A stretch of 64,000 nt of DNA from Ignavibacteria bacterium (GTDB lineage Bacteria; Bacteroidota; Ignavibacteria; Tepidaquicellales; OLB5), in the NCBI GenBank assembly GCA_017303675.1, contig JAFLBX010000001.1, positions 817,970 to 881,969 on the forward strand, written 5' to 3'. Shown in pieces: positions 1 through 64,000 of this stretch (positions are counted from its first letter, which is position 1; each line of letters begins with the position of its first letter). The position numbers were made by a program, and so were the translations under genes. The notes beneath the pieces were generated by a model. That model ran no database searches, was not told the origin of the DNA, and saw only the letters and a list, made by a program, of their open reading frames with translations.

Positions 1-97
1 TCAATAAAATGCTGTTAAATTTGGGAAATATAACCAAAATAAAGCGTTTAAAACAGGAATTTGTTCTTTGAGAAAAGTAAATATCCTGCCAGAGTAT

Positions 98-1849
98 CTA
101 TTTTTTTATTTTGTAGAGTTCATGCTTGGGTGTGCTGAAAATAAGCTCTTTTTTTACGCCAAGTGAATCGACCTGTACATATATCTTTTCAAAACCAAGA
201 GGATAAAAATCCCGTGTTACGATCATATATTTTTCCACGGGGTTAGAGCTTAGCGATTCCTTCATTTTATCAAATGTGCAAACAGGGTTTTCAAGATAGT
301 ACTGCGCAACCCAGGTGCCATTATAGATAGTATCTTTTTCACCTGTATATTTTTTCAGGTTCCTGTAAAAATCCTTTTGTGAAGTATCATATACAGGGGT
401 TGTGAAAAGCCTGTTACGGTAACCGTCCAAATCAAACTGAACGCCATCGTTATAGCCTATATATGCATAAATTATGTTTGCAGAAAATCCATATGCCATC
501 AGTAACAATACGGCAGATGCAGAAAATATCCTGACTGCGCGCTGCTGAGCCGGGAACTTCAGAATGAAATCATTATATATTCTGACAGCAAGTATAGCTG
601 CCATCAGGCAAATTGTTATAATGCCCATGAACGGGTTCCGGTAAGTAGTGAGCGGGTATAAAAAGATCCACCACAATACAGTAACAACAGAAAAATAAAA
701 CACAGCGCGCTCAAAAATATTTTTTGAGTAATAATAAAATGCGGATGATATAATTATAAACAAAGGTATAGGGAAGAACCTGTTAAAGAGCTGGAATTTA
801 TCCAGAATTACAGACCATGACGCGTATGCCGGACCCGCAAAGATATCGGTTATTAATATCATTCTGCGAAGCAGCGTATAATCAAAAATTAAAACAGGGA
901 TAGTTCTTATAAAAGAAAACAAGCCCGAGAACAGGATAACATAACCCAGAAGCTTTAAAACGCCTTTGTTCCTTTCGGAAATAAATAAAGCAAGCAAAGT
1001 GAAGGTAATGATAAATGCTACCTGGAATTTTGTATGTACAGCCAGAGAAATAAGAAGAGAGGCTATAATTATGTTACGCCTTGATTCCAGATTTTTGCCT
1101 TCTGCAAATGCATAATAGAATCCATACAACAGGAATGCTGCCTGGAGCAGCTCTCCGAAATATGAGGAGGCAATAAAGCCGAATCCGGGCTGAACGCAGA
1201 GGAAGAACAAAAACAGTACAGCAGCAACAATTCCGTATCTTTTTTTGCTTAACCTGAAAAGAAAAACAAGGGATAGTGCTGATAATATCACCGAAAGTGT
1301 TTTGAAGTGCCACACATCTGTTAAATTAAACCAGAACAAAGGAAGTGATGCAACATAATAAGGAAGCATTGCAATGGTATCAACCAGGATTATTTTTTCA
1401 TTAAGATTAATGTACACAACACCGCTTTGGGCGAAGTATTTTGCGTATTCAAGATATACAGCTTCATCATAACCCAGGTCAAAATGCCCCGCTGCAACGG
1501 GGAACAAAACAGCCAGGTACAAAATTACTGCTGCAAAAAGGGTTTTTATGGTAAAGACCCCCAGAAAACCGTTGAAAGCAGACGAAAGAAAACCGGTGAG
1601 TTTTTTATAATAAGAGCTGTTATAAAACCAAACTGCTAAGAGCGAAAATACAGATAAAGCAATAAGCGCTGTTAGCTGCTTATAAAAAAGCCTGTTTATT
1701 CTATCGGGATTATTAATAGTATAGTTAAAAACGGAATGTAATATTTCAGTTGGTTTAACTATAACGAGAAGAATATATAATGCTATAAACAGCAGGGAAG
1801 CCGCTGCGGGCAGCAGGTATTTATTTTTAAACAGAAAATTTTTGATCAT
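98..1849 (-). CDS. GT39-like polytopic membrane glycosyltransferase
   Basis: This 583-residue protein is strongly hydrophobic, with roughly a dozen predicted membrane spans starting at residues 12-33. After the third span (about residues 100-120) the first long loop carries Asp124, Asp128 and Glu129 in a DLGYDEAVYLEYAKYFA context. That matches the acidic pair of the GT39/ArnT/PMT-like superfamily, which uses polyprenyl-phosphate sugars on the outer face of the inner membrane. A soluble tail of about 100 residues follows the last span. It is the last gene of a minus-strand run that also encodes two polymerase/ligase-like proteins and a sugar-nucleotide enzyme, so a role in surface glycan or lipid A decoration is likely. 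The acceptor cannot be told from sequence. Its start lies 28 nt after the preceding stop. Confidence 0.75.
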   Translation of the reverse strand: MIKNFLFKNKYLLPAAASLLFIALYILLVIVKPTEILHSVFNYTINNPDRINRLFYKQLTALIALSVFSLLAVWFYNSSYYKKLTGFLSSAFNGFLGVFTIKTLFAAVILYLAVLFPVAAGHFDLGYDEAVYLEYAKYFAQSGVVYINLNEKIILVDTIAMLPYYVASLPLFWFNLTDVWHFKTLSVILSALSLVFLFRLSKKRYGIVAAVLFLFFLCVQPGFGFIASSYFGELLQAAFLLYGFYYAFAEGKNLESRRNIIIASLLISLAVHTKFQVAFIITFTLLALFISERNKGVLKLLGYVILFSGLFSFIRTIPVLIFDYTLLRRMILITDIFAGPAYASWSVILDKFQLFNRFFPIPLFIIISSAFYYYSKNIFERAVFYFSVVTVLWWIFLYPLTTYRNPFMGIITICLMAAILAVRIYNDFILKFPAQQRAVRIFSASAVLLLMAYGFSANIIYAYIGYNDGVQFDLDGYRNRLFTTPVYDTSQKDFYRNLKKYTGEKDTIYNGTWVAQYYLENPVCTFDKMKESLSSNPVEKYMIVTRDFYPLGFEKIYVQVDSLGVKKELIFSTPKHELYKIKK

Positions 1850-1876
1850 GTTAATAACAGGTAATATTTAATTTCA

Positions 1877-3271
1877 TTAAAGATCGTATCTATCTTTAAT
1901 GTTTTCGTGCTTATATACCAGCGCTGCAATATAAAATGTAATAGACCAGAAGCCCCATAAACCAACCGATAAGCCCGAATAGGCATAGTTAACCACTGTA
2001 TCAAAAAATAACCTTGAAAGAAAGACCAGAACGAAAAATACCAGCAGGTCATTATAAACAGCATTCTTCATTACCTTAAGACAAAGGATAATGTAATATA
2101 TCTGGAAGAGCACAGCGAGTATAAAACCTATAAGTCCGTACGCAGTAAGTACAGAAGCCCATCCAACATCTGAAAATCCCCATGCATAAATATTTTCTTC
2201 AACAGTTTCGGGTCTGACTACCCAAAGCGGGTGCATACCTATGCCAATGAATATATTACTGTTTTGCCACAGTGAAAGCAGGGCTTCAATGTTGGCAATA
2301 CGTGTACCAAATGTACCTTCTTTATATTTAATATCTTCCTGGCCCTGTTCAACACGGGCTTCTATAGCTTCGAACAGGTAATCTGACTGCGGCACAAACT
2401 TTGTAAATGAATAGAACAAACCGCCTATCAGCAAACTCATAAGTACTATCTGCCTTACAGCTAGCTTCAATTCTTTTTTCTTCAGGGAGTACCATACGAT
2501 CATAATAAATATTGTTAGCAGGAAGTAAACCCAGGCCGATCTGCCGAATGCAAGGATATGGGGAATAATAAAAAGAATAGCAAGGAAAAGCTGATAAACC
2601 CTGAATTTTTTGGTCATCCACTGGTAAATAAATCCCAGGAAGAACAGCTCTCCGTAAAACGTACCGCCGTAAACGCGGAACACCTTTAACCCGCCGGGAA
2701 GGTTCTGCTCTGAAATACCTATATCAGGCAAAAAGGCTATACCGGTTACCGCTGAAAGTATATATAAAAAGTTTGAAACTATGGCAACGGGAAGCATTAT
2801 TTTAACAAGGTATCCGAGGGCTCTGCGTTTAATTAAAAGTAAAAACGGAAAAATCAAAAAACACATCCATATACCTTTGAGCCTGAAAAACAATTCAATG
2901 AAGTTGTAATCATACATCATTGAGCTTACAACAAACTGAAAAAGGAAATAGACAAGAAGAATCTTTGGAAGCAGTAAAGCCCGGCTGTGATAATATTTTG
3001 AAAATTCCTTTACATTAAACAGAGAGTAAGCCGTAAGTGCATATAAAAGAAAATCCGAAACACGCATATTTCTGTAAACAAAATAAAATTGTTTCGGTAT
3101 TAACCCAAGGGTACCGTTTTCAATAAAAAAGATAAGGAATATACCCCACGCCAGCAGCTTGGCATTTAGAGTAAGATAGTTCCTTTCTTCCAGTACCTCA
3201 CTGAACGTGGGCTTATAATCAGGTTTTTTACCCGAGGTAACCCTTAAATTATTTGCAAGTCTTACGACCAA
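1877..3271 (-). CDS. O-antigen polymerase/ligase-like membrane protein (copy 1)
   Basis: A 464-residue polytopic protein with about ten hydrophobic segments and one long periplasmic loop (about residues 290-360, rich in charged residues, containing VEQGQEDIKYKEGTFGTR). A conserved IIPHILAFGRSAWV stretch near residue 240 resembles the Arg-containing region of the Wzy_C/WaaL superfamily. These enzymes join undecaprenyl-linked glycans to each other or to an acceptor in the periplasm. It is about half identical over most of its length to the next gene upstream (3291-4721), so the pair looks like a tandem duplication. Polymerase versus ligase function cannot be separated by sequence alone. Confidence 0.72.
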   Translation of the reverse strand: MVVRLANNLRVTSGKKPDYKPTFSEVLEERNYLTLNAKLLAWGIFLIFFIENGTLGLIPKQFYFVYRNMRVSDFLLYALTAYSLFNVKEFSKYYHSRALLLPKILLVYFLFQFVVSSMMYDYNFIELFFRLKGIWMCFLIFPFLLLIKRRALGYLVKIMLPVAIVSNFLYILSAVTGIAFLPDIGISEQNLPGGLKVFRVYGGTFYGELFFLGFIYQWMTKKFRVYQLFLAILFIIPHILAFGRSAWVYFLLTIFIMIVWYSLKKKELKLAVRQIVLMSLLIGGLFYSFTKFVPQSDYLFEAIEARVEQGQEDIKYKEGTFGTRIANIEALLSLWQNSNIFIGIGMHPLWVVRPETVEENIYAWGFSDVGWASVLTAYGLIGFILAVLFQIYYIILCLKVMKNAVYNDLLVFFVLVFLSRLFFDTVVNYAYSGLSVGLWGFWSITFYIAALVYKHENIKDRYDL

Positions 3272-3290
3272 ATATCAATTATATTTAAAT

Positions 3291-4721
3291 TCAGCTTATA
3301 ATTCCCTTCTTCTTATAGTCTTCATACATATAAACCATTACGGGAATATAAATGTTCAAACCGGTGAAAAATCCCCATAGACCCGTTGAAACAAAAACAT
3401 ATGAAAACCCAACCGTGCTATCAAAAACAAGCTTTGAAAACATCAGTATCAGTATAAATGTATACAGGCTAACCTGGGGAGAGTTCCTGATAATTTTGAA
3501 TGTAATAAAGATATAATAGAACTGGATAATCAGCGTTAATATAAACCCGACCAGTCCGTAAGCAGCCAAAACCGCCGGCCAGGCTACATCGCACAAGGCA
3601 CCGTAAATGATAGCCTCCTCCCTGGATTCAGGTCCCAGCACCCACATAGGGTGAAACCCAATTCCCAAAAATATATCGCTGTTCATCCAAAGATATACAA
3701 GTGCGTTATTCTGCATTATAACCCGGGTACCATAAGTGCCTTCATCATATTTAACGTCATCCTGCGCCTGGAAGACCCTGGCGTTTAATGCATCAAGGTA
3801 AAAATCAGATTCAGGGATAAACTTTATAAATGCATAAGAAATGCTTATGCCCATGATAATGAGCAATACTGCCTGTCGCAACAAAATATGGTAGTTTCTT
3901 TTGTTCATTGAGTTAATAAGGATCATAACGAGAATAGTAAAAACAAATCCTACCCAGGCAAGCCTTCCGAAAGCAAGTACATGCGGTATTATAAACAAAA
4001 TCACCAGCCCCATTTGCCATAACCTGAAGCGTTTGGTGATCCAATAGTAAATTATCCCAAGGAAAAAAAGCTCGCCATAGAAAGTTCCGCCAAAAACCCT
4101 GAAGACTTCAATATCTCCGGGGAGCCTTTGCTTTATAATTGATACATCAGGCAAAAACGGGATACCCGTTAACGCTGTAATTATATAAAGCAGATTTGAA
4201 ATTATCGCGACAGGAAAAATTATTTTTATAAGAAAAGGGAATCCGTTTCTTTTAACAAGCAGCAGGTAAGGGAAAACCAGAAACGAGGTCCAAATACCCT
4301 TCAGCCTGAAAAAATATTCAACGGGGTTGAACCCGTACCTGACGTAGCTTACAGCAAATTCAAACAGCAAAAATAAAAGAAAAACTTTGGCAACCAGAAA
4401 AACTTTGCTTTTATAAAGGTCTTTAATTTCTTTATAGCAGAAAAAAGTATAAGCTACCATACCGTATAACAGAAGGTCAGATATTCTGACACTTCTGTAA
4501 ACCATATAAAACTTCTGGGGTACCAGCCCCATTGTACCGTTTTCAATAAAGTAGTAAAGGAAAATACATATAGCCAGTACCCTGGCCCGGAGGTTTATAA
4601 CAAGCTCTTCTTTAAAGAAATTTTCGCTGTAAAGAACGGAGTTCCTATCTGCTTTAACAACAGAAGAGCCAATTACTGGCATACGTTTACCGCGAAAATT
4701 ATTTATGGAAGTTCTTAGCAC
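3291..4721 (-). CDS. O-antigen polymerase/ligase-like membrane protein (copy 2)
   Basis: This 476-residue protein is the paralog of the gene at 1877-3271. Shared blocks include FIENGT.GL.P..FY.VYR, FFRLKGIW, GGTFYGELFFLG and IIPH.LAFGR.AWV, in the same order and spacing. The long periplasmic loop near residues 300-370 repeats the pattern D.KY.EGT.GTR, and .GIG.HP.WV..PE follows. The N-terminal 40 residues are unrelated to the paralog and contain no clear cleavable signal. The gene sits 26 nt after the sugar-nucleotide enzyme gene (4748-7201) and 19 nt before copy 1, consistent with one transcript. Family knowledge suggests a Wzy/WaaL-type reaction on lipid-linked glycans. Confidence 0.72.
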   Translation of the reverse strand: MLRTSINNFRGKRMPVIGSSVVKADRNSVLYSENFFKEELVINLRARVLAICIFLYYFIENGTMGLVPQKFYMVYRSVRISDLLLYGMVAYTFFCYKEIKDLYKSKVFLVAKVFLLFLLFEFAVSYVRYGFNPVEYFFRLKGIWTSFLVFPYLLLVKRNGFPFLIKIIFPVAIISNLLYIITALTGIPFLPDVSIIKQRLPGDIEVFRVFGGTFYGELFFLGIIYYWITKRFRLWQMGLVILFIIPHVLAFGRLAWVGFVFTILVMILINSMNKRNYHILLRQAVLLIIMGISISYAFIKFIPESDFYLDALNARVFQAQDDVKYDEGTYGTRVIMQNNALVYLWMNSDIFLGIGFHPMWVLGPESREEAIIYGALCDVAWPAVLAAYGLVGFILTLIIQFYYIFITFKIIRNSPQVSLYTFILILMFSKLVFDSTVGFSYVFVSTGLWGFFTGLNIYIPVMVYMYEDYKKKGIIS

Positions 4722-4747
4722 CTTATTTCGTTATGGTTGTTCAATAT

Positions 4748-7201
4748 TCAGCCATGGTATTTTTTGATCTTCTGTGAATATTCTTTAACCAGCTGCTCGG
4801 CGCGTTTAAGTGTTTTTGCTTCTGCGTTTACATGGAATATCTCTCTTTCGCTATCCGGGATACATAAAACCCATGTGTATTCATCAAAAAATATTTTGAT
4901 ACCGTCAATCATTTGTCTTTTCTTGCCTTCAGAGTCTTCAACCAGTTTGCGCATTATTTTGCCTTTTTGATCAAGGTTACAGAACACATTGTTTTTTGCC
5001 ATATAAAGCATAGGGGTTTTCTTTTCGATCTCGCTCAGCTTTTTGTGCGATCTTGCTGCCAGCTCCAGGATCTTCATAATGGAGAACATTCCGTCGGTGG
5101 CGAACGAAAATCCGGGGAAAATTACTCCTCCTTTTGTGCCGCCGGCAAGCTCAACATCAGGGTCTGAAGTAGAATTCATTATCGCGAAGTGTGAATCTTT
5201 AACCCTGACGATATCAGTGAAATATTTTTTAGCGACAATATCAATTTCTCCTGAAGCCTGTATAGGCACTGCGATCTTTTTTGTTTTAGGGTAAAGGCTA
5301 AGATACATATAAACCACCAGGCTTAAGAAACGGTCATAACTGAGTATTTTTCCGGTATCATCAACCAGGTAAATTTTTTCACCGCCGGCATCAATTAAAA
5401 AGCCGGCATCGTATTTAAGTGAAGTTACTATATATGATAGCTGCTGAAGTGCAGTTTTAAATTCTTCGGGTGAACGTGATTGTTTGGCTGAATCAAGGTG
5501 GGAATCCAAAGTAACAAGCTCAATATTAAAATCGCCCAGAATATTCGGCAATATTGTAGAGGTTATACCGTGCGAGAAATTGATAGCTATCTGGAATTTT
5601 CTGCGGTTGATAATATCCTTATCAAGCATTGAAATGAACCGTTCCTTATAGCTTTCATATGTTCTTTCGGCGTAATTTATAGAGCCTATTTTATCAAAAG
5701 GAATAGGACGGGCATCGTTCGAAATGACTAATCGTTCAATTGATTTAATCTTTGCCGAAGACAGGTCCTTACCATTGGAATCAAAAAAAATGATATCACA
5801 GCGTGATGAATCAAACGGGGACTTCCTGACGAATATTCCGCCTGATGCTTTGCCTTTGCCTAGCTCCTGGCGGAGAATCGGAATTGGCGTTGTCTGGTAA
5901 TCAAGCACAGTTACACCGCTGGAAAGAAGGCCGGATGTAATTGCCCCTTTTATCATGAGTGATACGTTATCAATATCACGGGAGATGAGTATTTTTGACT
6001 CGAGTCCCGCAAATACACCGTAAGCCATACCAAGCTTTGCGCTGAAATCCGGTGTTATTTCTATATTGCTTAAGCCGGTGATGCGGGAATCAGTGAACAG
6101 GGTATCTTTCCATCTTTCTTCCCATATAAGATTTTTTGTAACAATTGAGTTGCTGTCAACAATTTTTTGCGGCCAGATCTTAACATCACTGCGAATAGTC
6201 ACATTACTGCCTACAACAACATTACTGCCAAGGAATACATTTTCATTTATTTTGCAGTTAGGCTTAATGCGAACGCCGTCACAAACAACATCATTTGTTA
6301 CCCTTGAGTTTTCTTCTACCGAAGCATTGTTCCAGAGAATAGAATCTTTTACTACGGCACCGGGGGCAAGATAGCACTTTGCACCAATAACCGAGTTTAT
6401 TACTTTTGCATTACGTGAAATTTTAGTACCTGCGGCGATAATACTGCCGTTTTTAACCATACCTTTTGCCAAAGGAAGATTAATTTTACCTTTCAGCGCT
6501 TCGAGGTTTGTTTTGATATAGTCATCAAGCGAGCCGACATCACGCCAGTACCCTGTCAGTGTTGCGCCATAAAGCGGCATTTTATGCTTCAGCAGGTAAG
6601 GAAAAAGGTCTTTTGAAAAATCACAGTCAGCTTTATTGCCTCGGGCTTTGGGAACAAGTCCCAGTGTTTCTTTTTCAAGTACGTATATTCCGGTGTTGAT
6701 GGTATCACTGAATACTTCTGACCAAGAGGGTTTTTCAAAAAACTTGGTAATTTTACCGTCTTTATCTGTGAGGACAATACCAAACTGAAGCGGATTTTTC
6801 GCGCGGGTCAATACAAGTGTTGAAACTGATTTTCTGTTCTCATGGAATTTTACTGCCTGAGAGAGATCGAAATCAGTAACAACATCTCCGCTTATTATAA
6901 TGAACCTGTCGTTGATAAGTTCATAGCCGCAGTATACCGCTCCGGCAGTACCGTAATCTGCATCCGGCTTTACATACTGTATCTTAACGCCGAACTTTTT
7001 GCCGTCTTTAAAATAATCCCGGATAATTTCAGCCTGGTGGTAGAGGATCATAATAATATCTGTGATCTCATGCTTTTTTAAGAGTTCAATAATATGCTCA
7101 ATGATAGGCTTATTTAAAAGCGGAGTCATTGGTTTTGGAATATTTGCCGTAAGCGGTCTTAGCCTTGTGCCGAAGCCGCCTGCCATCACAACTGCCTGCA
7201 T
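4748..7201 (-). CDS. Fused sugar-phosphate nucleotidyltransferase / phosphomannomutase-like protein
   Basis: The 817-residue protein has three parts. Residues 1-235 form a nucleotidyltransferase: AGGFGTRLRPLT at 7-18, KPMTPLLNKP at 23-32, then SGDVVTDFD. Residues 250-350 are a left-handed beta-helix of hexapeptide-like repeats. Residues 380-817 resemble an alpha-D-phosphohexomutase. Fusions of this layout are usually annotated mannose-1-phosphate guanylyltransferase/phosphomannomutase. The usual mutase phosphoserine loop (TASHNP) is replaced by GIFVRKSPFDSSRCD, and the metal loop DxDGDR is not visible; instead there is DAGGEKIYLVDD. The mutase half may therefore be inactive or altered. It heads the glycan gene run and would supply an activated hexose. 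Nucleotide and sugar specificity are inferred, not seen. Confidence 0.82.
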   Translation of the reverse strand: MQAVVMAGGFGTRLRPLTANIPKPMTPLLNKPIIEHIIELLKKHEITDIIMILYHQAEIIRDYFKDGKKFGVKIQYVKPDADYGTAGAVYCGYELINDRFIIISGDVVTDFDLSQAVKFHENRKSVSTLVLTRAKNPLQFGIVLTDKDGKITKFFEKPSWSEVFSDTINTGIYVLEKETLGLVPKARGNKADCDFSKDLFPYLLKHKMPLYGATLTGYWRDVGSLDDYIKTNLEALKGKINLPLAKGMVKNGSIIAAGTKISRNAKVINSVIGAKCYLAPGAVVKDSILWNNASVEENSRVTNDVVCDGVRIKPNCKINENVFLGSNVVVGSNVTIRSDVKIWPQKIVDSNSIVTKNLIWEERWKDTLFTDSRITGLSNIEITPDFSAKLGMAYGVFAGLESKILISRDIDNVSLMIKGAITSGLLSSGVTVLDYQTTPIPILRQELGKGKASGGIFVRKSPFDSSRCDIIFFDSNGKDLSSAKIKSIERLVISNDARPIPFDKIGSINYAERTYESYKERFISMLDKDIINRRKFQIAINFSHGITSTILPNILGDFNIELVTLDSHLDSAKQSRSPEEFKTALQQLSYIVTSLKYDAGFLIDAGGEKIYLVDDTGKILSYDRFLSLVVYMYLSLYPKTKKIAVPIQASGEIDIVAKKYFTDIVRVKDSHFAIMNSTSDPDVELAGGTKGGVIFPGFSFATDGMFSIMKILELAARSHKKLSEIEKKTPMLYMAKNNVFCNLDQKGKIMRKLVEDSEGKKRQMIDGIKIFFDEYTWVLCIPDSEREIFHVNAEAKTLKRAEQLVKEYSQKIKKYHG

Positions 7202-7317
7202 ATAGTTTTTTCCTTTAGCTTAAATTTTTAGCACTGACACAGTCAGCGCACTCCAACGAAAAACAAAAGCAACGAACAATGAAAAGCAAACAAAAAACAA
7301 GGTTTTCAGTTTACACA

Positions 7318-7340
7318 TTTCACGTTTGACGTTTCACGTT
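7318..7340. repeat. Overlapping TTTCACGTT-type direct repeats
   Basis: Three overlapping 9-bp units, TTTCACGTT, TTTGACGTT and TTTCACGTT, start every 7 bp in the non-coding spacer between the nucleotidyltransferase fusion gene and lemA. They lie just past the 3' end of lemA. No function is evident; this could be low-complexity drift. Confidence 0.4.
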
Positions 7341-7345
7341 AAGAC

Positions 7346-7963
7346 TTACTTATTTTCTTTCTTCTTATCAAAATCGAAATTCACATCAGGGGCTTTATCG
7401 GTGCCCGGGGCTGACTTGAAGTACTGTTTTTCCTTAAAGCCCATAATTTTTGCGGTGATCAGGGTTGGGAACCTGCGGACTGAAGTATTATACTCCTGCA
7501 CAGCTTCGTTGAATTTTTTGCGCTCTACCGAAATTCGGTTTTCTGTTCCTTCAAGCTGAGACTGCAGCTGGAGGAAATTTTCATTTGCTTTAAGCTGCGG
7601 GTAATTTTCGGCAACCACAAGCAGGCGCGAAAGCGCACCTGAGAGCTTATCCTGTGCATCAGAGAACTGTTTGAATTTCTCTTCATCAGAAAGGTCATCG
7701 GTTGAAAGCTTTATCTGTCCTACTCTTGAACGAAGCTCTGTAACTTCCGTTAAAACGCCTTTTTCAAAATCAGCATAACCCTGAACAGTTTTAACTAAAT
7801 TCGGGATAAGATCAGCCCTGCGCTGGTATTGGTTTTCTACCTGAGCCCAGGCCTGGTTTACTTTTTCATCCTGTTCAACAAGCGAGTTATAACCGCATCC
7901 TGAAAACGATGCAATTATGATTAAAAATAAAGATAAATTGAAAATATATTTAATTTTGGGCAT
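7346..7963 (-). CDS. lemA: LemA family protein
   Basis: This 205-residue protein begins with a hydrophobic segment and a lipobox-like FSGCGYN, so Cys23 may be lipidated. The family core follows: NSLVEQDEKVNQAWAQVENQYQRRADLIPNLV, then a helical hairpin with ANENFLQLQSQLEGTENRISVERKKFNEAVQEYN, and finally a conserved FP.LITAKIMGFKEKQYFKS. LemA proteins are membrane-anchored helical bundles of uncertain role, often beside a TPM/YgcG-type phosphatase gene; none is adjacent here. The C-terminus is a short charged Lys/Asp/Glu tail. The family assignment is firm and the function unknown. Confidence 0.93.
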   Translation of the reverse strand: MPKIKYIFNLSLFLIIIASFSGCGYNSLVEQDEKVNQAWAQVENQYQRRADLIPNLVKTVQGYADFEKGVLTEVTELRSRVGQIKLSTDDLSDEEKFKQFSDAQDKLSGALSRLLVVAENYPQLKANENFLQLQSQLEGTENRISVERKKFNEAVQEYNTSVRRFPTLITAKIMGFKEKQYFKSAPGTDKAPDVNFDFDKKKENK

Positions 7964-8107
7964 AATTTTAGTATAATTTTAGGGAAAATTACGAAAGATA
8001 GTAATTAAATACAATTTGAAAAAATTTGCGGGAAAATGAGGTAACACAATAATTTATCCGCTAAAAGATTTGCGGATATTTATCTTTGGGCAGATTTCAG
8101 TTTAAAT

Positions 8108-8302
8108 TTACTTTACAAACGAAATAGTTGGACGGTAATATTCTTTACTTTGAAGGTTTACATAATAAACCGAGGCAAAGAAGATCAACAGGAATAGTAT
8201 TACCTTAATTATTTCGAATTTAAAGAATTTAATGAATCTGAAGATCGCAGAGCCGGTAATAAAATTTTGAGGGGCTTTTAAAGCTGCTGTTATGTTATGC
8301 AT
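8108..8302 (-). CDS. Small single-span membrane protein, hypothetical
   Basis: A possible 64-residue protein with one hydrophobic segment (about residues 33-49, VILFLLIFFASVYYVN) after a Phe/Lys-rich amphipathic stretch, and a short polar tail ending YYRPTISFVK. It stands alone between lemA and the first SPYFN-family gene on the same strand, with 144-nt spacers on each side. No family is recognised. The hydrophobic pattern favours a real gene over a shadow, but it has no clear ribosome binding site. Confidence 0.4.
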   Translation of the reverse strand: MHNITAALKAPQNFITGSAIFRFIKFFKFEIIKVILFLLIFFASVYYVNLQSKEYYRPTISFVK

Positions 8303-8446
8303 TGATATAAAATATAAAATATTTTTTACACTTTCAAATACAAATTTTGTTAAAATTAATAAGTAAAATATTATGATTATGTTAAGATGCCGTTATAAAT
8401 GCCGCTTTAATGTTAGAACATGTTTACCGGTCTTAGTGACAGTTCC

Positions 8447-9925
8447 TTATAAATTCGGGGAGTTTTTTAATTCGGTAATTTTTCTGATAAGCCAACCCTT
8501 GCTGTTTAAATACTTTTGTTTTTCTACATCTTTTAATAGAACTATCAGCTCATTTGCCGGCTTGTTTCCGGTTCTGAATCGCGTGATAGCCCTTAGATAT
8601 TTTATATAGTTTTCATGCCTCTTTAAAAGGAGCGTATTCATTATATCTGAGTTATTGACCATATGAAGGTATGTATCAAGCAGAGAAAACAACGGTTCTA
8701 TTGAGTTTGTTTCATAGTAGATTTTGGATTGAATATTCTTCATTTCAATTTTATAAATAAATTGATCCGTTTTAACCAGGCTAATATGGTCAAGGGCTTT
8801 ATCAAAATTTTTATTAGTAAATTCCACCTTTGCCATTCCGTAATTAAATAAAGTTTCTTTGTATTTGGGTTCAAGTTCTTCTAAATACTCATTTATGAAA
8901 TTTCTTATCCACTCGGTCTCTTTGATACTGATTCCAACAGAAATAACATTCCTGAAAAACCTTCTGGGCATGAATTTTAATTCACCGCCTGTGAAATAAT
9001 ACAGTTTCTCTTTTAAAACGATTTTATAGATCTCAAAACTTTCCCTGAGCCATTTTGTATCTCCTCCCAATGTTTTAGCAATGCAGATACCAAGTAAGTT
9101 TATATAACACCTGTTTTTTAGATCTTTATCAAGTTTATCATAGTTTTCTGTAACTAAAGCCCTGGCTTTAAAATAATAGCTGTCGTTTTCGGGATGTTTG
9201 TTTGCCAGCAGCAGGAAATAGTATATTTTCAGCAATACAGTATTATCGGGGCTGTCTCTTTCAAGTACGGATATCATTTTTTCAAAAGGGGTAATTTTTA
9301 AAATGCTGCCAAAGCTGCTTTTAGTATATTTTTCGTTAGAAAAATTTACAGTGCTCAGCAATTGATTTTCTGCCTGTATAAGCATATGAAGATAGTACCT
9401 TACGAGGAACAAATTACTTTTGTTTATTGCTGAATACAGCCTTGACCGCTCATCATTGATAAAATAGTGATCGTAGATTTCTTCGTAAAAAGAATATTTT
9501 TTAAAGTAATCCATGAAACCGATTTTATCTTTATCAAAAGAAGAAAGAACTTTATTTATTAAAAGATCAGCTTCATTTTTTAAACCTTTAAGGCTTAACT
9601 CTCTTGTCAGTATTGTTTGTTTTCTGTGTAAATCTTTTTTTAGGTCTCTGTGAACCAAATAATCTTCAGCCAACGAATATAAGCCGGAAAGCATAGTGTT
9701 AATTACTGTTTCTTTAAAAGTTTTTCCGGGAAAAATCTTTTTATAAAGGTTTTCTTTTATAAGATTTTGCGATTTATACTCGGGTGAGAATTTTTTTAAT
9801 GCTTTTATTAACGGAATATAATTTCGGCTTTTATTAAAGTAAGGTGATGCCGCAAATTTCTCAAAACCTTTCCACTCTTCCTTAGAAAAAGTTTTAAGTA
9901 ACCTGAATATCTTGTTTTCTTTCAA
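8447..9925 (-). CDS. SPYFN-family helical-repeat protein 1
   Basis: This 492-residue protein has no signal peptide or membrane span and is almost wholly helical. Three landmarks are shared with five other proteins in the window. The N-terminal LLKTFSKEEWKGFEKFAASPYFN spans residues 9-31. At about 70-95 comes IFPGKTFKETVINTML followed by SLAEDYL. Near 335-380 there is a TPR-like helical hairpin (NFINEYLEELEP ... FDKALDHI), and the C-terminus reads GWLIRKITELK. I know similar uncharacterised proteins in other Bacteroidota, from memory only. It is divergent from the ribbon-helix-helix-like gene at 10104 across a 178-nt spacer, which suggests a regulatory or sensory partnership. No catalytic motif is visible. 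Confidence 0.75.
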   Translation of the reverse strand: MKENKIFRLLKTFSKEEWKGFEKFAASPYFNKSRNYIPLIKALKKFSPEYKSQNLIKENLYKKIFPGKTFKETVINTMLSGLYSLAEDYLVHRDLKKDLHRKQTILTRELSLKGLKNEADLLINKVLSSFDKDKIGFMDYFKKYSFYEEIYDHYFINDERSRLYSAINKSNLFLVRYYLHMLIQAENQLLSTVNFSNEKYTKSSFGSILKITPFEKMISVLERDSPDNTVLLKIYYFLLLANKHPENDSYYFKARALVTENYDKLDKDLKNRCYINLLGICIAKTLGGDTKWLRESFEIYKIVLKEKLYYFTGGELKFMPRRFFRNVISVGISIKETEWIRNFINEYLEELEPKYKETLFNYGMAKVEFTNKNFDKALDHISLVKTDQFIYKIEMKNIQSKIYYETNSIEPLFSLLDTYLHMVNNSDIMNTLLLKRHENYIKYLRAITRFRTGNKPANELIVLLKDVEKQKYLNSKGWLIRKITELKNSPNL

Positions 9926-10030
9926 AAATCCTGTTTAAAATATTTGTTATAAAATAACGAAACCGGGCAAAAAACGCAATATATTTGGAATTTCTTTCTC
10001 AAAATTTGTTTAAAAATGAACAAATATTTC

Positions 10031-10086
10031 TTTGCTGTGCACATACACGATGCACTATCTTCGCAGTGTTGCACAATTGTGTGCAC
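10031..10086 (+). promoter_or_regulatory. Promoter with GTGCAC operator array, cassette 1
   Basis: A Bacteroidota-like promoter is visible: TTTG at 10031-10034, then 21 nt, then TATCTTCG at 10056-10063 (consensus TAnnTTTG). GTGCAC boxes surround it: 10037-10042 (2 nt after TTTG), ATGCAC at 10050-10055 touching the -7 element, TTGCAC at 10069-10074 (5 nt after the -7) and GTGCAC at 10081-10086 (6 nt further). CACAATTGTG at 10072-10081 is a perfect palindrome. The same box geometry occurs upstream of the paralogous small gene at 15440. Autoregulation by the encoded small protein is inferred. Confidence 0.7.
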
Positions 10087-10103
10087 TAAAATAAAACTTC
10101 AAA

Positions 10104-10313
10104 ATGCAGGAAGAAAATTTCGAAATTAAAAAGACTGAACTTAGGACAGCAAGAGGATACAGGCTTAAGCTTTCAACTCACCAAATGATAAAAAGTCTGC
10201 AGGAATTAACCGGCAGCGATGCTGATACGGTACTTACAGAATCAGTACTCCTTATGTATAAAAAGGTTATAGCAGAAAAAGAAAGTAAAACAAAAATAAA
10301 CATAATCTCATAA
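10104..10313 (+). CDS. Small ribbon-helix-helix-like regulator, cassette 1
   Basis: A 69-residue protein. Residues 18-57 read as strand-helix-helix: GYRLKLSTHQ (strand), MIKSLQELTG (helix A), then DADTVLTESVLLMYKKVIAEK (helix B). This matches the order and size of MetJ/Arc/CopG-type DNA-binding dimers. It is paralogous to the product of 15237-15440, sharing GYRL..STH..I..L...TG.D.D..L. It is the first gene of an operon; its TAA overlaps the AAGGAGG ribosome binding site of the secreted-protein gene starting 10 nt later. GTGCAC boxes flank its promoter. The fold is inferred by eye. An antitoxin role is unlikely because the partner is a large secreted protein. Confidence 0.68.
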   Translation: MQEENFEIKKTELRTARGYRLKLSTHQMIKSLQELTGSDADTVLTESVLLMYKKVIAEKESKTKINIIS

Positions 10314-10322
10314 GGAGGAAAT

Positions 10323-12926
10323 ATGAGAAATTTTGTAAAGAAACATAAAATATTAATTTCAGGGATACCGATTTTAACCGGTATTATAACGGCTGTATTA
10401 ATTCTGCTCTCACATGATAAGGAAGTAAAATTCAAAACGTACGATGCTGAAGGAAATGAGATAGAAATTACAGAAGAACAGCACCGTAACAGAATAAAAA
10501 AGCAAAAATCGAGTGAAGTTAAAGGTAAAATGGTTCATCTTGCTCCTGGATACGAAGAGTTTATGAAGAGCTACACCCAGGAAAAAATGATTCAGAAAAT
10601 GAATGAACATTTGAACATGCCTTCAGAAAACGATCCCGGTGATATGCCTGTAAACAACTGGATCTTTAAAGGACCTTACTCGGCTGATTCCAGAACATGG
10701 CCGGGAATGAAAATTTGCGGGAGGATCAGGGATCTTGAAATTGAAGGTGTGCCAAGCCTTAGGGCAGCAAGCGCTACCGGAGGTTTATTCAGCAGTGTTC
10801 TGATCTTTCCTTACCCGGTAAGCGATAATATCACAACATTAAGTATAGGCGCTTTTGCTACAAATCCGTCTGATTCTGCTATAATACTGCTTGGAACCGG
10901 CGAGCCGGAGTATTATCCCGGAAACGGTATGTGGAGAACGACCAATGGAGGCCAAACATGGAATCAGATTCCATCGAACTATATACCTCAATCAGGGCAA
11001 ATCAGAGAAATAAGATTTCAGCCCGGAAATAATAATATAGTTCATGCCGCCGGGAACAATGGCTACTTCAAATCAGTTGATGGCGGGGTTACATGGTCTC
11101 AAAAAGTTTCAGGTAATATAACCAGCCTCGATGTTCCAACATCATCATCAAATATAATTTTTATTACAAAAAGAAATGATGGTGTATATAAATCAACCAA
11201 TTTCGGTGAAAATTTCAGCAGGCAAAACAATTATCCGTTAACTGGCGGTAATTTAAAAACAGCCAGTGTTTCGATTGCTTATTCAAATATCAACTACGTT
11301 TATGTAACCGCCTCCGGTGATGATGGATTAACAAGAGGTCAACACCGGACCACAGATGGAGGAGCAACATGGCAGGATATTACATATAGAGTGAGCGGTA
11401 ATGTTGTACAGATTCACGGTACTAACGGTCAGGGTGACAGGAATAACTGCATAGGTGTTTCGCCAACTAATCCAAATCTTGTTATAATAGGCGGAGTTGA
11501 CGGAATCAGATCAACAAACGGTGGTGCATCATGGGCTTACATTCCTTTAAATATCGGCACAGTTCATGATGATTTTTGTGTGATAAAATGGCACAGCAAC
11601 GGCAATTCAGTTTATATTGGTACAGATGGGGGCATTTCACATTCTGTTAACGGTGGGGCAACATTCAGTACTGTTACAAGTATTTTTCCGGCGATGCAAT
11701 TTTGGGGAATAGATGCTGCAGCCAATAGTACAGGGTTCGTTATTACCGGCGGTACACAGGATAACTCAATTGTAAATTCATCAAATAATGGAAGTTCATG
11801 GTTTGTTTCTTCAGTTTGGGATGCAAGCCATACTACTATTGATAAAAATAATCCCGCTGTACAAATGTCAACACTTTTTTCAACTTCTGCGCATTCTGTA
11901 TACAGAACAACTAATTACGGTTTAAGCTGGTCTGATGTCACTGTTCCGTTTTCAAGCATTTATGGAGGAATGATCAGGAATGATAATGTAAGCCCGGTTT
12001 GGTATTACGTAAACCGCGGAAACAGGGTCTATGTATCAACTAATATTGGTACAAGCTGGTCTCAGGTAGGCGCTTCTTTTCCGGATGCTTATGTAGCCAA
12101 CATAAGTGTTGGAAGGTATTCTGCTCCTTATGCACCGTTATACGCGGTTCTGCCGAATACAACAACAAGAGTTTTGCTGTTTGACGGCTCAAATTGGGTT
12201 CAAAGAAATTCCGGTCTCCCGACAGCCAATATGAGTGTTATGGGACAACACCCTACAAATAATAATATTGCATTAATTTCAACAGCTTACGAAAGTTATC
12301 CGGGTCAAAAAATATATAAAACTACCAATAAAGGGGTCAGCTGGACGAACATATCCGGAAATTTTCCGAATTTTAGCATTACATCGCTTATTTTGCATCC
12401 AACTCTGAACAATGTTATGTTTGCCGGTACAACCTGGTGGGGTGTATATAAAACAACTGATGGCGGCTCAAACTGGTTCAGGTGGATGAACGGTATGCCC
12501 CAAAGCCAATGGGTTGAAGCATTAGCGTATGTTGACAGCAGTTCAATTAATGGTAAATTTTATGTAGTTGCAGGTACTCATGGAAGAGGCGCTTATGTAA
12601 GGGAGTCTGGCGGCGATGACCCGCTGACAGGCAATAACAACAACAATACCAGCCTGCCAAAAGAGTATTCATTGAATCAGAACTATCCTAATCCATTCAA
12701 TCCTTCAACAAGGGTTGATTTTGATCTGCCTGTTAGTGATGTTGTTACATTGCAGATATTTGACATCACAGGAAGGCTGGTGAAGGAGATCATGAACAAT
12801 AAGCTGTATCCGGCCGGAAGCCATTCATTTAATTTTGATGGCAGAGGACTTTCCAGCGGAGCATATTTCTACAGGATAACTACTCCGAAATTTACAGATG
12901 TGAAGAAAATGGTATTAGTAAAGTAA
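10323..12926 (+). CDS. Secreted BNR/sortilin-like beta-propeller with T9SS sorting domain
   Basis: An 867-residue protein with an N-terminal hydrophobic segment (about residues 10-29) serving as signal or anchor and a charged helical stretch to residue 110. Two groups of BNR/sortilin-like blades follow, with recurring TTNGG.TW, SVDGGVTW, STNGGASW and TTDGGSNW Asp-box motifs to about residue 740. The last 90 residues are the sorting module: NYPNPFNPST, DITGRLVKEI and a KKMVLVK end. The propeller suggests carbohydrate or protein binding at the cell surface. It is translated from a strong AAGGAGG site directly after the small regulator gene. No enzymatic residues can be assigned. Confidence 0.88.
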   Translation: MRNFVKKHKILISGIPILTGIITAVLILLSHDKEVKFKTYDAEGNEIEITEEQHRNRIKKQKSSEVKGKMVHLAPGYEEFMKSYTQEKMIQKMNEHLNMPSENDPGDMPVNNWIFKGPYSADSRTWPGMKICGRIRDLEIEGVPSLRAASATGGLFSSVLIFPYPVSDNITTLSIGAFATNPSDSAIILLGTGEPEYYPGNGMWRTTNGGQTWNQIPSNYIPQSGQIREIRFQPGNNNIVHAAGNNGYFKSVDGGVTWSQKVSGNITSLDVPTSSSNIIFITKRNDGVYKSTNFGENFSRQNNYPLTGGNLKTASVSIAYSNINYVYVTASGDDGLTRGQHRTTDGGATWQDITYRVSGNVVQIHGTNGQGDRNNCIGVSPTNPNLVIIGGVDGIRSTNGGASWAYIPLNIGTVHDDFCVIKWHSNGNSVYIGTDGGISHSVNGGATFSTVTSIFPAMQFWGIDAAANSTGFVITGGTQDNSIVNSSNNGSSWFVSSVWDASHTTIDKNNPAVQMSTLFSTSAHSVYRTTNYGLSWSDVTVPFSSIYGGMIRNDNVSPVWYYVNRGNRVYVSTNIGTSWSQVGASFPDAYVANISVGRYSAPYAPLYAVLPNTTTRVLLFDGSNWVQRNSGLPTANMSVMGQHPTNNNIALISTAYESYPGQKIYKTTNKGVSWTNISGNFPNFSITSLILHPTLNNVMFAGTTWWGVYKTTDGGSNWFRWMNGMPQSQWVEALAYVDSSSINGKFYVVAGTHGRGAYVRESGGDDPLTGNNNNNTSLPKEYSLNQNYPNPFNPSTRVDFDLPVSDVVTLQIFDITGRLVKEIMNNKLYPAGSHSFNFDGRGLSSGAYFYRITTPKFTDVKKMVLVK

Positions 12927-12946
12927 AAACTATGTTCAGCAATAAC

Positions 12947-12980
12947 AAAAAGTCCCGCTTTAACTCCGCGGGACTTTTTT
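12947..12980. terminator. Bidirectional intrinsic terminator
   Basis: AGTCCCGC at 12951-12958 pairs with GCGGGACT at 12968-12975, flanked by an A-run on the left and a T-run on the right. It separates the two convergent secreted-protein genes ending at 12926 and 13012 and can serve both. Confidence 0.9.
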
Positions 12981-13011
12981 GTTTACACAATATTTATTAA
13001 ATAACTTAAAT

Positions 13012-14766
13012 TTATTTTATAAGAACCATTTTTCTTGTTTCGGCAAATCCATCTGTTTCAAGCTTGTAAAAATAAATTCCGCTTGCATATTTTTCCGCAT
13101 TCCAGTCGTAATTATAAGTACCGGGAAGCAGATTTTGATTTATAAGTACTTCTACAACTTTACCGGTAATATCCATGACGGTTAAGGAAACTGCTGAAGC
13201 TTTTAGAATATCAAACCCGATATTAGTAACCGGATTAAAAGGATTTGGATAATTTTGCTGCAGGCTGTAATTTTTGGGAACTTCAGTTGAAATATTCTGA
13301 ATACCTATTAAGCAGTTAGCCTGTGAATACCTTAACCTTATAGTATCACCCGGCATTGGACCAAAACCAACAGCGTAGGAAATTCCTCCGCCTAATCCTT
13401 CACAAAAATGACAATAGCTCATAATAGTACCATATCTTGGACTGTAGCATCCGTTACTTTGTGGCTGAGGAATACATCCTTCGGGAAAACCATACTGGTT
13501 TGAATTTTCGGGTGTTATAATACAGGTATCAATTGGTCCCCCGGGCCACATGCAGGCATGTGTATGCCTTGAGCCTACATTATGTCCCATTTCGTGTGTT
13601 ACAACAGATACTGTCCATGAATACTGCGGATACGGCAAGTAGCTGGTTTGGATAACACTTACAGCATAAGAACCCGAAGAATCGGCGGGATTATATGGTT
13701 TACATAAGCTTCTGATGTGTGCGATACCTCCGCTTACATCTGTTCTTGTTGAAATTAAATGTGCTATATGGCTGCCGGACATATTGTTCTGGATCTGTGC
13801 ACCAAACCTTTGCCTCATATTGTAAGTATCGTATCCTATCATCGGGTCGGGGCTGTTGTAATATAATATTGAACCAATTTCCATAGGAATGTTTTCATTC
13901 TGGTAAAGAGTTTTTGTGACAGCAAAAAAGCCGTTAATGTAATTCACAAGCGTAGTTGTGTTTTGACCAGCATCTAACCACATTTGGTAATCTGCAACAA
14001 ATAAAACTTTAACCGGATTATTAACCATATTCATTTGGGGAGTTTCACCTGAAACATGGTTAGCTTCAACCGGAAAAGTTGATTTTTCTTCTAATCCTTC
14101 AAGCTTGCAGACAAAAGGATTACTTTTGTATAAAGTAAAATCATTATAATAAATATAGTCACCGGGGGAGCTTTCTCCGTTATTAACAGGACCCAGCACC
14201 CAGTTTCCGTTTTCATCAGAAACAATACCTTCTATATGATCTTCAAAAATGCTGATTACGGCAACTGAACCGCCGTTTCCTTTTATTATGCCGTTGTAAT
14301 GCAGAGAGTTTTGTCTGAAAGACTGTTCTTTATAAATTCCTGATTCAAAAGAGTATATTTTAAAATCATCAGAAAGTGGTTTAAAGGCAGTCAGTTCAAG
14401 TTCAATATTTTTGTTGCCGGCAGGAAAAATAAAATTTATGTTGCTGTATTTAGCTGATAAAAATTCTGACAGAGCCTGCCTGTTAATTTTTAAGAATTCG
14501 CTTTGATAGGCAAATTCGCCGCGGGCTTTTTGGTTCACCGGAGCAGGAGAAAAAATTTCTATATTGCTGAAATACTCATTTCCTTTTTTTAACGCAATGG
14601 TTTGAGCAGCAGTTTTATTGGATTTAAGCAATTCTCTTAAATAAGAATTTTGAGGAGTATTGTTTGTATGTCCGGGGTTATTACTGAACCCTATAAAAAA
14701 AGCAACCGATGCAAACAAACATAAAACAAAAAAAAAGCTGAAAAAACCGGTTTTAAATTTATTCAT
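13012..14766 (-). CDS. Secreted reprolysin-type (M12B-like) zinc metalloprotease with T9SS sorting domain
   Basis: The 584-residue protein has a signal peptide (about residues 8-24) and a propeptide-like region to about residue 235. The catalytic domain holds the extended zinc motif HEMGHNVGSRH at about 389-399, followed by a Cys-rich segment (TCIITPENSN, MSYCHFCEG) containing the Met-turn-like IMSY. The last 90 residues form the sorting module with NYPNPFNPVT and a terminal KKMVLIK. It should be an exported endopeptidase matured by propeptide removal. It lies 7 nt downstream of the lipoprotein gene in the operon of the second ribbon-helix-helix-like protein. The zinc motif makes the assignment strong. 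Confidence 0.93.
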   Translation of the reverse strand: MNKFKTGFFSFFFVLCLFASVAFFIGFSNNPGHTNNTPQNSYLRELLKSNKTAAQTIALKKGNEYFSNIEIFSPAPVNQKARGEFAYQSEFLKINRQALSEFLSAKYSNINFIFPAGNKNIELELTAFKPLSDDFKIYSFESGIYKEQSFRQNSLHYNGIIKGNGGSVAVISIFEDHIEGIVSDENGNWVLGPVNNGESSPGDYIYYNDFTLYKSNPFVCKLEGLEEKSTFPVEANHVSGETPQMNMVNNPVKVLFVADYQMWLDAGQNTTTLVNYINGFFAVTKTLYQNENIPMEIGSILYYNSPDPMIGYDTYNMRQRFGAQIQNNMSGSHIAHLISTRTDVSGGIAHIRSLCKPYNPADSSGSYAVSVIQTSYLPYPQYSWTVSVVTHEMGHNVGSRHTHACMWPGGPIDTCIITPENSNQYGFPEGCIPQPQSNGCYSPRYGTIMSYCHFCEGLGGGISYAVGFGPMPGDTIRLRYSQANCLIGIQNISTEVPKNYSLQQNYPNPFNPVTNIGFDILKASAVSLTVMDITGKVVEVLINQNLLPGTYNYDWNAEKYASGIYFYKLETDGFAETRKMVLIK

Positions 14767-14773
14767 AGTTAAT

Positions 14774-15250
14774 TTATTGTTTAATTTTATTAATCGTTAA
14801 TTTTCCTTTTGATTTTAAGCCCGAATAAGTAATATGGCTCCAGTTGCCCGTTGAGGGCTTACCGGATGCCTCTATGGTGAAATATACGTTATCATCTGTT
14901 GCATCGGGGCAGAATTTAATTCCTATTAGTCCGGTACTTTTATCATAATTCGTTTCTGTTTTGCATCCGGCAATTTTATTATTAATGTAAAAATCACCGG
15001 CAAATACAGTATCAATGTTGATAACTGATGACAAATTTCCGGAATTGTTTAATTTAGATATCAGAATATCGCCTGAATGTATAAGCCCTTCAGCAGAGTC
15101 AAGCATACTGTAGTAATATTTACCTTCCGGGTTATTGCTTTTCTTTTTATCCGAAGACGCTGAACATGAAATAATAGCAAAACAGAATATCATAAACAAA
15201 ACAATTAACATATAATTGCCGGTATTTTGCAGAAATTTAGATATCATCAT
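14774..15250 (-). CDS. Putative lipoprotein of the metalloprotease operon
   Basis: A 158-residue protein with a hydrophobic N-terminus ending in a lipobox-like IISCSASS (Cys about residue 29), so it is likely anchored to a membrane. The mature part appears beta-rich and includes ISKLNNSGNLSSV, a CKTETNYDKS segment and a closing SHITYSGLKSKGKLTINKIKQ. No family is recognised. Its start codon overlaps the last 14 nt of the upstream small regulator gene, and its stop is 7 nt before the metalloprotease gene, so the three are tightly coupled. A chaperone, inhibitor or anchor for the protease would be reasonable but is not shown. Confidence 0.7.
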   Translation of the reverse strand: MMISKFLQNTGNYMLIVLFMIFCFAIISCSASSDKKKSNNPEGKYYYSMLDSAEGLIHSGDILISKLNNSGNLSSVINIDTVFAGDFYINNKIAGCKTETNYDKSTGLIGIKFCPDATDDNVYFTIEASGKPSTGNWSHITYSGLKSKGKLTINKIKQ

Positions 15251-15440
15251 TATTTTTCCTTTGTAAATGAAATTTTTCAGAGTTATCCAGTTCTTTAAGC
15301 AATAACAGGCAACAGCGGTTTAAAAGCTTATCATGATCATAACCTGTAATATGTTTAAGGTTAGCTATCAGGTTGTGAGTTGATTTTGTCAGCCTGTATC
15401 CTTTTGAAATCCTTATTTTATTTATATTTTTTTTAATCAT
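15237..15440 (-). CDS. Small ribbon-helix-helix-like regulator, cassette 2
   Basis: The start is placed at the ATG at 15438-15440 (MIKKNINKIRISKGYRL, 67 residues). The open frame continues to 15548, but those codons run through the promoter and GTGCAC boxes, and the protein aligns with its paralog only from this Met. Residues 14-50 again read strand-helix-helix: GYRLTKSTHN, LIANLKHITG, DHDKLLNRCCLLLLKEL. The pattern GYRL..STH..I..L...TG.D.D..L is shared with the product of 10104-10313. It is the first gene of an operon with a lipoprotein and a metalloprotease, and it is divergent from a SPYFN-family gene. DNA binding is inferred from the fold. Confidence 0.66.
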   Translation of the reverse strand: MIKKNINKIRISKGYRLTKSTHNLIANLKHITGYDHDKLLNRCCLLLLKELDNSEKFHLQRKNNDDI

Positions 15441-15451
15441 CAAAACGGATT

Positions 15452-15507
15452 GTGCACTTTTTAGTGCACTTAAGTGAAAATAATAAAAAATTCCGGTGCA
15501 CTCCAAA
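15452..15507 (-). promoter_or_regulatory. Promoter with GTGCAC operator array, cassette 2
   Basis: Read on the minus strand: TTTG at 15507-15504, 2 nt, GTGCAC at 15501-15496, then TATTTTCA at 15482-15475 (21 nt after TTTG). Five nt later comes GTGCAC at 15469-15464, then 6 nt, then GTGCAC at 15457-15452, ending 11 nt before the ATG. Spacings of 2, 21, 5 and 6 nt are identical to those upstream of the gene at 10104. The -7 element is less perfect than consensus TAnnTTTG. Confidence 0.68.
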
Positions 15508-15639
15508 GAAAAATTTGAATAATTGTGACAGTTAAATGTAAACCGCAATAACAGAAATTTAATAAAAAGAGATGATTTTTGGCATTTTTAGCGCATATAA
15601 AATTGACGAATTTTAGGGTATAAAAATTACCGGATATAA

Positions 15640-17121
15640 TTGCATTCACTCAAAATTACTGAAATTCTGAAGACATTTTCAGTAAAGGAACTGAAAGAAT
15701 TTGAAAAATTTATTTCCAGCCCGTTTTTTTCCAGGGGAAGAAATGTTGTGCCAATTTATAAAGCAGTAAAAAAATTTTACCCTGCGTTTAATGATAAAAA
15801 ATATAATAAAGAAAATATTTACAGACTTGCGTATAAAAATAAAAAATTCAGCAGCCCTGTATTCAGAAGGCTGATTTCGGACCTGACTTTGCTTGCAGAA
15901 GAATATTTAAGGTATTTATGGTTCAATTCTGAAGGTATAGAGCGCGAAATAGCCTTAGCGTGCGGATACTCACGGAAAAAGAAATTTAAACTAATGGCTC
16001 CTTCCCTTAAAAAGCTTTCTCAGCGGCTGTATACTATGCAGATTGATCAGGATTATTTTGAATATTTATATCAGCTGCAGTGTATGTATGTACATTACTA
16101 TCAATGTACCAGCGATAACTACAGGCTGCATTTAAGAAATTGTATCGATAAAGGCGAATTTCTTGTATTAAACGTTTTAAGCAGGCTGGCGCAGATACTG
16201 CATGATAATTTTGTTCTTAAACACGCGTATAACTGTGATTATGAAGAAAATATTCTGAATGCGTTTAAAGATAATTTTTCAATTGAAGGTTTTATTAATA
16301 TGGTTTCCCGCAAAGAAGGCAGGTATAATAAAATTATCAATTTTTATTCTTCATTAATAAAACTTTATATTGATGCAGAAAAAAAGATAAACAATAAAGT
16401 GCAGGAAATTGAAGATGATTTTATGATGTCTTTCGGCAGCCTTAAAGAAATTTATAATGAGCTTTATTACAGCGAAAGAAATCTTGCCGGCGTAATATTA
16501 ACTACATACTGTACACTAAAGATAAACGAAGGACTGGATGTTTTTGTGAAGCATATTTTTGAGCTGTATAAATTTACGCTTCAGGAAAATATACTGCTTT
16601 ACAACGGTTTTATTCCTTACCAGATATATCTTGATTATATTTCAAAAGCAATTTTTCTTAATAAAACAGAGGATGCAGAAAACTTTATAAATGAATATAC
16701 GGAAAAGCTAAACCCTGAAGTAAAAGATCTTGCCTATGGGCAAAGTATGGCAATGCTGATGCTGAATAAAAAAAATTTTACGGGCTCTCTGGAAATTTTA
16801 AAAAAAATAAAACCTTTTGATTTAAAAAACAAATGTGAAATCAGAATACTGCAGGCGGTAAATTTTTATGAATTAGGATACTATGATACCCTTGAGCATT
16901 TTATTGAAACTACTTTAAAGATGCTTGAAAAAAATGAAAATATTACAATCTACAAAAGAAAAATATATGTTCCGTTTTTTTCTTATCTTAAGAAGTTGAT
17001 TAAATTGAGATACAAAAATACAGATAAAATTGAAGCAGAATTATTGATCAATAATATTAACTCCGAAAAATACTTTTCTTACAAAAAATGGCTGGTGGAA
17101 AAATTTAAAGAATTTGTTTGA
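15640..17121 (+). CDS. SPYFN-family helical-repeat protein 2
   Basis: A 493-residue soluble helical protein starting at a TTG codon; this start places ILKTFSVKELKEFEKF at the same distance from the N-terminus as in its paralogs. The motif is ISSPFFSRGRN here, followed by KFSSPVFRRLISDLTLLAEEYL near residue 70-95. The TPR-like hairpin NFINEYTEKLNPEVK ... FTGSLEILKKIK lies near 350-395, and the C-terminus is KKWLVEKFKEFV. The gene is very AT-rich and Lys/Asn/Ile-rich compared with its neighbours. It is divergent from the ribbon-helix-helix-like gene at 15440, mirroring the 8447-10313 arrangement. Function unknown. Confidence 0.73.
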   Translation: MHSLKITEILKTFSVKELKEFEKFISSPFFSRGRNVVPIYKAVKKFYPAFNDKKYNKENIYRLAYKNKKFSSPVFRRLISDLTLLAEEYLRYLWFNSEGIEREIALACGYSRKKKFKLMAPSLKKLSQRLYTMQIDQDYFEYLYQLQCMYVHYYQCTSDNYRLHLRNCIDKGEFLVLNVLSRLAQILHDNFVLKHAYNCDYEENILNAFKDNFSIEGFINMVSRKEGRYNKIINFYSSLIKLYIDAEKKINNKVQEIEDDFMMSFGSLKEIYNELYYSERNLAGVILTTYCTLKINEGLDVFVKHIFELYKFTLQENILLYNGFIPYQIYLDYISKAIFLNKTEDAENFINEYTEKLNPEVKDLAYGQSMAMLMLNKKNFTGSLEILKKIKPFDLKNKCEIRILQAVNFYELGYYDTLEHFIETTLKMLEKNENITIYKRKIYVPFFSYLKKLIKLRYKNTDKIEAELLINNINSEKYFSYKKWLVEKFKEFV

Positions 17122-17155
17122 AAGCAAATAATAAGTTAAATTAATAAATCAGTTC

Positions 17156-17491
17156 CTAATCGCCGTATTTAATTATTTTCACTTTCTCCTCGGTTATCAG
17201 AGAGCTTCCGATCATACCGGTTTCTTCAAATACATCCTTAAGACGGTTGATGTTATCTTCCGTATCGGCAATTTCTATTACTATTGGCAGATCGCTTGAT
17301 AACTCAATCAGGTCGCTGGTATGGATAAGGCTTGCCCTCCCAAATCCTGTGATGCCCCGCAGAACGGTAATGCCCGCATATTGATGTTCCCTGAGATAGT
17401 TCGTCAAATATTTGTAAAGATTTTTGCCTTCATATTTATCGCTTTCGCCTATAAATATCCTGAGCAGTGTACCGGTGGATTCTTTTTGCAT
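17156..17491 (-). CDS. DUF190 family protein (PII-like fold)
   Basis: This 111-residue protein matches DUF190: LLRIFIGESDKYEGKNLYKYLTNYLREHQYAGITVLRGITGFG near residues 9-52, then LSSDLPIVIEIADTEDNI. DUF190 proteins share the ferredoxin-like trimeric fold of PII signalling proteins and are frequently next to crcB/fluC fluoride channel genes, as here (crcB ends 140 nt upstream on the same strand). The spacer carries no clear terminator, so cotranscription is possible. A role in fluoride tolerance follows from gene association, not from a known mechanism. Confidence 0.9.
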   Translation of the reverse strand: MQKESTGTLLRIFIGESDKYEGKNLYKYLTNYLREHQYAGITVLRGITGFGRASLIHTSDLIELSSDLPIVIEIADTEDNINRLKDVFEETGMIGSSLITEEKVKIIKYGD

Positions 17492-17631
17492 GATCTTTAT
17501 TCCCGCAATGCAGGAACCCCTTAAATTTACGCTTTCAGTAAGAATTGCGCCAAGAATTTAAAATCATTTTGTTATTACAACACCACTATATATAATAACA
17601 GGAATTACAATTTATTTGTTGCAGAAAACGA

Positions 17632-18009
17632 TCATTTTGCAATCAGTATGGCAAGCTCCTTGCCCGCATATACTGCGGCTATACAAAGAATTACGTTTAG
17701 AGCGATGTTAAGGGCAAACAGCATCATCTGGTTAAGCTCCATTAGGCGGAAAGATTCATATGCAAAGGCTGACATTGTAGTGAATCCGCCAAGCATTCCA
17801 ATGGTTATAAAATCACGCATTTCCGGAGAAATATTTCTGCCAAGTGAAACGGAATAGATAATAAATCCTAATACAAAACTACCCAGAATGTTGACTGCCA
17901 GCGTGCCCAAGGGGAAAGCAGGCAGAAGGTTGTTTATATACCGCGATAGTAGGTAACGCGATACCGCGCCTATGAATCCGCCGAGACCTATGTAGAGTAT
18001 ATTCAACAT
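17632..18009 (-). CDS. crcB: Fluoride channel/exporter CrcB (FluC)
   Basis: A 125-residue protein with four membrane spans, the normal size for this dual-topology dimeric channel. Conserved features are GGFIGAVSRYLLSRYI (residues 10-25), FPLGTLAVNILGSFVLGFI (36-54) and GMLGGFTTMSAFAYES (about 92-107). The usual TTFSTF Phe-box reads TTMSAF, so one Phe position is Met. It exports fluoride ions. It is divergent from chrA across 95 nt. I looked for the conserved core of a fluoride riboswitch upstream and did not see one. Confidence 0.93.
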   Translation of the reverse strand: MLNILYIGLGGFIGAVSRYLLSRYINNLLPAFPLGTLAVNILGSFVLGFIIYSVSLGRNISPEMRDFITIGMLGGFTTMSAFAYESFRLMELNQMMLFALNIALNVILCIAAVYAGKELAILIAK

Positions 18010-18104
18010 AATTCAAAATTAAATATATAAGAGCGAATATTAAAGGGAGAAGAAAGAAAAGTCTAGCATCACTTTTAATTGACTTAAAAATCCGGAAAAC
18101 TTTT

Positions 18105-19259
18105 ATGAAATTATTAATGATGAAAGCTTCGACTGAACATAAAACATCTCTGAAGGAAATCGCACTGTTATTTCTGAAACTGGGAATAACAGGCTTTGGC
18201 GGGCCCGCCGCGCATATTTCTATGATGAGGCATGAAGTTGTATTGAAAAAAAAATGGCTAACCGAAGAGCATTTTCTCGATCTCGTAGGCGCGACGAACC
18301 TCATACCCGGACCCAACAGCACAGAAATGGCAATTCATATCGGAAGGGAAAAAGCCGGCTGGAAAGGGCTTCTGACCGCTGGTGTCTGCTTTATAATGCC
18401 TGCTGTGATAATAACAGGAATTATTGCATGGTTCTACAGTCAGTACGGAGCATTACCCGAAGTGCAGGATTTTTTATTCGGCATTAAGCCTGCTATAATT
18501 GCAATAATCATTGTAAATATTTATCCACTCGCCTTAAAGGCAGGTAAATCAGTTGTACTGGTTCTGCTTGGAGTGATAGCCGCAGTATTGAGCCTTCTTG
18601 GCTTCAATGAAATTATGATAGTGTTTGGTGCAGGTATTGTTTCTTTGTTGATTTCTTTTTTAAAGAAAGGAACAAAAGGAAACAGGCTTAATTCAATTAT
18701 CCCGATATTTGCAGCGGGTTTCCTGCTGCAGGGCGCGCCGGGAAATTTTTCTTTGTTCTTAATATTTCTTAAAGTGGGTTCAATTCTGTACGGCAGCGGT
18801 TATGTGCTGTTCGCATTTCTGGAAAGCGAACTTGTAGCTGCGGGTATTTTAACTCAGCAGCAGCTGGTTGATGCAATTGCCGTAGGGCAATTCACCCCGG
18901 GGCCGGTATTTTCCGCCGTAACTTTTATTGGCTGGCAAATTAACGGTATTGAAGGAGGGCTTGTTTCAACGCTTGGAATATTCATTCCATCATTTTTGTT
19001 TGTAGCATTTCTTAACCCGCTGGTTAAAAAAATGCGCACATCAAAGGCTTTTTCTGCAATACTTGACGGAGTTAATATAGCTTCGGTTGCATTGATAGCA
19101 TCAGTGTGTTTCATGTTTGGCAGAGAGGCATTTGCAGATTGGCGCGCAATACTGATAGCTATTGTATGTCTTATAATATGTTTCAGGTTTAAAAATCTTA
19201 ATACTGCCTGGATAGTACTTGGCGGCTCACTTGCGGGATATATCCTTCTTTTACTTTGA
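18105..19259 (+). CDS. chrA: Chromate transporter ChrA (CHR family)
   Basis: The 384-residue protein is a full-length two-domain CHR transporter. The N-half has LFLKLGITGFGGPAAHISMM (residues 22-41) and GATNLIPGPNSTEMAIHIG (about 62-80). The C-half repeats the signature as FLKVGSILYGSGYVLFAFLESE and DAIAVGQFTPGPVFSAVTFIGW. About ten to twelve spans are expected. The family effluxes chromate, sometimes sulfate. Its 3' end overlaps the convergent gene at 19198-20313 by 62 bp. Substrate is assigned by family only. Confidence 0.93.
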   Translation: MKLLMMKASTEHKTSLKEIALLFLKLGITGFGGPAAHISMMRHEVVLKKKWLTEEHFLDLVGATNLIPGPNSTEMAIHIGREKAGWKGLLTAGVCFIMPAVIITGIIAWFYSQYGALPEVQDFLFGIKPAIIAIIIVNIYPLALKAGKSVVLVLLGVIAAVLSLLGFNEIMIVFGAGIVSLLISFLKKGTKGNRLNSIIPIFAAGFLLQGAPGNFSLFLIFLKVGSILYGSGYVLFAFLESELVAAGILTQQQLVDAIAVGQFTPGPVFSAVTFIGWQINGIEGGLVSTLGIFIPSFLFVAFLNPLVKKMRTSKAFSAILDGVNIASVALIASVCFMFGREAFADWRAILIAIVCLIICFRFKNLNTAWIVLGGSLAGYILLLL

Positions 19260-20313
19260 TCTTTCTTTTAGCCAGCCTTGCCAGTACAGCCATATTTACA
19301 AAAAAGCCAATAATAGCAACTCCGTTTATCATTCCCGCCCAGTGTTTATAAGCTGCGGATTCCGGTATAAAAGTAAAAACTCTGAATACCAGCGAAAGAT
19401 TTAAAAGCGCATACCATATATAAAGAGTTTTACCGAACGGACTGAAGTTCAGCTTAAGCACGGCGGGCAAAATAACAGGCGCATGTGCAAATATCATCAT
19501 AAACACAAAGCCAAGAAAGAAAGCATGTAAAGAAGCATCATAAAATGAACCGATGTATGCGCCGAGAGCGAAAAATATCCCGGTAAAAAATAACCATAAA
19601 TAGCCGGTAATAAGCAGCAGCCCTGAATAGAAGCTCTGCCCCGGTTTTTTTAGCGAGTGTTTTGCCATATCAAACCTGAAGAGCCATAATGCAGCTCCGG
19701 CTAAAGAAAAAGCAGAAATAATGCTTCCGGCTGATGAATGGAACGGAAGAAAAATACTGACCACGAATAAAACTATAAGAGCTGTTAATACTGCCTGCTT
19801 TTTAGAAGCATTTTTCAGCAAAACAAAACGCGAAAGCTCCAGTCTTTCACCGGTAATTGTAAGGAATAAAAACGCTATCCACCACATAACCACAGAAGGG
19901 TAAAATGAGGTATTAAATAAAACAGCGCTTCCTGTTAAATAACACAAAGCACCTGCCATCATGATCAAATTTTGTATTCCTTTATATTTTACATACACAA
20001 GGTAATATATGCCTGTTAATCCAGCTCCGCCAAGTATCAGAAAAAAATATGCCGCCTGAGGCATTGAAAGCAGAAAAAATATAATGCTGATTGAATTTAT
20101 CGCAGGAACAAGTAACGCAATTTTATTTGGATAGCTTACGCTTCGCTCTATACAAATAAGGGTGCCTAAAAACGACCCAACCATTAAAGCGCCATGCTCA
20201 CCAGAAGGAAGCGAAACCGGCAGGTTCCATCCTATACGGAACCAGCCTGAAAATATTCCAGTAAGCAGGCTTAAAAGGACAAGGGGAAGTATGAAGATAT
20301 GTTTATTTTTCAT
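19198..20313 (-). CDS. Polytopic membrane protein, NnrS-like
   Basis: A 371-residue protein with about eleven hydrophobic segments and few loops. Histidines lie at membrane edges, in GEHGALMVGSFLGTLICIERSV (about residues 38-60) and SLHAFFLGFVFMMIFAHAPVILPAVL (about 262-290). This arrangement resembles NnrS-type and other haem-copper-related proteins involved in nitric oxide or microaerobic physiology, but similarity is only by pattern. Its promoter region contains an FNR/CRP-type palindrome (20364-20377), which fits such a role. The last 20 codons overlap the convergent chrA gene. Confidence 0.55.
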   Translation of the reverse strand: MKNKHIFILPLVLLSLLTGIFSGWFRIGWNLPVSLPSGEHGALMVGSFLGTLICIERSVSYPNKIALLVPAINSISIIFFLLSMPQAAYFFLILGGAGLTGIYYLVYVKYKGIQNLIMMAGALCYLTGSAVLFNTSFYPSVVMWWIAFLFLTITGERLELSRFVLLKNASKKQAVLTALIVLFVVSIFLPFHSSAGSIISAFSLAGAALWLFRFDMAKHSLKKPGQSFYSGLLLITGYLWLFFTGIFFALGAYIGSFYDASLHAFFLGFVFMMIFAHAPVILPAVLKLNFSPFGKTLYIWYALLNLSLVFRVFTFIPESAAYKHWAGMINGVAIIGFFVNMAVLARLAKRKIKVKEGYIPQVSRQVLSRQY

Positions 20314-20363
20314 CTTATTTTCATTTATCTGTTCAAATTTACACTGATATTATTTCAGTTCAT

Positions 20364-20377
20364 TTGACTTATATCAA
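20364..20377. promoter_or_regulatory. FNR/CRP-type operator
   Basis: TTGACTTATATCAA matches the FNR/DNR palindrome TTGAT-N4-ATCAA with one change. It is located 51 nt before the start of the minus-strand NnrS-like gene and 118 nt before the doxX-like gene, and could control either. No FNR-like regulator is encoded in the window. Confidence 0.5.
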
Positions 20378-20494
20378 TTGAAAAAAAAGCGAAATTCAGG
20401 GATCCGGAGATATAAATCATATGCCCGGGTATCAAATGTCATTTTCCCGGCGGGCAGTAAACGTTATTTTTGATATGAAAGGAGGGCTGATAAA

Positions 20495-20929
20495 ATGTAC
20501 CTTCTTCATAAAATAGATGTATGGTCAGAAAAACATCACCCGCTCTGGCTGGATTTCTTCCGCGTACTGCTTGGTACTATCCTGGTATGGCAGGCAATTT
20601 ATTTTATTATTAACAAAGCCGCAATTGTACAGATAGTTGATCAGTATGGTTTTGGATTCTATACAATGACAGCGGCACATGCTGTAATTGGAATTCATCT
20701 TGCAGGAGGACTACTGATATTTTTTGGATTATTAACCCGGTTTGCAGCGGCAATACAATTACCTGTTTTACTGTGCAATATAATTTTTATTGTATTACCC
20801 AACGGGTTTATGTCATTAAGATCTGAAGCAGAGCTGACAATTGCTGTTACGGCATTAGTGCTCCTTTTTCTGTTTGAAGGTTCAGGCCATTATTCTGTTG
20901 ATTCCTATCTTAAGAGGCATGTAGATTAG
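20495..20929 (+). CDS. DoxX-like membrane protein
   Basis: A 144-residue four-span protein. The N-terminal segment WLDFFRVLLGTILVWQAIYFI (about residues 18-38) and the HAVIGIHLAGGLLIFFGLLTRFAAAIQLPVL block (62-92) match the DoxX/DoxD superfamily. A GGAGGG ribosome binding site lies about 10 nt upstream. DoxX proteins are membrane partners of oxidoreductases, with no single defined reaction. It shares a 181-nt divergent spacer with the NnrS-like gene, including the FNR-type box. Confidence 0.75.
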   Translation: MYLLHKIDVWSEKHHPLWLDFFRVLLGTILVWQAIYFIINKAAIVQIVDQYGFGFYTMTAAHAVIGIHLAGGLLIFFGLLTRFAAAIQLPVLLCNIIFIVLPNGFMSLRSEAELTIAVTALVLLFLFEGSGHYSVDSYLKRHVD

Positions 20930-21117
20930 CCTGAATATTGTCTTAAGTATTTTTATACCCGGTACTGTATTAACATGTGCCGTCAGGAATTATATTTCCC
21001 ATGCCTCTGTTAATTCTTATACTATATTTCCAATTTAATTATAGAATTGAAACACATTCCTTAAATTGTTAAACTTGCTTTAATTGATCTAACTTCTCAA
21101 AAATATATAATACTGAT

Positions 21118-21999
21118 ATGATAAAACACTCTTTATATTCCGCTGTGATAATGCTTCTTTTGCTGCAAAATATATATGCACAATGTTCTGATGCGGGCGT
21201 ATGTACTATTGGCAGGCACCAGGTGAATGAAACTGTATTAAAAAGCAATCACATATATTTTGGCTTTAATTACGGAACAAGCGGCAAAGACCCTGATATT
21301 AACGGAAACACAAACGATATCAGCTACGGCTCAGTTAAACTGGAAGCAGATCTTGATCTCAAAAAAGGATTCAGGGTAAATATTTCGATGCCGTATTCTT
21401 TTATAAACGGACCCCTTGGTGAAAATAACGGCCAGGGAGATCTTGAAGCAGTATTTTCAAAAACATTCAGCATAAAGAAAAAACACCTGTTAACTTTTTT
21501 TCTCGGAGGAAAATTCGCAACAGGCAAGGTGAACTCAAATGACTCGCTTCCGCAAAGATATATGCCCGGACTCGGAACCAATGATCTTATAGCCGGGGCT
21601 GTATATACAGGGGTGAATTATTTCTTCGGGATAGGTTACCAGAAGCCTTTTGGCAGAAGCGCAAATTACATTACACGTTTAAAAAGAGGTGATGATGTTT
21701 TTTTCCGCGCGGGATTTTTTGAAGAGTTCAGTAAAGTAAGTATAAAAGCTGAAGTATTAACAATTTTAAGGTTACAAAAATCGAGCGTACTTGGTTCAAT
21801 TGCCGGAGAAGAATCTTTTGTGGAAGTTCAAAACAGCAACGAAGCGCAGGTAAACCTGCTGGGTACAGCAAGCTACAAAGCATCAGATGTAGTTACAATC
21901 ACACTTCAGGCGGCACTGCCGTTTTTAAAACGTGATTACAATTTTGACGGGCTGAAGCGCAAATTTTCTGTGGGCGCAATGGTTTCGTATAATTTTTGA
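21118..21999 (+). CDS. Outer-membrane beta-barrel protein
   Basis: The 293-residue protein has a signal peptide (residues 1-21, ending IYAQ) and a short Cys-containing N-terminus CSDAGVCTIG. About twelve alternating amphipathic strands follow (e.g. HIYFGFNYGTS, FRVNISMPYSFI, LTFFLGGKFATG), ending in FSVGAMVSYNF with a terminal Phe, the usual barrel-assembly signal. Such CSDAGVCT barrels are commonly annotated as transporter or phenol-degradation MetA-like; the substrate is unknown. It stands between doxX and a DUF1287 lipoprotein gene that follows after 18 nt. Confidence 0.78.
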   Translation: MIKHSLYSAVIMLLLLQNIYAQCSDAGVCTIGRHQVNETVLKSNHIYFGFNYGTSGKDPDINGNTNDISYGSVKLEADLDLKKGFRVNISMPYSFINGPLGENNGQGDLEAVFSKTFSIKKKHLLTFFLGGKFATGKVNSNDSLPQRYMPGLGTNDLIAGAVYTGVNYFFGIGYQKPFGRSANYITRLKRGDDVFFRAGFFEEFSKVSIKAEVLTILRLQKSSVLGSIAGEESFVEVQNSNEAQVNLLGTASYKASDVVTITLQAALPFLKRDYNFDGLKRKFSVGAMVSYNF

Positions 22000-22017
22000 A
22001 TATGTAAAGATCATTAA

Positions 22018-22743
22018 ATGAAATTGAAATATATATTTAATATGATACTGAAAGCCATAACATTCTTAACTGTAGTTTTATTCATTTTTTCCTGCTCAAA
22101 GCAGGAAGTAAAATCAGATAACACAAACAAAACAATAAATAAAACTGACTCCACCCTTTCCAATAAATCTACATTAACAGAAAACCAGAAGAAAGTCCTT
22201 GATGGCGCAAAGAAGTGCCTGGAGGCGAAGTTCAGCTATGATATGACAATGGGTTATTATGTATGCACGTACAAGGATGGTGAGAACACGGGCTCCAGGG
22301 TTTTCCCCGGGGGTGATGTTGCACCTGATATGGGAGTATGCACCGATGTAATAGTCCGCGCACTCCGCTGGGGCGGGGTTTGTGACCTGCAGGAAGAAAT
22401 TTATAATGACCTGAAGGCAAACTGGAGCGATTACCCGATGTCGAGATGGTCAGCCAAAAAACCCGACCCGAATATCGATCAGCGAAGGGTACCTGTTCAA
22501 ATGGTTTGGTTTGGTAAATACTGGCAGGAAATAAACGCTGAAAAAGAAAGTGATTTTCAGCCAGGTGATGTTGTTGCCTGGGATATGAATGGCGATGGTT
22601 GGGGTGATCATATAGGGATTGTATCAGATAAATCAGTGAACGGTGTTCCTTATCTCATACATAACTTTCCAGACCCGGGCTATGTTGCCGAAGAAGATGT
22701 TCTGCATGAATGGAATATTCTTGCTGTTTACAGGGTTAAATAA
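22018..22743 (+). CDS. DUF1287 lipoprotein (NlpC/P60-like putative amidase)
   Basis: A 241-residue protein with a lipobox (LFIFSCSKQ, Cys about residue 27) and a Ser/Thr/Asn-rich linker. The DUF1287 core follows: GGDVAPDMGVCTDVIVRALRWGGV near residues 98-121, KKPDPNIDQRRVPVQMVWF near 150-168, then PGDVVAWDMNGDGWGDHIGIVSDK and HNFPDPG. The Cys of GVCTD and the His of DHIGIV would be the catalytic pair of a papain-like/NlpC-type fold acting on peptidoglycan in the periplasm. It may be cotranscribed with the preceding barrel gene. Catalytic assignment is by family resemblance. Confidence 0.85.
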   Translation: MKLKYIFNMILKAITFLTVVLFIFSCSKQEVKSDNTNKTINKTDSTLSNKSTLTENQKKVLDGAKKCLEAKFSYDMTMGYYVCTYKDGENTGSRVFPGGDVAPDMGVCTDVIVRALRWGGVCDLQEEIYNDLKANWSDYPMSRWSAKKPDPNIDQRRVPVQMVWFGKYWQEINAEKESDFQPGDVVAWDMNGDGWGDHIGIVSDKSVNGVPYLIHNFPDPGYVAEEDVLHEWNILAVYRVK

Positions 22744-22829
22744 AAAAAATTTTAGCGGGTTTCAGTTTTTCAATTGGAATTAAATTTCACTCTTTTCTTA
22801 ATTATATTTGTTTATATAAAACTTTACAT

Positions 22830-24056
22830 ATGATTAAGATTCTTACATTCATTTCTATCATTTTTATCATTACATCTTCATTAATTTCCGCTGAAGGCTG
22901 GAAAAGGCAATACTCAAATGCTACTGAGCGCCTGGAGGACGTTTTTTTTCTGAATAATAATACCGGATGGATCTCGGGCGCAGACGGTACATTTATGAAA
23001 ACAGAAAACGCAGGATTAATATGGAAAAGCAGTAATTTTTCATCGCTGCATTTTATTGGCTCAATATATTTCATAAATGAAAACACAGGCTGGGTTTCAG
23101 GCAGGTATGATTATATAAGCATTTCCTATAAAACCACTGACGGTGGCATAAACTGGAACGTACAATTGTTTGATTTAACCGCCTTTTATTCTGCCGGACT
23201 TCGTTTTTTTAATGAAAACACCGGCTGGCTTATAAACTGCGGAAACACTGACGGATGGAGAATTTTGAAAACCACAAACGGGGGGGATATATGGATGAAT
23301 ACATATGTAGGGCATTATGTCTCGTCGATATATTTTTTGAATGAACAAACTGCTTGGGCAACAGGCTGTAATTCCAATGCAACACAGGGCGCTATATTAA
23401 AAACCACAAATGGCGGAGTTAACTGGATTGATACATTTATTCCGGAAACCGTTCAGCTTCAGTCAGTTTATTTTGCAAATGAAAACACCGGCTGGGCAGT
23501 TGGAATAGACGGCGCGGTGTTAAAAAGTACAAACGGTGGCAGTGGCTGGATCGAGCAGAATAGGACCAGGTCTTTAACATCAGTTAAGTTTATTAATGAT
23601 AAAACAGGGTGGATTTCGGGATTTGCAGGTATCTTAAAAACCACAAACGGAGGTGATGACTGGGGTTACCAGAATGTTAACCAGCTGATATGGGGAACAT
23701 GTTTTGTTAACGGTAATACCGGATGGGCTGTGGGAACTGAAGGATTAATTTACAAAACTACTGATGGCGGCGGTGATTTTGAGGTTATACCTAAGAAATT
23801 TGAACTGTTTCAAAATTACCCTAACCCGTTTAATCCAAAAACAACAATAAAGTTCAGCATGCCCGAAAGAGGGAGTGTTAAGTTAAATGTATATGATTTA
23901 AGCGGTAAACTTGTTGCAAAACTGGTTGATAATGTTTATGAGAAAGGCAATCACAAAATAGTTTTTAATGCAGAAGGGTTAGCATCAGGTGTATATTTCT
24001 ATAAAATAGTAACGGATAAGAATGTTGTTACAAAGAAGATGGTTTTAGTTAAATAA
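22830..24056 (+). CDS. Secreted Ycf48/BNR-type beta-propeller with T9SS sorting domain
   Basis: The 408-residue protein has a signal peptide (about residues 1-21) and seven blades. Each blade is marked by an NTGW(I/V/A)xG-type turn (NNTGWISGADG, ENTGWVSGRYD, ENTGWAVGIDG, GNTGWAVGTEG) and a following KTTNGGxxW strand, as in the Ycf48/Hcf136 family. The sorting module starts at about residue 330 with NYPNPFNPKT and ends KKMVLVK. It is expected on the cell surface. Its stop lies 5 nt from that of the convergent SPYFN-family gene, with no terminator between them. Ligand unknown. Confidence 0.87.
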   Translation: MIKILTFISIIFIITSSLISAEGWKRQYSNATERLEDVFFLNNNTGWISGADGTFMKTENAGLIWKSSNFSSLHFIGSIYFINENTGWVSGRYDYISISYKTTDGGINWNVQLFDLTAFYSAGLRFFNENTGWLINCGNTDGWRILKTTNGGDIWMNTYVGHYVSSIYFLNEQTAWATGCNSNATQGAILKTTNGGVNWIDTFIPETVQLQSVYFANENTGWAVGIDGAVLKSTNGGSGWIEQNRTRSLTSVKFINDKTGWISGFAGILKTTNGGDDWGYQNVNQLIWGTCFVNGNTGWAVGTEGLIYKTTDGGGDFEVIPKKFELFQNYPNPFNPKTTIKFSMPERGSVKLNVYDLSGKLVAKLVDNVYEKGNHKIVFNAEGLASGVYFYKIVTDKNVVTKKMVLVK

Positions 24057-24061
24057 ATTCT

Positions 24062-25495
24062 TTACACCATCCTTTCCAAAAGCCATTTTTTATGAACAAT
24101 GTTTTTTACCTGCTTTAGGCTGTTTTTAATTTCATCAGCAGATCTTTTGCCTGAATTTAACTTAGCCAGCTTATTGTAATAATGCAGGAAATTCCTGTAC
24201 TGCTCATTGTACACAGGGTTCATAAGGTTTTCCTTTTGTAAAAAATGGCGGAATGAATCAGCTGCCGCCAGCGCCTGCTCAATAAGCCCGGCATCATAAT
24301 ATACCCTAAGCTGCAGCGCTTTCAGGTTCAGCTTATATGATACAACTTTTACATTCCTTATCATTGCCAGGTGTTTCAGCGCTTCATCAAACTCACCCCT
24401 TTTGCATTTTAATTCCGCTGCTGAAAAATTGATCCAAAAGTTCTGCTCTTCAGGTTCAAGCTTTGGACCGTATTCATTTATGAATTTTTCAGCATCATCA
24501 ATTCTGCCGAACTCAATAAAAGTGCTGAACAGATTATTGTACCTGTTGGTATCGAAGTAATCATCCTTATCAAATGAAGTAATCCCGTTTTTTAGTCCGA
24601 ACAAAAGTATCTCCAGCTTTTCATCAAGAAATTTTTGATCCTCTGTTAAAAAATAGTTTTTATGACAGAAATTTATGATAATGGAAATAATATTATAACA
24701 ATCTTTATGTCCAAGCTCCTTAAAAGAAGAATAAAACGCATTCTTCAGCCTGTAAAGGTCATCGATGTTATTGTTTTTCAGCAGAAGTACCCTGAGGTAA
24801 GCCAGGTTTAGTGTGGGATATTCCAGGTATTCCGGGTTTTTCTGAAGAAATAAAATGATCTCATCCAGGAATATCAGCTTTGGAGTGTAATTGATTATCT
24901 GGCTCTGGTTTAAATGGTAAAAATGGTCAGCAAGCATTCTAAGCAAAAAATAATAAGTAAGGAATTTCTGTTCATCATACAGATGTTCAGAAGGCATTTT
25001 ATCCTTGCTTGCAGTAAAGCTTGTGCTGTAAATATATTTCCTGTAAAATGCCATATGGTATTTTTCAAGGTAGTCATCAGGACCTTCCGGTATAATGTTA
25101 TCAGCTTCCTTTAGGCCTTCCCTTAGTACTCTTTCTGCCAGCTTTGTGTTGCCCGGATTATTCATAAGCTGATCGAGCAGGAATTTCTTTTTCAGCAGCT
25201 TTTCTTTCTGAAATCCTTTTAATGATAAATATTCCTCAGCAAGATCCTGCAGGTTAGACATCAACACCCTGAAGAAACCATCGCTGTATTTTGTTTTGCC
25301 AAACAGCTTTTTGTGAACAAACTGTTTTTCAAGCTTTTCATCAATGAACTCAGGATGTTGTTTCCTTATGTATTCGAACAAAGAAATAATGGCCTTGTTT
25401 GAATTAAAGTAAGGAGATTTTACAAAATTGTTAAACTCCTTAAGCTGCTGTTTATCGAAATTTTTCAGTAATAAAATGAGGCTGCTGTTTTTCAT
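24062..25495 (-). CDS. SPYFN-family helical-repeat protein 3
   Basis: This 477-residue protein carries LLKNFDKQQLKEFNNFVKSPYFNSNKA at residues 9-35, LFGKTKYSDGFFRVLMSNLQDLAEEYL at about 65-92, the hairpin KFINEYGPKLEPEEQNFWINFSAAELK ... FDEALKHLAMIR at about 325-370, and a final KKWLLERMV. It is the most consensus-like family member in the window. No signal peptide or spans. It is divergent from the operon 25764-27986 (fibronectin-III-like small protein plus T9SS cargo) across a 268-nt spacer. A TAGATTTG element (minus strand, 25567-25560) may be its own -7 box, but no -33 match is at the right distance. Confidence 0.75.
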   Translation of the reverse strand: MKNSSLILLLKNFDKQQLKEFNNFVKSPYFNSNKAIISLFEYIRKQHPEFIDEKLEKQFVHKKLFGKTKYSDGFFRVLMSNLQDLAEEYLSLKGFQKEKLLKKKFLLDQLMNNPGNTKLAERVLREGLKEADNIIPEGPDDYLEKYHMAFYRKYIYSTSFTASKDKMPSEHLYDEQKFLTYYFLLRMLADHFYHLNQSQIINYTPKLIFLDEIILFLQKNPEYLEYPTLNLAYLRVLLLKNNNIDDLYRLKNAFYSSFKELGHKDCYNIISIIINFCHKNYFLTEDQKFLDEKLEILLFGLKNGITSFDKDDYFDTNRYNNLFSTFIEFGRIDDAEKFINEYGPKLEPEEQNFWINFSAAELKCKRGEFDEALKHLAMIRNVKVVSYKLNLKALQLRVYYDAGLIEQALAAADSFRHFLQKENLMNPVYNEQYRNFLHYYNKLAKLNSGKRSADEIKNSLKQVKNIVHKKWLLERMV

Positions 25496-25702
25496 AACAT
25501 TATTTAAAACAATATACTTACAGTAAAACTAACCGGAATCTTTATGCAGAAATTTTAAACAAATCTAAATTTTATTCCGATACAGAAATTTACTAACAAT
25601 CCAAAAAATAAAAACAACGTAATATAATCAAAAAACAGATTTAATCAACAGTATTTTTCATTTTAACTTGTGAAACCCGGAAACAAATTTTAAAAACATT
25701 AG

Positions 25703-25733
25703 TTGAACCGCATCACCTGCGGATGTAATTTTG
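25703..25733 (+). promoter_or_regulatory. Promoter of cassette 3 with internal palindrome
   Basis: TTG at 25703-25705, 20 nt, then a perfect TAATTTTG at 25726-25733. Between them lies CCGCATCACCTGCGG (25708-25722), a 5-bp inverted repeat that could be an operator. ATGTAATTTTGAACAATTA (25723-25741) matches the cassette-4 promoter at 31597-31615 in 18 of 19 positions. Confidence 0.65.
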
Positions 25734-25763
25734 AACAATTAATTTTTTTGCTGATCAAAAAAA

Positions 25764-26087
25764 ATGAAAAGTATGGTGATTGATAATATTTATGTTGCTA
25801 AAGGTGATGAGGCGGGTGAATTGAACTTAAGCTGGGATTCCCTGAAGGAAGCGGAGCTTTACGTGATACAGTACAGGGATATTAAATATCCAAGGACCAA
25901 AAAAATTAATACAGATAAAAAAAGCGGTGCAAAGCTGAAAAGTTTATGGAAAGTAGCTGATATAACCAACGAACCCAAATATACTATTAAAGGCCTGAAA
26001 AGCAAAAGGAAGTATTCGTTCAGGGTTGCAGCAGTAAATTCCACCAGGCAAGGTCCCTGGAGCGTTACAGCAGTTAAAGAAATTTGA
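25764..26087 (+). CDS. Small fibronectin type III domain protein
   Basis: A 107-residue protein consisting of one fibronectin type III domain: LNLSWDSLKEAELYVIQYRD near residues 19-38, a Lys-rich loop (40-58), then WKVADITNEPKYTIKGLKSKRKYSFRVAAVNSTRQGPWS (63-101). It has no signal peptide, which is unusual because such domains are normally in exported proteins; export by association or a cytoplasmic role are both possible. It is the first gene after the cassette-3 promoter and is followed after 108 nt by a T9SS cargo gene. Confidence 0.72.
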   Translation: MKSMVIDNIYVAKGDEAGELNLSWDSLKEAELYVIQYRDIKYPRTKKINTDKKSGAKLKSLWKVADITNEPKYTIKGLKSKRKYSFRVAAVNSTRQGPWSVTAVKEI

Positions 26088-26195
26088 AATTAAATATAAT
26101 ATAAAATTTATGATAAGTCCAAGAGATGCAATGAACGGATAGTTCAGTTAATAAAAAGTATTTGGGGGAATTTAAAAATAAAAGGAGAGACCAAA

Positions 26196-27986
26196 ATGAA
26201 ACAGATCAAAACGTTTTTGATTCTAACTACTGTGATATTTATCCAGTCAGTTTTTGCACAGCAAACAGTGCCGAACAGCTGGGGCAAAGGCAGCGATGAA
26301 ACAGAACCTTCAGTTGGGCAGGAAAAACTGCCCGCAGAACTTCTGAACAGGCTGAATAATTTCAGGGAAGAAATGGGCGAAGAGCAGAAAATGCAGCTCA
26401 ATTCAGAAGCAGACAGCTATCTTGGCGCGGAACGCCCGGAAGATATTTACGGCTTAACGCAAACATCAGTTATAACTTCAAGCTTCAATAATCCGCCTTT
26501 CAACCCTGAATGGTATACAACTGACGTTCTTGTACACAGCGGAGGCATAGCATCTGCCGGAGGCTATAAACAGCTTGACCTTCAGCAGGGAGAAGACGGC
26601 TGGATGTATTATGTTGTAAACAGAGTAGGTACCCCGGGACAGTTTTCAATATATATGTCATCAAATGGCGGTGCAACATGGGCCGGTGCAATTAACTATA
26701 ATGCAGGCAGCGGATATATCCATAATATTTCTGCGCTTGTAGAATCACGGACAAATGGTGTGCTTGATTCCACAAGGATCCTGGTATACTTTACCTTCAG
26801 CTCATCATCCAATGGTGATAACGCTTCTCTGTATATGCTTAATGTAAAAAGGAACGGAATTGGCGGTATTGTTTATCCCGCAGGAAATCCTGCCGGCGGA
26901 AATAAATATGAATATGTTACAGCATGCAGCGATGGTATGTATTATACTTCAGCAACATATATGCACGCTGTTGTCAGGGAATGTACTAATGCCGGCACAC
27001 AGGTGGGTATCAGGCATTTCAGGACAACGAACTGGGGTTCAACTCATTCAAGCGCGCTGATAAACACAACTTATAACGATTACTATCCAAGCTCTGCATT
27101 TTCAGTGGAAACAGGCACTGATTCAATTTACATAGCAGTTGAAAGAAGAATTAGCACAACTGAATATGAACTGAGAATGATAGTTACGCCCGATGCTCCG
27201 AGCACCAGCAACAGGATATTCTATATTACAAGCGCTACATCAGGTATAAAATATGAAAAGCCTGCGATCACAATCGTTCAGCAAAGCGCAGGTGTTCCAA
27301 AAAAAGTTATGGTTACATGCACAAGAAACCGTAATCCAAGATATCACTATTCATCCGATGGAGGCGGTACCTGGGTAATTGATCAGCTTCTTGCTCCTAA
27401 TACAGCGCAGATAGCTGATTATACAATTTGCGGCAGTGATTCATTGACTTCAGGCGGACAGTATGTAATTGCCGGTTATGTAACTGATGACGGTGATTCA
27501 GTAAGCGTTAAGCAGGGTACGATACCGGGCGGTTTGCCGTTTTCATACTATAAAAGGAACAGTAACCAGGCATCAGGTGTTGTTGCCCCGGTATGCGCAA
27601 TATTTAAGAGCGGTTCAACAAAATATGCTGTATTCGGTTACGCAGGTTTTGGGCCCTCAAACGCATACTATAACGGCGAACAGCTTTTTACAGGTATAGA
27701 ACCTATAGGCAGCAATATTCCCGATAAATTTTCTTTAAGCCAGAACTATCCGAATCCGTTTAACCCGGTAACAAATATTAATTTTTCAATTCCGCAGTCA
27801 GGGAACGTTAAGCTGGTTGTGTTTGATATGACCGGCCGCGAAGTAGCAGTACTTAATAACGGAATACTTTCTGCCGGCTCATATAAAGTAGATTACGATG
27901 CATCGAACCTTGCAAGCGGAGTATATTTTTATAAGCTTGAAACCGAAAGCTTTACTGATGTAAAGAAAATGATGCTTATCAAATAA
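26196..27986 (+). CDS. Secreted sialidase-like protein with T9SS sorting domain
   Basis: The 596-residue protein starts with a signal peptide (cleavage near FAQQ, residue 22) preceded by a strong AAGGAGA site. A helical, Glu-rich stretch (residues 35-72) is followed by a beta-propeller-like region with Asp-box motifs SSNGGATWAG and SSDGGGTWVI. The C-terminus is the sorting module: IEPIGSNIPDKFSLSQNYPNPFNPVT and KKMMLIK. No sialidase active-site Arg triad can be assigned with confidence. It is likely cotranscribed with the fibronectin-like gene. Confidence 0.85.
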   Translation: MKQIKTFLILTTVIFIQSVFAQQTVPNSWGKGSDETEPSVGQEKLPAELLNRLNNFREEMGEEQKMQLNSEADSYLGAERPEDIYGLTQTSVITSSFNNPPFNPEWYTTDVLVHSGGIASAGGYKQLDLQQGEDGWMYYVVNRVGTPGQFSIYMSSNGGATWAGAINYNAGSGYIHNISALVESRTNGVLDSTRILVYFTFSSSSNGDNASLYMLNVKRNGIGGIVYPAGNPAGGNKYEYVTACSDGMYYTSATYMHAVVRECTNAGTQVGIRHFRTTNWGSTHSSALINTTYNDYYPSSAFSVETGTDSIYIAVERRISTTEYELRMIVTPDAPSTSNRIFYITSATSGIKYEKPAITIVQQSAGVPKKVMVTCTRNRNPRYHYSSDGGGTWVIDQLLAPNTAQIADYTICGSDSLTSGGQYVIAGYVTDDGDSVSVKQGTIPGGLPFSYYKRNSNQASGVVAPVCAIFKSGSTKYAVFGYAGFGPSNAYYNGEQLFTGIEPIGSNIPDKFSLSQNYPNPFNPVTNINFSIPQSGNVKLVVFDMTGREVAVLNNGILSAGSYKVDYDASNLASGVYFYKLETESFTDVKKMMLIK

Positions 27987-28083
27987 AAATGAACTTTAAT
28001 ATTTAATAAATTAAATGAGCAGTAAATTGAACAGTTGAAACTTTGTGAAAAAGTTGATTCTCCGTTTGATTTTGCTCCCAATA

Positions 28084-28106
28084 GCCCGGCTGAAAAACAG
28101 CCGGGC
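28084..28106. terminator. GC-rich hairpin, probable terminator
   Basis: GCCCGGCTG at 28084-28092 pairs perfectly with CAGCCGGGC at 28098-28106 around a five-A loop. It follows the cargo gene ending at 27986. The downstream T content is weak (GTTAATTAATT), so it could instead act in the leader of the gene at 28124. Confidence 0.6.
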
Positions 28107-28123
28107 GTTAATTAATTAAAATT

Positions 28124-29746
28124 ATGATCAATAAAATTTTTTTAATACTGCTGGCTCTCACGACCGGCAGTTCGTGTTTGTTTTCGCAATACCAGGAGTG
28201 GGTAAAAGTATACAACGGTTCAGGCAACAGCGGAGATGAAGGATTTAAGCTTAAAGTAGATTCGCAGGGCAATACTTATGTGCTGGCAAAGGTACTTAGC
28301 ACGGGCTTTAATACAAATATAGGTATCATAAAATATGATGCTGCAGGAGTGCAGCAGTGGGCTGTGGAATATAACGGTCCTGCAAACCTTGAAGATTACG
28401 CTGCGGATATTACAATAGATAATAACGGCAACAGCTATATATGCGGAATTATATCACAGGGCAACAGCAATCTTGATATTGTAACCCTTAAATATAATTC
28501 AGCGGGTACTCAGCAATGGGCGGTTACATGGGCCGGCACAGCACAGTTTGATGATGAAGCATCTGCAATTTATTGTGATGACCAGGGCAATGTATATGTT
28601 TGCGGCTCAACCGAAGTTACAAGCGGCCAGAATTATAATTATATCACACTAAAATATAATTCATCAGGTGCGCTGCAATGGGCAAAGCAATACAGCGCGC
28701 CGATAAACAGTTATGATATGGCATTGTTTATCGGAGGTGAAGGAAGCAATGTATATATCACAGGTACCAGTAACGGCCAGGGTACAGGGTCAGACTTCCT
28801 GACCATTAAGTATAATTCATCCGGAGACTCATCATGGGTTGTGCGTTACAACGGTACAACTCAGATAAATGAAATACCTTATGGATTCAAAGTTGATGCC
28901 TCGGGGAATGTTTATGTTACCGGCATGTCACAGGGCTTATCTTCAGGGGTAGATTATGTTACAATTAAATATAATTCCTCAGGTGTGCAGCAATGGCTTG
29001 CAAGATATACCAGCCCCGGAGCTTCACAGGATATACCCGAGGGACTGAACATTGATAATGCGGGCAATGTATATGTAACGGGCAGAACACGCATCAACAG
29101 TTCATACAACGATTTTGCAACTGTAAAATATAATTCATCAGGGGCTGAGCAGTGGGTGGCTGTTTACAATAATAACGGGGTTGACCGTGATGATTACGGG
29201 TATGATGTAATAGCGGATAACCAGGGCAATGTATATGTTACAGGGAACAGTCAGGAAAGCGGTACTAACCGCGATGCCCTGACCGTAAAATATAACAGCG
29301 CCGGTATTGAGCAGTGGGTAGCCCGGTATGACGGATCTAATGCCGATGAAACATATTCCATTGGACTTGACGCAGCGGGAAATGTTTATGTAGCAGGATA
29401 TAACAGCTCGCCAAACCAGAACATACTTACAATAAAATATTCACAGGTCAACGGGATCACACAGCTTTCAAATGAGATCCCTCAAAGGTTCAGGCTTGAG
29501 CAGAATTACCATAACCCCTTTAACCCGGTCACAAATATAAAACTGCAAATAGCATCAAAGGTTTTTGTTTCACTGAAGCTGTATGATATAACCGGCAGGG
29601 AAGTAAAAACGCTTGTTAATGAAGAGCTGCAGGCGGGAATTTATAATGTAGATCTTGATGCGTCTTCTATGACATCAGGGGTTTATTTTTACAGGCTGGT
29701 TACAAAAGATTTTTCAGATACCAAAAAAATGATCTTATTAAAATAA
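28124..29746 (+). CDS. Secreted SBBP-type beta-propeller with variant T9SS sorting domain
   Basis: A 540-residue protein with a signal peptide (residues 1-22). About eight repeats of roughly 55 residues each contain a DxxGNxYVxG turn (VDSQGNTYVLAKV, VDASGNVYVTGMS, ADNQGNVYVTGNS) and a TIKYNSSGxxQW strand, the SBBP-repeat pattern. The sorting module is present, but its signature reads NYHNPFNPVT: His replaces the first Pro. The module otherwise appears intact to the KKMILLK end. A 58-residue membrane protein gene follows after 12 nt. Surface location is expected; ligand unknown. Confidence 0.86.
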   Translation: MINKIFLILLALTTGSSCLFSQYQEWVKVYNGSGNSGDEGFKLKVDSQGNTYVLAKVLSTGFNTNIGIIKYDAAGVQQWAVEYNGPANLEDYAADITIDNNGNSYICGIISQGNSNLDIVTLKYNSAGTQQWAVTWAGTAQFDDEASAIYCDDQGNVYVCGSTEVTSGQNYNYITLKYNSSGALQWAKQYSAPINSYDMALFIGGEGSNVYITGTSNGQGTGSDFLTIKYNSSGDSSWVVRYNGTTQINEIPYGFKVDASGNVYVTGMSQGLSSGVDYVTIKYNSSGVQQWLARYTSPGASQDIPEGLNIDNAGNVYVTGRTRINSSYNDFATVKYNSSGAEQWVAVYNNNGVDRDDYGYDVIADNQGNVYVTGNSQESGTNRDALTVKYNSAGIEQWVARYDGSNADETYSIGLDAAGNVYVAGYNSSPNQNILTIKYSQVNGITQLSNEIPQRFRLEQNYHNPFNPVTNIKLQIASKVFVSLKLYDITGREVKTLVNEELQAGIYNVDLDASSMTSGVYFYRLVTKDFSDTKKMILLK

Positions 29747-29758
29747 TTAAATACTTCT

Positions 29759-29935
29759 ATGGGATACTTTGATAAGCTTTCAGATTATTACAGGTCAGAA
29801 CAGTTCAATAAAGACAGCAAAAGATTTGAAAGGCAGGCTAAAAATACATTTCTTTCAACTGCTATAATAATTGGTGCTGTATTTTTGCTTATTGCAGTGC
29901 TTGTTATCTATTCAGTTATCAGTTCAATTTTCTGA
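29759..29935 (+). CDS. Small single-span membrane protein
   Basis: A 58-residue protein, MGYFDKLSDYYRSEQFNK at its N-terminus, then a charged helical region and one membrane span near residues 34-56 (FLSTAIIIGAVFLLIAVLV), ending SVISSIF. It begins 12 nt after the SBBP-protein stop and ends 46 nt before a strong terminator, which supports it as the last gene of that transcript. No family recognised. Likely N-in topology from the basic residues before the span. Confidence 0.55.
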   Translation: MGYFDKLSDYYRSEQFNKDSKRFERQAKNTFLSTAIIIGAVFLLIAVLVIYSVISSIF

Positions 29936-29980
29936 TAGCTTTGAATAAGAGTTTAAAATGAACTGAAGCTCTCATTAACA

Positions 29981-30012
29981 AATCAACCCGGAATTTAAAT
30001 TGCGGGTTGATT
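29981..30012. terminator. Bidirectional intrinsic terminator
   Basis: AATCAACCCG (29981-29990) pairs with CGGGTTGATT (30003-30012), followed by TTATAAT on the plus strand and preceded by T-poor but A-rich sequence. It lies between the convergent genes ending at 29935 and 30013. Confidence 0.8.
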
Positions 30013-31470
30013 TTATAATATTTCAGAACATTTCTTCAGCAGCCATTTCCGCTGGATCAGATCTTCATTGCCATTAACTGATTCATAAATATTAACAACG
30101 TTCCCTGAGTTCTTCTCACGCGCTTCAAACAGCCTGTTTGCAGCATTCAGAAAATCGAGGGCTCTTTGCCTGAAAACATTGCTTATAAGATCTGTTGACC
30201 TTACAAACTGCCGGGTTGAATCCACCAGCAGTCCGAATTCTTCCCAGAGATTCAGCTCATACAGCGCAATAAGCTTCAGGATCCTGAAATTCACTTTATT
30301 GTATACCAGGAATGGATCATGTTTATATATAAACTCAAGGGCTGAGCGGTAATTTCCCCTGGCAAGCTCAAGGCTTGCGTGGGTATAGTTAATGGTATCT
30401 TCCGAATACTCTCCTTTAAGCTCACCTGAATATTTTTTGAAGAACTTTTCTGCTCTTGCAAATTGATTTGCGTCTATATGCGCCTCCATACCCACAAGAA
30501 AATTCGCCGGAATGATAATTTTCAGCTGCGGGTCGAGAATTATCCCGAACTCATCAGCTTTTTCTATAACATTGCTGAGCTCTGAAGTAAAATCATATTC
30601 ATTGCTTTGGCTGTGCTTCAGGCAGTAATTGATAAGAAAAATGAAATAGAAATAACAAACCCTCCGGGGCATATCTGCGCCCTTTGCAAAAAGAAAGTCA
30701 CGGTAATTAAAAAAATGAACATGCCCTTCTTCAGCGCGGTACATATTCATCATCAGGCGGTTGACCTCAAAAGTAGGCATGTAGCTGAAATTTTGTTTTT
30801 CAAGTACTGCCGCAAATGAATTAAGATCTATATGGCTCAGCATTTCTTCAGCAATATTGAACTTTGCGGAGTTATTGTAAATATTTTTTTCAACCCATGT
30901 CCGGGCAGTTTCCTGCATTAATATTGATAAAAAATATATTATCCCGTAGCAATAATATGTCATGCGGTACTCAAAGTTCTTATGTGAGTTATTGTTATCG
31001 GTAGCGTAGTTCATCCACTGAATCTGCAGTATATGCCTTTCAAGCAGCCGCTGAAAGTCATATACCGATAAGTCATCAAACCTTTTTTCAAGCTCTCCTG
31101 CTTTTAACTCAAACAACCTGTTCAGCCTGCGCTCTCTGAGAGATACTGCAGCGAACAGCTCAATGAACCATGCAGTATCTGTATTTGCTCTTTTTAAACC
31201 AATATACTGCTCTGCCATTTTATGAAGCAGCGATGCGATCTTTCTAATTACCGTATCATCATATTTTTTCCCGGGGTAAATTTTTTTAAATAACTTTTCC
31301 CTTTCAACTTTATCTTCTTTAAATTCGGGATAGTATTTCCTGAGCTCACGCCAGAATTTATTTATGTAAGCGCTTCCGCCAAAATACGGTGAGCGTACCA
31401 CTTTATCGAACTCTTTGAGTTCCTGTTTACTAAAAGTTCTTAATATACCTGTTACCGCAAATTTATTCAT
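30013..31470 (-). CDS. SPYFN-family helical-repeat protein 4
   Basis: A 485-residue soluble protein. Landmarks: ILRTFSKQELKEFDKVVRSPYFGG (residues 9-32), IYPGKKYDDTVIRKIASLLHKMAEQYI (about 66-92), the hairpin KFFKKYSGELKGEYSEDTINYTHASLELARGNYRSALEFI (about 345-385), and the C-terminal KWLLKKCSEIL. It is divergent from the small secreted protein gene at 31643. It has a possible minus-strand promoter (TTG at 31553-31551, 20 nt, TAAAATTG at 31530-31523) that lies only 23 nt from the -33 element of the opposing promoter, so the two transcripts may interfere. Confidence 0.74.
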   Translation of the reverse strand: MNKFAVTGILRTFSKQELKEFDKVVRSPYFGGSAYINKFWRELRKYYPEFKEDKVEREKLFKKIYPGKKYDDTVIRKIASLLHKMAEQYIGLKRANTDTAWFIELFAAVSLRERRLNRLFELKAGELEKRFDDLSVYDFQRLLERHILQIQWMNYATDNNNSHKNFEYRMTYYCYGIIYFLSILMQETARTWVEKNIYNNSAKFNIAEEMLSHIDLNSFAAVLEKQNFSYMPTFEVNRLMMNMYRAEEGHVHFFNYRDFLFAKGADMPRRVCYFYFIFLINYCLKHSQSNEYDFTSELSNVIEKADEFGIILDPQLKIIIPANFLVGMEAHIDANQFARAEKFFKKYSGELKGEYSEDTINYTHASLELARGNYRSALEFIYKHDPFLVYNKVNFRILKLIALYELNLWEEFGLLVDSTRQFVRSTDLISNVFRQRALDFLNAANRLFEAREKNSGNVVNIYESVNGNEDLIQRKWLLKKCSEIL

Positions 31471-31522
31471 ATTTTTAACTCACTGTTAATATGCAAATAT
31501 CTTCGATTTATTTAAATTATTG

Positions 31523-31553
31523 CAATTTTATGCTAATTGAGCGTAAAAATCAA
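31523..31553 (-). promoter_or_regulatory. Possible promoter of SPYFN gene 4
   Basis: On the minus strand: TTG at 31553-31551, 20 nt, then TAAAATTG at 31530-31523 (one mismatch to TAnnTTTG). An alternative closer -7 (GATATTTG, 31501-31494) also fits, so the exact start is uncertain. Confidence 0.4.
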
Positions 31554-31576
31554 TTCACAAAATCAAAAATTTCTCA

Positions 31577-31607
31577 TTGGCAGATTAAATGGAAAAATGT
31601 AATTTTG
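31577..31607 (+). promoter_or_regulatory. Promoter of cassette 4
   Basis: TTG at 31577-31579, 20 nt, and a perfect TAATTTTG at 31600-31607. The surrounding ATGTAATTTTGAGCAATTA (31597-31615) matches the cassette-3 promoter in 18 of 19 bases. It decides the start of the next gene: translation must begin downstream, at 31643. Confidence 0.68.
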
Positions 31608-31642
31608 AGCAATTACAAACAATAGTTGAAAGGAAAAATTTA

Positions 31643-32035
31643 ATGAGATCAAAAAAAGCTTTATTCCTGCTCCTGTTTGGAATAATTATGATGGCATTTG
31701 CTTCGGAGGCTGAAGCGCAGACTTTATATTTCTGTGAAGGTGTTGATGACAGCGGTTACCCTATAACAGAATCATCAGTATTCAATATTTCTTCAAGCGG
31801 CGGATATTTGTATGCGCTGGTAAGGCTTCCGTACTCACTTGAATGCCGTTCTGTAAGAATGGAAATTTACAGAAATGGTGATTACGATAACACGATATAT
31901 GTAGATACCGAAAAAAGCTGGACATGGTTCTGGAAAAAAATTACATTTTACAAACAGGGTTCTTATACTTTCTATGTATATGACTGCTTTGATTACAAGC
32001 TTGCTTCCGGAACAGTAAAGATACAGATCAGGTAA
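31643..32035 (+). CDS. Small secreted protein of cassette 4
   Basis: The 130-residue protein starts at ATG 31643; an in-frame ATG at 31589 precedes the promoter and is rejected. The signal peptide is clear (about residues 1-26, ending EAEAQ). The mature domain is about 105 residues and beta-rich, containing LYFCEGVDDSGYPI, an YLYALVRLPYSLECRSVRMEIYRNGDY segment and a final YTFYVYDCFDYKLASGTVKIQI. Three Cys residues are present. It resembles a compact Ig-like sandwich but I cannot name a family. It has no sorting module, so it probably stays in the periplasm. A terminator follows 28 nt later. Confidence 0.7.
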   Translation: MRSKKALFLLLFGIIMMAFASEAEAQTLYFCEGVDDSGYPITESSVFNISSSGGYLYALVRLPYSLECRSVRMEIYRNGDYDNTIYVDTEKSWTWFWKKITFYKQGSYTFYVYDCFDYKLASGTVKIQIR

Positions 32036-32063
32036 GCTGAATATATTTTTTTCGATTATTTTT

Positions 32064-32091
32064 ATGCCGCTTATTAACAGCGGCATTTTTA
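32064..32091 (+). terminator. Intrinsic terminator
   Basis: ATGCCGCT (32064-32071) pairs with AGCGGCAT (32079-32086), followed by a T-run. It ends the single-gene cassette-4 transcript. Confidence 0.88.
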
Positions 32092-32173
32092 TTTAATATA
32101 TTATTCCGGGTTTTTTCCTGATGGATTTTTTCTTAACCTCCAATGATTTATCTTGCGTAAATTTTTATATTAA

Positions 32174-33082
32174 ATGTCAATTATACCCGCTGAAAAAAAG
32201 ACAGAGCAATCAATAGCAAAAGGAATAGTTTCTGCTTTAACAGGATTATTTTTTCTTTCACTGGTGGCAGTGTGTGTAAAGCTTGCCGGTAAAACCGGGG
32301 CGCAGCTTGGGTGGATAGTATTTATGCAATATTCAGCCGCATTTACATTTGCATTAGTTTTAAGCGCTAAAGAAAAATTCCGGAATATTAAGCCTGCAAA
32401 TTATCCTTTGGAAATTCTCAGGGGTTCAGCCGGGGTTATTTCGTTTCTGCTGTTTGCGGCAGCTATGACGGAAATTCCGATGGTTGACGCTTCTTTGCTT
32501 CAAAACACAGCGCCAATATTCATTCCTATTATCGGGTTAATATGGCTAAAAGATGTTGTAGAAAAACGAATATGGCTTGGCATTGTTATCGGGTTTATAG
32601 GCATCATCCTGATAATTAAACCCGATGAAAATGTTTTTAAGACGGGAGATCTTATCGGGCTGGCATCCGGTGTTCTGCTTGCGGTAAGTTATGTCGCAAT
32701 GAGGATAATTACCCGGTCAGACGGATTTAAGACAATTCTTTTCTATTTCTCTCTATCTGCAATGATTCTTTCTCTGCCGTTGGGTATAATCTACTGGTCA
32801 AATCCGCCATTAGAGGGCTGGCTGTACTCTCTTGCCGGAGGCGTGTTTCTGGTTGCATACCTGAATATGCAGCAATATTCTTACAGGCACACAGAAGCAT
32901 CTAAGTTAAGCCCGTTCAATTATTTTGTAGTTATATATGTTGGCTTAATGGACTGGTGGCTTTTTGGACATGTTCCTGATCTGCTTACTATAATAGGAAT
33001 TGTGATAGTAAGCTTAGGCGGCATAATTGCAATATTAAAACACGAAGAAGATAAAGATAAACTAAAGCATAGCTGGCATTAG
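32174..33082 (+). CDS. EamA/DMT-family transporter
   Basis: A 302-residue protein with ten membrane spans in two homologous halves (EamA domains about residues 14-145 and 158-290). Diagnostic pieces are LEILRGSAGVISFLLFAAAMTEIPMVDASLLQNTAPIFIPIIGLIWLKDVV and the second-half SPFNYFVVIYVGLMDWWLFGHVPDLLTIIGIVIVSLGG. It is a drug/metabolite exporter of unknown substrate. The last 70 bp, including the stop, recur at 39272-39341 with a single synonymous change. Confidence 0.9.
   Translation: MSIIPAEKKTEQSIAKGIVSALTGLFFLSLVAVCVKLAGKTGAQLGWIVFMQYSAAFTFALVLSAKEKFRNIKPANYPLEILRGSAGVISFLLFAAAMTEIPMVDASLLQNTAPIFIPIIGLIWLKDVVEKRIWLGIVIGFIGIILIIKPDENVFKTGDLIGLASGVLLAVSYVAMRIITRSDGFKTILFYFSLSAMILSLPLGIIYWSNPPLEGWLYSLAGGVFLVAYLNMQQYSYRHTEASKLSPFNYFVVIYVGLMDWWLFGHVPDLLTIIGIVIVSLGGIIAILKHEEDKDKLKHSWH
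33013..33082 (+). repeat. 70-bp direct repeat, copy A (3' end of DMT transporter gene)
   Basis: The final 70 bp of the transporter gene, from CTTAGGCGGC to its TAG stop. Copy B at 39272-39341 is identical except for position 33022 (C here, T at 39281), which is a synonymous Gly third position (GGC versus GGT). The match stops exactly at or just after the stop codon. Confidence 0.93.
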
Positions 33083-33132
33083 GGTGGGGGTACAATGATT
33101 TTTGTTAGGAGATAAAAAATTTCTTGGTTTTG

Positions 33133-34623
33133 CTATAGTTTCTGTTTATACAATCGTTTTATAGAAGTTATCTCCCAGTTGCCTTTGCAATTATTAATAC
33201 CGAACTTGTCAGTAAATTTTCCGTTACTATTGGAAGGATCAAATGAATCATAAGTTACGGTTACTTCAAAAATACAATCAGAAATTTTATAGCTGTAAAT
33301 ATCTTCATCATATACTTTGGTGCCTGTTATTCCTCCGTATTTTTTAGTTGAGGAAAAAGATTCAAAATCATCCCGTATTGAAGGCGACATTTTTTCATAT
33401 GCTGATCTAAAATCTCTTTTGCCCAGATTTTCAATCCACTCGGTTACTTGCCTGACGGCCTCCTTTTTATTGATACTACTTTGTGTTTCTGTAAAATTGA
33501 AATTTGTTTTTGTAATTGGAAATTCTTCATATTTATTGCCGTTCCATCTAAAAAGAGTAACAATAGTATCCCGAGTAATCATCATATCTCTTAATCCATT
33601 ATTAAAAGAACCTAAAAAATTTGAAAATTCGTTATTTGCCTCTTTATATAATTCATTCCATTTCCCGCTTTGACTTTTCTTTAAAATTACTGTTTCGCTT
33701 TTACCGGGTCCAAAACATTTTTTACTGCCATAGTATCTTCTTATTACCTCCGGGTAGTTATCATAATCCAGATCAATAAATTCAAAATTACAGCTAACCA
33801 AGCTATCGCATTTTCCATCTTTTGGCAGAAACTGCCCTTCCATTTTGTTTAACATACCATCTGTTATTTCTGAAATTATTTTTGCGGTATCTTCACTATT
33901 TAGTAGTATATTAGGTGATCCCGGCTGAATTTGAAACTCCGGACCTATTTTAGCAAGTGGAATTAAATATATTCCCCTGGAAGCAAACGAACACGGGGTA
34001 CCAAATTCCATTTCAACTAAATTGCCATCTTTAATTCCAAACTGCAGTTTCATCAAATCGTCGTTTGATTTTGGATTGGAAATGTAATCTTCCCAGAACA
34101 TATCACCATAACCGCAAATGTTTCTGAAATAACTGGTAACAATTTTTTTGAAATTCGAAAGCCCCACTTGTTTTACATTAAGGTCTTCATTATTAAGGAT
34201 TCGTCCATTTTTCAGATCAGCGTTAACAGTAACAACCTCTAAGCGAATTCCAGCCGAGGTGCCTGTGCCATCAACCATTCCAGAGGATTCCTGGCTCAAC
34301 GAGAGGATACTATCATTTAGGGTCAGAATTTCAAACGAAAGAGCTGAATTAACCATTCCCTCTGCGCTGCTGTAAATAAAGTCATTTACATTTCGGGTAA
34401 AAATACTGTTTAATTTATCTTCAAATTCTTTGTTTTTTAAACCGGATATTTTCGGGAAATGACCATCAATCGTTATACCATCAGTTTCAATTGGGTTAAA
34501 GAAGACCGGGTCAATTTTTATTCCGATTGATGAAGAATTATCAGTATTTTTTTGATTTGTATCTTGTTTAGAGCAAGTTAAAAAAACAAAACAAATCATT
34601 AATGATAAAATTACATTTTTCAT
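33133..34623 (-). CDS. Putative lipoprotein, possibly DUF3298/RsiV-like
   Basis: The start is taken at ATG 34621-34623 (MKNVILSLMICFVFLTCSKQD, 496 residues). The longer frame to 34806 runs into the preceding gene and adds an unrelated hydrophobic stretch. The lipobox Cys is at about residue 17. The region of about residues 45-245 (ITIDGHFPKISGLKNKEFEDKLN ... VEMEFGTPCSFASRGIYLIPL) has the layout of PdaC/DUF3298-type domains found in extracellular anti-sigma or deacetylase-associated proteins; that is tentative. The C-terminal third (KKEAVRQVTEWIENLGKRDFRSAYEKMSPSIRDDF) resembles NTF2-like DUF4878 domains. It is the last gene of the cassette-5 minus-strand operon, 25 nt after the preceding stop. 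Confidence 0.6.
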   Translation of the reverse strand: MKNVILSLMICFVFLTCSKQDTNQKNTDNSSSIGIKIDPVFFNPIETDGITIDGHFPKISGLKNKEFEDKLNSIFTRNVNDFIYSSAEGMVNSALSFEILTLNDSILSLSQESSGMVDGTGTSAGIRLEVVTVNADLKNGRILNNEDLNVKQVGLSNFKKIVTSYFRNICGYGDMFWEDYISNPKSNDDLMKLQFGIKDGNLVEMEFGTPCSFASRGIYLIPLAKIGPEFQIQPGSPNILLNSEDTAKIISEITDGMLNKMEGQFLPKDGKCDSLVSCNFEFIDLDYDNYPEVIRRYYGSKKCFGPGKSETVILKKSQSGKWNELYKEANNEFSNFLGSFNNGLRDMMITRDTIVTLFRWNGNKYEEFPITKTNFNFTETQSSINKKEAVRQVTEWIENLGKRDFRSAYEKMSPSIRDDFESFSSTKKYGGITGTKVYDEDIYSYKISDCIFEVTVTYDSFDPSNSNGKFTDKFGINNCKGNWEITSIKRLYKQKL

Positions 34624-34648
34624 AAAATTTTTATATTCACAGTTTAAA

Positions 34649-35830
34649 TCAATATATTTTTTTATAATATAAACCAGGATCAGGTTTAAAACCGCTATAC
34701 AACCAAACCATATGTAACGAAGAAGCTGAAAAACATATTGAAGGTTCAAATGAATGTCCTTCCCAATTGGTAATTTGAGCTGCTTGCTCCCAAGTTTGAC
34801 CGTCATCTAAAGATCTTGCAAGTTTTAATTGTCTCTTAAAATCTTCTTCTTCTACCCATGCTAAAAAAATAATATCGTTATTGTGGCTAATTGTAGGTGT
34901 TGAAGTTACTCCTGTATTGTTGGAAATTTTTATGTCAGCACTCCAACTCTCGCCATAGTTTGTAGATCTTTTCAAATAAATTCCCGACTTTTTGTTTTTA
35001 TATTGATTCCATGCAATAAATACATTGTTATTATTGCTGGTAATAACTGAAGAGTATGTCCACGAATAATCACTATTACTTATTTTAATATCTGATCCCC
35101 ATGTATTCCCATTGTCTGAGGATTTTTTGAAATAAATTTCGCAATGCTCGTTACGGAAATCATACCAGGTTAAATAAATATTACTATTGTAAGCGGATAA
35201 TATTGGACTATGTGAAGCAGCCCCATTGTTTGTTAATCTTGTCTCAGAGCCCCAACTTATTCCATTATTATTGGATTTTTTATAATAAATTTCGAAATTA
35301 CCATCTCGATAGTCAACCCAAGCAACGTGAATAATTTCATCTACCGCTATAACAAATGGTTCTAAATCAGTCGCTCCACTACTACTATTTGATAATTTAA
35401 TTTCAGTTTCCCAGTTTACCCCGTTATCTGTTGAACGAGTATAAAAAACTTCCAAAGTACCATTCTTAAATCTTTCAGTTGTTGTTCTTTCGTCTTCCCA
35501 TACCACATGGATTGTTGAACCAGAAACACAAATTGCTGGATTATTTGAATAATACTTGTCATTTGTAATCATTATAGGCTTTTCCCAACTCAAACCTTCA
35601 TCTTTAGAATTCGCATAGAATATTTCATGGCTTTCCTTTGACCCAAATTTTTCTTTGACACCAGTCCAAATAACATGTAAATCATTTACATTACCAACTA
35701 TTCTACATGGGTTATGCCCATAGGCATCTTGACGTACAGGAAAATCATTTTCATTTAATTTAAATTCCGTAGTTGTTTGAGCATATAAAACGGATAAACC
35801 TAAAACTGTTAATAAAATTATTTTTTTCAA
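34649..35830 (-). CDS. Secreted BNR/sialidase-like propeller without sorting domain
   Basis: A 393-residue protein initiated at TTG (35830-35828); the following MKKIILLTVLGLSVLYAQ is a typical signal peptide. Six to seven blades carry Asp-boxes such as SKDEGLSWEK, STDNGVNWET, SNNNGISWGS, SSDNGNTWGS, STNYGESWSA and SLDDGQTWEQ, each followed by an IxxxWxD/E strand. This is a sialidase-type six-bladed propeller fold, but no catalytic Arg/Tyr/Glu set can be assigned. It ends YYKKIY with no T9SS module, unlike its operon neighbour 13 nt upstream. AT-rich codon usage. Confidence 0.8.
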   Translation of the reverse strand: MKKIILLTVLGLSVLYAQTTTEFKLNENDFPVRQDAYGHNPCRIVGNVNDLHVIWTGVKEKFGSKESHEIFYANSKDEGLSWEKPIMITNDKYYSNNPAICVSGSTIHVVWEDERTTTERFKNGTLEVFYTRSTDNGVNWETEIKLSNSSSGATDLEPFVIAVDEIIHVAWVDYRDGNFEIYYKKSNNNGISWGSETRLTNNGAASHSPILSAYNSNIYLTWYDFRNEHCEIYFKKSSDNGNTWGSDIKISNSDYSWTYSSVITSNNNNVFIAWNQYKNKKSGIYLKRSTNYGESWSADIKISNNTGVTSTPTISHNNDIIFLAWVEEEDFKRQLKLARSLDDGQTWEQAAQITNWEGHSFEPSICFSASSLHMVWLYSGFKPDPGLYYKKIY

Positions 35831-35842
35831 ATTTTGCCCCCA

Positions 35843-37054
35843 CTATTTTACCAATATCATTTTCTTAGTTTCCGAAAAATCACCTGCGGTTATTTTATAA
35901 TAATACACTCCGCTTGGGGAATTTGTCCCGTTCCAGTCAGCTTTATATGTGCCGGGTGATAATTCCTGGTTCACAATTACTGCAATTTCCTGCCCGATAG
36001 AATTAAATACTGCCAGCTTAACCAATCCCTTTTCTTTAACATCAAAATTAATATTTGTAACTGGGTTAAAGGGGTTTGGGTAGTTCTGTGAAAGTGAAAA
36101 TTGTTTTGGAATCTCGGTTGATATTGGCTGAATACCGATTAGCTCGGAAAGTGGTCTGCGGTAAACTGCGCCGGTTTGGTAAACCATAGCAAATGCATGA
36201 GTACTGTTACATACAATTTCATCAATACCAATGTTTGCAGGTAAACCTATCGAAACATCTGACCAGTTAGTCCCGTCATTTGTTGATAAATAAATCTTGC
36301 TACTATTGGTAGCAACAAAAATATTTGATTTAATCACCGATAAAGCCCACAAACTGGTATTGGTCCACGAAGGATTTAAGTTCTCCCAGGTTGTACCATT
36401 GTTACTGGAAGACCAAACACCGCCTTTGGTAGCGATATACAGCTTGTTATTCGCAAACCTTATTTCGTCAACATCTTTGGAATTTCCCGTTAAGTTTCCA
36501 TTAATTCTTGTCCATGATGTTCCGCCTAAAAAAGAAACATAAATTCCCTCAAAGTCTGCCGCATATACATAATTGTTATCTATTGCTATACCGCCTTCGC
36601 CCCAAGGCTCGGTTCCACCATCCATAATTATCCAGTTTGCACCTAGATTGGTTGTATAATACACATAAGTGCCATTTGATGCCAATACATATTGATTGGA
36701 CGCAGCAACAGAGTAAACTCTTGTAAAAGAAGCGCTATACTCCCTGATCCAATTCTCGCCGTGATTTAATGAAAAATATAATCCGCTGCCATCATTACCG
36801 CTCCACAATTTTCCTTCTGAATATGTAAAATCGTAAATTTTGCGGTAAGTATTAAATCCATTGTTAATTGTTATCCATGTATTACCGTTATTCGTAGTTT
36901 TATACGCTCCAAAATCTGTGCCTGCAAATACAGTATCTCCTACACAATAAAGAGTGTTTCCATATGCAGTGCCCGTACCGGCCGTTAACTGCCATTGCGA
37001 AAGCAGGCTTAAATTCAAAATGATTAGCGTGAAAATTGTTAAAGTTGTTTTCAT
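35843..37054 (-). CDS. Secreted BNR-type propeller with T9SS sorting domain (cassette 5)
   Basis: A 403-residue protein with a signal peptide (residues 1-18) and short blades with KTTNNGNTW, SLNHGENW, TTNLGANW, SSNNGTTW and STNDGTNW Asp-boxes. The sorting module begins near residue 315 (ISTEIPKQFSLSQNYPNPFNPVT) and ends KKMILVK. It lies second in the operon that starts with the small secreted protein gene at 37548; a hairpin with a T-rich tail separates the two, so expression may be attenuated. It is followed 13 nt later by another propeller gene. Confidence 0.86.
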   Translation of the reverse strand: MKTTLTIFTLIILNLSLLSQWQLTAGTGTAYGNTLYCVGDTVFAGTDFGAYKTTNNGNTWITINNGFNTYRKIYDFTYSEGKLWSGNDGSGLYFSLNHGENWIREYSASFTRVYSVAASNQYVLASNGTYVYYTTNLGANWIIMDGGTEPWGEGGIAIDNNYVYAADFEGIYVSFLGGTSWTRINGNLTGNSKDVDEIRFANNKLYIATKGGVWSSSNNGTTWENLNPSWTNTSLWALSVIKSNIFVATNSSKIYLSTNDGTNWSDVSIGLPANIGIDEIVCNSTHAFAMVYQTGAVYRRPLSELIGIQPISTEIPKQFSLSQNYPNPFNPVTNINFDVKEKGLVKLAVFNSIGQEIAVIVNQELSPGTYKADWNGTNSPSGVYYYKITAGDFSETKKMILVK

Positions 37055-37096
37055 TATTTATTTTCTCCTTAAGTTTGGTTTTTTATAAAATAAAAC

Positions 37097-37133
37097 AGGG
37101 ATAACCCCGCAGCATTGCTGCGGAGCTATCCCT
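37097..37133 (-). terminator. Two-part hairpin, terminator or attenuator within cassette-5 operon
   Basis: An outer 7-bp stem (AGGGATA 37097-37103 with TATCCCT 37127-37133) encloses a perfect inner stem (CCGCAGC 37107-37113 with GCTGCGG 37117-37123). On the minus strand it is followed by GTTTTATTTTAT. It lies between the first gene (37186-37548) and the rest of the operon, so it could limit read-through. Confidence 0.72.
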
Positions 37134-37185
37134 CTAAACGCGTGAATGCAAATATAGTTATTAATGTTGTTAATTATCAATTTAT

Positions 37186-37548
37186 TTATTGAATATTGAT
37201 TTTAGAACTATGCATAATATTACCATTATTATCAAAGGCCTCAAGCGTACAATCAAATTTTGCGCTCTCTTTTCCTGTTTTAAACATGACACCGTGTAAA
37301 CCTTTTGATATATCACCATCAACCAACATTGTTTTTGCGCCGGTTTGTAGATTGATTGCATATAGAATAGCGTAACAGTCATCATTCAAATTGAATTTGA
37401 TATTAATGCATTCATTATTTGAATTTGCCTGAAATAATGCAAATCCCGGGCTGCCCGCAGATGAATTATTTGTGCTTTGAGCATTTGTTGAAAAGCAAGC
37501 AAAAAACAAAAAAGCTGTGAAAAGTGCGATTTTTGATATTGTTTTCAT
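37186..37548 (-). CDS. Small secreted protein resembling a stand-alone sorting-type beta-domain
   Basis: A 120-residue protein with a signal peptide (residues 1-23, ending TNAQ). The mature part contains INIKFNLNDDCYAILYAINLQTGAKTMLVDGDISKGLHGVMF. This parallels the strand order of the T9SS/FlgD-Ig module seen in its neighbours (VKLxVFDxTGKEVAxLVNENLxAGxYKV), but there is no N-terminal NYPNPFNP and no KKMxLxK end. It ends SSKINIQ. It could be a periplasmic decoy, chaperone-like or structural domain; that is inference. It is first in its operon and divergent from SPYFN gene 5. Confidence 0.66.
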   Translation of the reverse strand: MKTISKIALFTAFLFFACFSTNAQSTNNSSAGSPGFALFQANSNNECINIKFNLNDDCYAILYAINLQTGAKTMLVDGDISKGLHGVMFKTGKESAKFDCTLEAFDNNGNIMHSSKINIQ

Positions 37549-37611
37549 TTTGTTTGTTAGTTTATTTTTTATTAATTTAGTTTTAATATATTTTCCTATT
37601 CTGAACTGTTA

Positions 37612-37643
37612 CAAATATATTCACCTGCTTTAAGTTGAACAAA
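37612..37643 (-). promoter_or_regulatory. Promoter of cassette 5
   Basis: On the minus strand: TTTG at 37643-37640, 20 nt, and a perfect TATATTTG at 37619-37612. This predicts a leader of roughly 55-60 nt before the ATG at 37548. Confidence 0.72.
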
Positions 37644-37739
37644 GAGAAATTAATCCTGAATTCATCTCAGGAAAATTCTAAAATGTATTAAAAACAGCAA
37701 AAAAAAGAACATTTCTTAATAATTCTTTCATCTCAATTT

Positions 37740-39233
37740 ATGCTGAAAAGTAATGCTTTAGAGATCATTAAGAGCCTCACAAAACAAGAAATTGCCGAAT
37801 TCAGCGATTTTTTGATCTCTCCTTTCTTCAATAAAAAAAAGACTGTAATTAAATTATTCACTGAAACAATGAAGTATGCGCCGGATTTTACGGATAACAG
37901 CTTAGAAAAGGAAACGTTATGGTCAAAAATATACCCGGATAAAGAATTTAACTATGGGGTTATGAAAAACCTTATACATGACCTGACCAAACTTGCTGAA
38001 GAATATATTACACAAAAAGAGTATAGCTTAAAAGAACTGCTGCAATTTGAGCATCTTTATGCTTCGTTGAATAAAAGAAATTTAAGAAATGTTTGCCTTA
38101 AAAAAGAATCATTACTTAATAAAAATTTCAGAGATGATGTTTCTGACTTTACAAATACAAACTTTGATGAATTTTACGGCAGCTTAACAAAGATTTATGA
38201 AACAAAACTTTGGGATTCATCTTTTAATGATCAGCAGGAATATTTTAATGAAGAAATTAATTGCATGACAGATAATTTTGTAACGGGTATTTTAATTCAT
38301 TTAATTAATGTTTATTATTTAGCGTTAGTAAGCTCGTATAATGATAAAGGTAAAGAGATTACCGGCAATACAGCCGGTATTATTCTAAAAAATATTTCCG
38401 ATGATGCTATTGAGACTGTTATAAAAGAATTAGGTAACCGTTCAGAATTTAAAACAAAGTTAATTAAGGGTTATTTTCTGGCTCATAAAGCTAATACTAA
38501 TTTAAATGAGTCCAGGTATTTTTTTGAATTTAAAAATTACTTTTTGAATAATTATCAAAACATGCCATATAATTATTTAAAAGATTTGGATACTTATTTA
38601 CTTAATATTCTATCTTCACTTAAGGACTCCTCGGTTGATAAAAAGAGCGAATTCTATAGTTATCATCATTTCAGACATGCAAACAATCTGGTGCCGGAGC
38701 GAAATAATCAACTAAACAGTATTCAGTTCATACCCTGGATGTTTCTTTTTTTGGATGAAAACAGACCTGATGAACTTGAAGAATATATCAAAAGCTATAA
38801 AGATTATATTGTGGACGATGACAGAGAAGCTACTCATATTTTTGCAGAAGCGATGACGTTTTTTTTGAAGTCAGAGTTCGGGAAGTCATTATCGTTAATA
38901 AATACGATCAAATTTAAGTCAGCAATGCTGAAAAATATTCTTAAAAAATTTTCTCTTATGAACTTTTATGAACTGAAAGACTTTGAAGGGTTTAGTTTTG
39001 CTTACGATTCTTATAAACATTTCTTAAATTATGGTAACTGGGCGAAAAAAGAATGGATAGAACATTATATAGAAAAGACCAAAATATTTGCGGGTGTAAT
39101 AGACACATTATTTAAATTATGGGAATCAGAAGATAAAACCAGAATATTAACTTACGAAAAAAAACTTGTTAATCTTAATATCGATAACAAGAAATGGTTT
39201 CTGAGAAAAATTAATGAATTAAAAACAAATTAA
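37740..39233 (+). CDS. SPYFN-family helical-repeat protein 5
   Basis: A 497-residue soluble protein. Landmarks are IIKSLTKQEIAEFSDFLISPFFNKKKT (residues 9-35), IYPDKEFNYGVMKNLIHDLTKLAEEYI (about 66-92), a more diverged hairpin EYIKSYKDYIVDDDREATHIFAEAMTFFLKSEFGKSLSLI (about 365-405), and C-terminal KKWFLRKINELKTN. It is the only SPYFN gene lying between the 70-bp repeats; copy B starts 38 nt after its stop. Divergent from the small secreted protein gene across 191 nt. No catalytic residues evident. Confidence 0.74.
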   Translation: MLKSNALEIIKSLTKQEIAEFSDFLISPFFNKKKTVIKLFTETMKYAPDFTDNSLEKETLWSKIYPDKEFNYGVMKNLIHDLTKLAEEYITQKEYSLKELLQFEHLYASLNKRNLRNVCLKKESLLNKNFRDDVSDFTNTNFDEFYGSLTKIYETKLWDSSFNDQQEYFNEEINCMTDNFVTGILIHLINVYYLALVSSYNDKGKEITGNTAGIILKNISDDAIETVIKELGNRSEFKTKLIKGYFLAHKANTNLNESRYFFEFKNYFLNNYQNMPYNYLKDLDTYLLNILSSLKDSSVDKKSEFYSYHHFRHANNLVPERNNQLNSIQFIPWMFLFLDENRPDELEEYIKSYKDYIVDDDREATHIFAEAMTFFLKSEFGKSLSLINTIKFKSAMLKNILKKFSLMNFYELKDFEGFSFAYDSYKHFLNYGNWAKKEWIEHYIEKTKIFAGVIDTLFKLWESEDKTRILTYEKKLVNLNIDNKKWFLRKINELKTN

Positions 39234-39271
39234 AACCTAGCTTTTACATCTAAAGAACAATGTTACCGATA

Positions 39272-39341
39272 CTTAGGCGGTATAATTGCAATATTAAAAC
39301 ACGAAGAAGATAAAGATAAACTAAAGCATAGCTGGCATTAG
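39272..39341 (+). pseudogene. 70-bp direct repeat, copy B (orphan 3' end of DMT transporter gene)
   Basis: This non-coding stretch is a 69/70 match to the end of the transporter gene at 33013-33082, including the TAG stop, but has no upstream gene body. It lies between the SPYFN gene 5 stop and the promoter-like TAATTTTG at 39342. It is either the displaced original gene end or a donor-derived fragment. Confidence 0.9.
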
Positions 39342-39379
39342 TAATTTTGAGCGGTATAAATGTAGTTAAATCAACTACA
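39342..39379 (+). promoter_or_regulatory. Promoter-like element with downstream palindrome
   Basis: A perfect -7 type TAATTTTG at 39342-39349 shares GTAATTTTGAGC (39341-39352) with the cassette-4 promoter. No TTG is found 20-21 nt upstream, where copy B of the repeat begins to dominate, so the -33 may have been lost. TGTAGTTAAATCAACTACA at 39361-39379 is a 7-bp perfect inverted repeat and a possible operator for the gene at 39436. Confidence 0.45.
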
Positions 39380-39435
39380 ACTGTTTAAGCAATATTATTA
39401 TTGAGTGCGTAAATACTATATATTAATATTGCAGC

Positions 39436-39762
39436 ATGAAAGAAACCAGACCGATCAGTATAACAATTTTAACAGCAATTTTCTTAATTTGTCTTTTGGC
39501 AATAAGCTTACAAAGCGCAGAAAATTCACATGTATATTCAAGCCCAAAAGACCGTGAAATAGAATCCCTTAAACAGGAAATTCAGATATTAAAAGCAGAA
39601 AAAGTTATTTATTCAGCCGGCTTTAGCTCACCTGCAGTAAATATCCTGGTTATCCTGCTGTTTTCTTCAGCAGCAGGTATTGCCACCGCATACTGGACAA
39701 AACGTAAAACCCGGTCATTGTGCCATTGCAACAACAGAAGAATGAAAATGCTAAAAAAATGA
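39436..39762 (+). CDS. Small two-span membrane protein, hypothetical
   Basis: A 108-residue protein with a hydrophobic N-terminus (about residues 9-25), a short coiled-coil-like segment (REIESLKQEIQILKAEK, 39-56) and a second span (about 62-84, VNILVILLFSSAAGIATAYW). It ends in a strongly basic tail (TKRKTRSLCHCNNRRMKMLKK). No family recognised. It occupies the place upstream of nusA where rimP is often found, but bears no resemblance to RimP. Confidence 0.55.
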   Translation: MKETRPISITILTAIFLICLLAISLQSAENSHVYSSPKDREIESLKQEIQILKAEKVIYSAGFSSPAVNILVILLFSSAAGIATAYWTKRKTRSLCHCNNRRMKMLKK

Positions 39763-39916
39763 AAGAAAACACTAACAGCTAAATAACTATTTAACAGTTT
39801 GTTAATTTAAATCTCTTCCAGGCTATCATTAGTACACAATTTACCGTTCATTACCTTGCTTCCAACCTAAAAAACTGCTATATTTGTGAGATAATTAATG
39901 TTTATGAATTGAAAAT

Positions 39917-39940
39917 GGCGCTCCTAAAAGCGTCTTTTTT
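39917..39940 (+). terminator. Intrinsic terminator/attenuator upstream of nusA
   Basis: GGCGCT (39917-39922) pairs with AGCGTC (39929-39934, one G-U) and is followed by six T residues. It may end the transcript of the small gene at 39436 or attenuate the nusA operon. Confidence 0.6.
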
Positions 39941-40023
39941 GTTCTATAGCCCTGCTTTTTTCAAGGGACTTAAATTCTGATTAAAAATTAAATAAAAATA
40001 TATATACATATGAGGCTTAAGAA

Positions 40024-41304
40024 ATGAAATCTGAGATAGTTGAATCCTTTTCACAAATGGTGAAGGATAAAAAAATCGACAGGGACCTGCTTGAAAGTAT
40101 AATCAAGGAAGTGTTCGGGATGATGATAAAGAAAAAGTACGGGCAGAATGCAAACTACGACGTAATTGTGAATATGGATAAAGGCGATATTGAAATGTAT
40201 GTTTCAAAGGCTGTTGTTGAAACAGTTACCGATCCTGAAACAGAGATTACGGTCGAAGAGGCAAATGAGCGTTCAGGCGAAGAGCTTGAAGTTGGTGATG
40301 ATTACACCGAAGTACTTGATTATGTTTCCTTCGGAAGAAGACATATTGTGAACCTGAAGCAGAACCTGAACCAGAAGATCCGTGAAGTAGAGAAGGAAAT
40401 TATTTATAACGACTATAAAGATCTTGTCGGTGAAATTATTGTCGGAGAGATCTACCAGATAAAGCCTCACAGCATTCTGCTTATCCACAACGGGCATGAA
40501 ATACAGTTCCCTAAAGGTGAACAGATCGCCCGCGAGCGGTACAAAAAAGGCGAATCAATAAGAGTATACGTTAAGGAAGTATCTAAGAAGTCTTCGGGAC
40601 CGCCTTCAATCATAGTATCGCGCTCCGCTGATGATTTCTTAAAGAAATTATTTGAGCTTGAAATCCCCGAAATTTATGACGGTGTGATAGAGATAAAAGG
40701 AGTAGCGCGTGAACCGGGTGAAAGAGCCAAGGTAGCGGTTTATTCTTACGATGACAGGATAGACGCAGTTGGCGCATGTGTTGGTATGAAGGGCATCAGG
40801 ATACACTCCATAGTGCGTGAGCTTGCCAATGAGAATATTGATGTAATTAATTACAGCGATGATATTGGACTGTATATTGCAAGAGCTCTTGCCCCGGCCA
40901 AGCTTAAGGATATATATCTTGATAAAGCCAATAAAGTAGCAAAGATCGTAGCTGATGAAGACCAGATCTCGCTGATAATCGGCAAGAACGGCCAGAACAT
41001 TAAGCTTGCAAGCAAGCTGACGGAATATGAAATTGATGTAGAGCGCAACAGCGGCAGGCCGAAAGATATTGAAGAAGCTCTTGAGCGCGAGCTTGAGCTT
41101 CAGGCTGAAGAAGCTGAAAACGAAGAACTGGAGGAAGCTGAAGATTCAGCTGAAAATGAGGATGAAAACATTCCCAAGCTGCCAAAGGATATGAAAGATT
41201 CAGATGATGACGATGATGATTCAGATGATGATGGAGACGACGACGAAGAAGAAGGTGAAGAAGAAGAGGGCGGCGAAGAAGTAGCAGAAGAGGAAAAGAA
41301 ATAA
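40024..41304 (+). CDS. nusA: Transcription termination/antitermination factor NusA
   Basis: The 426-residue protein has the standard order: N-terminal RNA-polymerase-binding domain (1-115), S1 domain (about 134-200, VGEIIVGEIYQIKPHSILL), and two KH domains with GMKG near 256 (GACVGMKGIRIHSIVRELANE) and GKNG near 320 (ISLIIGKNGQNIKLASKL). The last 75 residues are an extremely acidic Asp/Glu tail ending GEEVAEEEKK. NusA modulates pausing and termination. It heads the cluster nusA-infB-rbfA-truB-ribF-rpsO-pnp. The acidic tail resembles an extension rather than the AR repeats of proteobacterial NusA. Confidence 0.97.
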   Translation: MKSEIVESFSQMVKDKKIDRDLLESIIKEVFGMMIKKKYGQNANYDVIVNMDKGDIEMYVSKAVVETVTDPETEITVEEANERSGEELEVGDDYTEVLDYVSFGRRHIVNLKQNLNQKIREVEKEIIYNDYKDLVGEIIVGEIYQIKPHSILLIHNGHEIQFPKGEQIARERYKKGESIRVYVKEVSKKSSGPPSIIVSRSADDFLKKLFELEIPEIYDGVIEIKGVAREPGERAKVAVYSYDDRIDAVGACVGMKGIRIHSIVRELANENIDVINYSDDIGLYIARALAPAKLKDIYLDKANKVAKIVADEDQISLIIGKNGQNIKLASKLTEYEIDVERNSGRPKDIEEALERELELQAEEAENEELEEAEDSAENEDENIPKLPKDMKDSDDDDDDSDDDGDDDEEEGEEEEGGEEVAEEEKK

Positions 41305-41396
41305 ACGGGGTCCCGCAGGCTTTAACAGGCGGGCTAAAGCAGTAAAACTGATTCAACGCTAAGCGAAATTAATAAAGTAAGGTAAAAATAAATTTA

Positions 41397-44336
41397 ATGC
41401 CCGAAACAACAAATAAAGGTTCAAAAGGAATACAGATATCAAAGATTGCCAAGGAAGTAAACAGGCAGTCCGGAGAAATACTTGAATACCTGAAGCGTAT
41501 AGGTGTCGAGGTAGGCGGAGTTATGTCTAAAGTTGATGAAAGTGCTTACCAGAAAGTGTTAGGGCATTTTAAAAGTGATCTCGAAGAAGCTGAAAAGCAT
41601 AAACAGAAGCTCGTTGAGTTCAAGAAAAAGCATAAAGGCATAGAAATTGCCGAAATTGAAGATGAGGTCCGCAAGGAAAAGGAAAAGAAGCTTAAGGAAG
41701 AAGAAGAAAAGCAGAAGCTTAAAGAAGCAGAAGATAAAGTAAAAGTTGAAAGAGAATCACAGCTTCAGAAAGACCTTGAAGAAAAGCGCAGGCTTATAAA
41801 GGAAAAAGAGGCTGAAATTGAAAGACAAAAGCAGAAGGAAGCTGAAGAAAAGAGGCTTGCCGAGCTTGAAGCGTTAAAGCCGAAAAAAGAAGAACCGGTA
41901 AAAACAGAAGCAGTAAAGCCGGCAGAATTGCCGCAGGTGAAAAAACCTGAAGAGACTAAAGAAGCCGTTAAGCCGGCAGATAAAAAACCCTTTACACAAA
42001 AGCCGGGTGAGTTTAAGACTAAAAGGCATGACGACCGCCATGGCAGAAAAGACGGCGGCGGATATAAAGGCAAAGGCACAGGTACAGGTACGGGAACCGG
42101 CCAGGGGTCGCAATCAACCGGGTATAAAAAACCGGGCGGTTACCAGGGCAGAAAGACCGGCGGAACATTTGAACGTGTAACAATAAAGGATGATTTCCGT
42201 AAAAATAAAAAGCCGGCGCCCGGACAAAAGCCGGGATTCAAAAAGCCTTTCACTTCACGTGAAGATGAAAAGAAAAAAGATGATAAAGGAGTTGTAAAGC
42301 CGGCAACTGAAAATGCTGATGCACTTGCGAAAAAACGTGACTTTGACAAGAATCTAAAATCAAAGAAACAGAAATACCAGGACGGAGCTGAGGCAAAGAA
42401 GAAAAAGAAATTAGCAGATGAAGAGGTTACAGCGGAAATCGAAGAAGCGATCCGCGAAACCATGGCTAAGATGGATGAGTCAGGTTCTGCTACAGCTAGA
42501 CAGCAGCTTAGGAAAAAGAAAAAGAAGGAAAGACTTGAACAGGAGCAGAAAGAAGCCGAAGAAGTACTTGCTAGAGCTAATATAATTCAGGTTACTGAAT
42601 TTGCTTCCACATCAGAGCTTGCGACACTTATGGGTATTGAAGTAAGCCAGCTTATACAGAAATGTTTTGAGCTGGGAATGATGGTTACTATTAACCAAAG
42701 GCTTGATAAAGATCTTATTACCCTGCTTGCTGATGAATTTGGATTCAAAATTGAATTCCAGAAAGAATACGAAGTTGACGCTCTTGCAGATATTGTTGAT
42801 GATGAAACAAAGCTTATTCACAGGCCCCCGGTGGTTACAATTATGGGTCATGTTGATCATGGAAAAACATCATTGCTAGATTACATCCGCAAAGCCAGTG
42901 TTGTAGCCGGCGAAGCAGGCGGAATAACCCAGCATATCGGTGCTTACCAGGTAAAACTTGAAGACGGAAGGCTGATATCATTCCTTGATACGCCGGGTCA
43001 CGAAGCGTTTACCGCTATGAGAGCGCGCGGCGCGCAGATTACAGATATTGTTGTTCTTGTAGTAGCTGCTGATGACAGCGTAATGCCTCAAACAATAGAA
43101 GCTATTAACCATGCGCTTGCGGCAAATGTGCCGATAGTGGTGGCGATAAATAAAATAGATAAGCCGAACGCGGACCCGACTAAGATCAAAACACAGCTTT
43201 CAGAAAAAGGTGTGCTGGTCGAAGAATGGGGCGGCAAATACCAGTCAGTTGAAATTTCCGCAAAACAGGGTACTAATGTTGACCAGCTTCTCGAAAAGAT
43301 CCTGGTTGAAGCCGAAGTGCTTGACCTGAAGGCAAACCCTGACAGGAATGCCCGTGGCGCGATAGTTGAAGCCAAGCTTGATAAAGGCAAAGGTATTACG
43401 GCAACTGTACTCGTTCAAAAAGGTACTTTAAGGCTGGGTGATTCATTTGTAGCCGGAAATTACAACGGAAGAGTTAAAGCAATGTATGATGAACGCGGCC
43501 ACAAAGTTAATGAAGCTAAGCCGGCAACACCTGTACAGGTTCTCGGCTTTGACGGTATGCCCCAGGCGGGCGATGTATTGGTATCAATGGATAGTGAACG
43601 CGAAGCAAGGGAAATTGCATTAAAGAGACAGCAGCTTAAACGTGAACAGGATTTCCGCCAGGTGAGATTCATAACGCTTGACGATATTTCCAAACAGATC
43701 AAGGAAGGCAAGCAGGTTGACCTTAATGTTATCATTAAAGGTGATGTTGACGGTTCGGTTGAAGCACTTTCTGATTCACTGCTGAAGCTTGGAACAAGCG
43801 AAGTAAAAGTAAGCATTATTCATAAAGCGATCGGTGAAATTACTGAATACGACGTTCTGCTTGCAGCAGCATCAAGCGCGATAATAGTTGGCTTTAACGT
43901 AAGACCTAATTTGAAAGCAAGAAAGCTTGCCGAGGCAGAAAAAGTTGATATAAGGCTGCATAATATTATTTACGATGTAATTAACGAGATCAAGCTTGCT
44001 CTTGAGGGTCTGCTTGAACCGGAAAAAACAGAAGAGGTACTTGCAACCGTTGAAGTTCGCGAAACATTTAAAGTGCCTAAGATAGGCACAGTGGCCGGCT
44101 GTTATGTTGTTGACGGCAAGGTTGTAAGGAATAATAAAGTAAGGCTGCTGCGTGACGGCTTCGTTGTATTTGACGGCCATATTAACGCTTTGAAAAGATT
44201 TAAAGATGATGTAAGAGAAGTTGAACAGGGCTTTGAGTGCGGTATGAGCCTTGAAAATTTCAATGATATCAAAGTTGGTGATATAGTTGAATCATACACA
44301 ATTGTGGAAACAAAAAGGAAGCTGGAGCAGAAGTAG
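41397..44336 (+). CDS. infB: Translation initiation factor IF-2
   Basis: A 979-residue protein. Residues 13-40 form the first IF2_N motif (ISKIAKEVNRQSGEILEYLK). Residues 60-400 are a long charged, low-complexity linker (Lys/Glu-rich helix, then Gly-rich GKGTGTGTGTG). A second IF2_N-like domain (about 400-460) precedes the GTPase core: GHVDHGKT near 484, DTPGHEAF near 530 and NKIDKPNAD near 584. The C-terminal domains that bind initiator tRNA follow. It delivers formyl-methionyl-tRNA to the ribosome. Start 92 nt after nusA. Confidence 0.97.
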   Translation: MPETTNKGSKGIQISKIAKEVNRQSGEILEYLKRIGVEVGGVMSKVDESAYQKVLGHFKSDLEEAEKHKQKLVEFKKKHKGIEIAEIEDEVRKEKEKKLKEEEEKQKLKEAEDKVKVERESQLQKDLEEKRRLIKEKEAEIERQKQKEAEEKRLAELEALKPKKEEPVKTEAVKPAELPQVKKPEETKEAVKPADKKPFTQKPGEFKTKRHDDRHGRKDGGGYKGKGTGTGTGTGQGSQSTGYKKPGGYQGRKTGGTFERVTIKDDFRKNKKPAPGQKPGFKKPFTSREDEKKKDDKGVVKPATENADALAKKRDFDKNLKSKKQKYQDGAEAKKKKKLADEEVTAEIEEAIRETMAKMDESGSATARQQLRKKKKKERLEQEQKEAEEVLARANIIQVTEFASTSELATLMGIEVSQLIQKCFELGMMVTINQRLDKDLITLLADEFGFKIEFQKEYEVDALADIVDDETKLIHRPPVVTIMGHVDHGKTSLLDYIRKASVVAGEAGGITQHIGAYQVKLEDGRLISFLDTPGHEAFTAMRARGAQITDIVVLVVAADDSVMPQTIEAINHALAANVPIVVAINKIDKPNADPTKIKTQLSEKGVLVEEWGGKYQSVEISAKQGTNVDQLLEKILVEAEVLDLKANPDRNARGAIVEAKLDKGKGITATVLVQKGTLRLGDSFVAGNYNGRVKAMYDERGHKVNEAKPATPVQVLGFDGMPQAGDVLVSMDSEREAREIALKRQQLKREQDFRQVRFITLDDISKQIKEGKQVDLNVIIKGDVDGSVEALSDSLLKLGTSEVKVSIIHKAIGEITEYDVLLAAASSAIIVGFNVRPNLKARKLAEAEKVDIRLHNIIYDVINEIKLALEGLLEPEKTEEVLATVEVRETFKVPKIGTVAGCYVVDGKVVRNNKVRLLRDGFVVFDGHINALKRFKDDVREVEQGFECGMSLENFNDIKVGDIVESYTIVETKRKLEQK

Positions 44337-44344
44337 GTTAATAA

Positions 44345-44647
44345 TTGCCAAAGCTATATGAATATTTGGGAATTGTAGTTTTGTTCTATTCAAACGAGCA
44401 TACTCCAATACATGTTCACGGAAATTACCAGGGGTCCGAATGCCGGGCAGAAATAATTGTAGTAGACGGGAGTATCGTTAAGATAATTTTCAAAAGAGTT
44501 AAAGGAAGAAAACAATTACCTGTATCAAAATTGACAGCATTCAAGAAACTGGTTAATAAATATTCTTCAGATATTGTAAAAAAGTGGGTGGATTATTTTG
44601 TCTATAATAAACCAATAAAACCCAAAAGAATAACAAAAGTAATATAA
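44345..44647 (+). CDS. DUF4160 family protein
   Basis: A 100-residue protein starting at TTG (44345). The family pattern is evident: MPKLYEYLGIVVLFYSNEHTPIHVHGNYQGSECRAEIIV (residues 1-39) with the HxPIHVH-like histidine cluster, then a C-terminal helix (LTAFKKLVNKYSSDIVKKWVDYF). DUF4160 and DUF2442 proteins often occur as adjacent small genes and have been suggested as toxin-antitoxin-like pairs; no activity is established. It lies 8 nt after infB and 3 nt before the DUF2442 gene, and is more AT-rich than infB and rbfA, suggesting an inserted module. Confidence 0.85.
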   Translation: MPKLYEYLGIVVLFYSNEHTPIHVHGNYQGSECRAEIIVVDGSIVKIIFKRVKGRKQLPVSKLTAFKKLVNKYSSDIVKKWVDYFVYNKPIKPKRITKVI

Positions 44648-44650
44648 ACA

Positions 44651-44911
44651 GTGGCTTTTAAAGAAGAAATATTAGAAATAAAATCGGCAATTTATATAAA
44701 AGATTATAAATTAAAATTGCTGTTTAATGATGGCAAAAGTAAAACTGTGGATTTCGGTGATTTTTTAAAGAACTCTTTAAATCCCATGACAAAAAAATTC
44801 TTGAAAAAATCTTTATTTCAGGATTATTCTATTAAATATGGAGATTTGGTTTGGGGTGATTACGAAATGTGTTTCCCAATTTGGGATTTATATGAGGGAA
44901 AGATTTCTTAA
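44651..44911 (+). CDS. DUF2442 family protein
   Basis: An 86-residue protein starting at GTG (44651), 3 nt after the DUF4160 gene. The domain shows ILEIKSAIYIKDYKLKLLFNDGKSKTVDFGDFL (residues 6-38) and a closing YGDLVWGDYEMCFPIWDLYEGKIS, where the VW and the LYE end match DUF2442. It probably works with its DUF4160 neighbour. A 35-nt spacer separates it from rbfA. Low GC relative to the housekeeping genes around it. Confidence 0.82.
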   Translation: MAFKEEILEIKSAIYIKDYKLKLLFNDGKSKTVDFGDFLKNSLNPMTKKFLKKSLFQDYSIKYGDLVWGDYEMCFPIWDLYEGKIS

Positions 44912-44946
44912 GAGGAAGATATTTTGAACTTGTTTGGAAACTAGTT

Positions 44947-45330
44947 ATGTCAATAAGAACAGAAAAAGTAGCGGAAGAAATTAAGCATCAGCTTGCCAAT
45001 ATTTTAACCAGGGATCTTGCTGAGCTAAAACTTGGGTTGGTGACTGTAACACGTGTAAGAATTAGCAGGGATCTTAAAAATGCCAGGGCATATGTCAGCT
45101 TTATCGGCAATAAGGAGCCCGCAGAGGTTTGCCTGGAAAAGATAAATAACAGGAAAAAACAGATAAGGATGCATTTAGGTTCAAGTATGCATTTGAAGTT
45201 TGTGCCTGAAATAGATTTTTATTTTGATGATAACATGGAATATGCCAGCAGGATCGATGAGATAATAAAAGAGATCCATAAGGATGAACAGGATCTGCCG
45301 GCTGAGAGCAATGATAAAGGAAAAGAATAG
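44947..45330 (+). CDS. rbfA: Ribosome-binding factor A
   Basis: The 127-residue protein has the type-II KH-like RbfA fold: RTEKVAEEIKHQLANILTRDL (residues 4-24), LGLVTVTRVRISRDLKNARAYVSFIG (28-53), then LRF-like HLGSSMHLKFVPEIDFYFDDNMEYASRIDEIIKEI (73-111). It assists 30S subunit maturation at the 5' end of 16S rRNA. A short acidic tail follows. Its stop is 5 nt before the truB start. Confidence 0.95.
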   Translation: MSIRTEKVAEEIKHQLANILTRDLAELKLGLVTVTRVRISRDLKNARAYVSFIGNKEPAEVCLEKINNRKKQIRMHLGSSMHLKFVPEIDFYFDDNMEYASRIDEIIKEIHKDEQDLPAESNDKGKE

Positions 45331-45335
45331 TTTTG

Positions 45336-46082
45336 ATGGCTCCGGATACGGATGTTAAGAGTATTGATGTAATAGGTGATGATTTCTGGCAGCTGGGCTG
45401 GCAGCAGCGAAGTGAAAAAGCCGGTAAAGAAGGTATTACCGTTCTTTTTGATAAGCCAAAGGAATATACAAGCGCGAGGCTTGTAAACATTGTAAAAAAA
45501 TTCCTTGATGTGAATAAAGCCGGGCATTCAGGCACACTTGATCCCAAAGCCACAGGCCTGATGATCATCTGTACAGGCAAAAGAACAAAAATGCTGAACA
45601 TGCTTTTGGGATGCGATAAGGAATATGAAGGCGTTATTGTGCTGGGCGAGAGGACAAAAAGCTTTGATAGCGAAACTGAGGTTTTTGAAAAAAATGATAT
45701 CAGCTTTTTAACCCCTGAAATTCTTGAAGCTTCAGTTAAAGAGCTTACCGGCGAGATCGAACAGGTGCCGCCAATGTATTCTGCCGTTAAACACAAAGGT
45801 AAGCCGTTATATAAGATGGCAAGAAAAGGCATTGAGCTTGAAAGAGCCCCGAAAATTGTAAATGTAAAAGAGTTTGAAACAGGGCTTATTACCGGTAACG
45901 AAGTAACTTTCAGGGTTGTATGCTCCAAGGGTACTTATATAAGGTCACTTGTAAGCGACCTGGGCGATAAGCTGGGAACCGGCGCATATCTAAAGGAATT
46001 AAGAAGAACCAAAATAGGTGAATTTGATATTAAAGAAGCAATGAATGTAGATGATTTTATTAACAGAAACACCGAACGCTGA
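45336..46082 (+). CDS. truB: tRNA pseudouridine(55) synthase TruB
   Basis: A 248-residue enzyme from the ATG at 45336; an in-frame TTG just before it (45333) is less likely. The catalytic motif is NKAGHSGTLDPKATGLM with the nucleophilic Asp at residue 69. Also visible are the KEYEGVIVLG strand, the QVPPMYSAVKHKGKPLYKMARKG block and the C-terminal GTYIRSLVSDLGDKLGTGAYLKELRRTKIG. It converts U55 of the tRNA T-loop to pseudouridine. The C-terminal PUA-type extension of longer homologs is absent or very short. An N-terminal extension of about 35 residues precedes the core. Confidence 0.95.
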   Translation: MAPDTDVKSIDVIGDDFWQLGWQQRSEKAGKEGITVLFDKPKEYTSARLVNIVKKFLDVNKAGHSGTLDPKATGLMIICTGKRTKMLNMLLGCDKEYEGVIVLGERTKSFDSETEVFEKNDISFLTPEILEASVKELTGEIEQVPPMYSAVKHKGKPLYKMARKGIELERAPKIVNVKEFETGLITGNEVTFRVVCSKGTYIRSLVSDLGDKLGTGAYLKELRRTKIGEFDIKEAMNVDDFINRNTER

Positions 46083-46088
46083 ACATTG

Positions 46089-47045
46089 ATGAACGTATAC
46101 AGAGATTTAAAGGAAGTTCCTTTTGATAAAAGATCTGCGGTAACAATAGGTACTTATGACGGGCTTCACCTGGCGCACAGGCAGGTAATAAATAAAGTGA
46201 TTGCGCTTTCCGGAGAAAAAGGCCTTCGTTCTTTTATAGTTACATTCGAGCCGCATCCGCAGGAAGTACTTAAAAATAAAACGCCTGATATAAAGCTGCT
46301 TACGGCAATTGATGAAAAGCTAAGGCTGTTTGAGGCTGCGGGTATAGAAAATGTTCTTGTGATAGAGTTCACTGAAGAATTTTCAAAAACCAATGCCCGT
46401 GAGTTTTATGAAAAATATATAGCCGGCGGCATTGGCTTGAGCGATCTTGTTATTGGATATGACCATCTTTTCGGCAGGAACAGGGAAGGCAGCTTTGAGA
46501 CATTAAAAGAGCTTGGCAATGAGTTTGGATTTGAAACGCACAGAGTTGAAGAAATTGATGTTGAAGGCAGGCCGGTAAGTTCTACCCGTATACGGCATGC
46601 GCTGGCAGAAGGCAACATTGAAGAAGCCAACAGGCTTCTTGGGTATGAATATGGATTTGACGGAATTGTAGTAGAAGGCGATAAGGTCGGAAGAACTATA
46701 GGTTACCCGACAGTTAATCTGAAACCCGTAAAAGAAAACAAGGTAATGCCCCGTGAAGGCATATACTGCGTAAGGGTTATCCATAACGGAAGAGAATATT
46801 TCGGCATGATGTACCACGGTTACAGGCCTACTTTAAGCGAAGGAATAAAGCGCGCGCTTGAAGTTCATATATTCGATTTCAGCAGCAATGTTTACGGTGA
46901 TAAAATCACTATAAGCTTTTTGACCCGCTTAAGAGATGATAAAAAATTCTCAGGCAAAGAGGAGTTAATAGCGCAGATAGATAAAGATAAAGAAGATTCA
47001 CTTAGATACATAAATGAGTTCAGAAAAAATAAAATTAAACAATAA
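46089..47045 (+). CDS. ribF: Bifunctional riboflavin kinase/FAD synthetase
   Basis: A 318-residue protein from ATG 46089 (an in-frame TTG lies directly before). The N-terminal FMN adenylyltransferase domain holds VTIGTYDGLHLAHRQVI (residues 18-34, nucleotidyltransferase HxGH variant HLAH), SFIVTFEPHPQEVL and VIGYDHLFGRNREG. The C-terminal flavokinase domain (about 185-310) has GDKVGRTIGYPTVNL and REGIYCVRV. The enzyme makes FMN and then FAD from riboflavin. Position after truB and before rpsO is the common order. Confidence 0.95.
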   Translation: MNVYRDLKEVPFDKRSAVTIGTYDGLHLAHRQVINKVIALSGEKGLRSFIVTFEPHPQEVLKNKTPDIKLLTAIDEKLRLFEAAGIENVLVIEFTEEFSKTNAREFYEKYIAGGIGLSDLVIGYDHLFGRNREGSFETLKELGNEFGFETHRVEEIDVEGRPVSSTRIRHALAEGNIEEANRLLGYEYGFDGIVVEGDKVGRTIGYPTVNLKPVKENKVMPREGIYCVRVIHNGREYFGMMYHGYRPTLSEGIKRALEVHIFDFSSNVYGDKITISFLTRLRDDKKFSGKEELIAQIDKDKEDSLRYINEFRKNKIKQ

Positions 47046-47070
47046 ATAATTTAAGGAGACAAAAGTAAAG

Positions 47071-47340
47071 ATGTTAACCAAAGAAGCAAAACAGGAAATA
47101 GTATCCAAGTACGGTTCAAGCGCTAAAGATTCAGGCAAAACCGAAGTACAGATCGCTATTTTAACAACAAGAATAAACACGCTTACAGAAAGCCATTTTA
47201 ACACCAAGAAAAAAGACAACCATTCAAGGCTTGGACTTTTGAAAATGGTTGGTAAAAGAAGAAGGCTTTTAAAGTATCTTGAAAATAAAGATATAACCAG
47301 GTACAGGGCTATAATTAAAGAGTTAAATATAAGAAAATAA
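47071..47340 (+). CDS. rpsO: 30S ribosomal protein S15
   Basis: The 89-residue length is canonical. The conserved core is [70 protein letters not shown], with the 16S-contacting [17 protein letters not shown] helix. A TAAGGAG ribosome binding site lies about 15 nt upstream. S15 is an early assembly protein of the small subunit. It precedes pnp across a 193-nt structured spacer. Confidence 0.98.
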
Positions 47341-47349
47341 TTTCAGGCA

Positions 47350-47518
47350 GGGCTGTTATAAACAAAAGAGGTTATTCTGTTAAACAGGGCGACGAAATAC
47401 CTATCGCGTATAAACACGGCAGGCATTTCGCCATCCTGCTTTTTAGCATAATCAGTTGGTTATGTGAACGCAGAATAACTCCTTTAAAAAAATAACAGCC
47501 CTTAATTAATTTAAGGAG
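47350..47518 (+). ncRNA. Structured rpsO-pnp intergenic RNA, possible pnp control leader
   Basis: Nested long-range pairings are visible. GGGCTGTTAT (47350-47359) is fully complementary to ATAACAGCCC (47492-47501). Inside it, GTTATTCTG (47371-47379) pairs with CAGAATAAC (47471-47479). Further in, CGAAATACC (47393-47401) pairs with GGCATTTCG (47422-47430) with one mismatch, and GCAGG/CCTGC (47419-47423/47435-47439) is an alternative. CCTTAA (47500-47505) can instead pair with TTAAGG (47511-47516), covering the pnp ribosome binding site AAGGAG. In enterobacteria the pnp leader forms a duplex cut by RNase III for autocontrol; an analogous system here is inferred. Confidence 0.6.
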
Positions 47519-47533
47519 AAATAAAAAACAAAG

Positions 47534-49675
47534 ATGGTAACAGTAAAAGAAATGGATCTTGGCGGAAGAACGCTGAGACTTGAAACAGGAAAGCTTGCAA
47601 AACAGGCTAGCGGATCTGTACTTGCAAGGTACGGCGATACAGTTGTACTTTGTACAGTAGTAGGGGCTGATGAGCCGAAAGAAGGAATGGATTACTTTCC
47701 GCTGCAGGTTGAGTTCCGTGAAAAAACCGCAGCAGTAGGTAAAATTCCCGGCGGATTTTTTAAGCGCGAAGCAAGGCCGAGCGAAAAGGAAATATTGACA
47801 GCAAGGCTTATTGACAGGCCAATAAGGCCGCTTTTCCCCGAGGAATTTATGTGCGAAGTGCAGGTTATCTGCACGGTTTATTCAAGTGACCAGGAAAACG
47901 ACGCTGATGTTATTGCTGCAGTCGGCGCATCTGCTGCACTGATGGTTTCAAACCTTCCCTTTGAAGGTCCGATGGGCGAAGTTAGAGTAGGCAGAGTTAA
48001 CGGTGAGTATATTGTAAACCCCACGCACTCACAGCTTAAAGAGAGCGATATGGATATGGTCATCGGCGGAACGGCTGATTCAATTGTAATGGTTGAAGGT
48101 GATGCAAAAGAGCTGAGCGAAGCCGATATACTTGGAGCAATTAAATTTGCGCATGAAAACATAAAGAAGATCTGCGCAATGCAGTCTGAATTTGCAGCAG
48201 AACGCAATGTTGCCAAACGTGAAGTTAAGCCGATTGAGTATGACCAGGAGCTTAAAAGCTCAGTTAAAGAGCTTGCCGCAAAAGTAATTTCTGAAATTCA
48301 CAGAAGCGATGTTACCAAGGATGAAAGAAGCCAGAAGTATAAAGAGCTTTATGAATCAATAGAAGAAAGCCTGAAGGAAAAATTCCCCGAACAGGAAAAG
48401 ATCATTGCTAAGCATTTTGATGATATCCAGTATTACGATATGAGAGAGATGATACTTACTGAAGGCAGAAGGCTTGACGGCAGAAAAACGACTGAGATCA
48501 GGCCGATAACCTGTGAAGTTGGATATCTTCCGCGTAATCACGGCTCTGCTTTATTTACCCGCGGAGAAACACAAAGCTTAACATCAATGACACTTGGCAC
48601 TGCAAGCGACCAGCAGATCATAGACGGCTTAATGCCGGAAGATAAGAAGCGTTTCATGCTTCATTATAACTTCCCGCCGTTTTCAACCGGTGAAACCGGC
48701 AGATACGGTTCAACAGGAAGGCGTGAGATCGGTCACGGGCATTTGGCAGAAAGATCACTTGAAGGAATGCTGCCTGCTGAGGAAGACTTTCCGTATACTA
48801 TCCGTATTGTAAGCGATATACTTGAATCGAACGGTTCATCATCAATGGCAACTGTGTGCGCAGGCACGCTGGCGCTGATGGATGGCGGCGTTCAGATAAA
48901 ACGCCCTGTTGCAGGTATTGCAATGGGTCTGATAAAAGAAGGCGAGAGAGTTGCCGTGTTAAGTGATATCCTTGGCAACGAAGATTTCCTTGGTGATATG
49001 GATTTCAAGGTATGCGGTACATCAGAAGGCATTACCGGCCTGCAGATGGATATAAAGATTAAAGGCGTATCATTTGAAATTATGGAAACTGCATTGGCTC
49101 AGGCTAAAGAAGGCAGAATGCATATACTTGGTATAATGAAGGAAGCTATTGCAGAACCAAGAGCTAAGATATCAGATTACGCTCCGCATCTTTACACAAT
49201 GACAGTACCTGTTGATATGATAGGTGCAGTTATCGGACCCGGCGGAAAAAATATCAGGCATATTATAGAAATGTCAGGTGCTGAAATTAATATTGATGAT
49301 GACGGAACAGTGGTAATTGCTGCTGTATCAGGTGATTCAGCACGTATAGCACAATCCATGATAGCCAAGATCACAGAAGTACCCGAAAAAGGCAAGACCT
49401 ACAACGGCAAAGTTGTTAAGACAACCGATTTCGGCGCTTTTGTGGAAATACTTCCAGGCAAAGAAGGCCTGCTGCATATATCACAGATAGATAAAAAGCG
49501 TGTCGCCAAAGTTGAGGACGTATTAAAACGCGGCGATATGATAACCGTAAAGGTACTTGAAATTGACAGCAAGACCGGAAAGGTATCACTTAGCCACAAG
49601 GCTGTAATGGAAGATGAAGAAAAAGCCGCTAAGGGTAATCCCGAAGAAGTTAAGACGGAAGAAAAACCGGCTTAA
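47534..49675 (+). CDS. pnp: Polyribonucleotide nucleotidyltransferase (PNPase)
   Basis: The 713-residue enzyme has two RNase PH domains (about 5-145 and 310-530) separated by a helical domain. RPIRPLFPEEF and the second-domain FTRGETQSLTSMTLG and FMLHYNFPPFSTGETG motifs mark the phosphorolytic core. The KH domain contains IGAVIGPGGKNIRHIIEMSG (about 557-576) and the S1 domain GKVVKTTDFGAFVEILPGKEGLLHISQI (about 622-650). It degrades RNA 3' to 5' using phosphate. A Glu/Lys-rich tail ends the protein, and a strong terminator follows 38 nt later. Confidence 0.98.
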   Translation: MVTVKEMDLGGRTLRLETGKLAKQASGSVLARYGDTVVLCTVVGADEPKEGMDYFPLQVEFREKTAAVGKIPGGFFKREARPSEKEILTARLIDRPIRPLFPEEFMCEVQVICTVYSSDQENDADVIAAVGASAALMVSNLPFEGPMGEVRVGRVNGEYIVNPTHSQLKESDMDMVIGGTADSIVMVEGDAKELSEADILGAIKFAHENIKKICAMQSEFAAERNVAKREVKPIEYDQELKSSVKELAAKVISEIHRSDVTKDERSQKYKELYESIEESLKEKFPEQEKIIAKHFDDIQYYDMREMILTEGRRLDGRKTTEIRPITCEVGYLPRNHGSALFTRGETQSLTSMTLGTASDQQIIDGLMPEDKKRFMLHYNFPPFSTGETGRYGSTGRREIGHGHLAERSLEGMLPAEEDFPYTIRIVSDILESNGSSSMATVCAGTLALMDGGVQIKRPVAGIAMGLIKEGERVAVLSDILGNEDFLGDMDFKVCGTSEGITGLQMDIKIKGVSFEIMETALAQAKEGRMHILGIMKEAIAEPRAKISDYAPHLYTMTVPVDMIGAVIGPGGKNIRHIIEMSGAEINIDDDGTVVIAAVSGDSARIAQSMIAKITEVPEKGKTYNGKVVKTTDFGAFVEILPGKEGLLHISQIDKKRVAKVEDVLKRGDMITVKVLEIDSKTGKVSLSHKAVMEDEEKAAKGNPEEVKTEEKPA

Positions 49676-49712
49676 TACAAATAGCAGTTAAAAATTACAA
49701 ATAGTAATTCAC

Positions 49713-49747
49713 AAAAGCCTGTTCAATCTGAAATTGAGCAGGCTTTT
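49713..49747 (+). terminator. Strong intrinsic terminator after pnp
   Basis: AAAAGCCTGTTCAAT (49713-49727) pairs over 15 bp (one G-U) with ATTGAGCAGGCTTTT (49733-49747), ending in a T-run. It closes the nusA-pnp cluster. Confidence 0.93.
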
Positions 49748-49837
49748 TATTTAATAATTTTTAAATATTGCATTTTGAATTAATTAGCAGATTTATATAT
49801 TATAATAAGCAATCATTTATGAACCATAATATATTAA

Positions 49838-51160
49838 ATGAAAAAATTTTATTTTTTAACAGTCCTTCTTATCCTGTTTCTGTTTACTACCTCACAGGCA
49901 CAAACACCACAATGGTATCTTTTACCTGACTCACCCCCGCAGGGCAGATATGATGATCTGTATTTTATAAATGCTTTTACCGGCTGGGCAGTAGGTGAAG
50001 GCTCAGTTTCAAGGATAATTAAATCCACTAACGGCGGAATAAACTGGCAGCTCTTATCCTCACTGAATAATTCATATTCCAGGGCAATTTGTTTTTTGGA
50101 CTCAGTAAACGGATTTATTGGTACTTTAAACGGTTCTCAGCATTTATACAGGACAACTGACGGCGGTCATAACTGGGCTTATGTTGACCTAAAAGACGAT
50201 TCCATTTTAGGTATTTGCGGGTTGAATTCCTTTGGAAATACGATTTTAGGAAGCGGAATGTATTCAGGCTACCCAAGGATCGTGATTAGTACAGACCGGG
50301 GTTCAACATGGCGGGTAAAAAACCTGGTCGCTTATGCAAACGCTCTTGTGGATTGTTATCTTGTAAATGAAACCGAAGCCTTTGTAACCGGTGGGATCGG
50401 TTCAACGTATGCCAACAGAAGATCAGTAATATTATATACCTCTAATGCCGGTGAAACTTGGGAAACTAGATTTACTTCTAACCGTGCGGGAAACTGGGGA
50501 TGGAAGATCAGCTTTCCTTCACAAACAACGGGGTATGTAAGCCTGGAAAATAACAATCTTGAAGATACGAGTTACTTTGCAAAAACTACTGACGGTGGAA
50601 TAACCTGGAGTGAAAAACTTTACGGCGCAGGTTTGAATTTCAGAGAGCAGGGAATTGGCTTTGTGAATGAAACAACTGGCTGGATGGGCGGTTATACTAA
50701 ATTTTATGTGACAACTAACGGGGGAAATGACTGGAATCAGCTAAATCTTAATCCGGAATTTACATCAATAAACCGCATAAGATTTTACGGAGACACATTA
50801 GGATATGCAGGAGGGAAAAGGATTTATAAATATACAACCGATAACACAATTGGAGTATCAGGCACTCAGCATATACTGCCGGTTGAAATTGCGCTGCACC
50901 AGAACTATCCGAACCCGTTTAACCCTGTTACAACCATTAAATATGAAATATTTGAAACATCAATGTCTAAGATCACTATATATAACGTTTCTGGTGAAGA
51001 AATATTTTCTTATTCAAATGGTTTCAGAGCTCCCGGTAATTTTGAATTTATGTGGTTTGGTACAGACCACAGGGGCCGCCAGGTACCTTCAGGGGTGTAT
51101 TTCTATACTCTGGAAACAGAAAATCATATTGAAACTAAAAAAATGATATTGGTGAGGTAG
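49838..51160 (+). CDS. Secreted Ycf48/BNR-type propeller with divergent T9SS sorting domain
   Basis: A 440-residue protein with a signal peptide (residues 1-21, ending SQAQ). Blades include FTGWAVGEGS, KSTNGGINW, RTTDGGHNW, STDRGSTW, KTTDGGITW and TTNGGNDW. The sorting module has the standard NYPNPFNPVTTIKYEI start, but the middle is atypical (ITIYNVSGEEIFSYSNGFRAPGNFEFMWFGTDHRGRQVPSG) and the end is KKMILVR with Arg instead of Lys. The gene stands alone between two terminators. Surface adhesion or binding is likely; ligand unknown. Confidence 0.86.
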   Translation: MKKFYFLTVLLILFLFTTSQAQTPQWYLLPDSPPQGRYDDLYFINAFTGWAVGEGSVSRIIKSTNGGINWQLLSSLNNSYSRAICFLDSVNGFIGTLNGSQHLYRTTDGGHNWAYVDLKDDSILGICGLNSFGNTILGSGMYSGYPRIVISTDRGSTWRVKNLVAYANALVDCYLVNETEAFVTGGIGSTYANRRSVILYTSNAGETWETRFTSNRAGNWGWKISFPSQTTGYVSLENNNLEDTSYFAKTTDGGITWSEKLYGAGLNFREQGIGFVNETTGWMGGYTKFYVTTNGGNDWNQLNLNPEFTSINRIRFYGDTLGYAGGKRIYKYTTDNTIGVSGTQHILPVEIALHQNYPNPFNPVTTIKYEIFETSMSKITIYNVSGEEIFSYSNGFRAPGNFEFMWFGTDHRGRQVPSGVYFYTLETENHIETKKMILVR

Positions 51161-51178
51161 AACTCAATTTTAACTTCA

Positions 51179-51202
51179 GCCCCGATTTTCGGGGCTTTTT
51201 TA
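51179..51202 (+). terminator. Intrinsic terminator
   Basis: GCCCCGA (51179-51185) pairs with TCGGGGC (51189-51195), followed by a long T-run. It separates the propeller gene from the symporter gene. Confidence 0.93.
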
Positions 51203-51242
51203 TTTTTTAAATCCTATATTTGCAGATAACTAAAAACTGTAA

Positions 51243-52718
51243 ATGAACTTTTCATATCTTGACCTGATAATTGTAGTAGTTTACCTTGGCGGAGTAACCG
51301 CATATGGTATTATCAAAGGCGGCAAGCAGAAATCAGCCCGTGATTACTTTGTTAGCGAAAAAGCCATCCCCTGGTGGGCCGTATGTTTTGCAATTGTTGC
51401 CACTGAAACCAGCGCGCTCACTTTTATTAGCGTGCCGGGAGTTGCATATGTTGGCAATCTGAATTTTCTGCAAATAGCCATTGGATACATACTTGGCAGA
51501 ATAGTAGTGAGCTGGTTTATGCTTCCGAAATATTACGAAGGCGAGCTATTGACAGCCTACGCATACCTTGGCAAAAGATTTGGCGCTAAAACAAAGAATA
51601 CTGCCTCCACTGTATTCATGGTTACTCGTGTGTTTGCTGATGGCGTCAGGCTGTACGCAACGGCCATTCCGCTTGCGCTGCTGCTAAAGGGATGGAATGT
51701 ATTCCCAACTGCGCCGGATTGGCAGATATACACTTATTCAATAATAATAATTGCAGTAATTACCCTGGCATACACTTATTTAGGCGGCGTTAGAGCTGTT
51801 ATATGGACTGATGTAATTCAAATGTTCATTTATATAGGCGGAGGGATACTTGCTGTTTATGTGCTGAGCGGTAAAATGACCATGGGTTTCGGCGAAGCAA
51901 TTTCTCAGCTTGGCGCGCAGGGCAAGCTTAACTTTTTTGATTTTTCATTTGATTTTACAAAACCTTATACTATTCTTGCAAGTGTTATTGGAGGCGGATT
52001 CCTTTCGATGGCTTCTCATGGAACCGATCAGCTTATAGTGCAGAGGCTTTTAACAACTGATTCTCTTAAATCTTCCCAAAAGGCTTTGATAACCAGCGGT
52101 TTTATTGTGTTCCTGCAGTTTGCGCTTTTCTTGTTTGTGGGTTCGTTATTGTTCGTATTCTTCAATGGGGAAACAATGAAGTCCGATGAAGTTTTTCCGA
52201 AATTCATTATTAATTATATGCCAAGCGGCATATCGGGTATTATTATAGCCGGACTTCTTGCAGCGGCGATGTCAACGCTATCGGGTTCAATTTCTGCGCT
52301 CTCATCAACTCTGGTTGAAGATATTTACAAACCGTATTTCGGCAAAGGTAAAACTGATGTTCAGCTCTTGAGAGTTTCAAAGGTAATTGCATTATTATGG
52401 TGCGGGGTTCTGATACTTTCTGCTTTCCTGTTTATGAATTCCTCGCAGGCCGTTGTAGTGCTGGGATTATCCATAGCGTCATTTACATACGGTGGGTTAC
52501 TGGGTACCTTTCTGCTTGGGGTATTTTTCAAGCGCATCAGTCAGGTGCCCGCTATATTCGGATTTTTATGCGGTATAACCGGAATGATATTCATAATCTA
52601 CTTCACAAAGATCGCATGGACCTGGTACACGTTGATAGGAGTTGCAATTACAATTATTATGGCGAATATATTTTCTGCGTTTACTTCCAGAAGGGATGCA
52701 GGAAAAAGTGTTTCATAA
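51243..52718 (+). CDS. Sodium:solute symporter (SSS family)
   Basis: A 491-residue protein with about 13 membrane spans. Family landmarks are GGKQKSARDYFVSEKAIPWWAVCFAIVATETSALTFISVPGVAY (residues 27-71), the TYLGGVRAVIWTDVIQMFIYIGG block (about 178-200) and AGLLAAAMSTLSGSISALSSTLVEDIY (about 339-365), which holds the conserved Na+-site serines. It imports an organic solute with sodium; the substrate cannot be told. It has its own upstream terminator-bounded region, and its stop is 5 nt from that of the convergent SPYFN gene 6. Confidence 0.92.
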   Translation: MNFSYLDLIIVVVYLGGVTAYGIIKGGKQKSARDYFVSEKAIPWWAVCFAIVATETSALTFISVPGVAYVGNLNFLQIAIGYILGRIVVSWFMLPKYYEGELLTAYAYLGKRFGAKTKNTASTVFMVTRVFADGVRLYATAIPLALLLKGWNVFPTAPDWQIYTYSIIIIAVITLAYTYLGGVRAVIWTDVIQMFIYIGGGILAVYVLSGKMTMGFGEAISQLGAQGKLNFFDFSFDFTKPYTILASVIGGGFLSMASHGTDQLIVQRLLTTDSLKSSQKALITSGFIVFLQFALFLFVGSLLFVFFNGETMKSDEVFPKFIINYMPSGISGIIIAGLLAAAMSTLSGSISALSSTLVEDIYKPYFGKGKTDVQLLRVSKVIALLWCGVLILSAFLFMNSSQAVVVLGLSIASFTYGGLLGTFLLGVFFKRISQVPAIFGFLCGITGMIFIIYFTKIAWTWYTLIGVAITIIMANIFSAFTSRRDAGKSVS

Positions 52719-52723
52719 TATTT

Positions 52724-54178
52724 TTACAGCATCTCTATCATTTCTATAAGCCAGTGTTTATTGTAAACATTTGGCGACATAGACTCCATTTTTGTTATCA
52801 ATTCACTTTTCCCTGATGTTTTTTCTCCGGATGATGTTCTTAAAAGGTCGTTATACACTGCAGCAAAGTTAAGATAAACATTCCGGTAAGCTTCGCTTAT
52901 AGTTTTATTTTTGTAAAGAAATTGTTTGTACGAATCTAGCGCGAATCCGGCCGATTGGTAATCTCCTTTTTCATAATATATCCTCAAATAGAATGTTTTA
53001 ATAGAAAGCCTGAAGAGGAACTGGCTCAGTTTGGTTTTGTTTAATACCTCAAGAGCTTTATCAAAATCTTTACGTTTATACAATATGATTGCTCTTGCAA
53101 AATTCAATGCGCCTTCTTTGATTTCAGATTCCAGTTCGACGTAATACTTCTCAGCAAATTCTTCTGCCCAGTCTATCTGGTTGATCTCAACTGAATTAAT
53201 AAAAATATTCCAGAACTTAAGCAAATTCAGGGTTCCTTCTTCATACAGTTTCAAAAGACCCAGTTCAATGGTTTTGCGGTGAATTGAATTAAGTTCTGCC
53301 CTGTATTTTGCGGAATCTAACTTGATGTTATTGATGCAGAATGTTTCCATTGTAGTTACAAGGTTATAGTTGGTTGCCCTCTTAAACAGAGATGAATTGC
53401 TGAAAAATAATTCCTTAAACTTTAAGTAATCTTCTTCTTTTCCTTCAAGCGAAAGAATGGCTCTGTAGTAGAAGATTTGCAGAACAGAATAATCCGTTTC
53501 AGAAGTATTTTTCAGTTTTTTTAAGATTAAATCAATATCAAGCCCTTCAAAGAGTTTTTTGGTAAATGTGTTACTATCTTTTATGCTATAGTAAGTTTCG
53601 TTTACCTGCATATCAATAATGTGATTTATCAGTTTTGAAATATAATCATATGTAAGCAATTCACCCTGCTTTACAACAACAGGGTAAACACCTTCCTGCC
53701 TGTTATGAGTAAGCTCATTGAGAAAAACTTCACACTCAAGTTTGTAAAGATGCTCAAAGTATAAAAAGTCGAGTGAATGATCCTTCTGAACTGATTTGTA
53801 AGCGGCCTTAAGGTTTTTATCATACAGCGCGTCCAGGTTTCTCGTTCTCAGTTCATGTAATGTGTATCGCATTTCTACATTAACATCTTTGCTAATCCCT
53901 TCAATGGTTAAAAATTCATAACTTAGCTGCAATGCGTCGCTCATTAGATTTCTCATAACCTGGTCATTATATGTCCGGGTTGAAAAAACTTTAGTGTATA
54001 TTTTTTCTTTGGTAAAATTTCTGTTATCAAAATCCGGGTAATATTTCTTCAACAGCTCCACCAGTTTTGAAACTGACTTGCTGGAATTGTGATATGGTGA
54101 ATTGGCAAAATCAGAAAATCGTTTTACTTCCTCTTTTGAAAATGTTTTGATTACATCTATGAAGTTAGTTTTGATCAT
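52724..54178 (-). CDS. SPYFN-family helical-repeat protein 6
   Basis: A 484-residue soluble protein. Landmarks: VIKTFSKEEVKRFSDFANSPYHNSSKS (residues 9-35; the motif is SPYHN here), VFSTRTYNDQVMRNLMSDALQLSYEFL (about 66-92), the hairpin EFAEKYYVELESEIKEGALNFARAIILYKRKDFDKALEVLNKTK (about 340-383), and the C-terminal KHWLIEMIEML. It is divergent from a four-gene operon (54492-58857) across a 313-nt AT-rich spacer. It has no recognisable domain outside this family. Confidence 0.74.
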   Translation of the reverse strand: MIKTNFIDVIKTFSKEEVKRFSDFANSPYHNSSKSVSKLVELLKKYYPDFDNRNFTKEKIYTKVFSTRTYNDQVMRNLMSDALQLSYEFLTIEGISKDVNVEMRYTLHELRTRNLDALYDKNLKAAYKSVQKDHSLDFLYFEHLYKLECEVFLNELTHNRQEGVYPVVVKQGELLTYDYISKLINHIIDMQVNETYYSIKDSNTFTKKLFEGLDIDLILKKLKNTSETDYSVLQIFYYRAILSLEGKEEDYLKFKELFFSNSSLFKRATNYNLVTTMETFCINNIKLDSAKYRAELNSIHRKTIELGLLKLYEEGTLNLLKFWNIFINSVEINQIDWAEEFAEKYYVELESEIKEGALNFARAIILYKRKDFDKALEVLNKTKLSQFLFRLSIKTFYLRIYYEKGDYQSAGFALDSYKQFLYKNKTISEAYRNVYLNFAAVYNDLLRTSSGEKTSGKSELITKMESMSPNVYNKHWLIEMIEML

Positions 54179-54491
54179 TTTTTAATTACAGTTACTTGAA
54201 ACAAATTACCTTTAAATATTGAAATTGCATATAGTTAAGTTCAGTTGTTATACTATTTATACATTTTAGCTGATTACAAATTACTAAAACTTTTAATCTA
54301 AAAAAAAGTTATTACAAATCATATTTTTTTACAAACAATATCCTTTAAAAACCGGCTAAAACTGCAAAATTAGTTGTACACAGGAACAATTATACAGTAA
54401 AATCAACAATGCTTTCCGTTTAAAATAGGGTTACAGGGGCAAATAGTTCTAATTGAATTGCGCTCACCGCATCCGCTATTTTTGAGAAGAA
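54179..54491. promoter_or_regulatory. Divergent spacer with cassette-6 promoter
   Basis: The 313-nt gap holds one good plus-strand promoter: TTG at 54453-54455, 21 nt, and a perfect TATTTTTG at 54477-54484. CACCGCATCCGC (54465-54476) abuts the -7 element and resembles the ACCGCATC/GCGGATG sequence in the cassette-3 promoter. A minus-strand TAATTTTG (54372-54365) could belong to SPYFN gene 6, but no matching -33 was found. The rest is AT-rich with no other structure seen. Confidence 0.6.
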
Positions 54492-54716
54492 ATGAAAAAC
54501 AGGAATAAGCGAATTATGAACGGGCACGCAAAAAGTAAAAAAAAGCAGTCAAATATTGCAGTGTTCGAAACGGTGATGGATGAATTTTATCACACACATA
54601 TTTTAAAACTACTGTTTCAGATTGAAAGCAGCAATCCGATAAACGGAAGCAATAATCACTTAGAAAAGAAAAAAAATAGAACTATAAAAAATATTAATAA
54701 ATTAAAAAATCGATAA
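54492..54716 (+). CDS. Small basic protein leading cassette-6 operon
   Basis: A 74-residue, strongly basic protein (Lys/Arg/Asn-rich at both ends) with a short helical centre (AVFETVMDEFYHTHILKLLFQIE, residues 23-45). The ATG at 54492 lies only 8 nt after the -7 box, so the mRNA would be nearly leaderless; the Met at residue 9 (54516) is an alternative start. Its stop is 2 nt before the next ATG. No ribbon-helix-helix pattern as in cassettes 1 and 2, and no family recognised. Nucleic-acid binding is possible from charge alone. Confidence 0.5.
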   Translation: MKNRNKRIMNGHAKSKKKQSNIAVFETVMDEFYHTHILKLLFQIESSNPINGSNNHLEKKKNRTIKNINKLKNR

Positions 54717-54718
54717 AA

Positions 54719-56422
54719 ATGAAAATTAAAAACTACAAAAATGCGGAATCCGGAAACAGGAACCCAATAGTATCAAAGATCAGTTACAGCGCTTTTGTAA
54801 TGTTAGTTTTTTTCAGTACGTTTGCTTACGCGCAGCCTTCAGAAATATGGTCGAGTATGTACAGTAACCCCAATGGTACCGGCTATGATTATTGTGATAA
54901 ATCTATTGTTGATGCGGAGGGCAATACATACATAGCGGCAAGCACAAGAACTGCAAATACAAACGATGATATAATGCTGGTGAAGTATAATGCGGCCGGT
55001 ACCAGATTATGGACTAAAATTTACAACTACAGTTATAATGGAATAGAACAACCAAATGATATTTGTTTTGATGGCAGCGGAAATATTTATATTACCGGAA
55101 CAAGTACCAGAGGACCGGGCGGAGTGTATGACTGTATAGTGCTAAAATATGACCAGAACGGAAATATTATCTGGGTAAGAAGAATTAACAGGACTAATTT
55201 TGCAGACAGGAAGTGTGAAGGTGTATCGTTAGTAGCAAGGGATGGTTTGTATATAGGGATGAGTTTTGATTATAACGGCGCTTCAGAGTGCGGAATTGCT
55301 AAATATTCTTTTACAGGTGATTCAATTTCATACACATCTTTAGGCGCGCTGGCAAACTATACATACAGAATGATAAAAATAGTGAAGGATAATTCTCTGA
55401 ATATTTATTCTGTTTGTGTTGGCAATATAAACCCAAACGAAGAAAATGATTTTATAGTGAGAAAGATAAATACCAATGGGAATATTACAATAGAATGGAG
55501 CAAAACATTTACCGGAGCCTCTCATATGGATGATGCAGCAAATGATATTGCTGTTGGACCGGATGGAAATGTTTTTGTAACGGGTTTCACCGGAGTTGCA
55601 AACCAGGGAGCAAATGTTTTGCTTCTGAAGCTCGGAAGGGATGATGGTTCAACTATATTTCAGAAAACATATAATAATGCCATTTCAAATCAGGATGATG
55701 GAGCTACGCACATTGGTTTTGATATAAATTCAAACATTATTCTTGGAGGATATACTTATTCGTCACAGCAGGCTCCTTCAAGTATGCTTTTGATAAAATA
55801 TTCCCCGGCAGGCACACAATTATGGGTTAATAAACATGATTTTGCGGGCAATAGAGCAGACTGGCTCAAAGACATGAAAATGGATAATGCTGATAATATT
55901 TATTTAGTAGCAGATCTCACTGATTATCAGGCTCAGCAAACAAGCCTGGTTACTGCAAAATTCAGCTCTGCAGGCGTAATGGATTGGTTCATTGAAAGGA
56001 CAGGATCAAATACCAGCCAGAGTTTCAGATCGATACATATTTTACCCGATGGTACTTTAATAACAGCAGGCAATACAGAAACCGCAGGTGTAAGAAAATC
56101 ATTACTTATTAAATACGGTTCAACTATAGGGATCGAGCCGGTTTCAAATGAAATTCCGGAGAAGTTTTCTTTAAGCCAGAATTATCCCAATCCGTTTAAT
56201 CCAGCCACAAACATAAAGATGCAGATACCTAAGGAAGGATTTGTAAAACTCAGAGTATTTGATGTAACGGGCAAAGAAGTTGCACTGCTTGTGAACGAAA
56301 ATCTAAATGCCGGTGAGTATAAAGTAGATTTCAATGCTTCTGGATTAACAAGCGGGGTGTATTTTTACCGCATTGAAGCAGCCGGTTTTACCGATGTTAA
56401 AAAAATGATATTAGTAAAGTAG
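54719..56422 (+). CDS. Secreted SBBP-type beta-propeller with T9SS sorting domain (cassette 6)
   Basis: The 567-residue protein has a longer signal region (hydrophobic core about residues 26-38, cleavage near YAQP). Repeats include VDAEGNTYIAAST, FDGSGNIYITGTS and VGPDGNVFVTGFT turns with VLKYDQNGNIIW-type strands. The sorting module starts IGIEPVSNEIPEKFSLSQNYPNPFNPAT and ends KKMILVK. That module is nearly the same as in the next gene, suggesting recent exchange or duplication of the 3' ends. It is coupled to the small basic protein gene (2 nt) and followed by the next cargo gene after 9 nt. Confidence 0.86.
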   Translation: MKIKNYKNAESGNRNPIVSKISYSAFVMLVFFSTFAYAQPSEIWSSMYSNPNGTGYDYCDKSIVDAEGNTYIAASTRTANTNDDIMLVKYNAAGTRLWTKIYNYSYNGIEQPNDICFDGSGNIYITGTSTRGPGGVYDCIVLKYDQNGNIIWVRRINRTNFADRKCEGVSLVARDGLYIGMSFDYNGASECGIAKYSFTGDSISYTSLGALANYTYRMIKIVKDNSLNIYSVCVGNINPNEENDFIVRKINTNGNITIEWSKTFTGASHMDDAANDIAVGPDGNVFVTGFTGVANQGANVLLLKLGRDDGSTIFQKTYNNAISNQDDGATHIGFDINSNIILGGYTYSSQQAPSSMLLIKYSPAGTQLWVNKHDFAGNRADWLKDMKMDNADNIYLVADLTDYQAQQTSLVTAKFSSAGVMDWFIERTGSNTSQSFRSIHILPDGTLITAGNTETAGVRKSLLIKYGSTIGIEPVSNEIPEKFSLSQNYPNPFNPATNIKMQIPKEGFVKLRVFDVTGKEVALLVNENLNAGEYKVDFNASGLTSGVYFYRIEAAGFTDVKKMILVK

Positions 56423-56431
56423 GATAAATAT

Positions 56432-57667
56432 ATGAAGATTAAAACAATAATTATTGCAGCTTTGATCTTTTCATCAAGCATATTCTCTCAGTGGACTCAA
56501 AATGACCTTCCCGGCCAGTATGGCAATTCTAATGATGTATGTAATGTTTCAGAAACAATAATCTATTCAGCCGGGCATGATATACACAAATCAACCAACG
56601 GCGGTTTAAACTGGGTGAAACAGACAAACCTTGCTTATGAAAAACAAAGGAGTGAAATAGATTTTATCAATGCAACAACAGGCTGGTCACCGGGGCAGGA
56701 TGGCAGCGTGCTTAAAACTACCAACGGGGGCGAAAACTGGATAGAATCATTCGCGGGATTTGAAAATCTTTCAGGAGTTGATTTCCTTAACGCCAATACA
56801 GGCTTCTTAACGACTGTTACAGGTAAAGTGTTAAAAACCGTTAACGGCGGAGATAACTGGGTGCTTCTTGAACCGTCATTTTTCTCATATTTAAAATCAG
56901 TGATGTTTATAAATGATCAGACAGGATGGATATCCGGTTCAATGAATACCCAGGGCAAAGTTGCTAAAACTACAAATGGCGGCCAAAACTGGACAGTTCA
57001 GCTTGATAATGTATTTAACGCGGTTAATCAGGTATATTTCAGGAACTCACAGACCGGATTTGCTTCATGTTATAAGAAAATTTACCGCACAATAAACGGC
57101 GGAGCCAACTGGGATTCAGTAACCGTAAACACTGAAGTGAGGGATATAAATTGTATTGTGTTTGTAACTCCGCTGGTTGGATTTGCAGCCGCATCGGTTT
57201 ACAGCAATTCGGGGGGTGTTTTAAAAACATTCGATGGCGGACTTAACTGGTACCTGCAATGGGCTAACTCTCCAAACTCATGCAACAGCATTGATTTTTA
57301 CGGATCAGATATTGGATGGGCAAGCCTGAATTCAGGTATTCTGTTAACTGATAACGGCGGAGGAAATGTTATAGGTATTGAGCAGATATCAAACAGTATG
57401 CCCGATAAGTTTTCACTTAGTCAGAATTATCCGAATCCGTTTAATCCCACAACCAACATTAAGCTGCAGATCCCCGAATCAGGAAATGTAAAGCTTACTG
57501 TTTTTGATATCACGGGGAAGGAAGTTGCCTTACTTGTAAACGAAAATTTGAGCGCAGGTGAATACAAGATAGATTTCAATGGAACAGCTTTAACCAGCGG
57601 TGTATATTTTTACCGGTTGGAAACAGTTGACTTTACAGATGTTAAAAAAATGATCTTAGTAAAATAA
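56432..57667 (+). CDS. Secreted Ycf48/BNR-type propeller with T9SS sorting domain (cassette 6)
   Basis: A 411-residue protein with a signal peptide (residues 1-19). Six blades are marked ATTGWSPGQDG, ANTGFLTTVTG, DQTGWISGSMN, SQTGFASCYKK, PLVGFAAASVY and SDIGWASLNSG, with KTTNGGENW-type strands between. The sorting module (IGIEQISNSMPDKFSLSQNYPNPFNPTT ... KKMILVK) is closely similar to that of 54719-56422. Third gene of the operon; a serine hydrolase gene follows after 35 nt. It is distinct in blade sequence from the preceding SBBP propeller, so only the C-terminal module is shared. Confidence 0.87.
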   Translation: MKIKTIIIAALIFSSSIFSQWTQNDLPGQYGNSNDVCNVSETIIYSAGHDIHKSTNGGLNWVKQTNLAYEKQRSEIDFINATTGWSPGQDGSVLKTTNGGENWIESFAGFENLSGVDFLNANTGFLTTVTGKVLKTVNGGDNWVLLEPSFFSYLKSVMFINDQTGWISGSMNTQGKVAKTTNGGQNWTVQLDNVFNAVNQVYFRNSQTGFASCYKKIYRTINGGANWDSVTVNTEVRDINCIVFVTPLVGFAAASVYSNSGGVLKTFDGGLNWYLQWANSPNSCNSIDFYGSDIGWASLNSGILLTDNGGGNVIGIEQISNSMPDKFSLSQNYPNPFNPTTNIKLQIPESGNVKLTVFDITGKEVALLVNENLSAGEYKIDFNGTALTSGVYFYRLETVDFTDVKKMILVK

Positions 57668-57702
57668 AAGAGTCTAAAAAACAAAGGAAAATCTAATAAA
57701 AC

Positions 57703-58857
57703 ATGAAACTAGTAAAAGCAAACAGATTAATATATTTAACGCTGCTGATCTTAGCCGGTTTTTTAACTTCTTGCGGTGAAGAAGGTATAAACAATATTCA
57801 GTCAAATGATCAGGTTTTTAGTATGGATAAATTCGAGAAGAACCTCAGGGCCTCGCTTGACGGTCAAACTGTAGGTTATGTTTATGCAATTAACTTAAAC
57901 GGACAGTTAAACCGCTCGGGAGATTCAGGTTTTGCAAGAACCACCATAGACGGCCAGATACTGCAGTCAGCATCAAAAAGAATGAACATTGCTTCAATTA
58001 CAAAAACCATCACAGCAGTTGCAGTGCTGCAGCTGCTTGAAAGACGCGGTCTGACAATTGATTCGCTCATTGCTCCATGGCTGCCCGCTGACTGGAATTT
58101 GGGAACTGGGGTAAGCAGCCTTACATTCAAAAGCCTGCTTACGCACCGCACCGGTTTCAATACTGCGAACTCAAATTTCAACGCTACTCTTTCTTTTAAT
58201 GCGTTAAGGGATTCAGTAGCTACCGGCTGTATTAATCCGCAATCACATTTATATATGAACATGAACTATGCGCTGTTCAGAGTGATAATTCCCGCATTAT
58301 GGAAAGGGTTACCGGGCGCGCCGGGAATAACAGAAATAAACGCTTCATCTGCCAGCTTCTTTTACAGGCTTTACATACAGCAGGAAATCTTTGATAAGCT
58401 TGGGGTTCTGAATGCGGATTGTGTAAGTCCTTCAGCAGAGCAGCCAACTTTATTTTACACAAATGCCGCCAATACACCGGGTGTAGATTTCGGTGACTGG
58501 ACGATGATATGCGGCGGCGGCGGTTATTATCTTTCCGCAATTGATCTTGCAAACTTCCTGGCAAATATAAGGTATAATAACGATATACTTTCTGAGGTGA
58601 ACCGCAATATTATGAGGGATAATTACATTGGCTGGTCAGAAAACGGAACACTCAACGGTGAACACGGCGAGTATTTTAATCACGGCGGTTCAATTAACAG
58701 CACGGGACCTGCTGGCGGAAACCAGGGGAATATGCGGGGATTAATAGTGCAGTTTCCCAATAATGTTGATCTTGCAGTTATGACAAATTCAGAAATAGGG
58801 GCTGACCTGAGCATAAGAACTGTGGTTTTGAACGCTTACGATAATGCATGGGAGTAA
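57703..58857 (+). CDS. Serine hydrolase, class C beta-lactamase/D-Ala-D-Ala carboxypeptidase family lipoprotein
   Basis: A 384-residue protein with a lipobox (FLTSCGEE, Cys24). The active-site motif SITK is at residues 98-101 in a NIASITKTITAVAVLQLLE context. A Tyr-x-Asn element appears as YMNMNYALFRV near 186, and the third motif as HGGSINSTG near 328. This is the serine beta-lactamase-like fold (PF00144), used by esterases, peptidases and transglycosylases; true beta-lactamase activity is not implied. Probably periplasmic or surface-anchored. It is the last gene of the cassette-6 operon. Confidence 0.88.
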   Translation: MKLVKANRLIYLTLLILAGFLTSCGEEGINNIQSNDQVFSMDKFEKNLRASLDGQTVGYVYAINLNGQLNRSGDSGFARTTIDGQILQSASKRMNIASITKTITAVAVLQLLERRGLTIDSLIAPWLPADWNLGTGVSSLTFKSLLTHRTGFNTANSNFNATLSFNALRDSVATGCINPQSHLYMNMNYALFRVIIPALWKGLPGAPGITEINASSASFFYRLYIQQEIFDKLGVLNADCVSPSAEQPTLFYTNAANTPGVDFGDWTMICGGGGYYLSAIDLANFLANIRYNNDILSEVNRNIMRDNYIGWSENGTLNGEHGEYFNHGGSINSTGPAGGNQGNMRGLIVQFPNNVDLAVMTNSEIGADLSIRTVVLNAYDNAWE

Positions 58858-58927
58858 TGCTTCAATAAATTGAGATAATATTTACCGGTTAAGTAAATCC
58901 CCAATTGAAAATGCGGTAAATATGATA

Positions 58928-58956
58928 CAGGGCTCTCTCATTCTTGAGAGGCCCTG
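58928..58956 (+). terminator. Hairpin after serine hydrolase gene
   Basis: CAGGGC (58928-58933) pairs with GCCCTG (58951-58956), and CTCTCA (58935-58940) with TGAGAG (58945-58950), with one bulged T. The downstream T-content is modest (CATTTATATTT), so termination is likely but not certain. Confidence 0.7.
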
Positions 58957-59098
58957 CATTTATATTTCATAAGGAAGTTTTGTTGTAATTTTTCATTAAA
59001 CCTTTTAAACATCTGCTTGTCTTATTGATACAAAAGGGTTATAACCACCTGAAAAGTACAAAAACAGCGAAAAAATCAATAATAAAGGAGAAAATATA

Positions 59099-60079
59099 AT
59101 GAAATTCCTAAAACCATCAAAAAAATTGTTAATTTTAACGTTTTCTGCGGTATTTACCATATTCATGGCAGCATGTAACGATAATTCCGTTGAAGAATCA
59201 CAAACAGACGACCAGTATATAACAGAAGTTATTACCAATGGTTACTCAAATCCAAATGCTGAAGATGATGATCTTTTAAAAGCAGAAGTTACCGATTTTG
59301 ACGATGGCGGCGCTGTCGGTGATCTGGACGGCGGAGATACACCCATAGACTCATTGATGAGATGGGGCAGAATAGTAACAGGCTCAAGCGCTACAGTTAC
59401 TATAACTAATGAAGGTGATAGCCTTAAATATGCAAATATCACAAGAACAATAACGGGTAACTATGTTATTGTTGGCGTGGTTGGTGGAGTTGTTGACACA
59501 ATATTTAAACCATACACACAGGAATTCAAAAGAACTGCAATATTTAAACGCGTAGGTAATAACCCCCGTCCGAGGCAGAACTGGAGATTATACAAAGTAT
59601 CTATGGTTGATGGCAGAACAACCTCACCGCAGAACAGTAATGATTATATCCAGATGCAGCAGATACAGGTATATGTGAACGGTACATTAACATATACTTT
59701 TGCCGGGCCTGATTTTACACAAAATATATTTACAACCAGAAGATTTGACGGGGCAGGAATTCCTGAAGTGAATGCAGGCGACCAGGTAAGATTTGTTGTT
59801 ACAACTTATTCAGCTCAGTCAGAGCAGGACATTGTAGCATGGCATTGGGGCAAACGCAATTTCGGATTCCACAGGGAGCCGTTTGTTATGACAAGCCAAA
59901 CACCAAGCGGTGCCGGATGGTTAAGAACATACGATAAAGCATTTACTATCCACTCAGGTCACAACCGCGGCAGGTTCAATGGTTTTATCAGTGCATCAAC
60001 ACGCAAATCATTATATGATGATTCACCTGTTGAATTTGCCAGTGATGCAGTTGGTACACCATACAGGGTTCTTCCGTAA
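59099..60079 (+). CDS. Hypothetical lipoprotein
   Basis: A 326-residue protein with a lipobox (FMAACNDN, Cys about residue 26), then an acidic low-complexity stretch with DDGGAVGDLDGGDT (about 68-81). The remainder looks beta-rich: VTITNEGDSLKYANITRTITGNYVIVG, a central NSNDYIQMQQIQVYVNGTLTYTF and a WHWGKRNFGFHREPFVMT segment. No family recognised and no T9SS module. It has a GGAGAAAAT ribosome binding site and is followed by a strong terminator, so it is probably a single-gene unit. Confidence 0.65.
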   Translation: MKFLKPSKKLLILTFSAVFTIFMAACNDNSVEESQTDDQYITEVITNGYSNPNAEDDDLLKAEVTDFDDGGAVGDLDGGDTPIDSLMRWGRIVTGSSATVTITNEGDSLKYANITRTITGNYVIVGVVGGVVDTIFKPYTQEFKRTAIFKRVGNNPRPRQNWRLYKVSMVDGRTTSPQNSNDYIQMQQIQVYVNGTLTYTFAGPDFTQNIFTTRRFDGAGIPEVNAGDQVRFVVTTYSAQSEQDIVAWHWGKRNFGFHREPFVMTSQTPSGAGWLRTYDKAFTIHSGHNRGRFNGFISASTRKSLYDDSPVEFASDAVGTPYRVLP

Positions 60080-60134
60080 CAGTTTCTTCTCTAAAATACG
60101 CAGATCGAAAATCTGCAGATGTAAAACAGTAAAT

Positions 60135-60168
60135 AAGCCTTCCGGTATCCCCCCGGAAGGCTTTTTAT
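60135..60168 (+). terminator. Strong intrinsic terminator
   Basis: AAGCCTTCCGG (60135-60145) pairs perfectly with CCGGAAGGCTT (60153-60163), followed by TTTATTT. It ends the lipoprotein gene transcript. Confidence 0.93.
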
Positions 60169-60351
60169 TTATCAATATCCATCTAAAAAAATTATTTAAT
60201 GCAATGTTTATCAAACAATTAAACCCAATTATACAGTGATATCGTTAATTGAAACGGTTATATATTTCCTCTTTACTTACCTATTATTGCTAACTATATT
60301 GGTTATACATTAATAAATATTACTTTTCATAAATTTTAAAAGGGGGAAATT

Positions 60352-61716
60352 ATGAAGAAGTTTTCAATTAGTAAATTACTCATTGCAGCAATACTGCTCT
60401 TCTTCCTTACATTCATTACAACTGATCTTCTATCGCAAAACTGGTCTGCCTGCGGTACAGGTTCTAATGACGAAGTAAGGGCACTTGTAAATTACGGCGG
60501 GCAGCTTGTAGCAGCAGGCGATTTTACAAGTATAGGAGGAATTTCCGCTAACAGGATAGCATCATGGAACGGGACTTCATGGAGTTCACTTGGGCTTGGA
60601 ACGAACGGAAGGGTTTCAGCTCTTATCGTTATGAGCGGTGAGCTTATTGTTGGGGGTGATTTTTCTCAGGTTGGTGGAGTGGGTGCAGGAAGGCTTGCCA
60701 AATGGAACGGTACAAACTGGCTGCTCTTCGGAAGCAACCAGTCTTTTAACAACGATATTTATTCTCTGGCTGTTTATAATAATGAGCTTTATGCTGCAGG
60801 CAGCTTTACAAGTGTTGGAGGAAATACCAGGAACAGAATTGCGCGGTGGACAGGTTCTTCGTGGGAATCTGTCGGACTTGGGCTTAACGGTACAGTAAGA
60901 ACACTGAAAGTATATAACAATACGCTTGTTGCCGGCGGCGAGTTCACAACTGCAGGGGGAATAAACGCAAACCGTATTGCTTCATGGAACGGAAGCTCAT
61001 GGAGCGCACTTGGCCTGGGTGTAAACAACACCGTATACGCGCTGGAAGTGCTTAACAATGAACTGGTAGTAGGAGGAAGCTTTACTACTGTAGGCGGTGT
61101 TTCTGTAAACCGCATAGCAAAGTGGAACGGAAGCTGGTCTGCTATTGGAACAGGGACTAATAATACCGTATACTCACTTCACTCAAGCGGAAGCTATTTA
61201 TACACTGGTGGTGAATTTACTTCCGCTGGCGGCATAGGTGCCAACAGGATAGCGCGGTGGAACGGATCAAACTGGTCTGCCATGGCATCTGGAATGTCCG
61301 GAGGCGACCCTATAATAGTTATGGCAATTTCAGTTTTCGCTACTCTGCCTTATGCCGGCGGTGATTTTACTTCCGCAGGCGGAGTAACTGTTAACAACAT
61401 CTCAAAGTGGGGTTCACCCACAGGTATAGAGCCCACAGGTACAGCGTTACCTGAAAAATTTTCACTTGGGCAGAATTATCCTAACCCGTTCAACCCGGTT
61501 ACAAAAATAAAATTCGGTTTAAATGCACCGGGGCAAACTTCACTGGTGATATATGATAACACCGGAAGGGTTTTAGATATACTGGCCAATGAAAACCTGC
61601 CTGCTGGGAATTATGAAGTTAGCTTCGATGCCGCAAAATATTCCAGCGGTGTTTATTATTACGAGCTCTCATCAGGAACATACAGAGATGTAAAGAAAAT
61701 GACTTTGATCAAATAA
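60352..61716 (+). CDS. Secreted WNG-repeat propeller with T9SS sorting domain
   Basis: The 454-residue protein has a signal peptide (residues 1-29) preceded by GGGGG. About seven repeats of roughly 47 residues follow, each with the frame GGxFTxxGGxxxNRIAxWNGxSWSxLGxGxNxxVxxL (e.g. NRIASWNGTSWSSLG, NRIARWTGSSWESVG, NRIAKWNGSWSAIG), a kelch/DUF5122-like propeller. The repeats are very regular in protein and similar in DNA. The sorting module reads NYPNPFNPVTKIKFGL ... KKMTLIK, with Thr in place of the usual Val/Ile/Leu. Surface location expected; ligand unknown. Confidence 0.87.
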   Translation: MKKFSISKLLIAAILLFFLTFITTDLLSQNWSACGTGSNDEVRALVNYGGQLVAAGDFTSIGGISANRIASWNGTSWSSLGLGTNGRVSALIVMSGELIVGGDFSQVGGVGAGRLAKWNGTNWLLFGSNQSFNNDIYSLAVYNNELYAAGSFTSVGGNTRNRIARWTGSSWESVGLGLNGTVRTLKVYNNTLVAGGEFTTAGGINANRIASWNGSSWSALGLGVNNTVYALEVLNNELVVGGSFTTVGGVSVNRIAKWNGSWSAIGTGTNNTVYSLHSSGSYLYTGGEFTSAGGIGANRIARWNGSNWSAMASGMSGGDPIIVMAISVFATLPYAGGDFTSAGGVTVNNISKWGSPTGIEPTGTALPEKFSLGQNYPNPFNPVTKIKFGLNAPGQTSLVIYDNTGRVLDILANENLPAGNYEVSFDAAKYSSGVYYYELSSGTYRDVKKMTLIK

Positions 61717-61756
61717 AAAGTACTGCTTAACAATAGGAATTTAAATGATTTCATAT

Positions 61757-61798
61757 TTAGCCCGGTCTGTATTTAATATTGACCGGGCTAAGTTTTTT
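61757..61798 (+). terminator. Intrinsic terminator
   Basis: TTAGCCCGGTC (61757-61767) pairs perfectly over 11 bp with GACCGGGCTAA (61781-61791), followed by GTTTTTTAT. Confidence 0.93.
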
Positions 61799-62150
61799 AT
61801 ATCTAAATAAAGAAAGCCCGGGGGTTATAAGATCTCAGATAAAAATTTTACAAATATTTGTATTAAATTTTTTATCAATAATGTTCAGCAAAATAGTTTA
61901 TTAGCCTTGATACCTTAACAATTTCGTATCATATTTTTAGAATGTAACTATAAATATCAGGAATTTAAATTTCATTTCTTAACACAAAACTCCGGTTCTT
62001 AACACTTTAACTTCATTTTAACTATATAATAATATGAGATTTATCATATTATTAATTGATATTTAACATTGTTAAAAATTTTTAAATAGGTTAAGTTTGA
62101 ATTAAGATATAGTTCAGAAACTGTTAGCTACAGCAAAGGGGCAGTGAAAA
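61799..62150. other. AT-rich non-coding spacer
   Basis: About 350 nt between the terminator and the DUF2202 gene. It is AT-rich with repeated TTAACA/TTCATTT-like words (for example near 61979-62015) and no reading frame or clear hairpin. It presumably holds the promoter of the gene at 62151, but no convincing TTG-N20-TAnnTTTG match was found. Confidence 0.5.
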
Positions 62151-62729
62151 ATGAAAAAAATATCAGGAATTATCTGGTTGCTATTACTCAGCAGCATATT
62201 CAGTTATTCTTCAGGTACCAATGACAAAAATGAATATAAAGATAACAGGGATCTTTTCCTGAAGCTTTACCAGGAAGAAAAAATGGTTTATGACCTGCTT
62301 GGTGAATTTCATGAAAGATGGTCATTGAGCGTATTTTATTCTGTGCAGCAGCGGGAAGCAAGGCATGTATGGTGTGTTGAAAGAATAATGGATAATTACG
62401 GCTACAACTACAAAACCAATTCAAATACAGGTTCATACCAGGATAAAGAGATACAGAAAATTTATGACGAGCTGACAGTAAAAGGATGTATAAGCGATCT
62501 TGCAGCACTTGAAGCAGCAGCCTTCATTAAAGAAAAATATATTTACCAGCTTCGCCAGAGAATCCGTTACCAGGAAGATGGCTATGTAGTGAAGGTGATT
62601 TTTCTTATGGAAAGTGCGGCACAATCTCACCTGAGAGCGTTTGTCAATAGTATAAAATTATCAGGCTCAGAATATACCCCCCAATTTTTTACAGATGAAG
62701 AATTCAGCAGTATAATAGAGAGAAATTAA
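62151..62729 (+). CDS. DUF2202 ferritin-like protein
   Basis: A 192-residue protein with a signal peptide (about residues 1-22). The DUF2202 pattern is seen throughout: LKLYQEEKMVYDLLGEFHERWSLSVFYSVQQREARHVWCVERIMDNYG (residues 38-85), IYDELTVKGCISDLAALEAAAFIKEKYIYQLRQ (about 104-136) and SAAQSHLRAFVNSIKLSGSEYTPQFFTDEEFSSIIE (about 154-190). The Glu/His residues of EEK, EARH and QSHL sit where ferritin-like metal ligands are expected. Family role unknown; possible periplasmic metal or redox function. A terminator follows 38 nt later. Confidence 0.85.
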   Translation: MKKISGIIWLLLLSSIFSYSSGTNDKNEYKDNRDLFLKLYQEEKMVYDLLGEFHERWSLSVFYSVQQREARHVWCVERIMDNYGYNYKTNSNTGSYQDKEIQKIYDELTVKGCISDLAALEAAAFIKEKYIYQLRQRIRYQEDGYVVKVIFLMESAAQSHLRAFVNSIKLSGSEYTPQFFTDEEFSSIIERN

Positions 62730-62766
62730 AAAGTGTTTCAAAATTTGTGTAGATTTACGTAAAAAT

Positions 62767-62790
62767 AAAAGACCCCATTTGGGGTCTTTT
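62767..62790. terminator. Perfect bidirectional terminator
   Basis: AAAAGACCCC (62767-62776) pairs with GGGGTCTTTT (62781-62790) around a four-base loop. It separates the convergent DUF2202 and M61 peptidase genes. Confidence 0.95.
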
Positions 62791-62818
62791 AATAATAAAT
62801 AATATGAATCGCCATTTC

Positions 62819-64000
62819 TTAATGGTTGATCCAGGCTTTCCGGATCTTTAACTGTAATTCATCAGGCTGCGCAACCCCTCTTATTACATGTAATTCGTTC
62901 TTTTTTACCAATGTGGCAATTGAAGATAAAGTTATATTTTTTATCTCGCCCTTTTTATTTTTACGCTTTACTTCCACTGTATATTTATCACCCGGTTTGA
63001 CTAATTTATTGGGTGTAAAAAGCAGATTTTCAAAAGCAGTTAACGTCAATGGATTGCCATTAATTGAAACAAGTATATCATCTTTTTTAATATTTAGTTT
63101 TTTACCGAACTCTGAAACATCTGTAATATAAACAGAGCCCTTAAAATCCGGTTTAGCGGTACCGCCAATTAAATCAAGCACTTCTGCCTCACCATTTGGC
63201 AGGTATTCAAACCCGGCAAAAACGAGAAAGTCATTTAATGGCAGCCTGTTTGAACCTTCAACATAATTTTTTAAAAAAACACCGATTTCAGGATAGGTTA
63301 AACCTGTAATTGCATCAAATAATTCATCATCATCAAAAGGTTTATCGGGTCCGTATTTATTCATAAGGTCACGTTTCAGGTTTTGCAGTCCGTATTTACC
63401 TTCTGATAGCTTTAAAAGATAGAGGTCTAAACACATATTGATCAATGCACCTTTTTGGTAAACGTTGCCATATTGGGGTTTGTAAATGTTTAGCGCACCC
63501 TTGCTTAATTCTGTAAAAGAAAGCGAATCATTATAAATTAAAAGAGAGTAGAAAACTTTTTTCCTCATTCTTTGCAGGAAGTCTTCCGGAGTTATTAAAG
63601 AGGTTTTTACCTGAAAATGCTGTGCGTAATATTCCGTTGAGCCTTCATAGAGCCAAAGGTGTTTGCTCATTTTTGGTGCATTAAAATCGAAATAATGAAT
63701 TTCTTTTGAATGAATACTGAGAGGAGTTACAATGTGAAAGAACTCATGTGAAATAACATCATTGAACCCATCAACAAAAGCGGCATTATCAACTTCTAAG
63801 TTAGTCATTACCGTTGATGTAAAATGCTCCAGGGCACCGGTACTTCCTGATTTCGGCAATGCACCAAAAAGGTAAACCAATACCGAATACTGCTTTGCCG
63901 GCAGCGAACCGCCAAGATATTCACCCTGTGCAGTGAATAACTTTTTAGTGTCCTCTTTCAGATAGTCAACATTAACTTTTTTATTGGGTGAATAGACAGA
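62819..64000 (-). CDS. M61 family (glycyl aminopeptidase-like) metallopeptidase with PDZ domain, partial
   Basis: The open frame runs off the window edge, so the N-terminus is missing; codons upstream of 63880 continue in frame (GEYLGGSLPAKQYSVLVYLFGALPKSG). The catalytic region holds the zinc motif SHEFFHIVTPL with the third-ligand segment WLYEGSTEYYAQHF about 40 residues later, as in M61. The C-terminal third is a PDZ domain (about the last 130 residues: VYITDVSEFGKKLNIKKDDILVSINGNPLTL) followed by a short tail. Family members are aminopeptidases, often periplasmic. No frameshift is seen in the visible part. Confidence 0.9.
   Translation of the reverse strand, partial: SVYSPNKKVNVDYLKEDTKKLFTAQGEYLGGSLPAKQYSVLVYLFGALPKSGSTGALEHFTSTVMTNLEVDNAAFVDGFNDVISHEFFHIVTPLSIHSKEIHYFDFNAPKMSKHLWLYEGSTEYYAQHFQVKTSLITPEDFLQRMRKKVFYSLLIYNDSLSFTELSKGALNIYKPQYGNVYQKGALINMCLDLYLLKLSEGKYGLQNLKRDLMNKYGPDKPFDDDELFDAITGLTYPEIGVFLKNYVEGSNRLPLNDFLVFAGFEYLPNGEAEVLDLIGGTAKPDFKGSVYITDVSEFGKKLNIKKDDILVSINGNPLTLTAFENLLFTPNKLVKPGDKYTVEVKRKNKKGEIKNITLSSIATLVKKNELHVIRGVAQPDELQLKIRKAWINH

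Follow-up and report, generated by a model that had tools for sequence, protein, structure and literature searches.

GTGCAC-marked modules with putative ribbon-helix-helix autorepressors precede secreted-protein operons in Ignavibacteria

Introduction

What regulation would give two promoters the same hexamers at the same distances when the bases around them differ? The question is raised by a window of 64,000 nt (the whole stretch of DNA analysed here, on contig JAFLBX010000001.1 of an Ignavibacteria bacterium with a genome totalling 3.65 Mb), in which a preliminary description had reported matching GTGCAC layouts upstream of two genes for small ribbon-helix-helix (RHH)-like proteins. We consider it highly probable that the small protein is a CopG-like RHH autorepressor of its own secreted-protein operon, acting through the GTGCAC boxes, with the divergently encoded SPYFN protein a possible modulator.

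Matching promoters in the window

Re-reading positions 10031-10104 and 15507-15440 confirmed that the two promoters match in layout base for base and that the reported box spacings of 32 bp and 12 bp are exact at both sites (Table 1). In module 1, as in module 2, two bases separate TTTG from the first box (10037), and the small genes begin at ATG 10104 (+) and ATG 15440 (-). The promoter elements fit the Bacteroidota consensus, TTTG/TAnnTTTG. Six copies of GTGCAC occur in the 64-kb window, five of them inside these two promoters.

Table 1 Features of the two modules in the window
Feature	Position	Strand	Basis
SPYFN protein 1, 492 aa, predicted all-helical TPR-like, divergent partner of module 1	8447..9925	-	model of a paralog
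TTTG, -33-like promoter element, module 1	10031..10034	+	read from sequence
GTGCAC box 1, module 1, between -33 and -7	10037..10042	+	sequence
TATCTTCG, -7-like element, module 1, 21 nt after TTTG	10056..10063	+	sequence
TTGCAC, degenerate box 2, module 1, N5 after TATCTTCG	10069..10074	+	sequence
GTGCAC box 3, module 1, N6 after TTGCAC	10081..10086	+	sequence and genome scan
Small RHH-like protein 1, 69 aa	10104..10313	+	ORF and family profile
Secreted cargo 1, 867 aa, Sortilin/Vps10-like propeller and type IX secretion tail	10323..12926	+	PF15902, PF18962
Secreted cargo 2b, 584 aa, M12B reprolysin-like metallopeptidase and type IX secretion tail	13012..14766	-	PF13688, PF18962
Cargo 2a, 158 aa, small putative lipoprotein	14774..15250	-	hydrophobic N-terminus; lipobox-like FAIISC by eye
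Small RHH-like protein 2, 67 aa	15237..15440	-	ORF, family profile, structure model
GTGCAC box 3, module 2, N6 after box 2	15452..15457	-	sequence and genome scan
GTGCAC box 2, module 2, N5 after TATTTTCA	15464..15469	-	sequence and genome scan
TATTTTCA, -7-like element, module 2, 21 nt after TTTG	15475..15482	-	sequence
GTGCAC box 1, module 2, N2 after TTTG	15496..15501	-	sequence
TTTG, -33-like promoter element, module 2	15504..15507	-	sequence
SPYFN protein 2, 493 aa, divergent partner of module 2	15640..17121	+	ORF and structure model

Distribution of the boxes

A profile search with the small protein identified seven paralogs of 52-69 aa in the window genome, both window proteins among them, as their proposed paralogy had implied, and at least two GTGCAC copies lie upstream of each (7/7). 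Scanning the whole genome for the tandem pair TGCAC-N6-GTGCAC returned three places only: besides the two window promoters, a site at C1:1216280 that ends directly upstream of a third paralog. The preliminary description would have given up the operator had GTGCAC pairs been common away from such genes; across 3.65 Mb all seven pairs within 36 bp adjoin small genes, and a reversed control contains zero. Pairs with a gap of up to 30 bases cover six of the seven loci, the exception being module 1, where the exact boxes are 44 bp apart. The word itself is not depleted in 379 kb of the window genome (28 copies seen versus 18.8 expected, operators included).

The same specificity extends to relatives. 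Among 13 genomes of the genus, 33 of 35 tight GTGCAC pairs stand at small-gene operons; the two others lie at the coding start of a secreted-protein gene (genome G004) and upstream of a gene without a small protein (genome G011). Across 15 genomes of the family we found 71 small genes. GTGCAC occurs within 160 bp of 66 of them and a divergent SPYFN gene within 900 bp of the same number, 64 having both; some small genes carry one exact box only. The 71 upstream regions hold 125 boxes compared with a mean of 1.9 and a maximum of 6 in dinucleotide shuffles, so the matching boxes are not a product of chance. The five box-less genes comprise one locus in OLB5 (L079), one gene next to the end of its contig and three genes from the family's two most distantly related genera. 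At L079 an operator lies 3.9 kb upstream of the small gene, heading the same gene run with other genes between. In OLB5 (L199, 1-6609), the SPYFN gene is broken into two frames and several extra exported-protein genes lie between operator and small gene. In the sister family, boxes and a divergent SPYFN gene occur together at five of six small genes, and the sixth has neither. Within a 395-genome sample of the phylum the small gene was confined to the window's own genus; the relatives that carry a name, Chlorobi bacterium OLB5 among them, are Ignavibacteria, and a search for viral relatives found none. Genome-wide specificity, the family-wide survey and the sister family strongly support the conserved operator that had been postulated.

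Spacing classes

The 32/12 geometry is not borne out as a general rule. It is exact at five loci and recurs with a degenerate middle box at four more, module 1 included, which brings the class to about nine of the 71 loci; other small genes have distances of 6, 7, 10, 11, 12, 20, 23-25, 33-34 and 44 bp. The operator word is therefore general and the exact 32/12 geometry a subclass. Small proteins share the spacing class of their nearest protein neighbour (<80% identity) in 0.52 of cases versus 0.11 after shuffling. Judged from these comparisons, spacing class follows protein subfamily, with common descent of the DNA accounting for part of the agreement.

All modules are homologous and their spacing classes follow protein similarity, as would be seen if the matching boxes were mere duplication traces of one ancestral locus, devoid of regulatory function. 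Yet the two window proteins are only 36% identical and their upstream DNA is dissimilar, GTGCAC is nonetheless the commonest hexamer in the 71 upstream regions, outranking the -33 word TCTTTG, and the boxes persist across the 15 genomes and the sister family while their positions move. We regard duplication without function as extremely improbable.

Placement relative to promoters

Recognisable promoters account for 113 boxes, all but one of which (112) fall within the core promoter or downstream of it: 23 are between -33 and -7 and 89 past the start of the -7 element, the remaining one being upstream of -33. The median box is 25 bp from the ATG of the small gene versus 128 bp from the SPYFN start; among SPYFN promoters, nine were recognisable and showed no clear pattern with respect to the boxes. 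This placement is where repressors sit, as in the operator of a CopG-like autorepressor that overlaps its own promoter, and activation by a protein bound downstream is unlikely.

The majority of boxes follow the -7 element and hence would be transcribed, which leaves room for RNA elements of a short leader; alternatively, a third, unlinked regulator could use the boxes, the small protein in either case acting otherwise. However, the boxes between -33 and -7 fall outside the transcript, and both versions sit poorly with the near-perfect co-occurrence of boxes and small-protein family and with the DNA-binding fold predicted for that protein. Both versions together seem to us improbable, and autorepression by the small protein is the reading that we carry forward.

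Boxes track the small gene and not SPYFN

The window genome contains 48 SPYFN genes or pieces, seven of which adjoin a small gene. In the 400 bp upstream of each of the seven linked genes there are two or three boxes; the roughly 40 without a small gene have zero GTGCAC in the same interval. Boxes thus go with the small protein and are absent from SPYFN genes that lack a small gene. The window itself holds four more SPYFN genes (24065-25498, 30013-31470, 37740-39233 and 52724-54178), without a small RHH gene or boxes. Genome-wide, SPYFN genes are often in tandem or divergent from other genes, including secreted-protein genes. The matched stretch of one copy (G000:C1:122980-124410) contains a TAA codon in frame, which is probably the gene's regular stop codon where the match ends. 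Upstream regions of orphan SPYFN genes were compared for a common palindrome, and only AT-rich words emerged. The notion that RHH-linked SPYFN proteins form one clade was rejected, as they are scattered over many clades and mixed with unlinked SPYFN proteins.

These data bear on whether the divergent SPYFN protein might itself bind the boxes, the small protein being a co-factor or an unrelated short gene. SPYFN adjoins 66 of the 71 small genes, and its structure resembles TPR regulators. Against binding by SPYFN stand the box-free SPYFN paralogs, two small genes that keep their boxes without a SPYFN neighbour, and the position of the boxes beside the promoter of the small gene and not that of SPYFN; we hold this reading to be improbable as well. 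The earlier assignment of the boxes to the adjacent small protein is supported by their distribution and by the near-invariance of the strand by which that protein would contact DNA.

Predicted folds

In small protein 2, the AlphaFold monomer (mean pLDDT 75) has an extended N-terminus in which the beta strand is not formed, followed by helices at residues 19-32 and 36-62, with pLDDT of 91-92 over residues 21-50. Fold matches are mostly RHH proteins (MatP, AtaR, ParD, KacA, TacA, CopG, Arc and NikR), with Z of at most 5.5. Curated RHH families gave no match above cut-off for 33 diverse small proteins, three of which weakly match the RHH antitoxin family PF07704 (best E 0.041, below cut-off); four of 14 weakly match a phage family of transcriptional regulators, phrog_3887 (best E 3.1e-5). 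A profile search of solved structures gave chance matches only for both the small protein and SPYFN. The proposed RHH fold is thus upheld in part: the monomer model and the weak, mostly RHH fold matches favour it, but model confidence is moderate and the strand is missing from the model. Because an extended N-terminus precedes two helices and the fold matches, although modest in score, are mostly RHH, the small protein is likely to be an RHH protein. G, Y, R and TH are invariant among the 33 proteins, and KGYRLK, the strand predicted to contact DNA, hardly varies; by analogy with CopG, the invariant residues would lie in this strand.

The SPYFN model is all-helical (pLDDT 88.5). A second look at its structural matches placed Rap, NprR and other TPR regulators best, at Z 13-14, a score that helical solenoids can reach by chance; TPR profile matches are weak, and Pfam and NCBIfam contain no family describing SPYFN. 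A few further families of the phylum also encode SPYFN.

Gene order and cargo

Nearly all modules have a common layout of a divergent TPR-like SPYFN gene (~490 aa), the operator, the small gene and secreted, usually type IX, cargo. In the window (8447-17121), modules 1 and 2 mirror each other, with SPYFN genes outermost and cargo genes convergent; closely placed module pairs occur in relatives as well (L105, L109, L114, L115, L117 and L130). In the family survey, 65 of 67 genes directly downstream of a small gene encode a protein with a hydrophobic N-terminal segment. Cargo in the window genome includes Sortilin/Vps10-like and BNR propellers, a reprolysin-like peptidase and a CarboxypepD_reg protein, and a Pfam type IX secretion tail was found in tested cargo of six of the seven operons, the second gene of the seventh having a similar C-terminus by eye. 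At five loci (L011, L098, L127, L134 and L186) the small RHH gene and the secreted cargo gene share one reading frame with no stop codon between them, and the open frames span 570-758 aa in whole contigs; if these are true fusions or read-through, a DNA-binding domain would stand ahead of a signal peptide.

Many RHH antitoxins autorepress through tandem hexads, as RelB does (PMC2812701), and antitoxins are among the fold matches of the small protein, features that would suit type II toxin-antitoxin loci with an RHH antitoxin. That identity is nevertheless very unlikely: the next gene is exported in those 65 of 67 cases and is not a small cytoplasmic toxin, and full-length next genes carry type IX secretion tails, propeller or peptidase domains.

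Discussion

In the mechanism that we favour, dimers of the small RHH protein would recognise the palindromic GTGCAC boxes, of which an operator usually has two or three, often 10-12 bp apart. Bound boxes, which overlap or follow the core promoter, would repress the protein's own operon, consisting of the small gene and its secreted, mostly type IX, cargo. The paralogs would share one box word because the predicted contact strand is nearly the same in all of them, and box number, spacing and placement, which differ by subfamily, may set affinity and specificity. RelB is autorepressing: its dimers line up along one face of the DNA on hexads within 12-bp half-sites, and the spacing is critical (PMC2812701). 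Binding as tandem dimers, perhaps cooperative, is plausible here by analogy, because the palindromic boxes often show a 10-12 bp spacing like that of the RelB operator. Unlike RelB/RelE and other RHH antitoxin systems, the modules lack a toxin gene, and their box spacing ranges from 6 to 44 bp between subfamilies.

Half-sites of the CopG operator contain TGCA, which is near GTGCAC. CopG represses the copG-repB operon of plasmid pMV158, comprising its own gene and a co-transcribed gene (PMC5717011). The modules resemble that system in having, by prediction, a small RHH gene first in the operon, a repressed promoter of its own and a co-transcribed second gene; they differ in that CopG serves plasmid replication control without a divergent TPR gene, secreted cargo or a paralog family, and its fold match to the small protein is weak (1b01/1ea4, Z about 4). 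MatP, the top second-look fold match (Z 5.5), is likewise an RHH-containing DNA binder. Its role is to organise the chromosome; it carries an additional domain and recognises another site, matS.

Autorepression is an established principle; what is new is the module, the scale on which it occurs and its TPR-like partner. Literature searches joining GTGCAC with RHH and operator found nothing, and papers containing both ribbon-helix-helix and Ignavibacteria have titles and abstracts on other subjects. GTGCAC-marked, multi-copy modules of putative RHH autorepressors before secreted-protein operons are a family not previously described.

SPYFN, as a predicted TPR-type helical solenoid, possibly modulates the neighbouring repressor. 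At about 490 aa it resembles the RRNPP regulators Rap, NprR and AimR in its predicted solenoid, differing in that it has no detectable sequence similarity to them and that its partner here would be an RHH protein; RRNPP regulators come from Firmicutes and their mobile elements and are paired with a propeptide (PMC10075063). A stronger proposal, that SPYFN proteins are Rap/NprR-like sensors whose RHH-linked subset directly controls the neighbouring repressor, forming a bank of gated switches, is doubtful at present and serves as a lead, because helical solenoids reach such Z scores by chance. If true, it would describe a bank of peptide- or protein-gated switches that use one word, GTGCAC, are kept apart by box spacing and each release a different secreted protein.

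For Ignavibacteria, a group known mostly from metagenomes, our analysis supplies a predicted regulator, binding word and set of targets for a new family, together with a first handle on the large SPYFN family. The paralogous repressors, with a common recognition strand and hexamer, would further offer a natural test of how cross-talk may be avoided or exploited through spacing.
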